64,000 nucleotides of DNA from Rivularia sp. T60_A2020_040 (GCA_015272215.1 JACYMD010000010.1:1-64000); one strand, 5' to 3'; shown: positions 1 to 64,000, numbered from the stretch's first letter. Notes: generated from the sequence alone by a model not told the origin. Program-made: numbers and translations.

Positions 1-1240
1 CTGGAGTTTGTGGCTCCGGAGTCGGAATAGTTGGCTCCGGAGTCGGAATAGTTGGTTTATCGTTATTAACTGGTGGATTTACAGGAGTTTGTGGTTGTGG
101 TTTATCGTTATTAACTGGTGGATTTACAGGAGTTTGGGGAATCGGTTTATCGTTATTAACTGGTGGATTTGAAGGAGTTTGTGGAATAGGTTTATCGTTA
201 TTAACTGGTGGATTTGAAGGAGTTTGGGGAATCGGTTTATCGTTATTAACTGGTGGATTTGAAGGAGTTTGGGGAATTGGTTTATCGTTATTAACTGGTC
301 GATTTACAGGAGTTTGGGGAATAGGTTTGTTGTTATTAACTGGTGGATTTGTAGGAGTTTGAGGAATAGGTTTATCTTCACTTTCCTCTGTATTATTTAA
401 AAGAATTTCTCCGGTGTCTACCAAAGAATTCACAGGTAAAGCATCCTGAACAACCTCTTCACCTGGCACATCTGAAGAAACAGCAGGACTCAATTGGATA
501 AAAGATGGATTTTCAACAACATTCTCACCTGTAATAGGCAACTGTTTTGACAAAGCTTCAGAGGTTTCTGCTTGAACACTAGCCATCGCAGGGTCTGAAG
601 AAGGTGTATTATTCGGTTTAGTTAAATCAAGTCCGCGCACTAAATCGCTTGTATCGTAAAAACTTCTCAGGTCAAAATTATATAATCCCTGAATTTCTCC
701 CTTAACTAAAACTATCAACTGTCCCGCTTTAAGTACCCGAGAACGAGATTCATCTTGATTAAAAACTTCTATACCGCTATCGGTCAACGAACCAACAACC
801 GTGGTATCTGTTTGCTGATCATAGCGGACAAATAAAGCCGAACCACGAATCGTTGCAGCAGCACTACGAGTCCTAACCTTTGTTTCTCCCCGCCCCGGTG
901 GTATGAGCAATAACACAGTTCCGTTTGACAGTGTAAATGTTCGACTTCGAGGCACAAAGCGAAATACTGCTCTTTCACCAATCCTTGCTAAAGAACCATC
1001 GTTAAAACGCAAATCCACTAAAGAAGCCTTACCCGTGGATAATCCGTCTCCAGGAGTCATAGCGTCTGTTATTTGCGCTCGACGCTTTGGTCGGCTTTGA
1101 GGCATCAATTGTACCCAGTTACGCAGACTCTTAACTACAGCCTGAGTCAAAGGAGTTGAGGCGCTTGCTGGTTGTGATGGAGACATTACCACAACTCCCC
1201 ATAAACTGACAACTACCAAAGGAAATAACTTGCGAAACAT
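1..1240 (-). CDS. FecR-domain-type surface/regulatory protein with Pro-rich 15-aa repeats (C-terminus outside window)
   Basis: Minus-strand reading from ATG at 1240 (MFRKLFPLVVVSLWGVVVMSPSQPASASTPLTQ...) stays open to the window edge. FecR-like core: GDGLSTGKASLVDLRFNDGSLARIGERAVFRF...TVLLLIPPGRGETKVRTRSAAATIRGSALFVRYD. Absent from ORF track because it has no stop in the window. Confidence 0.8.
   Translation of the reverse strand, partial: MFRKLFPLVVVSLWGVVVMSPSQPASASTPLTQAVVKSLRNWVQLMPQSRPKRRAQITDAMTPGDGLSTGKASLVDLRFNDGSLARIGERAVFRFVPRSRTFTLSNGTVLLLIPPGRGETKVRTRSAAATIRGSALFVRYDQQTDTTVVGSLTDSGIEVFNQDESRSRVLKAGQLIVLVKGEIQGLYNFDLRSFYDTSDLVRGLDLTKPNNTPSSDPAMASVQAETSEALSKQLPITGENVVENPSFIQLSPAVSSDVPGEEVVQDALPVNSLVDTGEILLNNTEESEDKPIPQTPTNPPVNNNKPIPQTPVNRPVNNDKPIPQTPSNPPVNNDKPIPQTPSNPPVNNDKPIPQTPSNPPVNNDKPIPQTPVNPPVNNDKPQPQTPVNPPVNNDKPTIPTPEPTIPTPEPQTP
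52..372 (-). repeat. 45-bp tandem coding repeat (15 aa, PVNNDKPIPQTPSNP), about 7 copies
   Basis: Recurrent ggtttatcgttattaactggtggattt(g/a)aaggagtttggggaat at 45-nt spacing, in frame with the FecR-like ORF. Confidence 0.9.
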
Positions 1241-1587
1241 AATTGTGTACGCTGCATAATTTTACAATTACCCCACCAGCCGAGACGACCAGAGGAATAA
1301 ATAGTTCGAGCTTGTAAACTGTTATAACGATTTTCTTTACGTAAATTTGCTTAAATCATCTTCAAAATTAAATATATAAAATAGGCGAATCTACTATATA
1401 GTATTAACTTTAAAATTATTTTGCAAAACAAAAATAAATCTTATCACATAAGTAAATGTGATTAGTTTTATTTATGAAAGGATTTAAATTTGAGTGTAGA
1501 TATTAAAGTTAAGCAAAATTTTCGATTTCATAGAGGACACTCATAGCCCTCACATTTGAATCTAGCCAAGGTAAAACAAGTTTTAGT

Positions 1588-3129
1588 ATGAAATTAAAAG
1601 ACTCGAACAATTTATGGTTTTACGTAATATTTGCCTCCAGTAGCACAATCTGGTGTTGTAGCAGCATAAAAGTGGTAAAAGCTACCGATGTAGACAAGCA
1701 GACAAAACAGGGGGAATATGTATCAAAGATATCATTTTTAGAAGATTCACATCTAATTTCCATTGGCGATCGCGCTAAAGTAAACGATATATCGGTAAAC
1801 TTGCAGCCGTCCATAATTTACACCAACAGCTTTGAAAATAAAACGGAAGGATTAAGTCAGGAGGAACAGAGCATCCTAATTGTAGACGAAGATAATTGTA
1901 GTGGAAGCAAAATGCTCCCTATGACTTCCAAATCTCTACGGGATGCGATTAATTTCCAATACAAGCAAGATACCTTTATAAATCCAGATTTCACAGATTC
2001 AGGATGTGCGGATTTATTAATTTCCAATAGTTCAAATAGGGAATCACCGAGCAATATAATAGAGATAGCGCAAAACGCAGAACCACCATCACCACCATCA
2101 CCACCCACTCCAGAAAACGTTGAAAAAAACCCTCCACCTTTAGATAGTCAGCCAACAGACTTACCAGCACCTTCTCCTGAAGAAATTGAGAAAAAGTTAG
2201 ATTCCCTTAAAAACGAACATTCTAAAAGATTAGAACTATTATTACAGCGACTTGCAGAGAACAAAAAAAAGTCAGAGCAGTCGAACAACGGGGAATTGGG
2301 TATTATTAGAGCGCAGGAAATTCCGATAGAAACACCACAACTTCCAGAGCAAAAACTACCACCACCAACAGAAAAACCTGTAGCAAAGATTAAACCCATA
2401 GGTTATTTATTAGGTAATGTTGGTTACTTTCATACAAGCAATATCTTTTCTTCTGGAACCAATGCAATTGATGATGGTTTAATCTTTACTGGACTGACAC
2501 TTGCCGCAGCACCCTTTAAAATTAGACCGAAAATATACTTAAATGGCTCGATTAATGGCAGCATAATTACATACAGCAACCAGTCGGAATTTAACTATAA
2601 CCAACTAAGATTTAACTTGGGTGTTTTACAGCAGTTGAGCAGTAGAATGTACAGTGAAATTGGATGGAGTAATCAACAATTATTTTATGCAAAAGATAGC
2701 GATAGCTTTAACTTTTCATCAGGAGATAAATTTTTAGATGAAAACTCTTTTCGCTTTTCTTTAGGAAGAAGAGATCCAATCACACCAAAATTGAACTTAG
2801 ATAGCTTCTACGAACTTCGCTTGAGTATTGCAGACCCACCCGAAAAACGCAACCGAATAATTAACTATGCTTGGTTATCTTTAAACTATAATTTACAGCA
2901 GTCATTGCGAATCGGTATCGATTATCAATTTAACTTATCAAACTTTTTAGAACAAAGCAGAGAAGATCAATATCATCGATTATCTGCTAACTTAAAGTAC
3001 CGAATATCAGACCTAAGCAGCATAAACTTACAAAGCGGTTATACTTTAGGTGGTTCCACAAACAACAATATTGACTTTGACGGTTGGTTTTTTAGCGTTA
3101 ATTACAATTTAGATTTAGGAAAGTTTTAA
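1588..3129 (+). CDS. Putative outer-membrane beta-barrel protein with N-terminal Pro-rich/coiled-coil linker
   Basis: Signal-like N-terminus, PPSPPSPPTP linker, C-terminal alternating aromatic strands ending ...FSVNYNLDLGKF. Confidence 0.6.
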   Translation: MKLKDSNNLWFYVIFASSSTIWCCSSIKVVKATDVDKQTKQGEYVSKISFLEDSHLISIGDRAKVNDISVNLQPSIIYTNSFENKTEGLSQEEQSILIVDEDNCSGSKMLPMTSKSLRDAINFQYKQDTFINPDFTDSGCADLLISNSSNRESPSNIIEIAQNAEPPSPPSPPTPENVEKNPPPLDSQPTDLPAPSPEEIEKKLDSLKNEHSKRLELLLQRLAENKKKSEQSNNGELGIIRAQEIPIETPQLPEQKLPPPTEKPVAKIKPIGYLLGNVGYFHTSNIFSSGTNAIDDGLIFTGLTLAAAPFKIRPKIYLNGSINGSIITYSNQSEFNYNQLRFNLGVLQQLSSRMYSEIGWSNQQLFYAKDSDSFNFSSGDKFLDENSFRFSLGRRDPITPKLNLDSFYELRLSIADPPEKRNRIINYAWLSLNYNLQQSLRIGIDYQFNLSNFLEQSREDQYHRLSANLKYRISDLSSINLQSGYTLGGSTNNNIDFDGWFFSVNYNLDLGKF

Positions 3130-3220
3130 AAGAGTTGAGAACAGTTGACAGTTGACAGTTCTTATTTATTTTCCCCTATTACCCATTCCCTATTACCTAT
3201 TACCCATTCCCAATTCCCAA

Positions 3221-4039
3221 TTAAATATAACTAATCCAATCACTCCAACTACCGGGATAAAGTCTACCTGTGTGAATCCCTGCTAATTCTAAGGAAAGTA
3301 AATTAACACAAGCAGTAACACCAGAACCGCAATAAACTATAATTTCTTGATTATGTTCTAATTCTGACCAACGATGGCGCTGCTGTTGTTGTGGAATTAA
3401 ATAACCATACTCGTCGGTAACATCTTTCCAAGGATAATTAAGCGCACCTGGTATATGACCAGCGATTTTATCAATTGGTTCTGTTATACCTTGATAACGA
3501 TCGCTTTCTCTTGAGTCTACTAAAGTTGTTTGAGGTAAATCTTTGCGATTTATTACAGCTTCTCTATCTACTATCATCTGTGGTTGGGGCTGAGGTATAA
3601 ATTTACTATTACGTTGAGAAGGAACCTCTACTGTAACGGGATACTCAGATGCCAGCCATCCACTAAAACCTCCATCTAAAACCGCTACTTGTTCGTGTCC
3701 TAAATAGCGTAATAACCACCATAAACGAGATGCAAAAGCAAAACGAGAATCATCATAAGCTATAACTAAGGTTTGCCCCAAATTTACTCCCATTCCTGAT
3801 AATTTTGCGGCAAATTGATCAATATTCGGTAAAGGATGTCTTCCTCCATGTTTTTGTATACTCGATGAAAGGTCTTGATTTAAATCTAAGTAATAGGAAC
3901 CCGGAATGTGACTTGCTTGATACTCCAGTTTTCCCTGTTGTGGATTAGTTAGAGAAAAACGACAATCAATTACAACAAGATTTTTATCGTTTAAATGTTC
4001 AAAAAGCCATTGATGAGAAGTTACACAAGTGTTTTTCAT
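3221..4039 (-). CDS. Sulfurtransferase (tandem rhodanese)
   Basis: Two rhodanese domains, active-site loop IVYCGSGVTACVN; HIPGSYYLDL motif. Confidence 0.9.
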   Translation of the reverse strand: MKNTCVTSHQWLFEHLNDKNLVVIDCRFSLTNPQQGKLEYQASHIPGSYYLDLNQDLSSSIQKHGGRHPLPNIDQFAAKLSGMGVNLGQTLVIAYDDSRFAFASRLWWLLRYLGHEQVAVLDGGFSGWLASEYPVTVEVPSQRNSKFIPQPQPQMIVDREAVINRKDLPQTTLVDSRESDRYQGITEPIDKIAGHIPGALNYPWKDVTDEYGYLIPQQQQRHRWSELEHNQEIIVYCGSGVTACVNLLSLELAGIHTGRLYPGSWSDWISYI

Positions 4040-4329
4040 GAATTACCTATAAATGCCTATAAATTATTGGCTGAGTTGAATTTTTTATCTAAATTTTTAG
4101 CATACTATAGACCGATCAAAATTTTATAAGTCGGATTTTATAAAATTTGTCAGAGTGTTACAGATATTTCTGGTAAAAACCCAACTTTTAAGAATGCAAA
4201 AGGTTGTTGAGAGGTAGTTTGTTTGAAAATCGTAGCAATCTACATTCCAGAGTGAGGTACTCAGGTAAAATTAATCTGGTGTTTAAACAAAAAATAATCC
4301 AAAATCTAAAATCTAAAATCCAAAATTGA

Positions 4330-5208
4330 ATGTCCGATCAAAATTTTACACCTCAGTTGACAGCAGATGGCTCCAAAACTTTCTTTTCTGAAGAATTTAA
4401 CGAATTATTCCACAGTCATTTTGGAGCGAAACAAGAAAGTTATTTTAAATATGTTGTTCCTACCTTATTAATAGAAAAAGCTCAATTACCAGCTTTACGA
4501 ATATTAGATGTTTGTTATGGACTAGGATACAATACGGCGACCGCTATGCAAAAAATTTGGGAGATTAATCCTAACTGTTATATAGAAGTAATTGCTCTGG
4601 AATTAAATCCAAAAGTACCACAAGCTGCGATTACACATAATTTATTTGACAGTTGCAATACTGATTTGGTAAATATTTTCACAACTTTAGCTTTTGAGCA
4701 CCAAGTACAAACAGAAAAATTCAAAGCCACACTGGTAATTGGTGATGCTAGAGAAAAAATCAACCAAGTGTATCAATCTGGTTTCAAGGCTGACGCAATT
4801 TTTCTTGACCCTTTTTCACCACCTCAGTGTCCTCACTTATGGACTATTGAATTTATTAAACTAGTTTCTCTGTGTTTACAACCAGATGGTTTGTTAGCTA
4901 CTTATTCTTGTGCTGCTGCTGTACGCACGGCATTTTTAAACGCCGGATTAAGTATTGCTTCAACTCCACCCATCGGTAGAAAAACCCCTGGAACCATTGC
5001 CGGATTTAGTTTAAATTCTTCTCCACATCAATTATCTCTTTCCCAACAGCAAAAGGAACATTTACAAACTCGTGCTGCTGTTCCCTACCGAGATTCAGCA
5101 CTAATCGATTCTCCATCTGTGATTATTAAACGTCGCGAATCCGAACAACAAGCTTCTAATTTAGAACCTACTTCACACTGGCGTAAACGCTGGCAGATGG
5201 TAAATTAA
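4330..5208 (+). CDS. MnmC-like (DUF752) SAM-dependent methyltransferase
   Basis: ILDVCYGLGYNTATA SAM motif; DAIFLDPFSPPQCPHLWT typical of MnmC methyltransferase domain. Confidence 0.8.
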   Translation: MSDQNFTPQLTADGSKTFFSEEFNELFHSHFGAKQESYFKYVVPTLLIEKAQLPALRILDVCYGLGYNTATAMQKIWEINPNCYIEVIALELNPKVPQAAITHNLFDSCNTDLVNIFTTLAFEHQVQTEKFKATLVIGDAREKINQVYQSGFKADAIFLDPFSPPQCPHLWTIEFIKLVSLCLQPDGLLATYSCAAAVRTAFLNAGLSIASTPPIGRKTPGTIAGFSLNSSPHQLSLSQQQKEHLQTRAAVPYRDSALIDSPSVIIKRRESEQQASNLEPTSHWRKRWQMVN

Positions 5209-5799
5209 TTGGTATATGAATTGACAGCACCTGCGGTAATTGCTTGTATCCTATCTATCTACCCATAACCGCAACTTCTCCCATTACGTATCCTAAATAT
5301 ATAGTTAAAATTAATACTTATTAAGTAGTATGTACAGCGGAAAATGTTTGATTATGATGTGACTTCAATCACGTTTAATTTGATTGATAATCACTATCAT
5401 AGTGTGTCCGACATGGTTGAATAACTATATTGTTAATTCAGCAAAACTGCTATAAATGCTTTACTTAAAATTATTTACTTTGATAAAAAACGTGAATAAA
5501 TTGATATAAATAACTCTACTTACAGACAATGAAAAAGCTATTATTTCGATAAATTTAGGTGTCAAACCTGGTTTAACATTGGTTTGAATTGACGATATTA
5601 TAATTGTATAATGGGTAAAATTGTCGTCATTTTTATCTATATTATCAAAAAAAACATTAAAAAAAGTTAGTCTTGTATTTTGAGAAAATTATTTAGGCAT
5701 AAATCATAAAAAGCCGATAAAAATGCTTTTTAAAATACGTTCAAGTACTAAACTAGTTTTTGAAACATTGCATTGTTACTATAAAAATGGAGTGCCTTT

Positions 5800-7050
5800 G
5801 TGATTCAATGGAAATCCAATTATACAGGCTCTACCGAGCAAAAAGTTAGTGGGTCAAACCCCACAACCTTATATAATAGAGCTGATAAAAATCATCCCTT
5901 AACAACAGAATCAGAACGTCATACAGAGGAGTTAACCAATCGTGACTTGAAAGTTAAAGAAACTGATAATGAGGATTCTAGTAATTATGTTCGTGTAGAT
6001 GGCGATCGCCACACCAATCGCGATCGCAATTCTCAGATTTCCACAACGTTACAAGTTAAAGGATATCCGCTTTCATGCTTTGAGAATGATGTGCCTAAAG
6101 TTTTAGTAGTTGACGATCATGCTGCGAGTCGGATGACAGCAGTAGCCGTTTTAGGAATGGAAGGCTACGAAGTTATTGAAGCAGACAATGGTTCTGCTGC
6201 GGTGCATTTAGTAGGCGAAAAACAACCGGATTTGATTTTGCTTGATGTAATGATGCCGGAAATGGATGGCTTTGAAGTTTGTGAATTGCTCAAACAGGAC
6301 GAACAAACAAGGTTAATTCCGGTGATTTTCATTACAGCTTTGAACGATAGGCGATCGCGAATCCGGGGAATTGAAGTGGGAGCGGATGATTTCTTAAGCA
6401 AACCTTTTGATAGAGTGGAGTTGGCTGCAAGAGTTAAGTCTTTAGTGCGCCAAAAACGTCTGAATGAAGATTTAGACCACGCTGAAAAAGCGCTGTTTTC
6501 CATTGCTAGAGCCATTGAAAGCCGCGATCCGAATACCGGCGACCATTGCGAACGTTTGGTCAATTTTGGCAAAGCCTTTGGCGAATATTTGGGTCTTTCT
6601 CGCTATCAAATTAGGGATTTGATGTGGGGTGGCTATCTTCACGATATTGGCAAGGTGGGTATTCCCGATTCGGTGTTGCTCAAAAAAGGAAAGTTAACCC
6701 CTGGTGAGTGGGAGGTAATGCGACAGCACGTTTTAATTGGGGAAAGAATCTGTCAGCCATTACGCAGTATGCAGGGAGTAATTCCGATTATCCGCAGCCA
6801 TCACGAACGTTGGGACGGTTCTGGATATCCAGACGGACTCAAACAAGATCAAATACCATTCTTAGCCCAGGTGTTTCAAATTATTGATATTTATGATGCT
6901 TTAACAAGTGAAAGACCTTATAAAAAAGCTTTTACACCATCTGAAGCATTGTTAATTATCAAGGAAGAAACAAACAAAGGCTGGCGTAATCCAAAATTAA
7001 TCCAACAGTTTACTGAATTTATCAGCACCATAAATAACAGCCAGTTGTAA
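5800..7050 (+). CDS. Response regulator with HD-GYP domain
   Basis: Receiver PDLILLDVMMPEMDGFEVC; HD (GYLHDIGKVGIP) and HHERWDGSGYP motifs. Confidence 0.93.
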   Translation: MIQWKSNYTGSTEQKVSGSNPTTLYNRADKNHPLTTESERHTEELTNRDLKVKETDNEDSSNYVRVDGDRHTNRDRNSQISTTLQVKGYPLSCFENDVPKVLVVDDHAASRMTAVAVLGMEGYEVIEADNGSAAVHLVGEKQPDLILLDVMMPEMDGFEVCELLKQDEQTRLIPVIFITALNDRRSRIRGIEVGADDFLSKPFDRVELAARVKSLVRQKRLNEDLDHAEKALFSIARAIESRDPNTGDHCERLVNFGKAFGEYLGLSRYQIRDLMWGGYLHDIGKVGIPDSVLLKKGKLTPGEWEVMRQHVLIGERICQPLRSMQGVIPIIRSHHERWDGSGYPDGLKQDQIPFLAQVFQIIDIYDALTSERPYKKAFTPSEALLIIKEETNKGWRNPKLIQQFTEFISTINNSQL

Positions 7051-7142
7051 GCGAATAACATTTCGGTAAGGCTATGTAATCGGGTATATTTGAGCCGAAA
7101 ATAAAATTCGCATTCGTATTTATTTATAGCTGTTGGCTAATT

Positions 7143-8495
7143 ATGGTAGTTGTAGCAATTTTAGCGGCTGGACGCGGTACAAGAATGAAATCAAACCTAC
7201 CCAAGGTTTTACATTCTGTAGGAGGAAAATCCCTGGTAGAAAGAGTTATTCAAAGTGTTGAACCACTGCAACCAGAACGTCGGATCGCAATCATTGGGTA
7301 TCAAGCCGAACAAGTAAAAACAGCCTTGCAAGCTATTCCCGATTTAGAATTTGTCGAACAAACTGTACAATTGGGAACAGGTCATGCGATTCAGCAGTTA
7401 CTACCTCATCTAGAAGGTTATGAGGGGGATTTGCTGATACTTAATGGTGATGTACCATTATTGCGTGGCGAAACTTTAAAAAACTTCTTACAAATTCACC
7501 AAGAAAATCAAAATGCAGCAACTGTTCTAACAGCAAAACTTCCCAATCCTCAAGGCTACGGACGAGTTTTTTGCGATGATCACAATGTATTACAACAAAT
7601 CGTTGAAGACAAAGATTGTACTGCTGCTCAAAAAGAAAATCAGCGGATTAATGCTGGAGTGTACTGTTTTCGCTGGCAGGATTTAGCAAAAATACTGCCT
7701 CACTTACAAGCAAATAACGCTCAAAAGGAGTATTATCTTACCGATGCTGTGACTCAAGTTGCCCCAGTGATGGCGGTAGATGTAGCAGATTACCAAGAAA
7801 TTGGCGGCATCAACGACCGCTTACAATTATCCGATGCTTACGATATCTTGCAAGTAAGAATCAAACAAAAGTGGATGAAAGCTGGTGTGACTTTGATCGA
7901 CTCCGCGAGTATTACCATCGATGAAACAGTGGAATTAGAACCAGACGTAATCATTGAACCCCAAACTCACTTACGGGGTAATACAGTCATTAAAACAGGA
8001 AGTCATATCGGTCCAGGAAGCTTAATTGAAAATAGTCTAATTGGTGAAAACGTCACCGCCAAATATTCAGTAATTTCCGATAGCGTAGTCCAAAATGGTA
8101 GTCGAATTGGACCATACGCTCACTTACGCGGTCATGCAGAAGTTGGTGAAAACTGCCGTATAGGTAATTTTGTCGAATTGAAAAACACCAAACTAGGCAA
8201 CAATACCAACGCTGCTCACCTCTCTTATCTTGGAGATACAATTACCGGCACCAAAGTAAACATCGGTGCAGGTACAGTTACCGCTAACTACGACGGTGTA
8301 AAAAAACATCAAACTATAATTGGCGATCGCACTAAAACAGGTTCTAATAGCGTTTTAGTTGCACCAATTACCTTGGGTAACGATGTATACGTAGCAGCAG
8401 GTTCAACCATTACAGAAAATGTCCCTGATAATAGCTTAGTCATCGCTCGTCAGCGTCAAGTTGTCAAAGAAGGATGGGAGATGAAAAAGGAATAG
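7143..8495 (+). CDS. glmU: Bifunctional UDP-GlcNAc pyrophosphorylase / GlcN-1-P acetyltransferase
   Basis: [18 protein letters not shown] nucleotidyltransferase motif plus left-handed beta-helix hexapeptides; full length. Confidence 0.97.
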
Positions 8496-8521
8496 GAGAC
8501 AAGGGGACAAGGGGGGGAAAT

Positions 8522-8570
8522 TAACTGTCAACTGTCAACTGTCAACTGTCCACTGTCAACTGTTAACTCC
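8522..8570. repeat. Heptameric STRR (CAACTGT/CCACTGT)
   Basis: Direct reading of 7-bp tandem units. Confidence 0.9.
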
Positions 8571-8575
8571 TCACC

Positions 8576-9529
8576 TTAAACCTTTCCTACCTGCATCTCT
8601 TCTGATACTTCTAATGTATCGCCGATATTTTCGCCGTCATGGTAAGCAGCAAGCAATATTTGGCTGGTTTTACCCCAAGCGATTGTTCCTTGAGCATCAA
8701 GGGCGATCGCTCCTAAGTCCCGCTTATTTTCTTGCGATTCAATAAATGAGCGCTCCATGGCATCTTGAAGAGTCATACCGTCACCGACGCGCACTACAAT
8801 TCGAGGTGCTAAACATTCATCGATAATATCTTCTCCAATTCCCGTACAACTTACGGCTGCATCTTTTGTAGCATAATTACCAGCGGGCATGGCAGAATCA
8901 CTGACACGTCCGATGCGTTCAAAACCCTTGCCGCCGGTGGAAGTTCCTGCACAGAGATTTCCTTGAGTATCTAAAGCAACTACGCCAATAGTACCGCGTC
9001 TGGCATTGTTATTTGATACTAATTCCTTTTGAGCTACGACTCCAGCCATTGTTTTCTTAAAATTATCTTGACGCTCCTGTAACCATTCTTCTAAGCGTGT
9101 ATCAGTTAAAGGATTGTAACTAGGAATACCTAATTCCCGCGCCAATTCAGCAGCACCATAATCCGAAAGAACTCGGTCTGGAGAATCTTGTAAACTTAAT
9201 GCTAAATCAATGGGATTTTTAATTCGCGTAATATTAATTACACCGCTAAAACTTTGTGCAGTGCCATTCATGAAAGCGGCACTCATGCGGATTTGACCAT
9301 CGGATTGTAACACTGAACCAGTACCAGCATTAAAACAAGGGTTATCCTCTAACATTTGACAACCTTTAACTACCGCTTCATTGGCGCTAGCCCCTGATAT
9401 CAGCAGAGAATATACTTGTTCAACTACTTGATAAAGAGAGCGGCGTACCGTTTCGACTCCTCCTTTATCTTTAAGAGAGCTACCAGCCCCACCGTGAATA
9501 ATTAATTTAGGTTTCACCAAGAGATTCAT
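8576..9529 (-). CDS. Isoaspartyl peptidase/L-asparaginase (Ntn hydrolase)
   Basis: IHGGAGS N-terminus; RRGTIGVVALDTQGNLCAGTSTGG autoprocessing site. Confidence 0.95.
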   Translation of the reverse strand: MNLLVKPKLIIHGGAGSSLKDKGGVETVRRSLYQVVEQVYSLLISGASANEAVVKGCQMLEDNPCFNAGTGSVLQSDGQIRMSAAFMNGTAQSFSGVINITRIKNPIDLALSLQDSPDRVLSDYGAAELARELGIPSYNPLTDTRLEEWLQERQDNFKKTMAGVVAQKELVSNNNARRGTIGVVALDTQGNLCAGTSTGGKGFERIGRVSDSAMPAGNYATKDAAVSCTGIGEDIIDECLAPRIVVRVGDGMTLQDAMERSFIESQENKRDLGAIALDAQGTIAWGKTSQILLAAYHDGENIGDTLEVSEEMQVGKV

Positions 9530-9670
9530 TTTTGTGATGTTGATTATTTTTGTGTAAATCTGATCAAGCTTAAAGGCTCATTGCTTCTACTTACTGCTGG
9601 AAAATATCAGTAATTATAACTAATTAATAGATTTAATTATCATCTCATTTTTCAGCAATTAATTTTCATT

Positions 9671-9829
9671 TCATTGTTTATTAGCTTCTGAGCGCCGACG
9701 ACGGCAACGTTCAGAACAATATTTTACGTCATCCCAGCAATCTGCCCATTTTTTGCGCCACGTAAAAGGACGCTGACACACTGGACACATTTTGGATGGT
9801 AAATCCGATTTAGAAATCTTGCGTCCCAT
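9671..9829 (-). CDS. DUF2256-type small zinc-binding protein (52 aa)
   Basis: MGRKISKSDLPSKMCPVCQRPFTWRKKWADCWDDVKYCSERCRRRRSEANKQ; CxxC...CxxxC; below ORF-track length cut-off. Confidence 0.85.
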   Translation of the reverse strand: MGRKISKSDLPSKMCPVCQRPFTWRKKWADCWDDVKYCSERCRRRRSEANKQ

Positions 9830-9860
9830 AAGAGTAGTAAGATTTACAGAAATTAATTAT

Positions 9861-9956
9861 AGTTGACAGTGGACAGTGGACAGTTGACAGTGGACAGTGG
9901 ACAGTTGACAGTGGACAGTTGACAGTGGACAGTTGACAGTTGACAGTGGACAGTTG
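9861..9956. repeat. Heptameric STRR with two alternating unit types (TTGACAG/TGGACAG)
   Basis: 13 consecutive 7-bp units read directly. Confidence 0.95.
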
Positions 9957-10024
9957 CATGAAAGCCTCTTGCCTTTTATCAATTACCTATTATTCCCTAT
10001 TGCCTATTCCCTATTGCCTATTGC

Positions 10025-12883
10025 CTATTGCCTCTTCCCTATTCCTTCCCCAATCGATAAAAGCAAACGACTAACTACCCGACTATCTGGTAATTGATAA
10101 AAATCCAATTGTCCTTGAAGTTTTTTTATGAGTTTTTTACATATTATGAGGTGTTTCATCGGTGGTTGTTTGAGTTTGGAAGGAACAAGTATATCGGAGT
10201 TCATATCTTGTTGTAATTCTTCTAATAACTGGGGATGAATGGAACCGTTATCTGTAATAGATATTTCTATAATTTGCTGTTCTAGACGACGACACCAAAT
10301 ATCGATTCTTCCACCTTCTTGAGAGCGGTGACAAGCAGCGATTAATAATTCGCTGAGAATTAATTCAATTTTCACAATGTCGCCGTTTATGGTTAGTTGT
10401 GAGTTAGATATCAGGGAATCATCTATATATGATTGTTCCTCTTCTAATTTTTGTCCCAAACCATGTACTCCAACCCAAAGTTTATGTTGTTTGAGTAGTT
10501 TGTTAACTCCTTTCAAGCAATGTTTGATTAAACTTGCGATTGATATTGTTTCGCGATTAAAAATTAATTGCCACTGCTCTAGCTTTAATAACGCAGTTGT
10601 AGAAGCAACGGTATTATCTAACTGTCTTAATAATTGCTGATGGCGTGTGAGAGTTAGTTGGTTATTAGGAATACTTAAATCGTGCATTTGACTGAGTAAC
10701 ATCACTACATTACTCCGGATATCTTCAAAACGTCGATGTTTGTACCAGTTGAGTTGTTGTAATTCCTCAGTTTTGCAGTGAAGAAGTTGTGTAACTTGTT
10801 TTTGCCGACGCAACCAGGCTAGTTGGTTGACGAGAGTTTTCACAGCATCCAAAGTTTCTGGCAACCATTTGCGTTGGTGGTAGTCTGCCATTAATATTAC
10901 GCCGGTGGGTTGATATTCAGCGGTGCGTAGAGCTATGACCAAAATTTCCCCAATTCCGCTACCGCAAAGCCATTGTTTGGTAGATTCCGGTAAATCTCTA
11001 GTATTAACACTTACGAAACCAGATGTAGTTATAGCTGAGTGAATCAGTACATCAGTTTGGATTGAGATAGTCGTATCGGTGTTTATGATCAAGCGATCGC
11101 CATTCACAAATCCAGGTATAATTTGGGCAAATTTTTCACCGGGATTCCAAGATAATAGTGCGGTTAAGGGACAGTTGAGAATAGCCGCGATTTGTTCGAG
11201 GACTATAATTTCAGGTTGTTTTTCTTCTTCATTAACGTTTGTATTTTGAATGGGTTCGAGAATCCGTAGACTTTGCTCAAAGGTGTGCCAAATTTGTTGC
11301 TGATGTTGATTTTGTTGAATTAGTTGCCATTGACGGACAATTACTCCTAATTGTTGAGCAACGACTTGGATTAATTCCTTTTCTGTTGTTGTCCATGAAC
11401 GATTGTTTTCACTGGCAATCATTAAAATTGCATCGGGTATTTTTTGATTCGTACAATTGCTAACTAAAATTGAACGTATTCCCGCTGCGAGCAAAGATGA
11501 ACGCCAGTTAAAAAATCGTAAATCGTCTTCTAAGTTCTCTACACCCACAGCTTGGGTAGAACGTTCTAAAAGTTGTGCATCTACCTCTTTTAATTTATCC
11601 AAACTAAATTTTAAACATCGGCGATTATGCGGTTGACTTTGGTAAAAAAAGTTGTATTCAGATTCTTCACGCTCACGAAATAATAATAAAAATCGAGTTG
11701 CAGCTAATCGATTTAAAACTTTTGCCGAACAGTTATGTAAAGCTTGTTCGATATTTTCATCGTTATAAATGCTTTCTACAATCTGACTTTTAAGAATTGC
11801 GTCTTCTTGAATTTGTTGGATAGTAGTTTCCGTTTTTTCGGTCAGGGAAACCAAGGAAATTAAGCCAGCAGCACCTTTAACAAAGTTTTTATCTGCTTCA
11901 GACCAAATACGAGGTTCTTTACCTTCTACTGCTAAAAATCCCAATAAGTCTTTTTTCCAAAGAATTGGAGCAACCAAAAGACTACGAACATCAAGACGCT
12001 TCAGCAACTTTTGGGTACTATAACTTTTCAGCGAACTACGCCCTTCTCCAATCCAAACTAGTTGATTTGCGGACAATGCATAATAAAAGTCGCTTAAATC
12101 TTCTACCGTTACGGCATTTTCAACTTTATTTTGACTTAATTTACCGACATTCAAATGTTGAGTACTAATCCTGCGCCAAAAGGAATGTTCCTTGGGATCA
12201 AACCAATAAACATTCGTCCGGTTGGGAACGATAAATTGATGAGTAACAGATACTACAGCTTCTAATCTTTGTTCTAAAGTTGCTAAAGTTCTAATTTTTT
12301 CTAGTAGTCGCAATAATACCTCATCCGGGTGCTTGGTTTGCTTGTGTTGCAACTCCATTTCAAGTCGAAAAAGTGCCGCACCTAGTTCTCCTACTACAAT
12401 CATTAACAGTGCCTTAGCTTCGCTACCGATTAAGTAACCCCAACGTTTGGAAGCGAGCATAATCACACCCAAACAACGGTCTTTGTAGCGGATAGGTAAC
12501 ATAATTGTTCCCTGGATGTCCAACTTGACGGCAATTTCTTGCCACCCTTCAGCCCGCTTCTCCAATCGTAAATCAGCTACACCCATCGGACGCTGCTGAA
12601 TCACAACTTGTTCTAACAAATCCCCCGGACTCAAAACCACCCGTTGCTCTAAATAACTATTATCATCGCTTGAGGGTATCACACCGCCTTTACCGAACAA
12701 TATATGATTGAGACGGTCATAAAGAGCAATCCAAATTAAAGAATAATCAAACTGCTCTCTGATATATGAAATAGTGGTTTCAATCAGAATATCAGCATCA
12801 TCCTCTTCCCTCAAAGTCTCAAGGATGCGTCCTAATGTCAAGATTTGCTGTTCGGCGACTGAAAATTTTTGATGCTGCCTCAT
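10025..12883 (-). CDS. Multi-GAF sensor protein with C-terminal histidine-kinase-like (possibly degenerate) domain
   Basis: Repeated GAF-like segments; C-terminal HATPase-like region ...IVKIELILSELLIAACHRSQEGG...ISITDNGS. Confidence 0.75.
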   Translation of the reverse strand: MRQHQKFSVAEQQILTLGRILETLREEDDADILIETTISYIREQFDYSLIWIALYDRLNHILFGKGGVIPSSDDNSYLEQRVVLSPGDLLEQVVIQQRPMGVADLRLEKRAEGWQEIAVKLDIQGTIMLPIRYKDRCLGVIMLASKRWGYLIGSEAKALLMIVVGELGAALFRLEMELQHKQTKHPDEVLLRLLEKIRTLATLEQRLEAVVSVTHQFIVPNRTNVYWFDPKEHSFWRRISTQHLNVGKLSQNKVENAVTVEDLSDFYYALSANQLVWIGEGRSSLKSYSTQKLLKRLDVRSLLVAPILWKKDLLGFLAVEGKEPRIWSEADKNFVKGAAGLISLVSLTEKTETTIQQIQEDAILKSQIVESIYNDENIEQALHNCSAKVLNRLAATRFLLLFREREESEYNFFYQSQPHNRRCLKFSLDKLKEVDAQLLERSTQAVGVENLEDDLRFFNWRSSLLAAGIRSILVSNCTNQKIPDAILMIASENNRSWTTTEKELIQVVAQQLGVIVRQWQLIQQNQHQQQIWHTFEQSLRILEPIQNTNVNEEEKQPEIIVLEQIAAILNCPLTALLSWNPGEKFAQIIPGFVNGDRLIINTDTTISIQTDVLIHSAITTSGFVSVNTRDLPESTKQWLCGSGIGEILVIALRTAEYQPTGVILMADYHQRKWLPETLDAVKTLVNQLAWLRRQKQVTQLLHCKTEELQQLNWYKHRRFEDIRSNVVMLLSQMHDLSIPNNQLTLTRHQQLLRQLDNTVASTTALLKLEQWQLIFNRETISIASLIKHCLKGVNKLLKQHKLWVGVHGLGQKLEEEQSYIDDSLISNSQLTINGDIVKIELILSELLIAACHRSQEGGRIDIWCRRLEQQIIEISITDNGSIHPQLLEELQQDMNSDILVPSKLKQPPMKHLIICKKLIKKLQGQLDFYQLPDSRVVSRLLLSIGEGIGKRQ

Positions 12884-13237
12884 CTGATTCTCGGTAAATA
12901 TAGCCTGTTAATATATAAGATGCCCACAAAACCTAGCAAAATCATACGGAAGCGTCAAAGCAGTGTAGTGTCCCCGGACAGCGCGTAACCCGGCTATCCC
13001 CCTTTTTAGAAGGCAGATTGTGGTTTTCTTCTTTGAATTTGCGGTTTGAAGCGTTTATGGAAAGCAGTTCGCTACAACGCCGCTTAATTGTTAAAGATAA
13101 TCGGAATTCAAGTATTGAATATTTTCGCCATAAATATAAACAAACATTGACAATTATTATCATTGATTACAGACTGATTGACAAGTAGACCCAGAAGCGT
13201 TAAAAATAGTTTTCAGTACAAAAGTATTGTCAGATTT

Positions 13238-14440
13238 ATGTATCTAGTTGAAAAACACATTATTGACAAACATCATCGTTATTGGCATGAAGTCGATAAT
13301 AATTGTTTTTTAGCAAAAAACCTGTTTAACTATGCAAATTATTTAATCAGGCAAAAATTTATCTTTTCTCATGAATACATCAACTACAATACCGTTCAAA
13401 AAATCTGTCAATTAACAAGTGATTATAAAGCATTACCAGCAAAGGTAAGTCAACAAGTATTAATCAGGTTATCTGAATCTTGGCAATCTTTTAGAAAAGC
13501 AACGAATGAATATTTTGAGCATCCAGAAAAGTTTCTATCTCGACCAAAATTACCAAAATATAAACACAAAGAATCTGGTCGATTTGTAGTTACTTACACA
13601 AATCAAGCAATCAGTAAAAAGCAGCTAAAAAGAGGATTTATTAACCCTTCTAGAACTAATATTTATTTACCGACAAAGGTTGATAATGTACATCAAGTTA
13701 GAGTGATTCCTCGAACTTATCACTATGTGATTGAAGTTGTTTATCTCAAAAATGAGATAGCTAAAAACCCCTCGTATACATACGTTGCAGGTGTTGATAT
13801 TGGTTTAGATAATCTGGCTGCTATTACTGCAAACTCCAATTCATTTCAACCGATTTTATTAAATGGGAAACCCCTGAAAAATATCAACGCTTATTACAAT
13901 AAGAAAAAAGCTGATTTACAATCTCGACTGGGAGGAAACAAAAAAACATCAACAAAAATTCAAAAATTAACTCATAAGCGTAATTGTAAGATAATTGATT
14001 ATCTGCACAAAGCAAGTCGTTTAATTGTAGATTACTTGGCAGCAAACCGTATCGGGACACTGGTAATTGGAAAGAATGATTTGTGGAAGCAATCGATTAA
14101 TCTTGGTAATAGAACAAACCAAAATTTTGTTTGTATTCCTCATGCTCGATTTATTGAGATGCTGACTTATAAATGTCAGTTGCTAGGAATCTCTGTAGTG
14201 ACAACATCAGAAAATTATACTTCTAAATGCTCTTTTATCGACTTTGAGCCAATTGAAAAACATTACTGTTATCTGGGTAAAAGAGTAAGACGTGGTTTGT
14301 TTCGTGCCAGTAATGGTTTTTTGATTAATGCTGATTGTAATGGTAGCGGTAATATTCTGAGAAAGGTAGTCCCTAATGGCTTTTCGGAGGGGATAGAGGG
14401 GGTTGTAGTTCCCCCGGTGAGAGTTACTCCTCACAAATAA
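13238..14440 (+). CDS. tnpB: TnpB/OrfB-family (IS200/IS605-type) RNA-guided nuclease; start probably ATG 13238 rather than 13178
   Basis: MYLVEKHIIDKHHRYWHEVDNNCFLAKNLFNYA N-terminus; RuvC-like D (VAGVDIGLDNLAA), E (TTSENYTSK), D (LINADCNGSGNIL). Confidence 0.9.
   Translation: MYLVEKHIIDKHHRYWHEVDNNCFLAKNLFNYANYLIRQKFIFSHEYINYNTVQKICQLTSDYKALPAKVSQQVLIRLSESWQSFRKATNEYFEHPEKFLSRPKLPKYKHKESGRFVVTYTNQAISKKQLKRGFINPSRTNIYLPTKVDNVHQVRVIPRTYHYVIEVVYLKNEIAKNPSYTYVAGVDIGLDNLAAITANSNSFQPILLNGKPLKNINAYYNKKKADLQSRLGGNKKTSTKIQKLTHKRNCKIIDYLHKASRLIVDYLAANRIGTLVIGKNDLWKQSINLGNRTNQNFVCIPHARFIEMLTYKCQLLGISVVTTSENYTSKCSFIDFEPIEKHYCYLGKRVRRGLFRASNGFLINADCNGSGNILRKVVPNGFSEGIEGVVVPPVRVTPHK
14398..14434 (+). ncRNA. 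Candidate reRNA/omegaRNA 3' scaffold hairpins overlapping the tnpB 3' end
   Basis: Hairpin GGGGG-ttgtagtt-CCCCC (14398-14415) followed by GTGAG-agttactc-CTCAC (14417-14434), ending just before the tnpB stop. Confidence 0.4.
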
Positions 14441-14497
14441 GTTTTATCGTTGATGTCATATTTGACTATAAAATTTATAACTATTCTAATTAATAAT

Positions 14498-14680
14498 GGC
14501 TCTTCAGTACCTGTTATGCTAAAATTTATTGTTTAAAGCTTGTAAGCTATGCTACATAATAAAAGTAGACTTTTTTACTAACATTTTTAGCTTTTTTATG
14601 GTTTTGGCGTTCAAACCCTTATAAAAAAGTAGAATTTTTATCTTTAACTAATAGTTTGGCATACTATGTACTGAAGAACC
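14498..14680. mobile_element. 183-bp MITE with 26-bp terminal inverted repeats and perfect 8-bp TSD (ttaataat); ISL3-like ends
   Basis: Left TIR GGCTCTTCAGTACCTGTTATGCTAAA versus right (revcomp) GGTTCTTCAGTACATAGTATGCCAAA, 21/26 identical; ttaataat at 14490-14497 and 14681-14688. Confidence 0.88.
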
Positions 14681-14715
14681 TTAATAATTAAACTAACTTA
14701 TATTTTTTTTTATTT

Positions 14716-15834
14716 ATGACCCCGATAACTTTTTTGTTTTTGGCAGCAGGAATAGTATTGCTAGTAATCGGTGCCGAATTTTTAGTCAAAGGTGCATCTC
14801 GCATTGCTGCTATTTTAAGAATTCCTCCTTTAATTGTAGGATTAACTATCGTCGCTTATGGTACAAGTGCGCCAGAAATGTCGGTTAGTATTATATCTAG
14901 TTTCGCAGGACAGGCAGATATTAGTATTGGTAATGTAGTCGGCAGTAATATCTTCAACGTTTTATTTGTTCTCGGTATATCCGCTTTGGTTGCCCCTTTA
15001 ATTGTGACTCGGCAATTAATTAGGTCTGATGTACCAATTATGATCGGGGTATCCTTGTTGCTTTTATTATTTAGTTTAGATGGGCAACTAGGTCGAGTTG
15101 ATAGTATTATTTTGTTTGCTGGTGGGATAGCCTATACTTTGTCTTTGATCTATCAAGCTAGCAAACAAAAAAATGATCCTAACAATTCAGAAAATGATGA
15201 ATTTGCTAGAGAGTACGGTGATTCAGAAAATAGAACACCGTTAATTTGGCTCAAAAATCTAGTTTTTGTTGTTGGTGGCTTGGGGTTATTGGTATTAGGT
15301 TCTCGCTGGTTGGTAGATTCGGCGATAGCCATAGCCAGAAGCTTGGGATTAAGTGAATTAATTATTGGCTTAACAATTGTTGCTATAGGAACATCTTTAC
15401 CAGAACTTGCTACCTCTGTTGTCGCCAGTTTGCGAGGAGAAAGAGATATTGCAGTCGGCAATGTTTTAGGTAGTAATATTTTTAATATTTTGGCGGTTCT
15501 AGGAGTTTCAGGAATAATCGCACCAGAAGGTATTCCAGTTAGTATAGAAGCAATTCAATTTGATATTCCAGTGGCGCTCGCTGTTGCCTTTGCCTGCCTG
15601 CCTATTTTTTATTCTGGAAGACGAATTGATCGTTGGGAGGGAATATTATTTTTATTTTATTACGTAGCTTATACAGGATATTTTTTTTTATACTACACTA
15701 AGAATCGCGGCGTTTTATCTACCTACATAGATATAATGCTTTGGTTTGTTTTTCCCCTAACTGCTATTACCTTGATTGTTATTACTATTCAAGAGAAACG
15801 AGCAGCTAGAAAAAGAAGAGAAAGTTCTTCTTGA
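14716..15834 (+). CDS. Calcium/sodium antiporter (CaCA family, YrbG-like)
   Basis: Duplicated alpha repeats GTSAPEMSVSII...VVGSNIFNVLFVLG and GTSLPELATSVV...VLGSNIFNILAVLG. Confidence 0.95.
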   Translation: MTPITFLFLAAGIVLLVIGAEFLVKGASRIAAILRIPPLIVGLTIVAYGTSAPEMSVSIISSFAGQADISIGNVVGSNIFNVLFVLGISALVAPLIVTRQLIRSDVPIMIGVSLLLLLFSLDGQLGRVDSIILFAGGIAYTLSLIYQASKQKNDPNNSENDEFAREYGDSENRTPLIWLKNLVFVVGGLGLLVLGSRWLVDSAIAIARSLGLSELIIGLTIVAIGTSLPELATSVVASLRGERDIAVGNVLGSNIFNILAVLGVSGIIAPEGIPVSIEAIQFDIPVALAVAFACLPIFYSGRRIDRWEGILFLFYYVAYTGYFFLYYTKNRGVLSTYIDIMLWFVFPLTAITLIVITIQEKRAARKRRESSS

Positions 15835-16101
15835 TTGGGCAAAACTACCAATTACGCGACTATGTTACCGCGAACGGGTTAGATATCTATTGAGCAAATT
15901 TAAGTGTTCGAGTACTATTAGTTTTCCCGGAAATTTTGGGAGACGTTGCATTGCAACGTCTCTACATTACGTCGGTAAACAACCTAAATCTGTCAAAATT
16001 AATGGGACAAACTATTAGATTGTTTGGTTTGATCAACAAATTTTGTGTAATTACAAAGATGATAAAATTGAACCATTTAAGTTAAGCTATCGATCAGTTA
16101 A

Positions 16102-17250
16102 TTGGATATTTATCAAGTTGTATTTCGTCCGCTATTATTCAATCTGTTAAAAGCAGATCCTGAAAATTTGCATTCTCAGACAATTCGCACTTTGGAATGG
16201 TTGGGACAAGGTGATAAACACCCTTTGGCAAATTTGGTCAAAAATCGTTTGCAGCAATCTTTGTGTCTGTACGATTCCCGTTTGTCACAATCGCTGTTTG
16301 GATTGCAATTCCCCAATCCTGTGGGTTTAGCTGCGGGTTTTGACAAGGATGGTATGGCTATTCCTATGTGGTCTCACTTAGGTTTCGGTTTTGCTGAAGT
16401 CGGAACTGTCACATCCCTGGCACAACCGGGAAATCCCCGTCCCCGCTTGTTTCGTTTACCGAAAGACGAAGCCGCTCTGAACCGTATGGGTTTTAATAAC
16501 TGCGGTGCGGCTGCAATGGCTGCACGTTTGACAAAACTCACTTCCAAGCCAGACTCCTTAATTCCTATAGGTATAAATTTAGGCAAGTCTAAACTAACAC
16601 CGTTAACAGAAGCCGCCAATGATTATGGTCATAGCTTTAAATTACTGAAAAATTACGGTGATTATTTTGTAGTAAATGTTTCTTCGCCGAATACACCAGG
16701 ATTACGAAAACTGCAAGATGCAACTATGCTCGCTTCAATCTTGGATGCTTTACGAGCAGAAAATGATTTACAAAAACCCATATTTGTAAAAATTGCGCCG
16801 GATTTGGAGTGGGAAGCAATTAGAGAAATTGTCTCTTTAGCTCAAAGTTATCAATTAGCGGGAATTATTGCCACCAACACTACCATCAAGCGTGAACAGT
16901 TAAAAACTCAAATACTTGCTCAAACTGGTAAATTAATCTCAGAAGAAGCCGGTGGAATTAGTGGTAAACCAGTGCGTGAACGTTCCACGGAGATAATTAA
17001 GTATATTTGGCAGCAAACCCAAGGGGAAATGCCTATTATCGGTGTTGGTGGGATTTTCACCGCAGAAGACGCTTGGGATAAAATTACTGCTGGTGCAAGC
17101 TTAGTTCAAGTTTATACTGGTTGGGTTTACGAAGGTCCGGGAATGATACGTCGGATTCTCCAAGGGTTGCTGTTGAAATTAGAACAAAATGGCTTAAGTA
17201 ATATCTCGGAAGCTGTGGGATTAGCCGCTGATTCAGAAGTCGGGTTTTGA
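16102..17250 (+). CDS. pyrD: Dihydroorotate dehydrogenase (quinone)
   Basis: [50 protein letters not shown]. Confidence 0.96.
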
Positions 17251-17303
17251 GGATGATTGTCTCAGATCAGAGATATAGCAGATTTCAGTTGATTTCAATA
17301 CAA

Positions 17304-17562
17304 CCTCACCCCCATCCCCTCTCCTTATCAAGGAGAGGGGAGCAGTACGGCGGTTCTGGTAAAATTTGTATTCTACTATGAATCGGAAAACCTCACCCCC
17401 ATCCCCTCTCCTCCTGACAGGAAAGGGGTGTTGGAGGCGGTTCTGGTAAAATTTGTATTCCACTATGAATCGGAAAACCTCACCCCCATCCCCTCTCCGA
17501 TGTCTTGGAGAGGGGTGTTGGAGGCGGTTCTGGTAAAATTTGTATTCCACCCAAGTGAAAAC
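17304..17562. repeat. 87-bp tandem repeat, 3 copies, each with a CCCCTCTCC...GGAGAGGGG hairpin
   Basis: cctcacccccatcccctctcc begins at 17304, 17391 and 17478. Confidence 0.93.
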
Positions 17563-17574
17563 CGCTGTGTCGAA

Positions 17575-20500
17575 TCATTTCATACACTCCCGACTAAGTA
17601 TACGTTGCCCATTTTCCAAACGATAAACTCCTGATGGTTCAACAATGGGGTCTCCGATTTTCCAGCGACGACGCGGTTTTTCAGATATACTATTTGGTAC
17701 AGATTGCACTCCAATGGTAGAGTAGACAGAAGGTACTGCATCACCGGGACGATAGGGGAAACCTTGAACACCAGTAATAAAGAAGGTGCCGTTTCTTTCG
17801 CGACTTCTGACTACGCAACTACTAGCAATTAAAGCTTCGCTATCAATTGGGTTTTCTAGTAATTCTATGAGGCTATTCTGGATATCGCTATTATCTGGAG
17901 TGGTGAGATTAACATTTCCCGAAACCCCTAATTGGGAACTGGCTGTAATATCGCTTTGAGCAGTTTGCTCTGTGCGGGGTTCAATACCAAAGATACCTTG
18001 AGAATTAATTTCAACATTACCACCAGTACCCGTGAAAGCATTGGCGGTAATATCGCTATTTTCTTTGGGAAAGCCAACTATAAAGCCATTAGGGGCGTTG
18101 ATTGTGATGTTGCCACCATTGCCACCTTGTTGAGCAGTACCTGCATTGGTGGTGATTTGACTACCGCGACGGAGCAGGAGTAATTCACTCACGTTCAGGT
18201 TGATGTTACCACCGTTAACGGATTCGGATTCGGCATTTAATCTAGCTTGGTTATCTAGGGTGATTTTGGGGGAGTTGATTTCGATATTACCTGTGTTTCC
18301 AGAACCTGTGGAACGAACGAAAAAGCCACTGTTAGCGCCAATATTACCGATGCGAGTGGGAAAATTAGCAACTCGGTCATTGAAATTAGAGTCACTATCA
18401 TTAATAATTACTTTTTCTGTAGCGTTAACCGTAATTTTACCTGCATTTCCACTGTTTGAGGTAGTGGTAATAATTTGTCCGCCATTAAGCGCTTCAAACA
18501 GATTGGTGTTTACCGTAATATCGCCACCCCTATTGTTATTTTCTGTGCGTGCATCTAATAAAGCACCTTCTGATAATTTGAAAGAACCGGCATTAACGGT
18601 AATATTTCCCCCATTACCACTAGTTCCTGTTTCCACATCACTGGCAATCGCACTAGGGAATCCATCTTTGACACCAGCAATATCAACAACACCCGTTACA
18701 TTCACATTCACATTCCCCGCATTGCCTTTTCCTGCACTTTGGGTATCTGATGCTTCACGAGTACTAGTTACTAATTGAGCGCTATCTCGTAGTGTCAGGT
18801 TAGGAGCATTAATCTCAATATTCCCCCCATCACCCACACCCCCTGCTTCCACCGTGCTGAAGATGCCAGCAGCATCTGTAAGGGAAACTGTATCATTGGC
18901 TGTTACCGTCACATTCCCCGCATTCCCTTCTCCGAATGTTCTGGCATCAAGACTAGCACCTTCTGCTAATTTGAAGGAACTGGCATTAACGGTAATATTT
19001 CCCCCATTACCAATAGTTCCTGTTTCCACATCACTGAAAATCGCACTGCTGAATCCATCTTTGACACCAGCAATATCCACAACACCCGTTACATTCACAT
19101 TCACATTCCCCGCATCCCCTTGTGCTGCACTTTGGGTATCAGATGCACGACTAATACTAGTTTGTAATTGAGCGCTATCTCGTAGTGTCAAGTTTGCAGC
19201 ATTAATCTCAATATTCCCCCCATCACCCACACCACCTGCTTGCACCGTGCTGAAGATATTAGCATCTGTAAAGGAAACAGTATCTTTAGCTGTTACCGTC
19301 ACATTTCCCGCATCCCCTTCTCCGAATGTTGAGGCAGAAAGTCTAGCACCTTCTGCTAAGTTGAAGGAACCAGCATTAACGGTAATATTTCCCCCATTAC
19401 CAATAGTTCCTGTTTCCACATTACTGAAAATCGCACTACTTAATCCATCTTTGACACCAGCAATATCCACAACACCCGTTACATTCACATTCACATTCCC
19501 CGCATCCCCTCTTCCTGCACTTTGGGTATCAGATGCACTACTAGTAATAGTTATTAATTGAGCGCTATCTCGTAGTGTAAGGCTAGCAGCATTAATCTCA
19601 ATATTCCCCCCATCACCCACACCCCCTGCTTCTACGTTGCTGAAGATAGAAGCATCTGTAAGGGAAACAGTATCATTGGCTGTTACCGTCACACTCCCCG
19701 CATTCCCTTCTCCCAATGTTGAGGCAGCAAGTTGAGCACCTTCTGCTAAGTTGAAGGAACCGGCATTAACGGTAATATTTCCCCCATTACCAATAGTTCC
19801 TGTTCCCACATCACTGATAATCCCGCTACGGAGTCCATTCTTTTCTCCAGCAATATCAACAACACCCCTTACATTCACATTCACATTCCCCGCATTACCT
19901 CTTCCTGCACTTTGGGTATCAGATGCACCACGAGTAATAGTTAGTAATTGAGCGCCATCTCGTAGTGTCAGGTTAGCAGCATTAATCTCAATATTTCCAC
20001 CTTCACCCACACCACCTGTTTCTACCGTGCTTAAGATGAGAGCAGCAGTAAGGGAAACTGTATCATTGGCTGTTATCGTCACATTCCCCGCTTTCCCTTC
20101 TCCGAATGTTGCGGCAGTAAGTGCAGCACCTTCTGCTAGGTTGAAAGAACCGGCATTAACGGTAATATTTCCCCCATTACCTCTTGAATCCCGGCGCACG
20201 TCATTAAAAATACTGCTATCAGCAACTGTTATTTCTCCAGTCGCATCTAGGGTAATATCTCCGGCAACAGTTTCAGGTGTTCCCAAACCTTGCCCAATCC
20301 CACCGGAAAGAAAACTTCCTCCGGTAATTTCCACATTTCGAGCATTAACTACGATATCACCGCCACCAGCACCTTCTACATATACCTTGGCTTGATTTGT
20401 CAGCGATACATCAGCACGAGTAACATTATCGGGAAATCCCAAACTGAAATTATTCCCATTTATATCTAGTGCTACAGTTCCAGTTTCTGCCAATCCTCCT

Positions 20501-21252
20501 AACTCAACCCTCCCACCATAAGCGTTTAATTCTCCACCATTCATGTTGACATTGCCACCGAGCAGTAGCAAACTCTTACCATCGGGTACGCGCAAACCAA
20601 ATGCATCACTACCTGATGGACTTTGTTGTGCTGGTGCAACTGAATTATTTTGAATCGATGCTGTTTGCTTAATTTGACTGAATAAAAAAGCCGAAGGATT
20701 TACGGTTAATAAAGGTGTGGTTTCGGGATTTGTCGCACTAAAAAATCCTTGTTCACCAAACTCAATCCCATTGGCAGTAGTCCCCACAAAGGAACCATTG
20801 ATATCCAAACTAGCATTTTCACCAAAAACAATTCCATTGGGATTAATTAAGAATAAATTTGCATTACTAGGGTCAAAATTTCTATTCGATATCGTACCCA
20901 AAATTCCTAATATTTCTGAAGGATTATTTCCCGTTACTCTGGTTAAAACGTTTTGAATATTATCATTAGGAACAACAAAATAAGCTCCTCTTCCTTCCCC
21001 GACGTTGAATTCTTGCAAACTATGAAATAAATTTTGACCCCGCTCTGCTCCACCTTCTATCAAGGTGCTGGGGATACCATTTCTATTTACATTATTATTA
21101 TTAATTTGTGATGATTCAATACCTAAAGTGTTATCCGGTACAATATTGCTTTGAGCAAAACCCGGTTCTATTGATGTGACGCTGACACTCAAAAATCCTA
21201 GTAATACTTTTAGAGAAAATTTCCATAAACTGTTATAATTAATTTCCTTCAT
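17575..21252 (-). CDS. Filamentous-haemagglutinin-type (two-partner secretion) exoprotein with internal repeats
   Basis: TPS-like N-terminus (NIVPDNTLGIESSQI...EGGAERGQNLFHSLQEFNVGEGRGAYF...NPNGIVFGENASLDINGSFV); beta-helix repeats; cyanobacterial TPS-exoprotein-like C-terminus. Confidence 0.92.
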   Translation of the reverse strand: MKEINYNSLWKFSLKVLLGFLSVSVTSIEPGFAQSNIVPDNTLGIESSQINNNNVNRNGIPSTLIEGGAERGQNLFHSLQEFNVGEGRGAYFVVPNDNIQNVLTRVTGNNPSEILGILGTISNRNFDPSNANLFLINPNGIVFGENASLDINGSFVGTTANGIEFGEQGFFSATNPETTPLLTVNPSAFLFSQIKQTASIQNNSVAPAQQSPSGSDAFGLRVPDGKSLLLLGGNVNMNGGELNAYGGRVELGGLAETGTVALDINGNNFSLGFPDNVTRADVSLTNQAKVYVEGAGGGDIVVNARNVEITGGSFLSGGIGQGLGTPETVAGDITLDATGEITVADSSIFNDVRRDSRGNGGNITVNAGSFNLAEGAALTAATFGEGKAGNVTITANDTVSLTAALILSTVETGGVGEGGNIEINAANLTLRDGAQLLTITRGASDTQSAGRGNAGNVNVNVRGVVDIAGEKNGLRSGIISDVGTGTIGNGGNITVNAGSFNLAEGAQLAASTLGEGNAGSVTVTANDTVSLTDASIFSNVEAGGVGDGGNIEINAASLTLRDSAQLITITSSASDTQSAGRGDAGNVNVNVTGVVDIAGVKDGLSSAIFSNVETGTIGNGGNITVNAGSFNLAEGARLSASTFGEGDAGNVTVTAKDTVSFTDANIFSTVQAGGVGDGGNIEINAANLTLRDSAQLQTSISRASDTQSAAQGDAGNVNVNVTGVVDIAGVKDGFSSAIFSDVETGTIGNGGNITVNASSFKLAEGASLDARTFGEGNAGNVTVTANDTVSLTDAAGIFSTVEAGGVGDGGNIEINAPNLTLRDSAQLVTSTREASDTQSAGKGNAGNVNVNVTGVVDIAGVKDGFPSAIASDVETGTSGNGGNITVNAGSFKLSEGALLDARTENNNRGGDITVNTNLFEALNGGQIITTTSNSGNAGKITVNATEKVIINDSDSNFNDRVANFPTRIGNIGANSGFFVRSTGSGNTGNIEINSPKITLDNQARLNAESESVNGGNINLNVSELLLLRRGSQITTNAGTAQQGGNGGNITINAPNGFIVGFPKENSDITANAFTGTGGNVEINSQGIFGIEPRTEQTAQSDITASSQLGVSGNVNLTTPDNSDIQNSLIELLENPIDSEALIASSCVVRSRERNGTFFITGVQGFPYRPGDAVPSVYSTIGVQSVPNSISEKPRRRWKIGDPIVEPSGVYRLENGQRILSRECMK

Positions 21253-21640
21253 TTCAACCTCTTATGTTTCAAATTATGTTTGAAATTATATTTGAAATTA
21301 TGTATGTTTCAAAAATATATCTCGTTCCATCTAAGTTTTAGAAGGTGTTTTAGAAATATCCGGCAGTTTAAACCGCGACTACATAAACAACTACTCCTAT
21401 CCCGCTGGAAAATTACCTATTTCTCTTTACCTCTTTTCTCTGTGTACTCTGCGTCTAGAAGGGTTTTTTTAATCGGTAATCTTCTACCGGGAAGGGAGTA
21501 ATCGCGATCGCAACGAGCTTGCACTACGTGAACACATTTGATGATTCAAAAAAATATTTAAGTGCATTTACTGTCAATCAAGTGATAACAGCTACATAAA
21601 TGCACCCAAACAAATAAAAATTAACTTTTTTCGCTTGAAA

Positions 21641-22387
21641 CTAAGTTTCGTCTTCCACGGGGAAAAACTCCTTGGTATCGGGAGAAAAAGTCCAAGCAAT
21701 TCCATCTGGATCTTTATTACGACTCCATTCGGGAAATTCTGGATCATCTCTACGCTTGAAAACTGTGCTGGAATAAACCCCCAAACGTTTAGCAAGCTCA
21801 GATTGAATTAAAGAACCTAAAAACAGTTGTTTTTCTAAAGGTTTCTCTAGGTGTTTTAGAGTTTCTTTTGGTAACTGTTGCTCCTGATTTACTAATTCAA
21901 CAACTGATGCTTCCTGCTCAACTTTTAAAGAAATTGGTTCGAGAAATTCTTTGTTTAAAGTTACTCCCGGTGCATTACTAAAGTCGATTTCTGGTTCACT
22001 ACTGTCGAGAATGCTACCCAAAGTATTGGCACTCATAAAGTAATAAACTTTATTCGCATCATCCAAGTTAGCAATAGTCGCGCCAAATTCAGAAGCTTTA
22101 CTATCCAAATAGCGTTTTGCCTTACCTCCATGAAAATTGCCCCGTAACGCCAAATCCATAGGGGTAATTCTGCCTTGATTTTCCCTAACTAACTGCTGGA
22201 AAACTGGATTAACCTTATTACACCATTGCTGCCATTGAAAGGTTCGCCACAAATTGAATGCAATAACTATGGCAAACAATCCCAACAAAAATCGCCAGGT
22301 ACTAACTAGGAAAATAATTACAAACGATAATGGCAAAAGTAGAAGCAAAAAACCTTTGCCCGAAGTTTCTAGTGTTGTTTCACTCAT
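21641..22387 (-). CDS. Conserved hypothetical membrane protein with two N-terminal TM helices
   Basis: Full ORF; hydrophobic LLLLLPLSFVIIFLVSTWRFLLGLFAIVIAF. Confidence 0.6.
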   Translation of the reverse strand: MSETTLETSGKGFLLLLLPLSFVIIFLVSTWRFLLGLFAIVIAFNLWRTFQWQQWCNKVNPVFQQLVRENQGRITPMDLALRGNFHGGKAKRYLDSKASEFGATIANLDDANKVYYFMSANTLGSILDSSEPEIDFSNAPGVTLNKEFLEPISLKVEQEASVVELVNQEQQLPKETLKHLEKPLEKQLFLGSLIQSELAKRLGVYSSTVFKRRDDPEFPEWSRNKDPDGIAWTFSPDTKEFFPVEDET

Positions 22388-22620
22388 GCCTATGTATTTG
22401 CTAAGTGATTTATTTTAGGAAATAATATCATCTTGGCAAAAATTGGGACACTAATTTGTATTGTTTGTTGATTTAGAGAAAAATTTTTGGAAAAATTTGA
22501 TTTTATTCACACTTGCAAATTCGCCAATTTTTCAGTCAAAGTCCTTTATCCGCTTGTATTTGCCAAGTTTGAGGAGTATTTGGCATTAGACTAAATTTGG
22601 AAAACTAAGTAATTAGCAAT

Positions 22621-22662
22621 ACAAATTTATACTTGAATTTATACTTGAATTTATACTTGAAA
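22621..22662. repeat. 12-bp direct repeat (AATTTATACTTG) x3
   Basis: aatttatacttgaatttatacttgaatttatacttgaaaag read directly. Confidence 0.9.
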
Positions 22663-22708
22663 AGTATATAGGCTGAGAATTAGGGTTATTGTTTTGCATT
22701 TGGATGTC

Positions 22709-22818
22709 GCAGGTGCAGCTCAGTAGATAGAGCGCTCATGTTGGAACGATGAATTTAGGATTAACGCTTCAAATCTCCACCAATTAGGGGATGAATGGGT
22801 TTAATTCCCGTACCCGGC
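22709..22818 (+). tRNA. Aberrant tRNA-like gene (possible Ser-GGA-like; unusually long variable region)
   Basis: D-arm GCTCAGTAGATAGAGC; anticodon-like stem TCATg-ttGGAac-gATGA; variable-arm hairpin ATCTCC...GGGGAT; T-arm ATGGG-TTTAATT-CCCGT; acceptor pairing imperfect. Confidence 0.5.
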
Positions 22819-22835
22819 TCTACTGATTTACATAT

Positions 22836-22866
22836 AGCCTTGGCTAGAAGTCAAGGCTTTTTTTTG
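22836..22866 (+). terminator. Rho-independent terminator following the tRNA-like gene
   Basis: AGCCTTG-gctagaagt-CAAGGCT followed by TTTTTTT. Confidence 0.9.
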
Positions 22867-22922
22867 ACAATATAATACTATGATAAATTACACAAAATAT
22901 TTATTATTTAATAGATACATTT

Positions 22923-23465
22923 ATGATGTTTAAAAGGTCATATTATTTTTTGCAAACTATACTTGTTTTAATCAGCAGTATTTTTATATTTGGTACTAGT
23001 AGCGTAAATGCAGCCCAAACGGTTGTTTTTAGATACAGAACATTTCGTAGAACCTTGCCAGTCAGTGAATTAACAAAATTGTCGGAAACAGGAGAAGTTT
23101 CTCCAACATTGAATTATTATTTGCAGCAGACACAACAAAACCCTCAAGCAGTTCGAGATGTGTTGAATAGACAAGTAAATGTTGATACTGTGACTTTAGA
23201 TCGCACGTTAAATAGTCAGATTGGCGGTTTTTTATTAGACCAAATTAGTCAGACAATTCATACTCCCTCAAATCAAGCTAATAGACAAGCTTTGCGTTCA
23301 GCAATAGTATTATCTAGTACTGAAAATAATCAAGTTTCATTAATCGAAATAATTCAAAATTACCCAACTAATGAAGTTTATGTTCAGGGAGATAATTTAG
23401 CGCGGACTTATAATCAATTGAGCATTTTGACGGAAGGTTTGCGAGGATGGTTGGGTATTCGTTAA
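22923..23465 (+). CDS. DUF1400-like secreted protein
   Basis: Signal peptide then VVFRYRTFRRTLPVSELTKLSETGEVSPTLNYYLQ. Confidence 0.65.
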   Translation: MMFKRSYYFLQTILVLISSIFIFGTSSVNAAQTVVFRYRTFRRTLPVSELTKLSETGEVSPTLNYYLQQTQQNPQAVRDVLNRQVNVDTVTLDRTLNSQIGGFLLDQISQTIHTPSNQANRQALRSAIVLSSTENNQVSLIEIIQNYPTNEVYVQGDNLARTYNQLSILTEGLRGWLGIR

Positions 23466-23624
23466 TTATTAAATAAGCTAGCGCCACTATTTACTAAGGA
23501 TGATTTATTTACGCTGATATATCTGCCTTGAGAGTAGTTTAGTAATCATCTATAACTGTTAGATTGTGAATGCGAAATAAGTTGCACTTGATAATTTAAT
23601 CTCTAAAAACAATCTCTAAAAACA

Positions 23625-24326
23625 ATGGCATTTAAAGGCGTAATTTTGGATGTTGATGGAACCCTCGTTCTCAGTAATGATGTTCATGCTCAAGCTTGGG
23701 TAGAAACGTTTGCAAAGTTTGGTTATCAGGTAAAATATGAGGAAGTTCGACCATTAATTGGTATGGGTGGCGACCAAATTATTCCTAAATTTGCGCCGGG
23801 GCTTTCTGATAGTGAAGGAAAAGGTAAGGAAATTACTGATTACCGTAAACAATTAGTGCTTGATAAATTTGTACCACAAATGTCCCCTGCGAATGGTGCC
23901 AGAGAAATGGTATTAAAGTTGCAAGAACAAGGAAAACAGTTGGTAATTGCAACTTCAGCAAGTTCTAAAGTACTTACATCTTTACTCAAAGTTGCTAAGG
24001 TAGATGATATTCTTAGTCAAGATGAGGCTACAAGTTCTAATGATGCAGAAAACTCGAAACCATCACCAGATATCATCAAAGTTGCTTTAGAAAAGTTTGA
24101 AATGCAGCCTAATGAAATTGTGATGATTGGTGATACTCCTTACGATATTGAGGCTGCAAACAAAGCTGGAGTAGAAGTAATTGCGGTTCGTAGTGGTGGC
24201 TTCGATGATGCTCAACTAAAGAATGCGTCACGCGGAGCGTCAAGCCCCGGGCTTATCGCGATTTACAACGATGCTGCCGATTTGGTAGAAAATTATGATC
24301 ATTCACCGCTAGCAAGGGGGGAATAA
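23625..24326 (+). CDS. HAD-family hydrolase (phosphatase/phosphomutase-like)
   Basis: GVILDVDGTLVLSN; IVMIGDTPYDIEAANKAG. Confidence 0.93.
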   Translation: MAFKGVILDVDGTLVLSNDVHAQAWVETFAKFGYQVKYEEVRPLIGMGGDQIIPKFAPGLSDSEGKGKEITDYRKQLVLDKFVPQMSPANGAREMVLKLQEQGKQLVIATSASSKVLTSLLKVAKVDDILSQDEATSSNDAENSKPSPDIIKVALEKFEMQPNEIVMIGDTPYDIEAANKAGVEVIAVRSGGFDDAQLKNASRGASSPGLIAIYNDAADLVENYDHSPLARGE

Positions 24327-24415
24327 TTGTAATAGATTTATTTTTATCGTAGTGTCGTTAAGAAGAGGTAATTTAAATTTATAGTCACCTACATAAAATA
24401 TAAAATCCCAAGTTT

Positions 24416-24712
24416 ATGAAATTAATTGCTTTAATATTGCTTTTGCTGATTATTACTTTTTCATTGGCTTTTCCTGCGAATGCTGCTGTAACTTGCAAGG
24501 ATTTTAACGGACACGAAGTTTGTATTCTTGATATTAAACGTAGCGCTAAAAGATATTGGAATTATCGCACAACTATTAGTATTGATGGTGAGAAACAACC
24601 GTCAGAAATTTATAATTGTCGTGGAGAGTTTAAGATTCAAAATGATGGTAAAATTGTCAGGTTTGGGGAAGATGGTGTGGGTAATTTAATTTGTAAGTTT
24701 TTTAAGAAATAA
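24416..24712 (+). CDS. Small secreted hypothetical protein
   Basis: Signal peptide MKLIALILLLLIITFSLAFPANAA plus 4 Cys. Confidence 0.55.
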   Translation: MKLIALILLLLIITFSLAFPANAAVTCKDFNGHEVCILDIKRSAKRYWNYRTTISIDGEKQPSEIYNCRGEFKIQNDGKIVRFGEDGVGNLICKFFKK

Positions 24713-24787
24713 TTGTTTATAAAAAACCGCAGAGACACGAAGGACGCTGAGTAAAGAAGTACAGAGGTATTGCTTGTTTTTGGGATT

Positions 24788-24904
24788 TTATTTGTTTTGT
24801 GCTACGAGTATACAAGCAAGAATAAAGATGGTAAATCCTAGGTAGCTAAATACTGTTATCCAATCTTGCCAGTTGGGGGGAAGTATGAATGATGTATTGT
24901 TCAT
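24788..24904 (-). CDS. Possible 38-aa single-TM membrane protein
   Basis: ATG at 24904 preceded by AAGGATGG; MNNTSFILPPNWQDWITVFSYLGFTIFILACILVAQNK. Confidence 0.4.
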   Translation of the reverse strand: MNNTSFILPPNWQDWITVFSYLGFTIFILACILVAQNK

Positions 24905-24939
24905 GATTACCATCCTTCATGTAATAAATCGGCTTTTAT

Positions 24940-25284
24940 TTAATGTAAAACTTTCAATTGATTGGGATTAGCTAATGTTTTACCTAGCTTTTCGCTAAAA
25001 TAAACAACTTCATAGTTAGTTGCTAATTCTTGTTTCAATTGTTTCCATAAATTGATTCCTTCTTCTTCAAAAATTTGTTGTTCTTCGTTACTTGAAAAAA
25101 TAGATAAAGCAGGTTCATTTTCATCTAATTTTGCATCGTACATTTCTGCCCATTTCTCTAAACGATTTATGGTTTGTTGACTAAGCGGTAGTGTTTCTGG
25201 ATCGATATCACCTATTTTTTCAGAATTAACCCACCACAATGGATAGCATCCATAATCAGCCATGAGTTTAATTGTTTCTTTCAT
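24940..25284 (-). CDS. Hypothetical protein, candidate immunity/antitoxin partner of the upstream BECR-like gene
   Basis: Complete 114-aa ORF starting 15 nt after the upstream ORF, same strand. Confidence 0.5.
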   Translation of the reverse strand: MKETIKLMADYGCYPLWWVNSEKIGDIDPETLPLSQQTINRLEKWAEMYDAKLDENEPALSIFSSNEEQQIFEEEGINLWKQLKQELATNYEVVYFSEKLGKTLANPNQLKVLH

Positions 25285-25299
25285 AATTGCTACACCTAA

Positions 25300-25692
25300 T
25301 TACGCAGAAGTTCTAGGATTTGCACCAACTATATAACCATTTTTGCTGACAGTCACAGCTATATAGTAAATTTCGTTGTTAAAACTAACTTCATAAATCA
25401 CGCGAGTTTTCTTTCTTCCTTGATAACCAAGAATTTTACCTTTAGTTACTGCTGTAATTATAACGTCTGGAATTTCTTTTAATGGAATTCTTAATTCGGT
25501 AAACTCGTTGAAATGTTGCTCAAGTATATGTTGCAATCCAGCTTGAGTATTACCCTCTTCTAAAAATACAATTTTCCCATCATTTTGTTTTGCAATCCGG
25601 ATAATTTTTTCAGGAGTATGCTTGATACCAGCTTCCTGTAGTTCCTTGATTAAAGCTATTTTTTGCGCTTCCGAATCTGGCTGTTTCGTCAC
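25300..25692 (-). CDS. BECR-fold (Barnase/EndoU/ColicinE5-D/RelE-like) nuclease-type protein
   Basis: GLQHILEQHFNEF...IPDVIITAVTKGKILGYQ...YYIAVTVSKNGYIVGANP pattern. Confidence 0.6.
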   Translation of the reverse strand: MTKQPDSEAQKIALIKELQEAGIKHTPEKIIRIAKQNDGKIVFLEEGNTQAGLQHILEQHFNEFTELRIPLKEIPDVIITAVTKGKILGYQGRKKTRVIYEVSFNNEIYYIAVTVSKNGYIVGANPRTSA

Positions 25693-25736
25693 TATTTAAC
25701 TTTATCCCTGATGATTTTCTTTCCTATATATAATAA

Positions 25737-25766
25737 AAGTCTCCCATAAAAAATAACGAGAGACTT
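25737..25766 (-). terminator. Putative intrinsic terminator downstream of chlB
   Basis: Minus strand AAGTCTC...GAGACTT followed by TTATTATATATA, about 40 nt after the chlB stop. Confidence 0.6.
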
Positions 25767-25806
25767 GAAAGAAACTATCTTTTGGATAAAATATAAATCC
25801 AATTAA

Positions 25807-27333
25807 CTAAGCACCAACTGATTCTTTTGCTGCGTACAATACTTCTACGTTAATATCTTTTATTCCTCTTTCTCTGGCAAATTTCTCGGTGTTTCTTTTG
25901 ACTTTACCTCTGACAAATCCAGGAATTTTGTTCAACTCGATTAAACCATCTTTTGTCCAACCTAAATCGGATTCGGCGGATATTCCTTTGGTAATTACTT
26001 CTTTGGTATCATGTCCACCGAAGATTTCTAATAAATGGTCTTCCATTCCCAAGGTAAAGGAATTATATACTAAATCGGCGATTTGATTGGTTCCTTCGTA
26101 ACCCATGAAGGGTTTATAACCGATGGGGAAGTTTTGAATGTGAATTGGTGCAGCTATGACACCACAAGGAATATTTAAGCGTTTACCGACGTGACGCTCC
26201 ATTTGTGTACCGAAGATTGCTGAAGGTTCAACTTTTGCGATCGCGTCTCCAATTGCTCCGTGATCGTCGGTAATCAAAACTTCGTCGCAGTATTCACTTA
26301 CTTGTTCGCGGAACCATTCTGCATCATGCTTACAATAGGTTCCAGCCCATACTACATGAATTCCCATTTCCCTGGCTAATATCTTGGTCATGGCTGCTGC
26401 GTGGGTGTTGTCACCAAATACAACGGCTTTTTTACCTGTTAAATTTTGACAGTCAATGGAACGGGAGAACCATGCAGCTTGAGATACGTACAGTGTCTGC
26501 TCGTTGATAAATTCTTCGTAATTGACATCGGCACCTTGTTGATTAATTACCTGCTGGATTTTACGGATGCAACGAGCATTTTCTACTACACCCATCGGCG
26601 CAATATCAACGTAAGGTGTGCCAAATTCTGCTTGCAAATACTTGGCTGACATCATGCCAAGTTCGCGGTATGGTACTAAGTTGAACCAAGCACGAGGTAA
26701 GTTTTTCAATTCGTGAACGGAAGCACCTTCGGGAATGACAGCATTTATTTCAATTCCCAAATCGTGCATTAATTTCTTCAACTCGGTGCAATCGTGCAAG
26801 TTATGAAAACCGAGTGTGGAAATACCGATGATATTTACTGAAGGTTTTTCTGTCTTTCCCTGGGGAAGTTCGTCTTTTTTACGGGCTTTTTCGATGTAGT
26901 ATTTGACAACTTGATGCAAAGTTCTATCAGCAGCTTCCAACTCGTTGACGCGATAATGGTTGACATCAGCCAGCATGACATCACATTTGGCATCCATTTG
27001 CGCTCTTTCGACAAAGTTTTCTAAGTCTTCTTGCAGAATACTGGAGGTGCAAGTGGGAGTCAATACGATTAAGTCGGGATGTTCCTCAGAGTCTTTGCGG
27101 GTAATGTTATCTACTACTTTTTCTTGAGAACCACGAGCAAGAACGTTACGGTCAACAACACTAGTGGTTACGGGAGTAAAATTCCGTTCTCGTTCTAACA
27201 TCGATCGCATGACATTAAAATAATCATCACCAATCGGTGCGTGCATGATAGCATGAACATTTTTAAAAGAACTGGCAACTCGCAGGGTACCAATGTGAGC
27301 AGGACCGGCATACATCCAGTAAGCTAATTTCAT
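25807..27333 (-). CDS. chlB: Light-independent protochlorophyllide reductase subunit B
   Basis: [48 protein letters not shown]; full length 508 aa. Confidence 0.98.
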
Positions 27334-27711
27334 GGAAAGTTTTCTCCGTTTTATAGAAAATAAAGTTGTCCGATGATTGGACTATAAGTGCTTTAATTTA
27401 TTAACGTTCTTAATTATCGCAAAATAAGTAGTTATGAAGAAGTTAAGTTAATAGAAGTTGATTTAATGGTTAATTTTTCTTACATTTCGAGATTTTAAAG
27501 GTATTTTAATAAGTTAAGTAACATTATTGTTAATTTTTATAGTGTTAGTTCCCCTAATAAGTTATCAAACGTTTTTTCAACTTGATTTTCCCAAAGAGAT
27601 GATACAAGGGAGCTTTTCGGCTCCCATTACACAATTACTAATCACGGATTAAAAAGGATTACACGGATAAAAAGGATTTTAATTACCAATTACCCATTAC
27701 CAATTACCAAT

Positions 27712-28254
27712 TCAAGCTGTAACCAACCTTCTTAATGATTGAGCGCGACGTTTAGCAACGACATTTTTCGCATCTAATTCTAATGCTTTTTCGTAACTTT
27801 CTAAAGCCTGAGCATTTAATTTTTTACGCTCATATGCATGACCTAAATTATTCAAGGCTGTGACGTAATCGGGTTGTCTTTTTAAGGCTTCTTTGTAATT
27901 ACGAATTGCTAAGTCATACTGTTCTTGAGCAAAGTAAGCATAACCTAATCCGTTGTAAGCTAAGGTTACATAATATAATGTTGCAGCATCTATTTCTTCT
28001 TCTTCATCTGCTGCTTTGATTGCTTTTTGAAATAGGCTAACTGCTTGAGTAAATAGTTTTTTCTGTGAATAAATACTGCCTAATTGGTAATATTCTGCAA
28101 TCGAACCTGTTTCTTTGGTTAATTTAGAACGCAGTTTGGAAAAAGAGCCTTCTTGTTTGCGAGATTTAAAAATTTGGCGAAAAACGCTTATAACTGTTAA
28201 AAACAGCAAGCCTACTAAAATAGATAGATAAATAGTTGCTAAATTACTATTCAT
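27712..28254 (-). CDS. TPR-repeat membrane-anchored protein
   Basis: N-terminal TM; TPRs including YVTALNNLGHAYERKKLNAQALESYEKALELD. Confidence 0.85.
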   Translation of the reverse strand: MNSNLATIYLSILVGLLFLTVISVFRQIFKSRKQEGSFSKLRSKLTKETGSIAEYYQLGSIYSQKKLFTQAVSLFQKAIKAADEEEEIDAATLYYVTLAYNGLGYAYFAQEQYDLAIRNYKEALKRQPDYVTALNNLGHAYERKKLNAQALESYEKALELDAKNVVAKRRAQSLRRLVTA

Positions 28255-28374
28255 GAGCTTTTATTAATGTTCAATTATCAGTTATTAGTTATTCCAGTCT
28301 ACTATTTAGGATACTAGAATTGTAGGTGAAAAAAAATTACGATTTATCAATTTTGGGGAAGTAGGAACTAGTAA

Positions 28375-29262
28375 CTATAAGCCCCAATATTCAGCGCGTT
28401 GTTTGAGCCAACCTTTTTCTAAATAACTGCCGATTAATTGGCTGACTTGTCGTCTTAACTCATCATATTGCAATCCTTTGGGCATGACTACTGATAATGG
28501 TTGTGTTGATATTTTGGTTGGGAGTAGTCTATATTGGGGCTTTTGCTTTATCCAGTTGCTCAGGCTGGTAATATCGGCGGCGAAGGCTGTTACTTGGTTG
28601 TTTTCGATGAGGCTTTGTCCTTCTAAGTAAGATTCAACTCCCACTAATTCGGCTTTGGGGAGGTAATATCTTAGCGGAGCAATGGTACTGGAGTTTTTCA
28701 GGACGGCTATTTTACTGTTTTGTAAGTCGGTTAATTTTTGAATTGATGTGTCTTTTGTTGCGATAAATCCGCCGTCGAAGTAGTAAGGAACACTGAAATT
28801 GACGATGCGTTCTCGTGATGCAGTTGCGGTTACTTTAGCGATCGCAATATCAACTTCACCTTCTATAACTGCTTGGAGTCGCTCTAGGTTCGTTACAGGT
28901 TTGAATTTGACTAAATTATCTAATTTATCTGGTTTACTTAACAAGTCTTGCGCTAACCGTTGTGCTAGTTCGATTTCTAATCCTTGTAAGTTACCGCTTT
29001 GGTCTTTGAATCCTAAAGGTGGAAAGTTATCTTTGACTGCAACAATTATATAACCGCGCTGCTGAATTTCTTTTAATGTTGCAGCAGATATGGATAATGT
29101 TCCAACATTGAGGAATAAAAAAGTTAAACATAGAAAAGTTACAGCAGATTGTAGCAGATGTAACTTACGCTGCTGATTGTATTGCCGATTCTGTCGATGA
29201 ATTAACCGTAATTTCAACCAATCAATCATAGAAGAGCAACAGTAGTTACATCCGTGAGTCAA
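28375..29262 (-). CDS. Extracellular solute-binding protein (amino-acid type, family 3)
   Basis: GYIIVAVKDNFPPLGFKDQSGNLQGLEIELAQRLA. Confidence 0.88.
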   Translation of the reverse strand: MTHGCNYCCSSMIDWLKLRLIHRQNRQYNQQRKLHLLQSAVTFLCLTFLFLNVGTLSISAATLKEIQQRGYIIVAVKDNFPPLGFKDQSGNLQGLEIELAQRLAQDLLSKPDKLDNLVKFKPVTNLERLQAVIEGEVDIAIAKVTATASRERIVNFSVPYYFDGGFIATKDTSIQKLTDLQNSKIAVLKNSSTIAPLRYYLPKAELVGVESYLEGQSLIENNQVTAFAADITSLSNWIKQKPQYRLLPTKISTQPLSVVMPKGLQYDELRRQVSQLIGSYLEKGWLKQRAEYWGL

Positions 29263-29390
29263 TTTTAGATTTTAGATTTTGGATTTTGCGGAAAGTTTGG
29301 GGTGTAGATTCTCGAACCCCAAAACTTTCCAAGACGGATTTTGGATTATCCTTGATATCTAAAATTCCACATTTGTTGGGTTTTTGATAG

Positions 29391-29747
29391 TTAACTTTTA
29401 GCTTGAGAGGCAATTTCGGCAACTTTGCTAAAACCATCGGGATCTAAAATCGCCATTTGAGCCAACATTTTACGATTGATTTCGATGTTGGATTTTTTCA
29501 AATAGCCCATGAATTTGCTGTAACTCATACCATGCTCACGGATAGCAGCGTTGATACGGGTAATCCACAGCCGACGAAAATCACGTTTGCGTTTTTTGCG
29601 ATCGCGATAGGCGTGACGTAGGGCTTTCATGACCTGTTGGTTAGCGGTTCTAAATAAGGTAGAATGAGAACCACGAAAGCCTTTAGCTAGTTTAAGGATT
29701 TTTTTGCGGCGTTTGCGAGCTACATTACCGCGCTTGACTCTAGTCAT
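29391..29747 (-). CDS. rplT: 50S ribosomal protein L20
   Basis: [62 protein letters not shown]. Confidence 0.98.
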
Positions 29748-29777
29748 AGTTTTAGTTTCTCAACAATTTTGCAATAT

Positions 29778-29975
29778 TTACAAATATGGAAGCATACCGC
29801 GTACATTATCGGCATCGCGATCGTTAACAATCACTAATTTAGATAATTTATTCTTTTTATCGGTAGTCTTCTTTTCTAGAATGTGGTTTTTGAAGGCTTT
29901 GCGACGAACGATTTTACCACTACCTGTGGCACGAAATCGTTTTGCAGCAGCTTTACGAGATTTTAGTTTAGGCAT
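29778..29975 (-). CDS. rpmI: 50S ribosomal protein L35
   Basis: [36 protein letters not shown]. Confidence 0.97.
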
Positions 29976-30268
29976 TTTCTTCTGCTTCTATACTTAAACA
30001 CAAACCCATATTATAGTTGGTAATTACAGCGAAAGCTGAACTAAGTTAGCTATTTATGGATTTTTTCTCGGATGTGTTATGGCGCGAGCGGAATTTAGTA
30101 ATTGAGGTTAAAATACTTTGTGCAAACCAACCTGTAAACTATTCTGATAATACTTTTAACAAATACTATTTTAAGGATGAGCGCGATCGCATTCTTTGTT
30201 GTTTTGGGATGTATTGTTTATAGTAACTCGATCAACCGGGAAAAAAATATATAGTTCGCTCAAAACTC

Positions 30269-32704
30269 TTAACCTACCACACACTCGGTAAACTCTCGCT
30301 TCAAGGCATTAAATACCGGAGAAGCGGGCTGTTTTTGCAAGTTATCCGGTTTACTCCAGGTAAAAGGTGCTTCTTGGGCTGCTGATATCCACAACAAACG
30401 TTTGGCTCGCGTCATGGCAACATAAAATAAACGGTATTCTTCGGCTATTTTCAAATGTTTGGCTTGTTCCCATGCTGCAATTACGTCGGGTAAGGTTCTT
30501 TCTCCATGCAATGCAGCACGGATTTGAGCGCGAGCTACTTCTGATAAGGTAAAGTCACCCATGAATTTTCTTTGTGGTGGTACCCAGAATTTACCTGGTA
30601 TTAAGTTTTCGTGTAAAAATGGTAAAAATACGTAATCCCAATCCAAACCTTTGGCTTTATGCATGGTGATGATTGTCAATTGATTACGTTTTGTATAACG
30701 GGCTTCTGAGTCTTCGGTGTCTACTGGTTCAAAGCGTTCGGAACTGACGATTTCACTGAGTACTCCCAACATTCTTGCCATGGAAATGTTACCGAAAATT
30801 TGCTGATTAATTCTTTCTGAAAGTTTATCTGCGGTGGCTAATTCTGCTTGTTGATATTCTAGTTTTAAAGCAATAAATGATATTAACTGGTAAAGAGGTA
30901 ATTCTAAATGAGCGTTGAGTAAATCTCGGCACAAATCACCGGCTTTTTTGACGACTTCGGTTTGTAGTGGTGCTAGGGGAGAAGGATATAAGAATTCCTC
31001 TGGTAAGGAAGCTAAAGCGTTTAAATCTTGGGGTTCAATTAATCTTCTTTTGACTAACACTCCTAATGCTGCTTTGAGATAATCGGCAGAATGAGGGCGA
31101 TCGCAAAATTGTAAAATTGCCAATATTTCTTCTGGTACATGGGAATGTCGGTCTTGTTCTCCTACATCATAAAGTAAAATATTATGCTGTTTACAAATTG
31201 GTCTGAGTGCTTGACTTAACCATGTTCCCTGACGATTTTCTCTGACTAATATCGCTGCACTACCGTTGTTTTCGTTGTCTTGAGGAAATAGTTCGATAAT
31301 TCTTTTAGATAGTAATTCTACGGTGTGATGAATATCTCTAGGAGTATAAATTTCAACTCCTCTCCCGACTGCTGCGGGGTTTGCATTCTTTTGTGGATCA
31401 TTGTAGTCTACGGGAAGGATTCTTTGATTGCGGAATGGGAGGGGAAGAGGATAGGTTTCGGATTGTTTTTGGTTTTTTTGGTAGAGACTGTTTACCCATT
31501 CGAGGGCAAAGTTTGCAGTTTCGATAATAATTCTACTACTGCGACCGGCTTGATTCATAGTCGCCAAAAGTCCTTGAGAATCGCATTCTTGGCAAAACTG
31601 ACGGAAATAAATTGGATCTGCTGGAGTAAAAGTAGAGTTAATCGCTTGATTTGGGTCACCAACACGGATTAAATTAATTTTGGATTTTAGATTTTGGATT
31701 TTTGATTCTGAATTTGTAATTGTCCCCCCCTCTCCCCATCCCCCCATCTCCCCATCCTCTTCCCCACTAGCCAATATCTCCAACAACTTCGTCTGAAGTG
31801 GACTAGAATCCTGGGCTTCGTCTTCAAATACGGCGAATACTTGCTTTTGCTCGATTTTTCTAGCACTTTCGTCGTCCAATACTCTTAATGCAGCTAATAT
31901 CATGTCATCGTAATCAATAAAATCGCGATCGCGCATCAAGTTCTGATATTGTTCGTATAATCCGGCGGCTATTTTCAAAACTTCATATGCATCAGTGCTT
32001 TGCTGACTTAATTGATCTAAATCTTCGGGTAAGATTCCCGAACTTTTGGCTTCATGAATCGCAGTCGTTGCTAATTCTGGTAATACTTCTGTGCGTAATA
32101 CCGATTGACGACGCAATCTTTCGGTTTCTTCTCCGTCAAATTGCATACCTTCCATTAATTTTGCATACAGTCGCGGATTATTCGCAATCCATTTCTCAAC
32201 TGCGGTACGGATGAAACGGTGACTTTGATTAGGAGTAATTAATGTTACGTAGTCTAACTCTAAACCGGATAATTGGGGATGACGACTGGCAATATTTAAC
32301 GCTAAACCGTGCAAGGTATATACTACAAAACCAGTTTGAGGTAAAGATAAATCTTCTCTGAGGTATTTACGGATTTTGGCTTTAATATTAGCAGCAGCCG
32401 AACGAGTGAAAGTGACAACTACTAATTGACGGCGAATTTGGGGACGTAAAGAGTTATGATTTTGGTATTGACGGGCGATGGCAATTGCCGCAGCAGCAGC
32501 CATCCCTGTAGATTTACCAGCACCGGGAACAGCAGAAACCGCTAAGGGACCACTTTTCCAGTCTGCCATTTGTTGTTGTCCGCAACGTAAAGAATTGCGG
32601 ATATTTGCAATTGCGGCTTCACGGGAAGATGTATGCAAAGTTGGTAGCTTTGCGACTGACAAAGGATTATCTGGCACTGGATAGATGGAATTAGTGTCTG
32701 ACAT
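30269..32704 (-). CDS. UvrD/Rep-type ATP-dependent DNA helicase
   Basis: Walker A AVPGAGKST; FTRSAAANIKAKI; ITMHKAKGLDWDYVFLP; RLFYVAMTRAK. Confidence 0.92.
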   Translation of the reverse strand: MSDTNSIYPVPDNPLSVAKLPTLHTSSREAAIANIRNSLRCGQQQMADWKSGPLAVSAVPGAGKSTGMAAAAAIAIARQYQNHNSLRPQIRRQLVVVTFTRSAAANIKAKIRKYLREDLSLPQTGFVVYTLHGLALNIASRHPQLSGLELDYVTLITPNQSHRFIRTAVEKWIANNPRLYAKLMEGMQFDGEETERLRRQSVLRTEVLPELATTAIHEAKSSGILPEDLDQLSQQSTDAYEVLKIAAGLYEQYQNLMRDRDFIDYDDMILAALRVLDDESARKIEQKQVFAVFEDEAQDSSPLQTKLLEILASGEEDGEMGGWGEGGTITNSESKIQNLKSKINLIRVGDPNQAINSTFTPADPIYFRQFCQECDSQGLLATMNQAGRSSRIIIETANFALEWVNSLYQKNQKQSETYPLPLPFRNQRILPVDYNDPQKNANPAAVGRGVEIYTPRDIHHTVELLSKRIIELFPQDNENNGSAAILVRENRQGTWLSQALRPICKQHNILLYDVGEQDRHSHVPEEILAILQFCDRPHSADYLKAALGVLVKRRLIEPQDLNALASLPEEFLYPSPLAPLQTEVVKKAGDLCRDLLNAHLELPLYQLISFIALKLEYQQAELATADKLSERINQQIFGNISMARMLGVLSEIVSSERFEPVDTEDSEARYTKRNQLTIITMHKAKGLDWDYVFLPFLHENLIPGKFWVPPQRKFMGDFTLSEVARAQIRAALHGERTLPDVIAAWEQAKHLKIAEEYRLFYVAMTRAKRLLWISAAQEAPFTWSKPDNLQKQPASPVFNALKREFTECVVG

Positions 32705-32965
32705 ATGCGAATTTAGATTGTAGATTTTATATATTCAAAAGCTAGGGGTGATATGTGGGTTGCAAGCAGTTATTGTCACATAAAAATTTATAAGTTTATA
32801 TGCAGTTTATTATCACCTAATTTATGAATAACAACATCATGGCAACCTGATTGTTGGTTTGCGGAAAATGTATAACAAACACCTATCTTTTTCAAGCTCA
32901 TAATCCTAAAATCCTTGCTAAATAAACTTTAAAGCTTGTTTTTTGCTTTTTGAGAGAAACAATAA

Positions 32966-34804
32966 TTGAGGTTTATTTGTAGTCACAAATCATTTCCTCG
33001 ATTCTATAATTCAATGATCACAAATCATAAGTTTAATTTACATTATTTACATTATTTACATTATTTGGGTTTAACTTTTTTTATTGCCATCGCGATTATT
33101 TTGCGTTTTTGCAATTTGGAACTTAAGCCTTTGTGGATGGATGAAATTATCACCGCTATCTTTAGTTTAGGTAAAAATTATCATTCTATTCCTTTGGATA
33201 TAGTATTTCCTGTAGAAAGTTTACAAGATGTTTTTACCTATCAAACTGGGGTAAATTGTCCGCAAATTGCTCAAAATATTGCTACTGATTCTACCCATCC
33301 ACCGCTATTTTTTTGCGGGATGTACACGCTTTTGGGATGGATGAAACCCTTGGGAGATGATTGGATAGGTAAATTGCGATCGCCATCTGTATGGTTTGGT
33401 GTAAGTTTAGTTGTGACGGTATATTTTCTCAACCGATTAGCTTTTTCCCGTAAAGCTGGATTAATGGGTGCTGCACTTGTTGCTGTTTCACCTTTCGCGG
33501 TTTATTTATCCCAAGAAGCACGACACTATACATTACCGATGCTGACAATAAGTTTATCTTTGTTGGCACTTATCCAAATTCAACGAGATATTTTTACATC
33601 TCCATCTGAGCAAATTAAAATTAAAGTTTGGGTTTGGCTGTTATGGACAATTATTAATATTTTCGGTATCTATATTCACTATTTTTGCATTATTGCTTTT
33701 ATCGCTCAAGTCGCAACTTTAGTGTTACTGATTTCGAGAAAGGTGAAAATTCTCCAAATCCGAAAAGTTTTGCTAACAGTGATTTTATCTAATAGTGTAG
33801 TTTTGATTAGTTTAATTCCTTGGTTTCGGGTAATGCAAAATCATTTAAATCGTTCCGAAACCAGTTGGTTACCTACTCCCCAACACCTTGAACCGCTATA
33901 TCAAACTTTGATTAATTGGATTATCATGGTAGTTATTTTACCAGTAGAAAAACAACCTTTACCAATAACAATTATTTCCGGTTTGTTAATGTTATTCTTC
34001 GCGGGTTGGTTGGGATATAAAGTATTTCGAGGAATCAAACTTTTATTAAAAGAACCACAAACTCGTTTACCTACTTTAACTTTATTGAGTTTTACAACTT
34101 TCGTATTATTAGGAATATTTGCAATCTCCTACATATTTGGTAAAGATATCACAGTCGCACCCCGTTACAATTTCATTTATTATCCCAGCTTCAGCGCTTT
34201 AATTGCAGCCGGTTTGATTTCTGAAAACAACAGTAATCGGATTGTTTTGTTCGCTGAAAATTCTCTAGAAAAACCAAATATTCTCAAATTTAGCACTCAA
34301 AAATTATTCTTACCAATCGTTTTATTAACTAGCTTTATTAGCTGTCTATTCGTAGTATCTGATTTAGCTTTTCAAAAACCATATTTACCCCAACAAGTAG
34401 CGCAAAATATTTACCAAGAACCCTCTATTCCTGTAATGGCTGTAATGGCATATCGTAATTATCAAGATGTCGCTTTAGGTTTAAGTTTTGCTTTGGCTTT
34501 GGAAAGAGAAATTAAAACTGTTCAAAATAGTAATATTCCTACATCAAATTATCATAATTTTGCTTTATTTAACCAATCTGCTGGATTAGAATCAGTTTTT
34601 AAAAACCTTTCCCAATTACCTAATCAAAATATTTCTCAACTTAATTTGTGGATATTTGCACCCGGAAGAATCCGAAACGATTATCCCCAACAAAATCAAT
34701 TTTCTCCATCATTATCTTGCAATATCGACACTAACCAACATTATCGTATCGGCATTCCTTATCAACTTTATCGCTGTCAAACGATTTTGGATTTTAGATT
34801 TTAG
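32966..34804 (+). CDS. Multi-TM glycosyltransferase (GT39/PMT-like)
   Basis: LELKPLWMDEI motif, multiple TM helices, ALVAVSPFAVYLSQEARHY. Confidence 0.8.
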   Translation: MRFICSHKSFPRFYNSMITNHKFNLHYLHYLHYLGLTFFIAIAIILRFCNLELKPLWMDEIITAIFSLGKNYHSIPLDIVFPVESLQDVFTYQTGVNCPQIAQNIATDSTHPPLFFCGMYTLLGWMKPLGDDWIGKLRSPSVWFGVSLVVTVYFLNRLAFSRKAGLMGAALVAVSPFAVYLSQEARHYTLPMLTISLSLLALIQIQRDIFTSPSEQIKIKVWVWLLWTIINIFGIYIHYFCIIAFIAQVATLVLLISRKVKILQIRKVLLTVILSNSVVLISLIPWFRVMQNHLNRSETSWLPTPQHLEPLYQTLINWIIMVVILPVEKQPLPITIISGLLMLFFAGWLGYKVFRGIKLLLKEPQTRLPTLTLLSFTTFVLLGIFAISYIFGKDITVAPRYNFIYYPSFSALIAAGLISENNSNRIVLFAENSLEKPNILKFSTQKLFLPIVLLTSFISCLFVVSDLAFQKPYLPQQVAQNIYQEPSIPVMAVMAYRNYQDVALGLSFALALEREIKTVQNSNIPTSNYHNFALFNQSAGLESVFKNLSQLPNQNISQLNLWIFAPGRIRNDYPQQNQFSPSLSCNIDTNQHYRIGIPYQLYRCQTILDFRF

Positions 34805-35087
34805 ATTTTGGATTAAGGATACCTGCCTTATTTTCTGTTTCCTACTCCTTACTCCCTACATTCCTTAAGTTTTGAAAAATTGTATTCCCCAACACCAACT
34901 CATTTCCGAAAACTGAATTGCACTTTTCCTGAAAAAATGTAAAGTTTTATTAAGAAGCGAGCGGATTTTTGGATTTACATCTGACAACCTAGTGAAGCGG
35001 AAAATTCAGAATCATTGCAGGAGCAGCTGTGTTAGAGCAACACCCGATATATCCATCGTTTTTCTGTCACATATTAGCATTACGCAT

Positions 35088-35735
35088 ATGACACATTCTG
35101 AAGATTTAAACGAGCAGCTAAATCAATTAGCAACAGAAGTTTGTCAGCATCCGAATGGTAGCCTGAAACGACAGCGATTGTTAAATCAATTGATTTATCA
35201 AATGCAGCAGTCAGGAAAAATTTGGAAAGGTAGCGATATTCGGGAGCAATATTATGAAGATGGATTACAACAAACTTGGTTTTGGTTTTGCAAAAGTATT
35301 CATAAATATGATGCATCGCAAGCAAATGTAATTACTTGGTTTAATGTCCATCTAAAGTATAGACTTTTAGATATTCGGCAACAAATAGCTCAAGAAAATG
35401 AGACTAAAGTAACTAGCTTAGAATATCAAGAATCAAATCCAATAAATCCAATTGATAAGTTACCTGCACCAGATAAACCGCAACCAATTTTAGAAGAAAC
35501 TCTAGAATGGATTGAAACCCAAGGTAGTGAATTACGCCGTCTTCACATTCGTTCATTTCCGCATATTAACTGTCAAGTATTGCTGAAACACAAATTACCT
35601 CCCGATGCCAAAACTTGGCGTGAATTAGCCGAACAATTCGGTAAAAGAGAAAGTACTCTCAATCATTTTTACAACCACAAATGTCTTCCTTGTTTGCTAG
35701 CTTTTGGCAGAGAGCAAGGATATATAGATACGTAG
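35088..35735 (+). CDS. Sigma-70-like protein (start probably ATG 35088)
   Basis: IREQYYEDGLQQTWFWFCKSIHKYDASQANVITWFNVHLKYRLLDIRQQI resembles sigma region 2; C-terminal helical ELAEQFGKRESTLNHFYNHKCLPCL. Confidence 0.6.
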   Translation: MTHSEDLNEQLNQLATEVCQHPNGSLKRQRLLNQLIYQMQQSGKIWKGSDIREQYYEDGLQQTWFWFCKSIHKYDASQANVITWFNVHLKYRLLDIRQQIAQENETKVTSLEYQESNPINPIDKLPAPDKPQPILEETLEWIETQGSELRRLHIRSFPHINCQVLLKHKLPPDAKTWRELAEQFGKRESTLNHFYNHKCLPCLLAFGREQGYIDT

Positions 35736-35761
35736 CAAAAGTTATTTTAAGGTATTTACTG

Positions 35762-36853
35762 ATGATATCAACAGAACAGCTAATTATTTCTATTCCAATT
35801 ACTGAATCCGAGCGAAATCAGGCACATAAATTTGCTCAAGAACAATCTAATCCCGAAAAAGCCAAGCAAGTTTACCATAATACTTTAGCTGTATTAGTTA
35901 CTAATAATTATTTCCAAATGTTAGATGTAGCGACTGCATTACAACAGAGTTATTGTTGGAATACTATTGCTCGATTAAGTACTAATATTGCGGACTTAAA
36001 TCTACCAGAAAAGGGACATTTAGAATGTCGTCCAATATTAAAATATAATGATACTTGTTACGTTCCTCAAGATGTCTGGAATAACCGTATTGGTTATGTT
36101 GTAGTGCAGCTTGATGAAGATTGTAAACAAGGAAAATTATTAGGATTTGTGCCGCAAGTTAACAGCATTATGCTTAATCTTAACAAGTTACAATCTTTAG
36201 ATAACTTATTTGAGCTTCTACATTCTAATCAAACTGTAATCCAGTTAAATAGATGGTTAGAAAATGCTATTGATACAGGTTGGAAAAATATTCAAGAAAT
36301 TATAGATAAACAAGCAATTAGTCCTCTTTTTGTATTTGCGGATATTTCTCCCAAAATTACGAATATTGAAAAAATGGAAGATATAGTAGCACAATTATAT
36401 TCCAGTCAAGATGAGATAAATAAAGTTGATTCCGATTCTGAAAAAGCTTTAATTCATCTATTAAAAAATACTCACAACGAAGAAATTCGCTGGAAAGCCG
36501 CCGAATTACTTTGGGAAATAAACCCACAAAATCCCACAGGAGGAATCAGAAAAGCAATTGACTTGGGTATACACTTTAGTAAAAATGCTGTGGCTTTGAT
36601 GGTGGCAATTTTACCCAAACCCGATGAAAGCTTGGCAATTTTAATTAGAGTATATCCGGGAAGTGGTAAAATTCATCTTCCCCCAGGATTAAAACTCAGC
36701 GGCTTAGATGCAGAGGGAAACTCTTTCTTTACAGTAGAATCTAGAAATAAAGATAACTACATTCAGTTTAAATTTACTGCCGAATTAGGAGATAAATTCA
36801 ACATTCAGGTTGCTTTAGATGATGCAAATATTACAGAGAGATTTATTGTTTAG
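35762..36853 (+). CDS. DUF1822-family protein
   Basis: MISTEQLIISIPITESERNQAHKFAQEQSNPEKAKQVYHNTLAVLVTNNYFQMLDVATAL. Confidence 0.75.
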   Translation: MISTEQLIISIPITESERNQAHKFAQEQSNPEKAKQVYHNTLAVLVTNNYFQMLDVATALQQSYCWNTIARLSTNIADLNLPEKGHLECRPILKYNDTCYVPQDVWNNRIGYVVVQLDEDCKQGKLLGFVPQVNSIMLNLNKLQSLDNLFELLHSNQTVIQLNRWLENAIDTGWKNIQEIIDKQAISPLFVFADISPKITNIEKMEDIVAQLYSSQDEINKVDSDSEKALIHLLKNTHNEEIRWKAAELLWEINPQNPTGGIRKAIDLGIHFSKNAVALMVAILPKPDESLAILIRVYPGSGKIHLPPGLKLSGLDAEGNSFFTVESRNKDNYIQFKFTAELGDKFNIQVALDDANITERFIV

Positions 36854-37286
36854 TTATTCAGATAATTTGTATGCGCCGATTTTTCTCTGTTAAAATTAAT
36901 ATTTTTATTTGTAGAGATGTAATATCATGCTTCTCTACATTTTTAATATTTTTATGAATAAATTTAATCTGTTAACACTGGAATGATATAATCTTTAACG
37001 CGAAGGGACGCAAAGGTATACGCAAAGGGGCGCAAAGTTTTTATTTATATACGATGGGTTCAATATTGAGAATTGAAATAAAGGCAGTACATTTAACTAT
37101 TCCCTCTTCCCTATTCCCTCTTCCCTCTTCCCTTAAATTAACAAAAATCAAACTAGATTCCTATATTAAATATTTTCAATAATATTATTTAAAATGGAAA
37201 CATTAGCATCTATGATCTATTCTTCAGTATAATTACGGTTATAAATTAGACGAATTTTTAAGAAAAACCATTACTCCCCAAGCGTC

Positions 37287-39884
37287 ATGAGCAAGTTTGT
37301 TGTATTGAATATTTACGAAGGCAGTTTTGACCAAGGGTTTCGTGTAATGCTTGAGATTGGTGAAGATGGTCGAAGATTCTTTAAACAAGAGATTACACTT
37401 GCTCCGGCACCGGATATTCCTCGATTATATCAAGATTGGCAAGACAAATACCGCGAGTTGGGTAAAACTAGAACAATTAATATTCCTGCCGCTCAAATTA
37501 CTAATTGTTCTGTAATTGAAGATGAAAATGTTGCTAGAAATCGATTTGAAAAGTATTTGATTCAGTGGTTTGCTCAACTTCCCTTCCGAGAATTACAAGT
37601 AAGAATAGAAGAAAAAACTTATCCACATGAATTAATAAGAGTAATCATAGATACTAATAATATTTATTTAAAAAAGCTTCCTTGGCATTTATGGAAATTA
37701 TTTCACAACCGCCCTCAAGCCGAATTTGCTTTGAGTGCAGAATATTCACGTTCTAGTGAACCTTTAAAACGTCCTATAAAAATTTTGGCAATTTTCGGGG
37801 GTAGTCAAGGATTAGATTTATCTTTAGATAGACAATTATTAATAAATTTACGCAAGCGGGGAGCGAAAGTTACTTTTTTAGAAAAACCTCAAATAAAACA
37901 ACTTAGTCATAGTTTGTGGGAGCAACATTGGGATATTCTATTTTTTGCGGGACATAGTTCTTCTAAAGAGGAATGTAACAGCGGAGAAATTCAAATTAAT
38001 GACAGTGAAAGTCTTTCATTAACTAGGTTGAGAAATGCCTTAAGAACTGCGGTTAAAAATGGTTTAAAATTAGCAATTTTTAATTCTTGTGATGGTTTGG
38101 GTTTAGCGGATGAATTGAGTGGTGTGAAAGTTCCACAAATGATTGTAATGCGTGAACCTGTACCTGATGAGGTAGCGCGGCAGTTTTTACAATACTTTTT
38201 AGAAGATTTTTCCCAAGGACATTCTTTGTATTTAGCGGTAAGAAATGCACGTGAACGTCTGGAATTTATGGAAGATAAATTTCCTTGTGCTTCTTCGTTA
38301 CCTGTGATTTGTCAAAACCCCGCTGCTCGTCCTTTAATTTGGGCTAAAAAATCAATTTCGGTTAAGAAAATAGCAGTTTTCACAGGAGTAATATTCGGAG
38401 TTTTTTTAAGTTATTTAATTTTATTTAGAATACCTAAAATTGAAATTGTTAACAAAAATATTCCTCCACAAGAACAAGTGGGAATAGCAGGTTCGGGAGA
38501 TGCTTTAGAAAATATAGAAAATCGCTCTAGCTGGGGAGAAAATTTATTAATTACTTCCGATTTAAATGATGATAAAGATGCTGGAATCCAAGCTTTTAAA
38601 AGTAATAATTTTAATCAAGCTATTGAATATTTCCATAAATCTTTAAAGAAACAACCTAATGACCCAGAAACATTAATTTATCTAAATAATGCCGTTGTAA
38701 AACAGACTTCTAAAATTAATCTTCTTCCTGTTCCTGAAAGTTTAAAATCTGATTTAAATACCTGTTATTTGAGAAATAATTCTGCTCAAATTTTGAAAAT
38801 TGCTGCTCCTATTCCTATTAATGCCGATGCTCATATTGCACGAGATTTATTAAGAGGAGTTGCACAAGCTCAAAATGAAATAAATTGTACAGGTGGAATT
38901 AATGGCAAACTATTACAAGTGATGATAATTGATGACGAAGAGAATTTCTCTGTAGTTAAAGAAGTTGCTAATAAATTAGTAAAAATTCCCAATATTTTAG
39001 GAATAGTTGGTCATTATTCTAGTACTTCAACTTTAGAAGCAGGCAAAATATACGACGGTAAAATAGTCGCCGTTTCTCCTACTAGTAATGCTTTTAGAAA
39101 GTCAACAATTAACCCAAATGGATTAGATTTTAGTAAATGGGTATTCCGCACACCTCCCAGCGGTGTTAAAAAATTAGTTGAGTATATGGTAGATAAAAAA
39201 GGTTATAAAAAAGCCGCCGTTGTTTACGTTCGTAGTCGTGCTTGGAGCAATTCTACCTACGAAGAATTTAAAAAATATTTGACATCAAAAGGTGGTGAAA
39301 TTGTTTATAAATGCGAACTTAATGGTAACTTTATCGCAGAAAATTGTTTAGAAAATGCTATCAAAAAAGAAGCCGAGGTAATGTTGTTATTGCCTGAAAT
39401 TAATGAAAATACCTTTTATAAAGCTCTACAAATTTTCGACGCTAATTCTAACAATCCGAAGAAATTATTTTTATTCGGTGGAACTTCCATGTATAGCGAT
39501 ATCATTCGGAAAAAGGGAAAATTCGCAGAAAATCTGGTGACAGCTTTTTACTGGCATCGAAATGAAAAGAACCCCAGTCAATTTGAAAGCGATGCTCTAG
39601 CACTTTGGAAAGCCCAAATCAATGGACGTACCGCTATGTCATATGATGCGACTATGGTAATTGCTGAAGGTTTGCGACGGATGGGTAACAATCCAACTCG
39701 CGAAGCACTCAAACAGATTTTATCGGCAGAGAATTTCTCAGCAAAAAGCGTAGCCGGAACAGTAGAATTTGAAAATGGCGATCGCCGCATCAAAGATAAT
39801 CAAATTGGCGTACTAGTCCAAGTAAAATGCGACACTAAAATATTGCAGCCTAGTTGTGATTTTGTTAAAGTTCCACAACAGTAA
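37287..39884 (+). CDS. CHAT (caspase-like) - TM - TPR - periplasmic ligand-binding (Peripla_BP_6-like) fusion protein
   Basis: CHAT dyad WDILFFAGHSS / LAIFNSCDGLGLA; TM IAVFTGVIFGVFLSYLILF; TPR IQAFKSNNFNQAIEYFHKSLKKQPND; binding domain ARDLLRGVAQAQNEINCTGGINGKLLQVMIIDDE...GIVGHYSSTSTLEAGKIYDGKIVAVSPTSN. Confidence 0.88.
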   Translation: MSKFVVLNIYEGSFDQGFRVMLEIGEDGRRFFKQEITLAPAPDIPRLYQDWQDKYRELGKTRTINIPAAQITNCSVIEDENVARNRFEKYLIQWFAQLPFRELQVRIEEKTYPHELIRVIIDTNNIYLKKLPWHLWKLFHNRPQAEFALSAEYSRSSEPLKRPIKILAIFGGSQGLDLSLDRQLLINLRKRGAKVTFLEKPQIKQLSHSLWEQHWDILFFAGHSSSKEECNSGEIQINDSESLSLTRLRNALRTAVKNGLKLAIFNSCDGLGLADELSGVKVPQMIVMREPVPDEVARQFLQYFLEDFSQGHSLYLAVRNARERLEFMEDKFPCASSLPVICQNPAARPLIWAKKSISVKKIAVFTGVIFGVFLSYLILFRIPKIEIVNKNIPPQEQVGIAGSGDALENIENRSSWGENLLITSDLNDDKDAGIQAFKSNNFNQAIEYFHKSLKKQPNDPETLIYLNNAVVKQTSKINLLPVPESLKSDLNTCYLRNNSAQILKIAAPIPINADAHIARDLLRGVAQAQNEINCTGGINGKLLQVMIIDDEENFSVVKEVANKLVKIPNILGIVGHYSSTSTLEAGKIYDGKIVAVSPTSNAFRKSTINPNGLDFSKWVFRTPPSGVKKLVEYMVDKKGYKKAAVVYVRSRAWSNSTYEEFKKYLTSKGGEIVYKCELNGNFIAENCLENAIKKEAEVMLLLPEINENTFYKALQIFDANSNNPKKLFLFGGTSMYSDIIRKKGKFAENLVTAFYWHRNEKNPSQFESDALALWKAQINGRTAMSYDATMVIAEGLRRMGNNPTREALKQILSAENFSAKSVAGTVEFENGDRRIKDNQIGVLVQVKCDTKILQPSCDFVKVPQQ

Positions 39885-39969
39885 AGTTATGAATTGTAGA
39901 GACGTAACAATGCGACATCTCTACCGTACCACCAGAATTAGCAATTACGAGTGACGACTTTTAATCTCT

Positions 39970-40037
39970 AACTGTCAACTGTCAACTGTCAACTGTCAAC
40001 TGTTAACTATCAACTGTCAACTGTCAACTGTCAACTG
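39970..40037. repeat. Heptameric STRR (CAACTGT)
   Basis: Read directly. Confidence 0.9.
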
Positions 40038-40042
40038 ACTCC

Positions 40043-41131
40043 CTACTCATCAATTTGCCAAGAATCTTTGGTAAATTCTTCATCCAAAATTCGCTTCGGC
40101 TTGACGATGACAATTACTCTGCCTAATAAGTCTACTTCTGGTTCAGTTTCAAACCACTGAAAATCTAATTCTCCAGAATTTTCTACGACAAAATAACTAC
40201 CAGAATCCCATTTCCTTTGAGAACGATCTATGGCTACCATTACTGGTTGTGGAGTACTTTGGTCTTGATTAGGAAATCTGTCGCTGTTACACAATATTAC
40301 CACAGGGTCTTGGGCAGCTAACACCACTTGCCAACCTGGTAAAGGTACCCAGGCACCCTCACCTGCAAATTTCACCATATTAAATGGTCCATTTTCTTCC
40401 ACTATCGGAACCGCTTGCAAATCGCTCGGTGTCAATGGTAACTCACCCACCACCGGAACTACACGAGACATTTCCGCATCCGATTCCAGACGGTAAAAGG
40501 GTAACAGCGGTGCGGGACGTTGGGGAACAACCGTAAAATCTGTTAATAACTGTTCGATTTTTTTACGTGCTGACTCAGTATGAGCAAATTTTAAACCTTT
40601 AGCAATAAAACGCGATCGCAATTGTAAATCTGATTTTTGTCTGGCTTGTTTCCAAGTTTGATAAGCCACTGCATCTCCGGGATGTGCAGAAAACCCTTCA
40701 GGTAAATGACGCAAGCGGGAAAAATCTTTAATTGCTCTAGCGACTTCTTTAACTTCATCCGCATCAACTTTATGCTCAAAGGTAAGCTCAGCAGCACTTG
40801 CACGTTCTTCTTCAGTGAGCAAACGCAACTCATACAAGATATCGCTTCCTCGTTGGGAATAATATGATTGTACTTCCTGCGGCGCACCACCTTTTTTCAA
40901 AGAATTATAAACTTGAGAACCAACAATAATTTGATTCTGCTGAATCGGTTCAAAACCAGTAGCTTCAAAAATGTCTTGAGGATTATAACCGACTTTTTGC
41001 AAATAAGCACAACCTTGTCCCCATTCCACCCAGTTTCCTTCTTTTTGTCTGAGTTTTTGTAGTAATTCTTGGACTACTTCCGGGTTTGATTGATTTTCAG
41101 TATTTTGAATTGGGGATGGGAAATCTGTCAT
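40043..41131 (-). CDS. raf1: RuBisCO accumulation factor 1
   Basis: LLQKLRQKEGNWVEWGQGCAYLQKVGYNPQDIFEATGFEPIQQNQIIVGSQVYNSL; C-terminal beta domain. Confidence 0.9.
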   Translation of the reverse strand: MTDFPSPIQNTENQSNPEVVQELLQKLRQKEGNWVEWGQGCAYLQKVGYNPQDIFEATGFEPIQQNQIIVGSQVYNSLKKGGAPQEVQSYYSQRGSDILYELRLLTEEERASAAELTFEHKVDADEVKEVARAIKDFSRLRHLPEGFSAHPGDAVAYQTWKQARQKSDLQLRSRFIAKGLKFAHTESARKKIEQLLTDFTVVPQRPAPLLPFYRLESDAEMSRVVPVVGELPLTPSDLQAVPIVEENGPFNMVKFAGEGAWVPLPGWQVVLAAQDPVVILCNSDRFPNQDQSTPQPVMVAIDRSQRKWDSGSYFVVENSGELDFQWFETEPEVDLLGRVIVIVKPKRILDEEFTKDSWQIDE

Positions 41132-41389
41132 AACTGGGGATAGGAAAATTCACGGTAGTAAACACAATTTTATGATCTAACGGCGTAACTAAACAAAACT
41201 CATGACTGTAAATTTTCTCACGCAAGTAAAAAAAATCAACTTCAATCTTGGGGTGAATACTCTACCGCTAGTTAAAATTATGAGTTATCAAAGAATTATT
41301 TAGTATCGCATACTAATTTTAACTACGTGTTTTTTCGGATAATGTTGCTCGACTTTAATTAGAAAATAGTCCTTTTAAAGCAGTAAATT

Positions 41390-41491
41390 GTCCACTGTCA
41401 ACTGTCAACTGTCCACTGTCCACTGTCCACTGTCAACTGTCCACTGTCCACTGTCCACTGTCAACTGTCAACTGTCCACTGTCAACTGTCA
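41390..41491. repeat. Heptameric STRR with two unit types (CAACTGT/CCACTGT)
   Basis: Read directly. Confidence 0.95.
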
Positions 41492-41559
41492 AGATAGATT
41501 TGTATCAAATATAAAAAAGCACATATGATGATGTAAAGGAATGTAAAAAAATAAATATA

Positions 41560-42504
41560 ATGAAAAATCTTCCAGTCGAACTAAATAATATTCAGGGTAA
41601 ATTAATGACTCCAGAAAGACGTAAAAAACAAAAAATCTTAGTAGTAGACGACGAACCAGATAATTTGGATTTGTTGTATCGAACCTTTCGTCGTGACTTC
41701 CAAGTTTTGAAAGCAGATAGCGGTACTAGTGCTTTAAAAGTATTAGCTGAGGAAGGAGAAGTTGCTGTAATTATCTCCGATCAAAGAATGCCAGAAATGA
41801 AGGGAACTGAATTTCTGAGCAAAACTTTACCTCAATTTCCCGATACGGTACGCATCATTTTAACTGGTTTTACCGATATTGAAGACCTTGTAGACGCGAT
41901 TAACGCTGGACAAGTTTACAGATATATTACCAAGCCTTGGGACCCAGAAGAACTCAAAGGAGTTGTGCAAAGGGCTGCTGAAACCTACGATTTGCTCAAA
42001 CAGCGTACTGAAGAATTACGTCGCGCCAATTCCCAAATGGCATTATTAACTTCATCGGTACAGATTAGCCAAACTGTTTCCAGTGTAGAGGAAAGTTTAG
42101 CACCAATTGCCGCCATCTATGGAGAAACTTTTGCTGCTGATGGTTGTATTCTGCAATTAGTAGAAAACGACAATTTGACTTCTATTAATGGTACTTTTAG
42201 TCAAGACGGAATATTAGACAATTGGTTGGATCGAGACCCTTTAATCAAGGAAACTATTGCAACTAAGAAAATGAAAGTTTGCGTAAATGTACTTACATCA
42301 GAGCAACTCAAAGACCTAGCTCATTATTCAGATACAAATACACAAGCACATTTGACTATTCCCGTCGTTCACGCAAATCAAGTTACCGCAGTACTATCGT
42401 TACAATGGAAAAAACCCTGTACCTTACAAGAAGATGAATTAAAATTGATTCACCTTTCCGGACAAGTCTTAGCACTTATACTTAATTGCGCTCATTACGG
42501 TTAA
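41560..42504 (+). CDS. Response regulator with C-terminal GAF-like domain
   Basis: KILVVDDEPDNLDLLYRTFR...VIISDQRMPEMKGTEFL...YRYITKPWDPEEL. Confidence 0.9.
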   Translation: MKNLPVELNNIQGKLMTPERRKKQKILVVDDEPDNLDLLYRTFRRDFQVLKADSGTSALKVLAEEGEVAVIISDQRMPEMKGTEFLSKTLPQFPDTVRIILTGFTDIEDLVDAINAGQVYRYITKPWDPEELKGVVQRAAETYDLLKQRTEELRRANSQMALLTSSVQISQTVSSVEESLAPIAAIYGETFAADGCILQLVENDNLTSINGTFSQDGILDNWLDRDPLIKETIATKKMKVCVNVLTSEQLKDLAHYSDTNTQAHLTIPVVHANQVTAVLSLQWKKPCTLQEDELKLIHLSGQVLALILNCAHYG

Positions 42505-42526
42505 TTAACTTTGAAGGATTGAACAG

Positions 42527-42590
42527 AAGTCGGGTTTTTAGGATAAATATCTTTAACACAACACAACCCGTATAAAAAACCCGACTTCTC
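42527..42590. repeat. Inverted repeat AGAAGTCGGGTTTTT...AAAAACCCGACTTCT (possible bidirectional terminator)
   Basis: Complementary arms read directly downstream of the RR-GAF gene. Confidence 0.75.
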
Positions 42591-42614
42591 AGATGATCAG
42601 CAAACGCTAAATGC

Positions 42615-42662
42615 GTGATAATTGATAGTTGATAGTTGATAGTTGATAGTTGATAGTTGATA
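42615..42662. repeat. Heptameric STRR (TTGATAG)
   Basis: gatagttgatagttgatagttgatagttgata. Confidence 0.9.
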
Positions 42663-42668
42663 ATTAAT

Positions 42669-43364
42669 ATGTCTTCTGCTGAAATTCGCTCCATTTTTAA
42701 CCGCATTGCACCTGTTTACGATCAATTGAATGATTGGTTGAGTTTCGGACAACATCGCATATGGAAGGAAATGACGGTTAAATGGAGCGCAGCCAAGACG
42801 GGAGACACCTGTCTGGATTTGTGTTGCGGTAGCGGTGATTTAGCTTTTCGTATCGCTCGTAAAGTCGGAAAAAGTGGCAAGGTAGAGGCTGTAGACTTTT
42901 CTCCAGAGTTATTAGAAGTAGCTAAACAACGTTATCAGGAATATTATTCTATTCCTGCCATTACTTGGATTGAAGCTGATGTCCTAGAATTACCTTTCGA
43001 TGATAATCAATTTAACGCCGCTACAATGGGTTATGGATTAAGAAATGTTACAGATATTCCTCGTTGTTTGAGCGAATTACATCGAGTTTTACAACCAAAA
43101 GCAAAAGCTGCAATATTAGACTTTCATCGTCCCGAAAATCCTGTAATGCGTAGCTTTCAGCAATGGTATTTAGATCATCTCGTAGTTCCCGCAGCCAGTC
43201 AAATGGGTTTAAAGGAAGAATACGCTTATATTAATCCCAGTTTAGAACGCTTCCCATCAGGTAAAGAGCAAATTAAGATAGCTAATCAAGTTGGTTTCGC
43301 TTCTGCGGTACACTATCCCATTGCAAACGGTATGATGGGAGTGCTAGTACTAACAAAGAGTTAG
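42669..43364 (+). CDS. menG: Demethylphylloquinone/demethylmenaquinone methyltransferase (start ATG 42669)
   Basis: SSAEIRSIFNRIAPVYDQLNDWLSFGQHRIWKEMTVKWS; CLDLCCGSGDLAF; ATMGYGLRNVTD. Confidence 0.93.
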   Translation: MSSAEIRSIFNRIAPVYDQLNDWLSFGQHRIWKEMTVKWSAAKTGDTCLDLCCGSGDLAFRIARKVGKSGKVEAVDFSPELLEVAKQRYQEYYSIPAITWIEADVLELPFDDNQFNAATMGYGLRNVTDIPRCLSELHRVLQPKAKAAILDFHRPENPVMRSFQQWYLDHLVVPAASQMGLKEEYAYINPSLERFPSGKEQIKIANQVGFASAVHYPIANGMMGVLVLTKS

Positions 43365-43384
43365 GAGTTAGTACCACCGGAGTT

Positions 43385-43707
43385 AGTACCACCGGAATTG
43401 TAGAGACGTAGCAATACGCCCCGTCTGTACCTCCATCAGCATATGGAGTTAGGAGTTAAGAATTAATAATTAGGAGTTTTTAGTATTGAAAAATTGGGAA
43501 TTTACAACTTAAATAATATATAATTCGTTTTTTATTAGATAAATTATTTTAGCAAATTAAAAATTTGATAGAAATCAAATTTTAATTAAATAATCATGCG
43601 ATAAATTCCCTAATTATTCAATTCAATTACTCTTTTAATTAACTCCTAACTCCTAACTCCGGTACAGACGGGGCGTATTGCTACGTCTCTACAATTCCGG
43701 TGGTACT
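43385..43707. repeat. Long inverted repeat with perfect 47-bp arms (43385-43431 / 43661-43707)
   Basis: agtaccaccggaattgtagagacgtagcaatacgccccgtctgtacc is the exact reverse complement of the second arm. Confidence 0.95.
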
Positions 43708-43752
43708 AATTCCTAACTCCTAACTCCCAACTCCCAACTCCTAACTCCTATC

Positions 43753-44985
43753 GTGGATTTATCTAATCTCTGGTTATATATTACCCCCCCCGTAGCAGGT
43801 GCAATTATCGGCTATTTCACCAATGATTTAGCGATAAAAATGTTATTTCGTCCTTACCGAGCAATTTATATCGGTGGAAAAAGGATTCCATTTACACCTG
43901 GATTAATACCCCGTAATCAAGAGCGTTTAGCTAAGAACGTTTCTAAAACTATAATGCAGTCTTTGTTAACACCAGAAGAGTTGCAAAAATTGGCACGACG
44001 CTTGTTAGAAAGAGAACGAGTAGAGTCAGGAATTCTCTGGCTGCTGCAAATGGCTATCAATCAAATTAAAGATGATAGAGAGCAGAAAACGAATAAAATC
44101 CTAGCAGGAATTCTCAAAGATTTACTCGGAGAATCCTTACCTCGTCTACTCAAAGTTTTAGCACGACGGGAAGATTTTTTAGAAGCACAAATAGATCAGA
44201 TATTCGACCAAATATTATTAGAATTTCAACTTAGTGAGGTTCAAGCTTACCGTTTAGCTGACTGGTTATTACAAGTAGTTTTACCAGCAGATACTATTCG
44301 TTTAGCCATAATTGATTTTCTCACAGACCGGACAATTCAAACCATCGATGAAAGTTTCCGTGAAAGAACCAGCGGTACATACTGGGTAGTAGCAAACCTC
44401 TTCGGTTTACGCAACAGCTTAACTCGTTTACGTACCTATTGCTTGGACGAAAAAGACGCAACCAACGCTAGAATCACAGAATTAACTCAAGATTTACAAG
44501 TTCGCGATCGCATTCGTAAAATCGTGCAAAATGTCTCGTTACAAAACTTACCGATGGGTACAGTTCGTCAGTTACGAAAAACTACGGGAGACAGTGTTCG
44601 TCATTATGTCCAAACACGGGGTGGTGAGTTACTAGAAGGTTTCAGTAAATCCTTAGATTGGGAAAAAATAGCAAGTTTATTGTTAAATCGTTTGAGTAAT
44701 TCCCAAGTAATGAGTTCATCTTTAGAAGTAGTTAGTAAAGAATTAGCATTACTTTTAGAACGTTATTTGGAAAAAGATTTAGAAAATCTTGTTGCTCAAA
44801 CAATTCCCATTTTATCAATAGATCAAGTAATTATCGATAGAATTAAATCAACATCACCCGCTGATTTAGAAAATGCCATTGAAGGTATCGTTAAAAATGA
44901 ATTACAAGCTATTGTCAGTTTAGGTGGTGTTTTAGGTTTATTGGTGGGCTCATTTCAAACGATATTATTATTATTTAATCGATAA
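43753..44985 (+). CDS. DUF445-family membrane protein
   Basis: [51 protein letters not shown]. Confidence 0.9.
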
Positions 44986-45034
44986 TTTGTCGGTTAACAG
45001 TTAACAATCAACAGTTAACAAAGAGGTATAAATA

Positions 45035-45613
45035 GTGATGACTGCCATCACCATCAACTTTAACAACGTCGTCAAACTTACTGACGACCAATTTTACCAA
45101 CTATGTCAGGATAATCCCGATGTCAAATTAGAACGCAATCAATGGGGAGAATTAATCGTAATGCCACCAACGGGAGGAGAAACAGGAAACCGTAACTCAG
45201 AATTAAATGCGGAATTTGTATTTTGGAACCGCAAATTTTTACTTGGTAAAGTATTCGATTCTTCTACCTGCTTTAAACTCCCCAATGGTTCCAACCGTTC
45301 TCCTGATGTATCTTGGATACAATTAGACAGGTGGAATACACTTAACGAACAACAGCGAGAAAAGTTTCCTCCTATCGCCCCAGATTTTGTATTAGAATTG
45401 ATGTCACCTTCAGATCAATTAAGCGATGTTCAAGAAAAAATGCTTGAGTATATGGCTGCGGGTGTCAAATTAGGCTGGCTTTTTAACCGTAAAAATCGTC
45501 GAGTAGAAATCTATCGTCAAGGGCAAGCAGTAGAAGTATTGGATTCTCCTACAAGTTTATCCGGAGAAGATGTATTACCGGGATTTATTTTGGATTTATC
45601 AATTGTATGGTAA
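45035..45613 (+). CDS. Uma2/DUF820-family putative endonuclease
   Basis: LERNQWGELIVMPPTGGETGNRN...RSPDVSWI...PPIAPDFVLELMSPSDQLSDVQEKMLEYMAAGVKLGWLF. Confidence 0.93.
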   Translation: MMTAITINFNNVVKLTDDQFYQLCQDNPDVKLERNQWGELIVMPPTGGETGNRNSELNAEFVFWNRKFLLGKVFDSSTCFKLPNGSNRSPDVSWIQLDRWNTLNEQQREKFPPIAPDFVLELMSPSDQLSDVQEKMLEYMAAGVKLGWLFNRKNRRVEIYRQGQAVEVLDSPTSLSGEDVLPGFILDLSIVW

Positions 45614-45674
45614 GTACTTGTGCCAACAGTCTCTACAATTAATTCCTAACTCCGGTGGTACTAACTCCCTTCTT

Positions 45675-46394
45675 CTACTGCGATATAAAAGTAATATCAA
45701 AAGAAGTCCATTTGTCATTTATTTTCTTTGGTGTTCCAACTTTAAAAAAGCCGGATAATTTGCGATTTTTTTCGTCATAATTGGTAACTTTACCCCAGTT
45801 ATAACCATTTCCGGCTTGCTGCATAAAGTAAGTGTTAAACTTTGAATTTTGTTTTCTTGGTGTTTCACTAACTTCAAAAAAAGGTACACTTTCTTGGGAA
45901 CGATAACCTTGTGGTATTGTGTCACCAAAAACTATTTCTAAATAAACTGTTTTACCGATATTATCTTGCATAAAATTATTAAACGCTAAGGGATTTTTAT
46001 TCAATTCCCCAATAAATATCGGAACGTTTGTTTTGTTCAATTCAACTTTATTTTCCGCTATCCAACGATTACCAATTTTATCAAATTGTTCAATTCGTGA
46101 ATTATTACGATTGATTCGGAAACGCTCGAATATCAGTTGAGAATTGGAAACACTAGGACATCCCGAACCGTGTTTTTCATGCACAATAAAATCGAAAAAC
46201 GATGCATTAGAATTAACAGTGACAAAAGAAAGACAATTCATCTGGACATTACGATATTGACTATCATTTAAGATGCGTGCAGCAACAGTTTGTAAAGCTG
46301 TATTTTTATCCAATAATCGAGATTGCGCTGTGGCAGGGATTGCTACAGAAAATAGAAAAGGTAAAATGAAGCTCAACGTTAATTTACGATTCAT
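45675..46394 (-). CDS. Secreted hypothetical protein
   Basis: Signal peptide MNRKLTLSFILPFLFSVAIPATAQS; complete ORF. Confidence 0.6.
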   Translation of the reverse strand: MNRKLTLSFILPFLFSVAIPATAQSRLLDKNTALQTVAARILNDSQYRNVQMNCLSFVTVNSNASFFDFIVHEKHGSGCPSVSNSQLIFERFRINRNNSRIEQFDKIGNRWIAENKVELNKTNVPIFIGELNKNPLAFNNFMQDNIGKTVYLEIVFGDTIPQGYRSQESVPFFEVSETPRKQNSKFNTYFMQQAGNGYNWGKVTNYDEKNRKLSGFFKVGTPKKINDKWTSFDITFISQ

Positions 46395-46614
46395 ATTGAA
46401 TTAATATTCTCTTAAAAAATGCAATAAATTTGGTATTTTTACTGATACCATATTCACTTTAATTAAACAAGCTTTACTGAAAATTCATATTTAGGACAAT
46501 TATATTAAATTTTGATGAATTAAATTTTTATTAGTTTCCACTCAAAGGTTTAACCTTCATAATTCATAGTTAAGGTTCAGTATTGCTCTTCGTAATTTAT
46601 ACAAACCTTGATTT

Positions 46615-47139
46615 GTGTTTCTTATTAACTTGAACAAATATGAAAAAATGGAAAATATTCGTTTAAAACCGACAGTTGATAACGACCTTAATTTTGTATT
46701 GCAAGCAGAACAAAATCAACAAAATCGTTCTTTTGTGAATTCATGGACAAAACAACAGCACCGTGAATCTTTATCAAATAGTAATATAGCTCACTTTATT
46801 ATTGAAAGAACTACAGATAATTCTCCTGTGGGATACGCGATATTAGCAGACTTAATGAACTTTTATCAAAGCATAGAATTGCGACGAATTGTAATTACAG
46901 ATAAAGGAAAAGGATACGGTAGAGAAACTCTGAAATTAATCAAAAAGCTGTCTTTTGAAGAGTTATCAGCACATCGTTTGTGGCTGGATGTAAAAGAAAA
47001 TAACCTCCGTGCTAAAAAGCTTTATGAATCAGAAGGTTTTACTGTAGAAGGGCGCTTGCGTGAATGTCTTCACATTTCAAATACATGGGAATCTTTGATT
47101 ATTATGTCCATATTAAATATAGAATATTTTAATGCTTAG
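46615..47139 (+). CDS. GNAT-family N-acetyltransferase
   Basis: [25 protein letters not shown]...[23 protein letters not shown]. Confidence 0.93.
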
Positions 47140-47159
47140 TATTGATAATTTTACTGAAA

Positions 47160-47999
47160 ATGACACAAAACAACTTCGGTAGACGGGAATTACTTCTCGC
47201 TAGCTTGACAGCAGGATTTGCAATGGCGGTAGAGCCGATTTATGCTCAAGTTATCAACACAAAAACAAGAGGATTAGTTGCGGGTGAAGTGAAAATTCCC
47301 GTTGCTGACGGAGTAATCCCCGCTTATCGTGCTATGCCAAGGTTAGGTGCTAACTTTCCAGTAGTGTTGGTAGTGCAAGAAATATTCGGTGTACATGAAT
47401 ATATTCAAGACGTTTGTCGGCGTTTTGCTCAGCTCGGATATATGGCAATCGCACCTCAAATGTTTGCGCGTTATGGTGATGTTTCTAAATTAAATGATAC
47501 TCAGGAAATTATCAGTAAGGTTGTTTCCAAAGTTCCCGATACACAAGTACTTTCAGATTTAGATGCAACGGTAATTTGGGCGAAAAATACTGGAAAAGCC
47601 GATGTAGATAAACTCGGTATTACAGGTTTTTGTTGGGGTGGTAGAATCGTTTGGTTGTACGCAGCACACAGCCCGCAATTAAAAGCAGGTGTAGCTTGGT
47701 ATGGAAGATTAACGGGTGATAGCAATCCTTTACAGCCACAGTATCCCATTGATATCGCACCTTTGATTAAAGCACCAGTACTAGGACTTTACGCTGGTGA
47801 AGACAAAAATATTCCTGTTAGTGATGTGGAAAAAATCCGAGAAGCTTTGAAACAAAATAAAACACCAACTCAGATAATAGTTTACCCTAATGCACCCCAC
47901 GGATTCCACGCCGATTATCGTCCGAGTTACCGCAAAGAAGCAGCAGAAAACGGTTGGTTGCTGTTACAAAATTGGTTTAAAAAATATGGTGTAATTTAA
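47160..47999 (+). CDS. Dienelactone hydrolase family protein with Tat-like signal (start ATG 47160)
   Basis: [57 protein letters not shown]. Confidence 0.92.
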
Positions 48000-48032
48000 C
48001 AATTGTTGGATGTAATTAATCTCTAAATATTC

Positions 48033-49460
48033 CTAAGAAACTACTTTGATAGAATTATCCAAAACCTCTTGCGAGTTATGATTAATTTTCGGATCAATCA
48101 TTTGTTTTAAAACTCCGAAAATAATTCCAGGTGCAAACAAGGCTGTAGGAGGTTTCACCATGTGTATGACTTCAGAGAAAACTTTATATACTTGGGGTTG
48201 ATGCACTGATAATAAAATTACTTCATCCATATATTTGTGCATAAATCGAGTAACTTTATCTGGTTTTCCACCCTCGGTAGTTTCCCAACGAAAATCATCG
48301 CTCGTCGCCATTAACCAAGGATTTTTTAACACTTTAGCTAATTGTTTCTGAAAGTTTTGATTCCATTTTGTTATTGTATCAGCGGAACTATTCAATTGAA
48401 TAAGCAAACATTTTTGTAACGTTAAAGCGCTTAAAGCCGCAGATGTCATTCCTTGTCCATATACAGGATTAAAAGCACAAACTGCATCCCCAATTATGAC
48501 TAAACCAGATGGTAAACGCTTTAATTTTTCATAATGGTGCCAGCAATTTTCTGTACGACGATAACTATACACCTTGGAGATAGGTTTAGCGTCTTTAATT
48601 GCATCATAAATTGCCGAATTTCGTAAATTACGCGCACATTCTAAAAAACCATCATTATCAGTAGGTGGATAGTCTTTAGCAATACCTGCCAAAGTTACAG
48701 CCCAACGATTACCTTCTACAGGCAGCAATACTCCCCCATGCTTGTTGTGAGGAGGTTTATATAAAACTGCGAGCGCTTTCCAATCTAGTTGTAAATCTTG
48801 AGGAAGTTCATACCAACGGGTACTATATCCTAGAAACGAATTAATCACGGTTTGTTCTGGTGCTGGATAACCCATTGACTTTAGCCAATTAGGTACTTGA
48901 GAATTACGTCCAGAAGCATCCACAACCAAATCTGCAATCAATTCTTCTTGTTTATTTTCATCCGAATTATAAAGTTTAACTCCTCTAACTTGAGAATTTT
49001 GATTATTAGTTAATAATCCATGTACTTGAGTTTTTTGCCGAAATTTTATATTCTCAAAGCCCAAAAGACGACGATGTACCAACCATTCTAAAAACGCACG
49101 ACTACAAGTATGGGTAATTAAATCCGATGCAATGTGAGGATGAAAACCCCAAAAACCAAACAATGTATATTCCTTAGCCCAATCTACTCTCGGCGCACCA
49201 GCTTTACTTAATTCTGCATCTATCCCAGGGAATAATTCTTCTAAAATTCTGTATCCTTGAGCAAGCATTACATGAGCGTGATTTGCTTGGGGAACACCCA
49301 TACGGGTTTGTGGTTGTTCTGGTAAAGTATCGCGATCGACCACAATGACTTGAGTAAAATAATCTGCTAAAACTCTTGCACTCAAAAGTCCAGCCATGCT
49401 GCTACCGATAACTATAGCAGTATGATTATTACTGTTGCGTTGGGATATTGGTATTTGCAT
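48033..49460 (-). CDS. FAD-dependent oxidoreductase/monooxygenase-like protein
   Basis: AIVIGSSMAGLLSARVLADYFTQVIVVDRD; GLVIIGDAVCAFNPVYGQGM. Confidence 0.9.
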   Translation of the reverse strand: MQIPISQRNSNNHTAIVIGSSMAGLLSARVLADYFTQVIVVDRDTLPEQPQTRMGVPQANHAHVMLAQGYRILEELFPGIDAELSKAGAPRVDWAKEYTLFGFWGFHPHIASDLITHTCSRAFLEWLVHRRLLGFENIKFRQKTQVHGLLTNNQNSQVRGVKLYNSDENKQEELIADLVVDASGRNSQVPNWLKSMGYPAPEQTVINSFLGYSTRWYELPQDLQLDWKALAVLYKPPHNKHGGVLLPVEGNRWAVTLAGIAKDYPPTDNDGFLECARNLRNSAIYDAIKDAKPISKVYSYRRTENCWHHYEKLKRLPSGLVIIGDAVCAFNPVYGQGMTSAALSALTLQKCLLIQLNSSADTITKWNQNFQKQLAKVLKNPWLMATSDDFRWETTEGGKPDKVTRFMHKYMDEVILLSVHQPQVYKVFSEVIHMVKPPTALFAPGIIFGVLKQMIDPKINHNSQEVLDNSIKVVS

Positions 49461-49615
49461 ATTAATTGATGATTTAGTTTACAATTATAAAACTGGCAAT
49501 TTTATTTTAACGATAAAGTACGGAATTATTTTAGAATTAATTATATTTTTTGTTTTGTAATGCAGAGTAGCGCGAAGTAACGCGGAGTTTTGGAGTTATT
49601 TATTGAGTAAGAAAG

Positions 49616-50338
49616 ATGAATTTTTCACAACAACCTAATTTTGATTTAACACGCCGTAAATTCTTACAAATTTCTGGTTTATCAAGTATCAGTTTACTTT
49701 TAGGTGGCTGCGGTACTCCGATATTTGAAGATGTGGTGGGTACGGTTTCGGAACCTTTAAATCAAAGATTTCAAGCTTTATTATTAAAACCTCAAACACT
49801 AGTACCAGAATTTGCGTTAGATGAAATAGAACCGCAAAAATTGATAGTTAATACATATCGATTTACCCCAAATATTGACCAAGAAAAATATCATTTAATT
49901 ATTGATGGTGAGGTGGAAAATCCTCTCAGTTTGAGTATGGAAGATATTAAAAGCTTGCCCTTAACTTCTATGATCATTCGTCATGTATGTGTAGAAGGTT
50001 GGGCTGCAATTGTTCAATGGGGTGGCATTTCTTTGCGGGAACTTGTGGCTTTAGCACAACCCAAAAACAGCGTTAAATATGCTTATTTTCAATCAGCCGA
50101 TGGTTATTATTCAAGTTGGGATATTGCTTCTACTTTGCATCCTCAAACTTTATTAGCTTATCAAAAAAACGGCGCTTCTTTACCTGTTGAAAATGGCGCA
50201 CCTTTACGTTTGGCTTCCCCAATTAAACTTGGTTACAAGCAGAGTAAATGGGTTACTAGAGTTACTTTAGTTAGTCGTTTATCGCGATATCAAGGCTATT
50301 GGGAAGACCAAGGTTATGAGTGGTTTGCTGGGTTGTAA
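49616..50338 (+). CDS. Molybdopterin-dependent oxidoreductase (sulfite-oxidase fold) with Tat/lipobox-like leader
   Basis: LTRRKFLQISGLSSISLLLGGCG; HLIIDGEVENPLSLSMEDIKSLP; RHVCVEGWAAIVQWGGISLREL. Confidence 0.88.
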   Translation: MNFSQQPNFDLTRRKFLQISGLSSISLLLGGCGTPIFEDVVGTVSEPLNQRFQALLLKPQTLVPEFALDEIEPQKLIVNTYRFTPNIDQEKYHLIIDGEVENPLSLSMEDIKSLPLTSMIIRHVCVEGWAAIVQWGGISLRELVALAQPKNSVKYAYFQSADGYYSSWDIASTLHPQTLLAYQKNGASLPVENGAPLRLASPIKLGYKQSKWVTRVTLVSRLSRYQGYWEDQGYEWFAGL

Positions 50339-50783
50339 AATTTGCCATTTTTCTAATGTTGTAATTGTTGTAATTAAAGATTGGGTTTTAATCTTGAAAC
50401 CTTTTGCAAGTTAATTACTCGTTTTCCGCTGAAAGATTATTGAAAAAAAACCTTACTAGACGCAGAGAACACAGAGGAAAGAGATTTTATAGAGAAGGCT
50501 AATTTTAGAGTGGAAAGGGAGTAATTTCTTAGCTCCATCTTATTGGATGGTGTTTGATAAAATCTGAAAAAAGGTATTTTTAAAAAATTTCAAATAGGCA
50601 ATCTTAGTATTATTACTGATAGATATTTTAGGTTAGCGATTGTAAAACGGTATATAAGTATCTATCAAAGCGAAATTATAGTTTTCATCAAAGTTGTTCA
50701 AGGAAAAGATTTTGCGATCGCAACGAGCTTGCACTACGCAATCGCTTTGATATTAACTTATTTTTTACAATCAGAGGTTAGCA

Positions 50784-51995
50784 ATGACTAAGATTTTAGT
50801 AATCGAAGACGAAGAATCAGTACGGGAAAATATTTTAGATTTGTTAGAAGCGGAAGATTATCAGGTTGTTGCTGCTGCCAACGGTAGATTAGGGGTTGAT
50901 TTAGCGCTCAGTGAGTCACCAGATTTGATTTTGTGTGATTTAATGATACCGGAAATCAATGGTTTTGCTGTTTTAGCCTTATTGCGCGAAAAATTTAGCA
51001 CTTCTGCTGTACCTTTTATCTTTCTAACTGCCCGCTCGGCAAAAGTAGATGTTCGTCAAGGCATGGAATTAGGTGCTGATGATTATTTAACGAAACCATT
51101 TACCCGTGCAGAATTGTTAACTGCAATTTCTGTGAGGTTACAACGACAAGCGGCAATTCTCAAAAATCCACCTTCTCATGCAGAAGTTAAAGCACACCCT
51201 AAAGAAATGCGAATTATCGAAAATGCTTTACGTCGCACTATCGAAGAAGGGAAATTTCGCGAATTTCAAATGTACTATCAACCCATTGTCGATATTAAAT
51301 CTGGTGAGATGATTGCAGTGGAAAGTTTGATACGTTGGTGGAGTCATAAATTGGGTTTAGTGTCTCCTGCGGAGTTGATTCCATTAGCCGAATCTACGGG
51401 TTTAATTATACCTTTAAGCGATTGGATTTTAGAAACTGTTTGTAAACAAACACGCACTTGGTTAGATAATGGTTTAGATATTTTACCAAGCTGCGTTAAT
51501 ATATCCACAAGTCAATTTATTCAACCTAATTTCGTTGAAAAAGTTGCAAATATACTATCAATTTATAATTTAGCACCCCATTATTTAGAATTAGAATTTA
51601 CTGAAACTACAATCATGCAAGATATAAATAAAACTATTGATATTTTGCAACAATTAAAATCATTAGGTGTCAAAATTACAATGGATGATTTTGGTACTGG
51701 TAATTCTTCTTTAATTTATTTGAAAAAAATCCCAATACATACTATCAAAATCGACAAATATTTTATATATAATCTCTCTCAAGATTGTCAAAAATTAGCA
51801 ATTACTAAAGCTTTAATTCAAATGGGACAAAATCTCAATTTGAAGGTTGTCGCTAAGGGAGTAGAAACTGTTAGCGAACTCAAGATTTTGCGCGAACTCA
51901 GATGTTATGCTATGCAAGGTTATTTGTTCACTCAACCTTTGTCAAGTTTTGATTTTGAACAAATGTTGGTAAGTAAGCAAGGTTTGCATATTTAG
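50784..51995 (+). CDS. Response regulator with EAL (c-di-GMP phosphodiesterase-type) domain
   Basis: Receiver PDLILCDLMIPEINGFAVL; EAL-type YQPIVDIKSGEMIAVESLIRW; LEFTET; MDDFGTGNSSL. Confidence 0.93.
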   Translation: MTKILVIEDEESVRENILDLLEAEDYQVVAAANGRLGVDLALSESPDLILCDLMIPEINGFAVLALLREKFSTSAVPFIFLTARSAKVDVRQGMELGADDYLTKPFTRAELLTAISVRLQRQAAILKNPPSHAEVKAHPKEMRIIENALRRTIEEGKFREFQMYYQPIVDIKSGEMIAVESLIRWWSHKLGLVSPAELIPLAESTGLIIPLSDWILETVCKQTRTWLDNGLDILPSCVNISTSQFIQPNFVEKVANILSIYNLAPHYLELEFTETTIMQDINKTIDILQQLKSLGVKITMDDFGTGNSSLIYLKKIPIHTIKIDKYFIYNLSQDCQKLAITKALIQMGQNLNLKVVAKGVETVSELKILRELRCYAMQGYLFTQPLSSFDFEQMLVSKQGLHI

Positions 51996-52181
51996 GTAAT
52001 AGGGAATAGGTAATAGGTAATTGGTAATAGGTAATAGGGAATAGAGAATAGGTAAATCCCCATAATCACAACTACAGAAGTCGGGTTTTTAACTAAATTA
52101 TTCTAATCTTGTGGGGTGGGCATCCCTGCCCGCCTATAGCTGCTTTTTAGCTTAAAAGACTTCTTAGCTCCTAATAAAAAT

Positions 52182-52203
52182 CCCCTAGTATCGCTACTAG
52201 GGG
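52182..52203 (-). terminator. Intrinsic terminator downstream of clpC
   Basis: CCCCTAGTA-tcgc-TACTAGGGG stem with U-rich tract on the minus strand (GGGGATTTTTATT). Confidence 0.8.
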
Positions 52204-52246
52204 TGTTATCCGAATATTACCACCAAATTAAATTTGGGTATAAATT

Positions 52247-54700
52247 TTATCCAATGTTCATCAATTCTAATGCGGATTTTTCGGATTTAACTACTCTGAC
52301 TTTTCCGTCGTCGTCAACGTCTACAACCGCTGTATCACCTTGGACAACTTGACCGGAGAGCATTGCTTCTGCTAATGAATCCTCTAAAAGATTCATAATT
52401 GCTCTACGTAATGGTCTGGCACCGTAGCTGGGATTATACCCTTGTTGTACGACTAAATCTTTGAAGCTTTCGCTGATTTGCAAGCTGATTTCCTTCTCAG
52501 CTAAACGGCTAGTAACTTCTTTGAGCAAGATTTCGGCGATTTCTTTGATTTCTTCTTTCTTGAGTTGAGTAAAGACGATAATCTCATCGAGACGGTTAAG
52601 AAACTCTGGACGGAAGTAGTTTTTGAGTTCTTCATTAACCAGCATTTTGATGCGGTTGTAATTAGCTTCTGCTTCGTTTTCCAAATCGAAGCCCAAACCA
52701 CCACCACCTTTCTCAATAACTCGCGAACCAATATTGGAAGTCAAGATAATCAAAGTATTCTTGAAGTCTACTTTCCGACCTTTGGCATCGGTAAGATGAC
52801 CATCATCCAACATTTGCAGCAGCATATTGAATATATCGGGGTGCGCTTTCTCGATTTCGTCGAAAAGTATTACTGAATAAGGTTTGCGGCGCACGGCTTC
52901 GGTTAATTGTCCCCCTTCATCGTAGCCGACAAAACCCGGAGGTGAACCAATCAGCTTGCTGACGGTGTGACGTTCCATGTATTCGGACATATCCAAACGA
53001 ATCATCGATTCTTCGGAACCGAAGAAGTAGGAAGCCAAGGATTTCGCTAATTCTGTTTTACCAACTCCTGTAGGACCTGAGAAAATAAAGCTAGCAATCG
53101 GACGATCGGGATTTTTCAAGCCAACACGAGCGCGGCGAATTGCTTTGGCAACTGCGGTGACTGCTTGCTCTTGTCCAATCAACCTTTGGTGCAACGTATC
53201 TTCTAAATGCAGCAACACCTCAGATTCGGATTCGGTAAGCTTATTAACGGGTACACCAGTCCAAGAAGAGACGATTTGAGCAATATCTTCTTCGTTTACT
53301 ACAGGTCTATTGACAGCTTCACCTGCTTGTGCTTCTTGTAATTGTGCTTCAAGCTCTAACTCTTTGTCGCGCAGTTCGGCGGCTCTGTCAAAATTTTGTA
53401 ATTTAACCGCTTCGTTTTTCTGTTTCGCAGCCGCAACAATTTGACGTTTTAAATCCCGATTCTCTGAAATCATCGAGTTACGCAAACGCACGCGAGAGCC
53501 AGCTTCATCAATCAAATCGATCGCTTTATCCGGTAAAAAACGGTCAGAAATATAACGATCGCTAAGCTCAGCTGCTGCAACCAATGCATCATCGGATATG
53601 GTCAAGTTGTGATGCTGCTCGTAAGCACCACGCAAGCCCTGTAAAATCTCAACGGTTTCTTGTACCGAAGGCTCACCAATTTTAATCGGTTGGAAACGGC
53701 GTTCCAAAGCCGCATCCCGCTCGATGTGCTTGCGGTATTCATCCAGTGTAGTTGCTCCAATACACTGAAGTTCACCTCTAGCTAATGCTGGTTTGAGGAT
53801 ATTAGCGGCATCCATACCACCTTCCATTCCCCCTGCACCCACTAAAGTGTGAATTTCATCAATCACAATAATGATATTTCCTGCCGAGCGGATTTCCTGG
53901 ATGATTTTTTTAATGCGTTCTTCAAAATCACCACGGAAACGAGTACCCGCTACTATCGAACCCATATCAAGACTGATAACTTGCTTGTCTTGCAAGATAT
54001 CGGGTACATCCTGATTGAAAATTCGCTGCGCTAAACCTTCGGCGATCGCAGTTTTACCAACTCCAGGTTCGCCAATTAGCACGGGGTTATTTTTAGTCCG
54101 TCGTCCTAAAACTTGAACAGTACGCTCGATTTCTTTTTCGCGACCAACTACAGGGTCTAATTTGCCTTCAGCAGCTAATTTAGTCAGATTTCTACCAAAT
54201 TCTTCTAAAGTTGTCGATTGATTGCGTCTGGTACTACCACCACCCATACCAGCCCCAACAGATGCAACCTCACCCAAACGGCGAATCACAGCAGTACGAA
54301 GTTGCTTCAAATCGACATCTAAATTCTGTAGTACTTTAGCAGCAACACCTTCTCCAGCTTCAGTTAAGCCTAGAAGTAAGTGTTCCGTACCAATATAATT
54401 GTGTCCTAGGGAACGAGCTTCCTTAAAAGACTGCTCAAATAGAGTTTTAACTTTAGGAGTAAAAGGAATTTCTGGTGGAACAAAACCAGAACCTCTACCA
54501 ATAATTTTTTCAACTTCGCGGCGTGCATCTCGAAGAGTCACACCCATATCCGTCAGCACCTTAGCAGCAACACCCGTTTCTTCTCCCAGCAATCCCAAGA
54601 GAATTTGTTCCGTGCCTACAAAATTGTGTCCCAGGCGACGTGCCTCCTCCTGGGCGAGCATTACTACTTTAATTGCTTCGGAAGTAAAGTGTTCAAACAT
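52247..54700 (-). CDS. clpC: ATP-dependent Clp protease ATP-binding subunit ClpC
   Basis: Clp N repeats, two AAA+ modules ([26 protein letters not shown]), UVR-like linker; 817 aa. Confidence 0.97.
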
Positions 54701-54958
54701 AATGGGTTCTTGCTCCCTCGCTGAACGGTTAACAGTGAAATTAAATTCACTTTTTTCTGAACATTTGTCTACTTTTCTTAAGGATAATGTATCTTTATTT
54801 CAGATACAGTGGCAGTGGGGAGAGCCGTAAGCTGTAGGGTGTAGTTGCCGTCCGTTATTCCAGTTAGGAGTTATGAGTTATGGAATTTTAGATTTTAGAT
54901 TTTGGATTTTGGATTAAAAATCTACCCCATTACCCATTACTAATTACCCATTACCAAT

Positions 54959-55339
54959 TCAAATTCCCACTGCTCGATCAAATCGCAACATTTCCAAACT
55001 GCGATCGCCATATATCGATTCTATCTGCTGATGACAACATTCGATGGCAAAGTCGTTTAATTCTTCGGGTTCAATCCCAAATAAGTCTTTAAATACTTCT
55101 GGCTCTACACGGCAAAAACGCGGACGCTCAGTATAAATACTGCATTCTCGCTGACCATGGTCGTAATTTATGCACCATCCATCTTCTCCTACCATACTGA
55201 GATATTCTGCTAATTCTTGGGATGATAAATATTCTTCTAAATCAGGACGTTCTGCTGGCTCAAGATAGCAGCAGGCTCCACATTGCTTTACACATTGCCA
55301 AGTTGCCATTGTTTTCTTTGATTTAATAATAAGTAACAA
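54959..55339 (-). CDS. YkgJ-family cysteine cluster protein
   Basis: CVKQCGACCYLEP; GWCINYDHGQRECSIYTERPRFCRVEP. Confidence 0.88.
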   Translation of the reverse strand: MLLIIKSKKTMATWQCVKQCGACCYLEPAERPDLEEYLSSQELAEYLSMVGEDGWCINYDHGQRECSIYTERPRFCRVEPEVFKDLFGIEPEELNDFAIECCHQQIESIYGDRSLEMLRFDRAVGI

Positions 55340-55573
55340 ATAGTACGAGAGTCAGATTACCAGTTATCTGGGATGCTTTCTCTGCTTGTCTCAATTATCA
55401 AACACTCTAGGTTCTTAAAATCAATTTCATTTTTTAAGTTTTTTTATGTATTTTTCTATAATTTTGTTAAGTAAATTAAAATTGAGCATTGATTGCCGGA
55501 TATGATCTATATCTAGGAAAGAATTTTCTCACTCATTCATTTTTTGATTTTTTAAGGCAACTAGGAGGAATTA

Positions 55574-55693
55574 ATGGAAGCTTTAGCTAACCTCAATTGG
55601 GAAGTTATTTTTCAGCTAACGTCTGTAGCATTGATCATGTTAGCTGGACCTGCGGTAATTTTTGTATTAGCATTTCGCGGTGGCGATATGTAA
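55574..55693 (+). CDS. psb30: Photosystem II protein Psb30 (Ycf12)
   Basis: [39 protein letters not shown] (39 aa) with AGGAGG upstream; not in ORF track. Confidence 0.95.
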
Positions 55694-55706
55694 TGCTTTG
55701 TATTGA

Positions 55707-55734
55707 GTTAGGAGCTATCAATTTAACTCCTAAC
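55707..55734 (+). terminator. Hairpin downstream of psb30
   Basis: GTTAGGAG-ctatcaatttaa-CTCCTAAC; no strong T tract. Confidence 0.4.
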
Positions 55735-55817
55735 TTTAGGATTATTAAGATGTAGTTATTTTTCAACCGTCTGGAAAATCGGCAATTAAACTACACCCTC
55801 ACTGATATATAGATTAT

Positions 55818-56114
55818 TTATTTATAATTACAATTTATCCAGTCAATTAAAGGTCTTAAAGTTCCGGGTATCAAACTCTCGCTGACAGTGACTGAGTGTT
55901 GTTTATTTTTATCTTCTACCGTTATTGTATATTGAAAGCGATCGCGATTCGGAGTAGAATCAGCGGCTATGTATGCGGGTAAATTAAAGAAATTTGCAGA
56001 TTCTAATAATATGGGTAATTGCTCGGCTTGATTTTGGGGTATTTTGCTCGTATCAATCGTTATTACTTTACCTATTCCAGTAAAACCACCGCTACGCTCT
56101 AGGGATATTAACAT
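55818..56114 (-). CDS. Emfourin-like protease inhibitor
   Basis: ISLERSGGFTGIGKVITIDTSKIP...YTITVEDKNKQHSVTVSESLIPGTLRPLIDWI, directly downstream of an M4 protease. Confidence 0.75.
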   Translation of the reverse strand: MLISLERSGGFTGIGKVITIDTSKIPQNQAEQLPILLESANFFNLPAYIAADSTPNRDRFQYTITVEDKNKQHSVTVSESLIPGTLRPLIDWINCNYK

Positions 56115-56243
56115 TTTGATTGGGCAGTGGGCATTGGCTGATGGGGAGAGAGGGAGAGGGGGAGAATAATTATTAAATCCTAACTCACAACTCCGGTGGT
56201 ACTAACTCTCAATCCAAAATTTAAAATCTAAAATCCAAAATTT

Positions 56244-57356
56244 CTAACTGACTCCCACTTCTTTCCAAGCATTGATTACGGCTTTTTGTTCGCTGCTTGC
56301 TTCACCGTAAAGTTCTTCCGCTACTGTAATAGTTAGTTCTGCGGCTTGTTTAAAGTTTGCTTTTGAACGCAGTCTTTTGCATAAACTAATGTACCAAATT
56401 TTTCCTGCTTTCTCCCAAGCATAACCTCCTATTTCTGTTGCTGCTAAATAAAAGGCACGGTTGGGTATACCCGAATTTATATGCACTCCGCCGTTATCTT
56501 TGGCACCAGTATAGAGGTCTTTCATATGTGCTGGTTGGGGGTCTTTACCAAGTACGGAGTCGTCGTAAGCTGTTCCTGGCGCTTTCATTGAGCGAATTCC
56601 TTCACCTTTGACTTTTTCGGTAAATAATCCTACACCAATTAACCAGTCTGCTTTTTCGGCGGTTTGATTTTTGATTCGCTGTTTCACCAAGGAACCAAAT
56701 ACATCAGAAAAAGATTCATTGAGCGCACCGGATTCGCCAAAATAGATTAAATCCGCTTCATACTGGGTAATACCGTGAGTTAATTCATGTCCAATGACAT
56801 CAACCGACTTGGTAAAACGGTTAAATAGTTCCCCGTCACCGTCACCGTAAACCATTTGAGTACCGTTCCAAAAGGCATTTTCGTACTTTTCACCGTAATG
56901 TACGGTAGAATCCAAACGCAAACCTTTGTCATCAATAGAATTGCGATTGTAAATTTCTTGGAAAAAGTCGTAAGTGGCACCAGATGCGTCATAAGCTTCG
57001 TTTACAGCTTCGTCTTCTGTCGGAGCATCACCTTCAGTGCGTACTAATTCTCCTGGAAGGTTTTGAGTATTTTTCGCATCATATATAGTACGGACTTTCT
57101 CCCCTGCTTGAGACGTTAATTCGATACCGCCCAAATTAATCCGTCTTCCCCGAATTTGCGCTGAAAGGTTTAAAGTCTCAAAAGCCCATTCTCGCTGTGT
57201 TGGCGTACCGTTTACTGCCACCTTTTCCAACATATGAGGTGGGATAATACAGCAAATCGGGCATCTGTAATCAAGTGAATGTTTATACCCGAAACCATGT
57301 AATTTTTTGTGCTTTTTTCGAGCCATATTGTTTTCAATTGTTAAGTACTTGTGCAA
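56244..57356 (-). CDS. M4 (thermolysin/protealysin-like) metallopeptidase
   Basis: VIGHELTHGITQYEADLIYFGESGALNESFSDVFG; short propeptide HGFGYKHSLDYRCPICCIIPPHMLEKVA. Confidence 0.95.
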   Translation of the reverse strand: MHKYLTIENNMARKKHKKLHGFGYKHSLDYRCPICCIIPPHMLEKVAVNGTPTQREWAFETLNLSAQIRGRRINLGGIELTSQAGEKVRTIYDAKNTQNLPGELVRTEGDAPTEDEAVNEAYDASGATYDFFQEIYNRNSIDDKGLRLDSTVHYGEKYENAFWNGTQMVYGDGDGELFNRFTKSVDVIGHELTHGITQYEADLIYFGESGALNESFSDVFGSLVKQRIKNQTAEKADWLIGVGLFTEKVKGEGIRSMKAPGTAYDDSVLGKDPQPAHMKDLYTGAKDNGGVHINSGIPNRAFYLAATEIGGYAWEKAGKIWYISLCKRLRSKANFKQAAELTITVAEELYGEASSEQKAVINAWKEVGVS

Positions 57357-57376
57357 AATAACTTAAACATTTCGTT

Positions 57377-57419
57377 GGGAAAAGGGAAGAGGGAAGGGGG
57401 AAGAGGGAAGAGGGAAGAG
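57377..57419. repeat. Heptameric STRR (GGGAAGA)
   Basis: Read directly. Confidence 0.9.
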
Positions 57420-57562
57420 TCAGGGCTTATATAACTCACGAGTAATTATGTAAATAATGCAAGCCTAACTACTTAATTATTGATTCACGGATACAAGCCG
57501 ATGATTTTAGTCGCCTGTATCAATTACTTAAATTCAGGAATTTAACTGATAACTGATAACTG

Positions 57563-58327
57563 TTAAACAATTCCTCCAAACACTGCCAAACCATAATATT
57601 TCCAAGGTACTGCTACAGTATTAAATCCAGCTTTGACCAGCATTTGTAACTGTGCATCTAAGGTTGCTAATTGATCTTGACTAGAATAACCGTAGCTAAC
57701 AGAATAATCTACAGAGTCGCTATTGCTTGCTAAACGAGAACGAACTTCTTGTATAGTAGTTCCTTGTTTTTCAGTCCATTCTTCCCTTGCAGCGTTGTAA
57801 ATTTCTGCTAATGTTGGTGATTCTGGTAAAATCGGATCTGCATTCCAAAAACAACCACCGCTCTTAAGACTTTTAGCAATGCGTTGAAATAACTTTGCTT
57901 TCATTTCGTCACTGAGATGATGAATTGCCAGTGATGAGACACAAGCATCAAATTCCGTACCAATATCAAATTTTTCGGGATTATTTGTCCATTCTCCAAA
58001 ATCAGCTTCTATACCATTCCATCGCTGATATCCAGCTTCAGCCATTTTGGTTCGAGCAAATTCAATCATCCTGGGGGAATAATCCACAGCGATAATTTGA
58101 GCATCCGGACAACGATTGAGTATTTTCAGACTAAGTTCACCCGTACCGCAACCCAATTCTAAAATCCGACGAGAGCTAACAGGAACACAGTGAGCAACGG
58201 CTGCGAGCATTTCGTCATAGTTTGGTAACAGTTGACGAATACCAGCATCAAAATCGGTAGTTTGAGCGAAAACTTCACCAGGAAATACTTGAGCCATGGA
58301 AATTTTACCCTGATAATGCACCATCAA
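57563..58327 (-). CDS. Class I SAM-dependent methyltransferase
   Basis: RRILELGCGTGELSLKIL; SSLAIHHLSDEMKAKLF. Confidence 0.9.
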   Translation of the reverse strand: MMVHYQGKISMAQVFPGEVFAQTTDFDAGIRQLLPNYDEMLAAVAHCVPVSSRRILELGCGTGELSLKILNRCPDAQIIAVDYSPRMIEFARTKMAEAGYQRWNGIEADFGEWTNNPEKFDIGTEFDACVSSLAIHHLSDEMKAKLFQRIAKSLKSGGCFWNADPILPESPTLAEIYNAAREEWTEKQGTTIQEVRSRLASNSDSVDYSVSYGYSSQDQLATLDAQLQMLVKAGFNTVAVPWKYYGLAVFGGIV

Positions 58328-58451
58328 TAATTATCATGCATAAATTTTATAACATTATGGCGATCGCGTAGTGCAAGGGAAGCTATCACCATCATATTTT
58401 TTGATTTTTTGGAAATTAATCTGATTTAAATATGATTTAAACCAAGACTGA

Positions 58452-58760
58452 TCAAATAAAAGTCCTAACTAATACACCATTTTGGTGGAATTTATTTAAC
58501 ATGGTTATAGACCTCACGAGTTTTGTGTGGTTGTGTGTTGTAAAATTTAGTTGTAATTTTGCCCTGGGGATTAAACCCCTGGCATTTTTTTTGGCTGGTT
58601 TGGGATACGAGTCTATTGCGATGGCGAAGCTATAATCAACAACAAAAATAGCATTGGCAACTTCATTTTGATCAAAAAGTATTTCACCATCAGCTAAATT
58701 ATGATCAGTCATGGCTGTGAGTAGGTTTTTTGGCAAATCTTTGGTTTTAAAGCTACTCAT
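58452..58760 (-). pseudogene. Truncated cyclic-nucleotide-binding (Crp-like) domain remnant disrupted by repeat sequence
   Basis: LADGEILFDQNEVANAIFVVDYS resembles a CNB-domain start, then runs into low-complexity/repeat DNA. Confidence 0.5.
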
Positions 58761-59000
58761 GGTGATTTAATTTCATTAATAAAAGCAAGATTTTTGAATT
58801 TCACATTTAAAGTCTTTGGTTTTGACTTTAACGACAATTTAAAGCTTTTTCTGATTAGTTAAATGAATTTAAGTTGAGAATCAGTTGAGAATTTATGTTA
58901 ACAAGGCTGGAAAATCTTCTAAATTAAGATTGTGGAAAACGAAAATTAATTATATTTTGAAAAAGAAAGAAAGAAAGAAAGTAAAGATAGATAAATATAG

Positions 59001-59480
59001 ATGATTATTTTGGTAATGGGTGTTTCGGGTTCGGGAAAAACTACCGTTGGGAAGAAACTTGCGGAATCTTTAGGTTGGGAATTCCGCGACGCTGACGATT
59101 TCCATTCCCAGGAAAATGTTGAGAAAATGCTGCACGGTATCGCTTTAGATGATGCGGATAGATTTCCTTGGCTGCAAGCAATTCAAGATGTAATCAAAGA
59201 GTATTTATCAGAAAATAAAAATTTAGTTTTAAGCTGTTCGGCTTTGAAGGAAAATTACCGTCAGATGCTTTTGGTAAACAAAGAATTAGTAAAATTAGTT
59301 TATCTCAAAGGTTCTTTTAAATTAATTCAAAAACGCCTACAAGAACGTCTGAATCATTTTATGAGTGAAAAACTTCTTAAAAGTCAATTCGATATCCTTG
59401 AAGAACCAACAGACGTAATTGTAGTAGATATTTCAGAACCTCTTGATGCTATTGTCCAAGAGATTAGAGAAAGTTTGTGA
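59001..59480 (+). CDS. Gluconokinase
   Basis: MIILVMGVSGSGKTTVGKKLAESLGWEFRDADDFHSQENVEKM. Confidence 0.94.
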   Translation: MIILVMGVSGSGKTTVGKKLAESLGWEFRDADDFHSQENVEKMLHGIALDDADRFPWLQAIQDVIKEYLSENKNLVLSCSALKENYRQMLLVNKELVKLVYLKGSFKLIQKRLQERLNHFMSEKLLKSQFDILEEPTDVIVVDISEPLDAIVQEIRESL

Positions 59481-59510
59481 TCAGCAAGCCGATGAGAACA
59501 AGTAAACAAT

Positions 59511-59556
59511 TTCAAATAATTCAAATAATTCAAATAATTCAAATAATTCAAATAAT
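59511..59556. repeat. 9-bp tandem repeat (TCAAATAAT)
   Basis: Read directly, about 5 units. Confidence 0.93.
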
Positions 59557-59600
59557 AAAGACGTTGCATTGCAACGTCTCTACATGATGAAATTAAAAAA

Positions 59601-60578
59601 CTAAATTTGATGTTCTTTGAGAAAACTTTCTATTTCCGAAGCTGTAGGTTGGGAAGCGATGGCACCTGGTTTAAGTGTAGTTAAAGCTCCCGCAGCACAA
59701 GCGTAAGCGATAATTTTTTTGGCAATTTCTGGGTTGTTTAAATTTTGTACACCATGATCTAATAATTGATGAACAAAGCCTGCGACAAAACTATCCCCTG
59801 CACCAGTTGTATCAACTACGGGTACAGAATAAGCAGGGAATTTATCTTCGTTTTCACCCAAACAATAAGCACAACCTTTGTCTCCATCTGTGACTAATAC
59901 CCCTTCCACAGAATTGAGACGATAAGTAATTGCCCCAGCATCATGAGTATCAAATAATAATTCTGCCTCTTCCTTAGCGAGTTTGAGAAAATCGACTTTT
60001 TTAATTAGTTCGCGAATTTGATCGGGAGCAGCATCGGGATTAGTCCAGAATACCGAGCGCCAGTTAACATCGAGCAAAATCTTCACATCGTATTGGGAAG
60101 CTAATTCCAAAGCGCGGTGAACTGCTGCACCACTATCGGGATAAGCTAATTCTAAAGTTCCTAAAACCAAAAAATCAGCCCCGGCAAATAATTTTTCCGG
60201 TAATTCTCCAGCCTTGAGACGAGTGTCAGCAAATTCAGTGGTGTCGTAATCCTTGAATCCGGCAAAAACGCGATCGCCATTTTGTTTCCGCACCACTAAA
60301 ACTTGACGAGTCGGTGCTTGAGGATGACGCTGTACCCCGGTTGTATCTACACCAATTTCCTCTAAAAGCGCTTGTAAGTTGTTTCCAGCTTCGTCTTCAC
60401 CGACTACACCGATAAATGCTGATGGTGTTCCCAGCTTTACTAAACCACAAGCAACATTAGCAGGCGCACCTCCCGGATAAGCAGTCCACGACTCGACTTC
60501 AGAAGGCGATCGCCCTAACTGATCGGCAAGCATATCATATAATATTTCACCCAAACATAAAACACGGGGATTGCTCAT
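59601..60578 (-). CDS. PfkB-family carbohydrate kinase (fructokinase-like)
   Basis: CLGEILYDMLAD; YPGGAPANVACGLVKLG; VVDTTGAGDSFVAGFVHQLL. Confidence 0.93.
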   Translation of the reverse strand: MSNPRVLCLGEILYDMLADQLGRSPSEVESWTAYPGGAPANVACGLVKLGTPSAFIGVVGEDEAGNNLQALLEEIGVDTTGVQRHPQAPTRQVLVVRKQNGDRVFAGFKDYDTTEFADTRLKAGELPEKLFAGADFLVLGTLELAYPDSGAAVHRALELASQYDVKILLDVNWRSVFWTNPDAAPDQIRELIKKVDFLKLAKEEAELLFDTHDAGAITYRLNSVEGVLVTDGDKGCAYCLGENEDKFPAYSVPVVDTTGAGDSFVAGFVHQLLDHGVQNLNNPEIAKKIIAYACAAGALTTLKPGAIASQPTASEIESFLKEHQI

Positions 60579-60920
60579 TTCATTTGATTTTTAAAGTTAA
60601 ATTCTGCCTAAAACCTACAATAATATTTACCATTCATTTGGCAATGGTTCATACAATTAAACAGCAAAATTCATTCATAATTGTGTTCTATTGCTCTTGT
60701 CCCAGATGCTTTTAAGGGCGATCGCGTTATTTTTATTTGTTATATGTAGTTAAAATAAATACTTATATAAAATACTGTATCGCGGTCTACCTAAAACATA
60801 AAGAAAATATAGACAATCGTATTGCATTAAACACTTGAAACGCCTACCTTTCATACAATCTTCTACAATGGGAAAGAGCAATTAAGTACATTTACCACTA
60901 ATCGGGAGGATGAATTTAAA

Positions 60921-61184
60921 ATGGCTGGTGGCGAGTCTCAGACCCCTGTTAGTCTGTCAGACCGAGAACTGCAAATTATCGACTTAGTGGCCACTGGCTT
61001 AACTAACCAACAAATTGCAGTCAAACTAGAAATAAGTAAGCGTACTGTTGATAACCATATCAGCAATGTTCTTACAAAGACCGGAACTGAAAACCGAGTA
61101 GCTCTTGTCCGTTGGGCTTTGCACTGGGGTAAGGTCTGTTTAAATGATGTTAATTGCTGTCCTATTCCTCCTCGGAAAGATTAA
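60921..61184 (+). CDS. Small LuxR-type HTH regulator lacking a receiver domain (PedR-like)
   Basis: LSDRELQIIDLVATGLTNQQIAVKLEISKRTVDNHISNVLTKTGTENRVALVRWAL; C-terminal CLNDVNCC. Confidence 0.85.
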   Translation: MAGGESQTPVSLSDRELQIIDLVATGLTNQQIAVKLEISKRTVDNHISNVLTKTGTENRVALVRWALHWGKVCLNDVNCCPIPPRKD

Positions 61185-61215
61185 ACAGCATTATAAACGG
61201 TTATTTGTCAGTCTT

Positions 61216-61359
61216 GATTGATTGCTGCTAGTTGTTCTCCTCACGCTTCACTTATTTATGGTTGTTTTTTTCTTGACGCGCAGTAATTACAGGGTATTGG
61301 TCTACTACGCGCTCTATTATTAGCAGCAATCAATCCCCGTCCGACTAGCAACGGACGGG
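61216..61359 (+). ncRNA. Candidate structured RNA/extended hairpin plus GC-rich stem-loop downstream of the LuxR-type gene
   Basis: Perfect 15-bp inverted repeat gattgattgctgcta (61216-61230) / tagcagcaatcaatc (61321-61335), then 8-bp hairpin cccgtccg-actagcaa-cggacggg (61336-61359). Confidence 0.4.
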
Positions 61360-61368
61360 TACACTTTC

Positions 61369-61412
<44 letters not shown>

Positions 61413-61530
61413 TTTATGGTTAAAGCCGTTTAAGTTAATCGCTATTAAAAAGCTCAAATTTTTGATAACTAAGTAGTCAAGCCTTGATTATTTATATAAT
61501 TACCACTCAGTTATAAAACTATTCCCAATT

Positions 61531-61570
61531 CCCTCTTCCCTCTTCCCTCTTCCCTCTTCCCTCTTCCCTA
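61531..61570. repeat. Heptameric STRR (TTCCCTC)
   Basis: Read directly. Confidence 0.9.
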
Positions 61571-61697
61571 TCTAAATTTAAAATTTCTTTCAAATAAATT
61601 TAATAATCAACAAAAATTAGTAATAATTCCTTTTGCTGCTTGCTACATTGATAGTGGAATACATTTTGCCCGCGTCAGGTGGGGGAGCAATGTTGGG

Positions 61698-62348
61698 ATG
61701 AATACTTCAACTTTTGCCAAAGATAGCGACAATTCCTTTGATTTTTTGAATTTGGATTTAATTTCACCCTCTCCCACACAAGATGAGGATTTACTCGCTC
61801 GGTTATCCTTTATTCCTGGGCTAAAAGAAATTTTGATGTTGCGTCAGGTTCACGCTTTAGAACACGCTACAGTATGGATTTTAAGCGAATCCTATTCAGC
61901 ATTAACTCCCCAAGTCAGCCGTGAAAATGTTGGTATCGATAATCAACTTCACACTGGCTTATCTACAGAATCGGGATTTTTTCTTTATGGTGAAGTCAAC
62001 ATCAGCAATTTGCGACGGGCTGTAAATCTTGCTCTCCAAAGACTCACCACTGGAGAATGGAATTTAGCCATACATCCTCGCTGCGGTACAAATGCATCAG
62101 TCGCGATGTTATTAACAGCAGGATTAGCTATGGGAATGCATTTATTATTACCACGAGGACCGATTGAACAATTAATTGGTTTGGGTTTAGCCACAACAAC
62201 CGCAACCGAACTGACTCCCGATGTCGGTGCTTTTTTTCAACGTTATATTACCACTGCAATTCCTTTTAACCTCGGAATTGAAAATATTACTCAGCAATAT
62301 GATGCAATGGGACGTAAAGCTTATTTTGTCCAAGTTAAGTGGAAATAG
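61698..62348 (+). CDS. Conserved cyanobacterial hypothetical protein (DUF6391-like)
   Basis: LMLRQVHALEHATVWIL...TNASVAMLLTAGLAMG; complete ORF. Confidence 0.65.
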   Translation: MNTSTFAKDSDNSFDFLNLDLISPSPTQDEDLLARLSFIPGLKEILMLRQVHALEHATVWILSESYSALTPQVSRENVGIDNQLHTGLSTESGFFLYGEVNISNLRRAVNLALQRLTTGEWNLAIHPRCGTNASVAMLLTAGLAMGMHLLLPRGPIEQLIGLGLATTTATELTPDVGAFFQRYITTAIPFNLGIENITQQYDAMGRKAYFVQVKWK

Positions 62349-62405
62349 GTTGATAGTTGACAGTGGACAGTGGACAGTTGACAGTTGACAGTTGACAGTT
62401 GTTAG
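62349..62405. repeat. Heptameric STRR (TTGACAG/TGGACAG)
   Basis: Read directly. Confidence 0.9.
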
Positions 62406-62569
62406 TTGATATTTATTTCTCCCCATCCCCTTGTCTCCTATCTTAAGTAGTATTCATGACTACAAAAAAATAACCATTTTAATGATGTTTTTTAAATCGA
62501 ACGAAGGATGAAGCTAACTCTTCTGTTAGTGACACTAGGAGAGGAATTTAATTAGGAAAAAACATCATT

Positions 62570-63142
62570 ATGGCAGCAACATTTACTGACACTCAACGTC
62601 AAGCGATCGCGATGAAGTTAGCAGACATGAAAGTGCTGCAAAACCAGATGATTGCTAGCGAACAGAAGTTAATCTCGGCTATCAGCGATGGGGAGATTAC
62701 AAAGCGTCTCCAAGATATGCTCAAGGATGACCAAGAAAGTTTGGGAACTATCGAAGCGGCGATCGCTAAATTTGGTACTTCATCTCAACCCCAAGAAAAA
62801 GTAAAGAGTTTCGCTCAAACCCTTGACAAAATGATGGGTGGTAGCGAATTACAACTTTACGAAAAAGCATTGCAGCATGAAGGAATGAAGCATCAGTTAG
62901 TCATGACTGGTATGCTGGTACACAAGTGCGCTCAAGCTGCTGGTGGAGATTGGCAAGAAGCAATTGACCCCATCAACAAGGTTAATTTCAAAAATCGCGC
63001 TCACCAAGAACAATTAAAAGCAATTATTTACGCTTTGGGTACTCGCGAATTAGTTGGTAAAGAACCCGATACCAGTGTTTGGGCTGCTGTTGAAGATGGA
63101 ATTGCTGCTGCGAAGGGTTTATTTAGCGGTCTTACCAGTTAG
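62570..63142 (+). CDS. Conserved helical protein (hemerythrin/DUF892-like helical bundle)
   Basis: All-helical sequence MKLADMKVLQNQMIASEQKLISAISDGEI...QLYEKALQHEGMKHQLVMTGMLVHKCAQAA. Confidence 0.55.
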   Translation: MAATFTDTQRQAIAMKLADMKVLQNQMIASEQKLISAISDGEITKRLQDMLKDDQESLGTIEAAIAKFGTSSQPQEKVKSFAQTLDKMMGGSELQLYEKALQHEGMKHQLVMTGMLVHKCAQAAGGDWQEAIDPINKVNFKNRAHQEQLKAIIYALGTRELVGKEPDTSVWAAVEDGIAAAKGLFSGLTS

Positions 63143-63317
63143 TGTTAGTGTATTTCAATCATGAGGATGGATTGTAGAGACGTTATACATAACGTCTCCC
63201 AAAGTCTAGGGAAAAACCAACCTACGTACCTAGCACATTTTTGATGGTTACTTCCAAATCCAGGGAGACGTAGCACTGCTACGTCTCTACATTATTTATT
63301 TTTTACTCAACAAATTA

Positions 63318-64000
63318 CTATGATTTCAATTGAAATTCATCAAATTTAACTACTTTATCTCCAGGTTTAGTCGTATCAAAGTAATAACTACTAACTTCTC
63401 CGTTCCCTGTATCTAAAATACTAAATACGGTAATTTCATTACTTGCAATATAAGGTATCGGTTTCCCATCTTCACCAGTTAATGGTTGAATTGATGGTAT
63501 TATCGGTTCTAAACCATTTGGGTCACCAACTTCAATATATTTTTCTTTCAATCCTTGGGGTACATTACGTTTTTTATCTCCGAAAAAAGCACCGTAATTA
63601 TTACCAACATTTGATGATTCTAAAAAATTTATTCCCGATTCACTACGGAAACGATTCCACAAATGGGAATGTCCATAAAATACCAATTGCACATTATTCT
63701 TTTCTAATAAAGGTACAATATCCCGAATTAAATAATCTTGTTCCAGGGGATATTCATAACTGATATTTGTGATTTTACCTTTATCATCTTTTTCAATAGT
63801 TTGGACTGGATTTGTATAAGCCGGAACAATATTATCTCCTAACGAATGAACCGGATGATGTAACATGACTATTTTGTATTTTGCTTGTTTAAATTCCTCA
63901 CTATTAAGTTCTTCAATTAACCAATTATATTGAGGACTACCTTGATCAATTGGTTCAAAAATATGCTGTCCGTAACCCCAATTTTTGGGATTATTAAAAT
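63318..64000 (-). CDS. Metallophosphoesterase, N-terminus outside window
   Basis: IVMLHHPVHSLGDN...NVQLVFYGHSHLWNRFRSESGINFLESSNVG; frame stays open upstream of Met 63866 to the window edge. Confidence 0.85.
   Translation of the reverse strand, partial: FNNPKNWGYGQHIFEPIDQGSPQYNWLIEELNSEEFKQAKYKIVMLHHPVHSLGDNIVPAYTNPVQTIEKDDKGKITNISYEYPLEQDYLIRDIVPLLEKNNVQLVFYGHSHLWNRFRSESGINFLESSNVGNNYGAFFGDKKRNVPQGLKEKYIEVGDPNGLEPIIPSIQPLTGEDGKPIPYIASNEITVFSILDTGNGEVSSYYFDTTKPGDKVVKFDEFQLKS

Follow-up and report, generated by a model that had tools for sequence, protein, structure and literature searches.

A conserved sigma factor, DUF1822 and CHAT gene set in Rivularia as a candidate ligand-gated receptor-protease system

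Results

The window analyzed here is a stretch of 64,000 nucleotides from Rivularia sp. T60_A2020_040 (GCA_015272215.1, JACYMD010000010.1:1-64000). A preliminary description had placed three consecutive plus-strand genes at positions 35088-39884, and three ORFs in a row are indeed present there, encoding a sigma-like protein (P0001), a DUF1822 protein (P0002) and a CHAT protein (P0003). The locus comprises the following features:

34909..35087, plus strand: non-coding leader/promoter region of the sigma gene; 78-81% identity at the same place in three orthologous Calothrix/Rivularia loci
35088..35735, plus strand: P0001, 215 aa, predicted divergent ECF-like sigma-70 factor; TIGR02937 matches of the family, PDB profile matches
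35762..36853, plus strand: P0002, 363 aa, DUF1822 protein, candidate anti-sigma factor or sigma partner and candidate protease substrate; PF08852, 3.5e-83
37287..37616, plus strand: N-terminal alpha+beta domain of P0003, residues ~1-110; AF2 model; belongs to the constant module conserved with CHAT; place and fold class agree with those reported for EACC2
37617..38348, plus strand: CHAT caspase-like domain of P0003, residues ~111-354, with His223 and Cys268; PF12770, 1.1e-15
38370..38426, plus strand: predicted single TM helix of P0003, residues ~362-380; hydropathy 2.47
38583..38705, plus strand: single TPR-like repeat of P0003, residues ~433-473; TPR_1/TPR_2, E~1e-3, under the gathering score
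38817..39797, plus strand: Peripla_BP_6 domain of P0003, residues ~511-837; PF13458, 3.8e-28, near full length

The leader of the sigma gene spans ~180 nt, begins with an abrupt onset of conservation and holds no conserved reading frame. Further copies of it in the genome were sought as a route to the sigma regulon, and it proved to be single copy. Scanning the leader and the window against Rfam gave no match, and a fold of the leader RNA made no case for structure, with 44 pairs of which just 2 were compensatory across 4 closely related sequences. The DUF1822 and CHAT genes are separated by a gap of 433 bp; the CHAT gene may thus not be co-transcribed in this genome, which we count against the model proposed below. 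Short repeats lie in both gaps flanking the CHAT gene (36960-37140 and 39970-40035) and consist of ACGCAAAGGGGCGCAAAG-like units and of TTCCCTC and CAACTGT heptamers. An 11-mer shared upstream of DUF1822 in Nostoc loci was considered as a regulatory site and rejected; it apparently lies inside another CHAT coding region.

The first gene had been read as sigma-like, which is right for its family and weak for P0001 by itself. P0001 matched Pfam Sigma70_r2 at E=0.13, below the cut-offs, and its leading PDB profile matches are ECF sigma factors (E 0.05-0.1). Nineteen of its 36 homologues match TIGR02937 (sigma70-ECF; best 1.6e-7), and the family shows the order of sigma regions 2 and 4 in a weak alignment with RpoE (2q1z). 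Orthologues agree on the start codon of P0001. We classify P0001 as a divergent ECF-like sigma factor by virtue of these family matches. The CASP-sigma model NF041236 was matched by 3 of the 36 homologues (best 1.4e-4) and by the sigma protein on contig C57 (3.5e-9); since generic ECF models outscore it, no special kinship with CASP-sigma is claimed.

P0003 (865 aa) runs from an alpha+beta domain through CHAT, a TM helix and a weak TPR-like repeat to Peripla_BP_6. The preliminary description had given the succession of CHAT domain, His/Cys dyad, one TM helix and Peripla_BP_6 correctly. It had also placed CHAT at the very N-terminus and listed a short TPR; residues 1-110 form a separate alpha+beta domain and CHAT is therefore not strictly N-terminal, and the TPR amounts to one weak repeat (Pfam match 433-459). 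The Pfam CHAT match covers residues 186-353 (1.1e-15), with the fold beginning at ~111. Within the TPR-like region, the stretch NDPETLIYLNNA is close to invariant across PBP-type proteins. The ligand-binding domain, which had been described as complete, is nearly so, with residues 515-837 matching profile positions 15-331 of 343 (3.8e-28), and it also matched PDB 3hut (4.8e-16). Its designation as branched-chain-amino-acid type is the name of a sensor family and does not identify the ligand.

The motifs FFAGHS and FNSCDG of P0003 provide His223 and Cys268, which are 45 residues apart. Neither residue varies in alignments of 10 and of 23 homologues, nor in any of the 96 family members whose alignment is readable (96/96); HetF and other CHAT proteins of this genome likewise have His and Cys at these columns. 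An AF2 model of residues 1-360 (23 sequences, pLDDT 85.5, pTM 0.86) was compared with solved structures by Foldseek. The closest fold was Csx29 from the Csx30 complex (8eey_B, 1.7e-11), followed by separases (from 6.9e-11), SAVED-CHAT (1.5e-9) and the transmembrane anti-sigma factor DdvA (8rot_A, 3.3e-8). Searching PDB sequences with the CHAT profile returned nothing meaningful, and the fold was detected by structure only. The alignment of the dyad with active homologues, a check proposed at the outset, thus came out positive in its columns and in the match of the fold to active proteases. According to the model, the CHAT module is predicted to combine a separase-like fold with a dyad at the caspase position and is a putative protease. 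A test of P0003 as HetF was negative, its NF045509 score of 30 bits falling short of the 1200-bit cut-off; the HetF of this genome is encoded on contig C91 (1331 bits).

A hydrophobic segment follows CHAT in 43 of 47 PBP-type proteins. Lys and Arg are in excess on its N-terminal side in 30 of them, on its C-terminal side in 7 and equal in 6; the corresponding numbers for proteins with other C-termini are 23, 2 and 9, all of these counts coming from related sequences that are not independent. More Lys/Arg N-terminal of the segment supports a cytosolic CHAT domain and a sensor outside. CHAT and sensor are thus predicted to lie on opposite sides of the inner membrane, as the preliminary description had assumed, the charge bias being the one basis for this placement. 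In three close orthologues the TM segment is weakly hydrophobic (0.9-1.1), which counts against the model.

Of 96 genomes sampled from the same family, 91 contain a match to P0003 (E<=1e-10), mainly via residues 1-355. Across the phylum, the constant module was matched in 86 of 293 genomes (E<=1e-20), frequently in multiple copies. Neighborhoods were counted in the best 80 loci, which come from related genomes in a sample biased toward close relatives of the query. Among these 80 loci, 41 PBP-type loci have enough flanking sequence; DUF1822 lies upstream on the same strand in 29 of the 41, and 5 further ones carry the DUF1822-sigma pair a short way downstream in convergent orientation. In 23 of the 27 testable PBP-type loci with DUF1822 upstream among the best 80, a sigma-family gene is found directly 5' of DUF1822, which gives the order sigma-DUF1822-CHAT on one strand. 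The same 80 include 36 non-PBP loci, with DUF1822 upstream in 33 and sigma directly 5' in 9 of them; 24 of these 33 (CHASE2-type) have DUF1822 and CHAT without a sigma gene directly upstream, and DUF1822 may therefore act without a linked sigma factor, which weighs against the model proposed below. The sampled genera with the gene set include Calothrix, Rivularia, Scytonema, Microcoleus, Pseudanabaena, Leptolyngbya, Oscillatoria and Moorena. Hence, the order sigma-DUF1822-CHAT, whose conservation had been put forward as a check, is conserved across many cyanobacterial genera, well past close relatives.

The sensor is exchanged on the constant alpha+beta/CHAT module. In this genome, the module is joined to PBP_like_2 (C49), to CHASE2 (C45, C26) and to nSTAND1 with WD40 (C75), and the C57 copy sits after pentapeptide repeats. 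None of the three outcomes named as refuting in the preliminary description (a neighborhood confined to close relatives, an unaligned dyad, both domains on one side of the membrane) turned up, and its interpretation is supported in part.

Several further arrangements were observed. One sigma-DUF1822-CHAT copy on C132 (L023, 5665-8173) is apparently broken, its CHAT protein stopping just short of the catalytic Cys. In L140, L122, L117, L119 and L088, two to four PBP-fused CHAT proteins stand in tandem behind one DUF1822 gene, as if multiple sensors fed one switch. CHAT receptors of ~1240 aa are encoded in L091, L097, L104 and L111; that of L091, the one scanned, has two Peripla_BP_6 stretches with TPR in between. 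Immediately 5' of the sigma gene, L089 (3295-4695), L103 (788-2170) and L110 (285-1706) encode separate PBP-profile proteins of 460-473 aa; that of L110 is a confirmed Peripla_BP_6 protein.

P0002 is a DUF1822 protein across its full length, and 101 of the 146 genomes sampled from the phylum have DUF1822 matches. Its AF2 model (43 sequences, pLDDT 89.6) consists of an alpha/beta domain, a low-confidence linker (184-200), three helices and a beta-sandwich, and lacks a TPR superhelix. Comparison of the model with PDB folds gave none below E=0.001. Searches of PDB sequences and folds revealed no similarity between DUF1822 and Csx30, which counts against the model proposed below; of Csx30 itself, the structure of the complex resolves only a C-terminal part (PMC10028731).

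In this genome, a sigma gene precedes DUF1822 on C10, C57 (TIGR02937, 4.6e-16), C132 (1.5e-9) and C68 (1.3e-30), and the C68 pair has no CHAT gene. The gene 5' of DUF1822 on C49 belongs to the P0001 family by phmmer (2e-19) and has library matches to HTH domains only, and those on C26 and C59 have no significant match. Ten further genes located 5' of DUF1822 in other genomes, hand-picked among loci with the highest-scoring DUF1822 matches and none of them caught by the P0001-family profile, all match TIGR02937 (10/10, 1.1e-4 to 2.2e-31). DUF1822 thus pairs with sigma irrespective of CHAT, and the link to a sigma factor drawn in the preliminary description is borne out by this pairing and by the TIGR02937 matches of the P0001 family. 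Pairing with or without CHAT fits the expectation for an anti-sigma factor or co-factor; DUF1822 could also be an activator or adaptor instead of an inhibitor. Inspection by eye showed no clean relation between DUF1822 length and sigma presence.

Two further arrangements involving DUF1822 were also noted. On C68 (L021, 4233-6621) and in L176, L178, L180, L184 and L186, DUF1822 is paired with a long (~390-450 aa) sigma-70 family protein. In L205 (1933-4851) and L207 (2122-4911), a DUF1822-like N-terminal domain is part of a long acidic protein (~900-1200 aa), which also has a hydrophobic segment and whose C-terminal domain is TonB-like by eye; it is present in one copy per genome, and its hosts form a separate small-genome lineage of the phylum (~1.8-2.3 Mb).

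Discussion

The locus belongs to a known class, since EACC2-caspases have been described with neighboring ECF sigma and DUF1822 genes in their TRADD-N-independent form (PMC8195603, eLife 2021). The constant part of these proteins is an alpha+beta domain plus a caspase, whereas their C-termini vary and include small-molecule-binding as well as TM domains; autopeptidase activation with transcriptional output through sigma was proposed (PMC8195603). Our locus resembles them in its alpha+beta plus caspase module, its variable C-terminus, its adjoining ECF sigma and DUF1822 genes and its cyanobacterial host, the identity of the module being judged from the published description. It differs in that DUF1822 is labeled a TPR protein in PMC8195603 (a label, not a defining feature), whereas our model is non-TPR, and in that the main text names no PBP fusion for EACC2. 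A caspase-TM-extracellular PBP arrangement is listed among the variable C-terminal fusions of the sister EACC1 two-gene membrane system (PMC7159879, eLife 2020), a likeness to P0003; however, EACC1 is itself a separate small TM protein found mostly in actinobacteria, and the sections consulted describe no sigma/DUF1822 pair for it. The present study adds DUF1822-sigma pairs that lack CHAT, a predicted DUF1822 fold other than TPR, a structural match of the CHAT module to Csx29 and the hypothesis of anti-sigma cleavage.

This hypothesis derives from type III-E CRISPR systems, in which the CHAT protease Csx29 cleaves Csx30, a protein that otherwise blocks an ECF-type sigma factor (PMC10028731). 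Because the Rivularia locus likewise combines a CHAT protease, an ECF-type sigma and a third protein, we propose that CHAT may cut DUF1822. Csx29 is moreover the nearest solved fold, the spacing of its dyad (H615/C658, 43 residues apart; PMC10028731) is nearly equal, and the sigma proteins are distantly similar. In contrast, Csx29 is activated by RNA bound to Cas7-11 and no TM helix is described for it, whereas an external ligand is proposed here and P0003 carries a TM helix, Peripla_BP_6 and at most one TPR-like repeat, which is not a TPR-CHAT architecture. HetF, a cyanobacterial CHAT TM protein with the dyad in the same columns, is also among the nearest known systems.

We therefore consider the locus as a ligand-gated receptor-protease of the EACC2-caspase class that would cleave a DUF1822 anti-sigma factor to free sigma, a reading for which we see the chances as evenly balanced. 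The Peripla_BP_6 domain would bind a small molecule outside the inner membrane, and the single TM helix would relay the change caused by binding to the cytosolic alpha+beta/CHAT module. Ligand would thereby turn the module into an active cysteine protease, which would cut the DUF1822 anti-sigma factor holding the ECF-like sigma factor. Once DUF1822 is cut, the sigma factor would be free to transcribe its target genes.

Another way in which a constant protease could serve a variable domain fused to it in cis is that ligand makes CHAT cut its own chain and release a soluble effector fragment, with sigma and DUF1822 acting downstream. Autoproteolysis is also the mechanism proposed for EACC1/EACC2 systems (PMC8195603, PMC7159879). 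We nevertheless regard such a release as unlikely: it leaves the DUF1822-sigma pairs without CHAT unexplained, the variable C-termini are mostly sensors (PBP, CHASE2) and not toxic effectors, and no cut site stood out as conserved.

Alternatively, P0003 might be a transmembrane anti-sigma factor without proteolytic function, a scaffold that holds sigma directly or via DUF1822 until ligand releases it. Foldseek also matched the solved membrane anti-sigma factor DdvA (PDB 8rot), which indicates that anti-sigma proteins can have CHAT-like folds. The retention of the His/Cys dyad in 96 of 96 members implies selection for catalysis, and we hold a mere scaffold to be improbable.

A cell-death or anti-phage protease, in which a ligand of infection or stress would trigger broad CHAT proteolysis that kills or halts the cell while sigma and DUF1822 control expression only, could draw on SAVED-CHAT among the Foldseek matches and on the prediction of EACC systems as conflict systems enriched in multicellular bacteria (PMC8195603, PMC7159879), but seems hardly probable given that PADLOC found no match for the three proteins, that an extracellular amino-acid-type binding domain is odd as a phage sensor and that many paralogues per genome with differing sensors suit signaling better. 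The cell-death switch raised in the preliminary description was dropped as a main reading, as no supporting evidence was found.

Beyond this locus, it is conceivable, if somewhat doubtful, that DUF1822 proteins are an unrecognized anti-sigma class and that large cyanobacterial sets of receptor-proteases, with the sensor outside and CHAT inside, cut them to switch sigma factors on. Such a system would be a phosphorylation-free counterpart of two-component signaling and, outside CRISPR, would parallel the Csx29/Csx30/CASP-sigma pathway. To our knowledge, type III-E CRISPR is the sole worked parallel of a signaling route of this kind. If the receptor-protease mechanism holds, transcription in filamentous cyanobacteria would be controlled by caspase-like receptors, several to a genome and each specific for a ligand. 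DUF1822 and many orphan CHAT proteins would thereby also gain a function, and the mechanism may hint at the role of the non-CRISPR relatives of Craspase.
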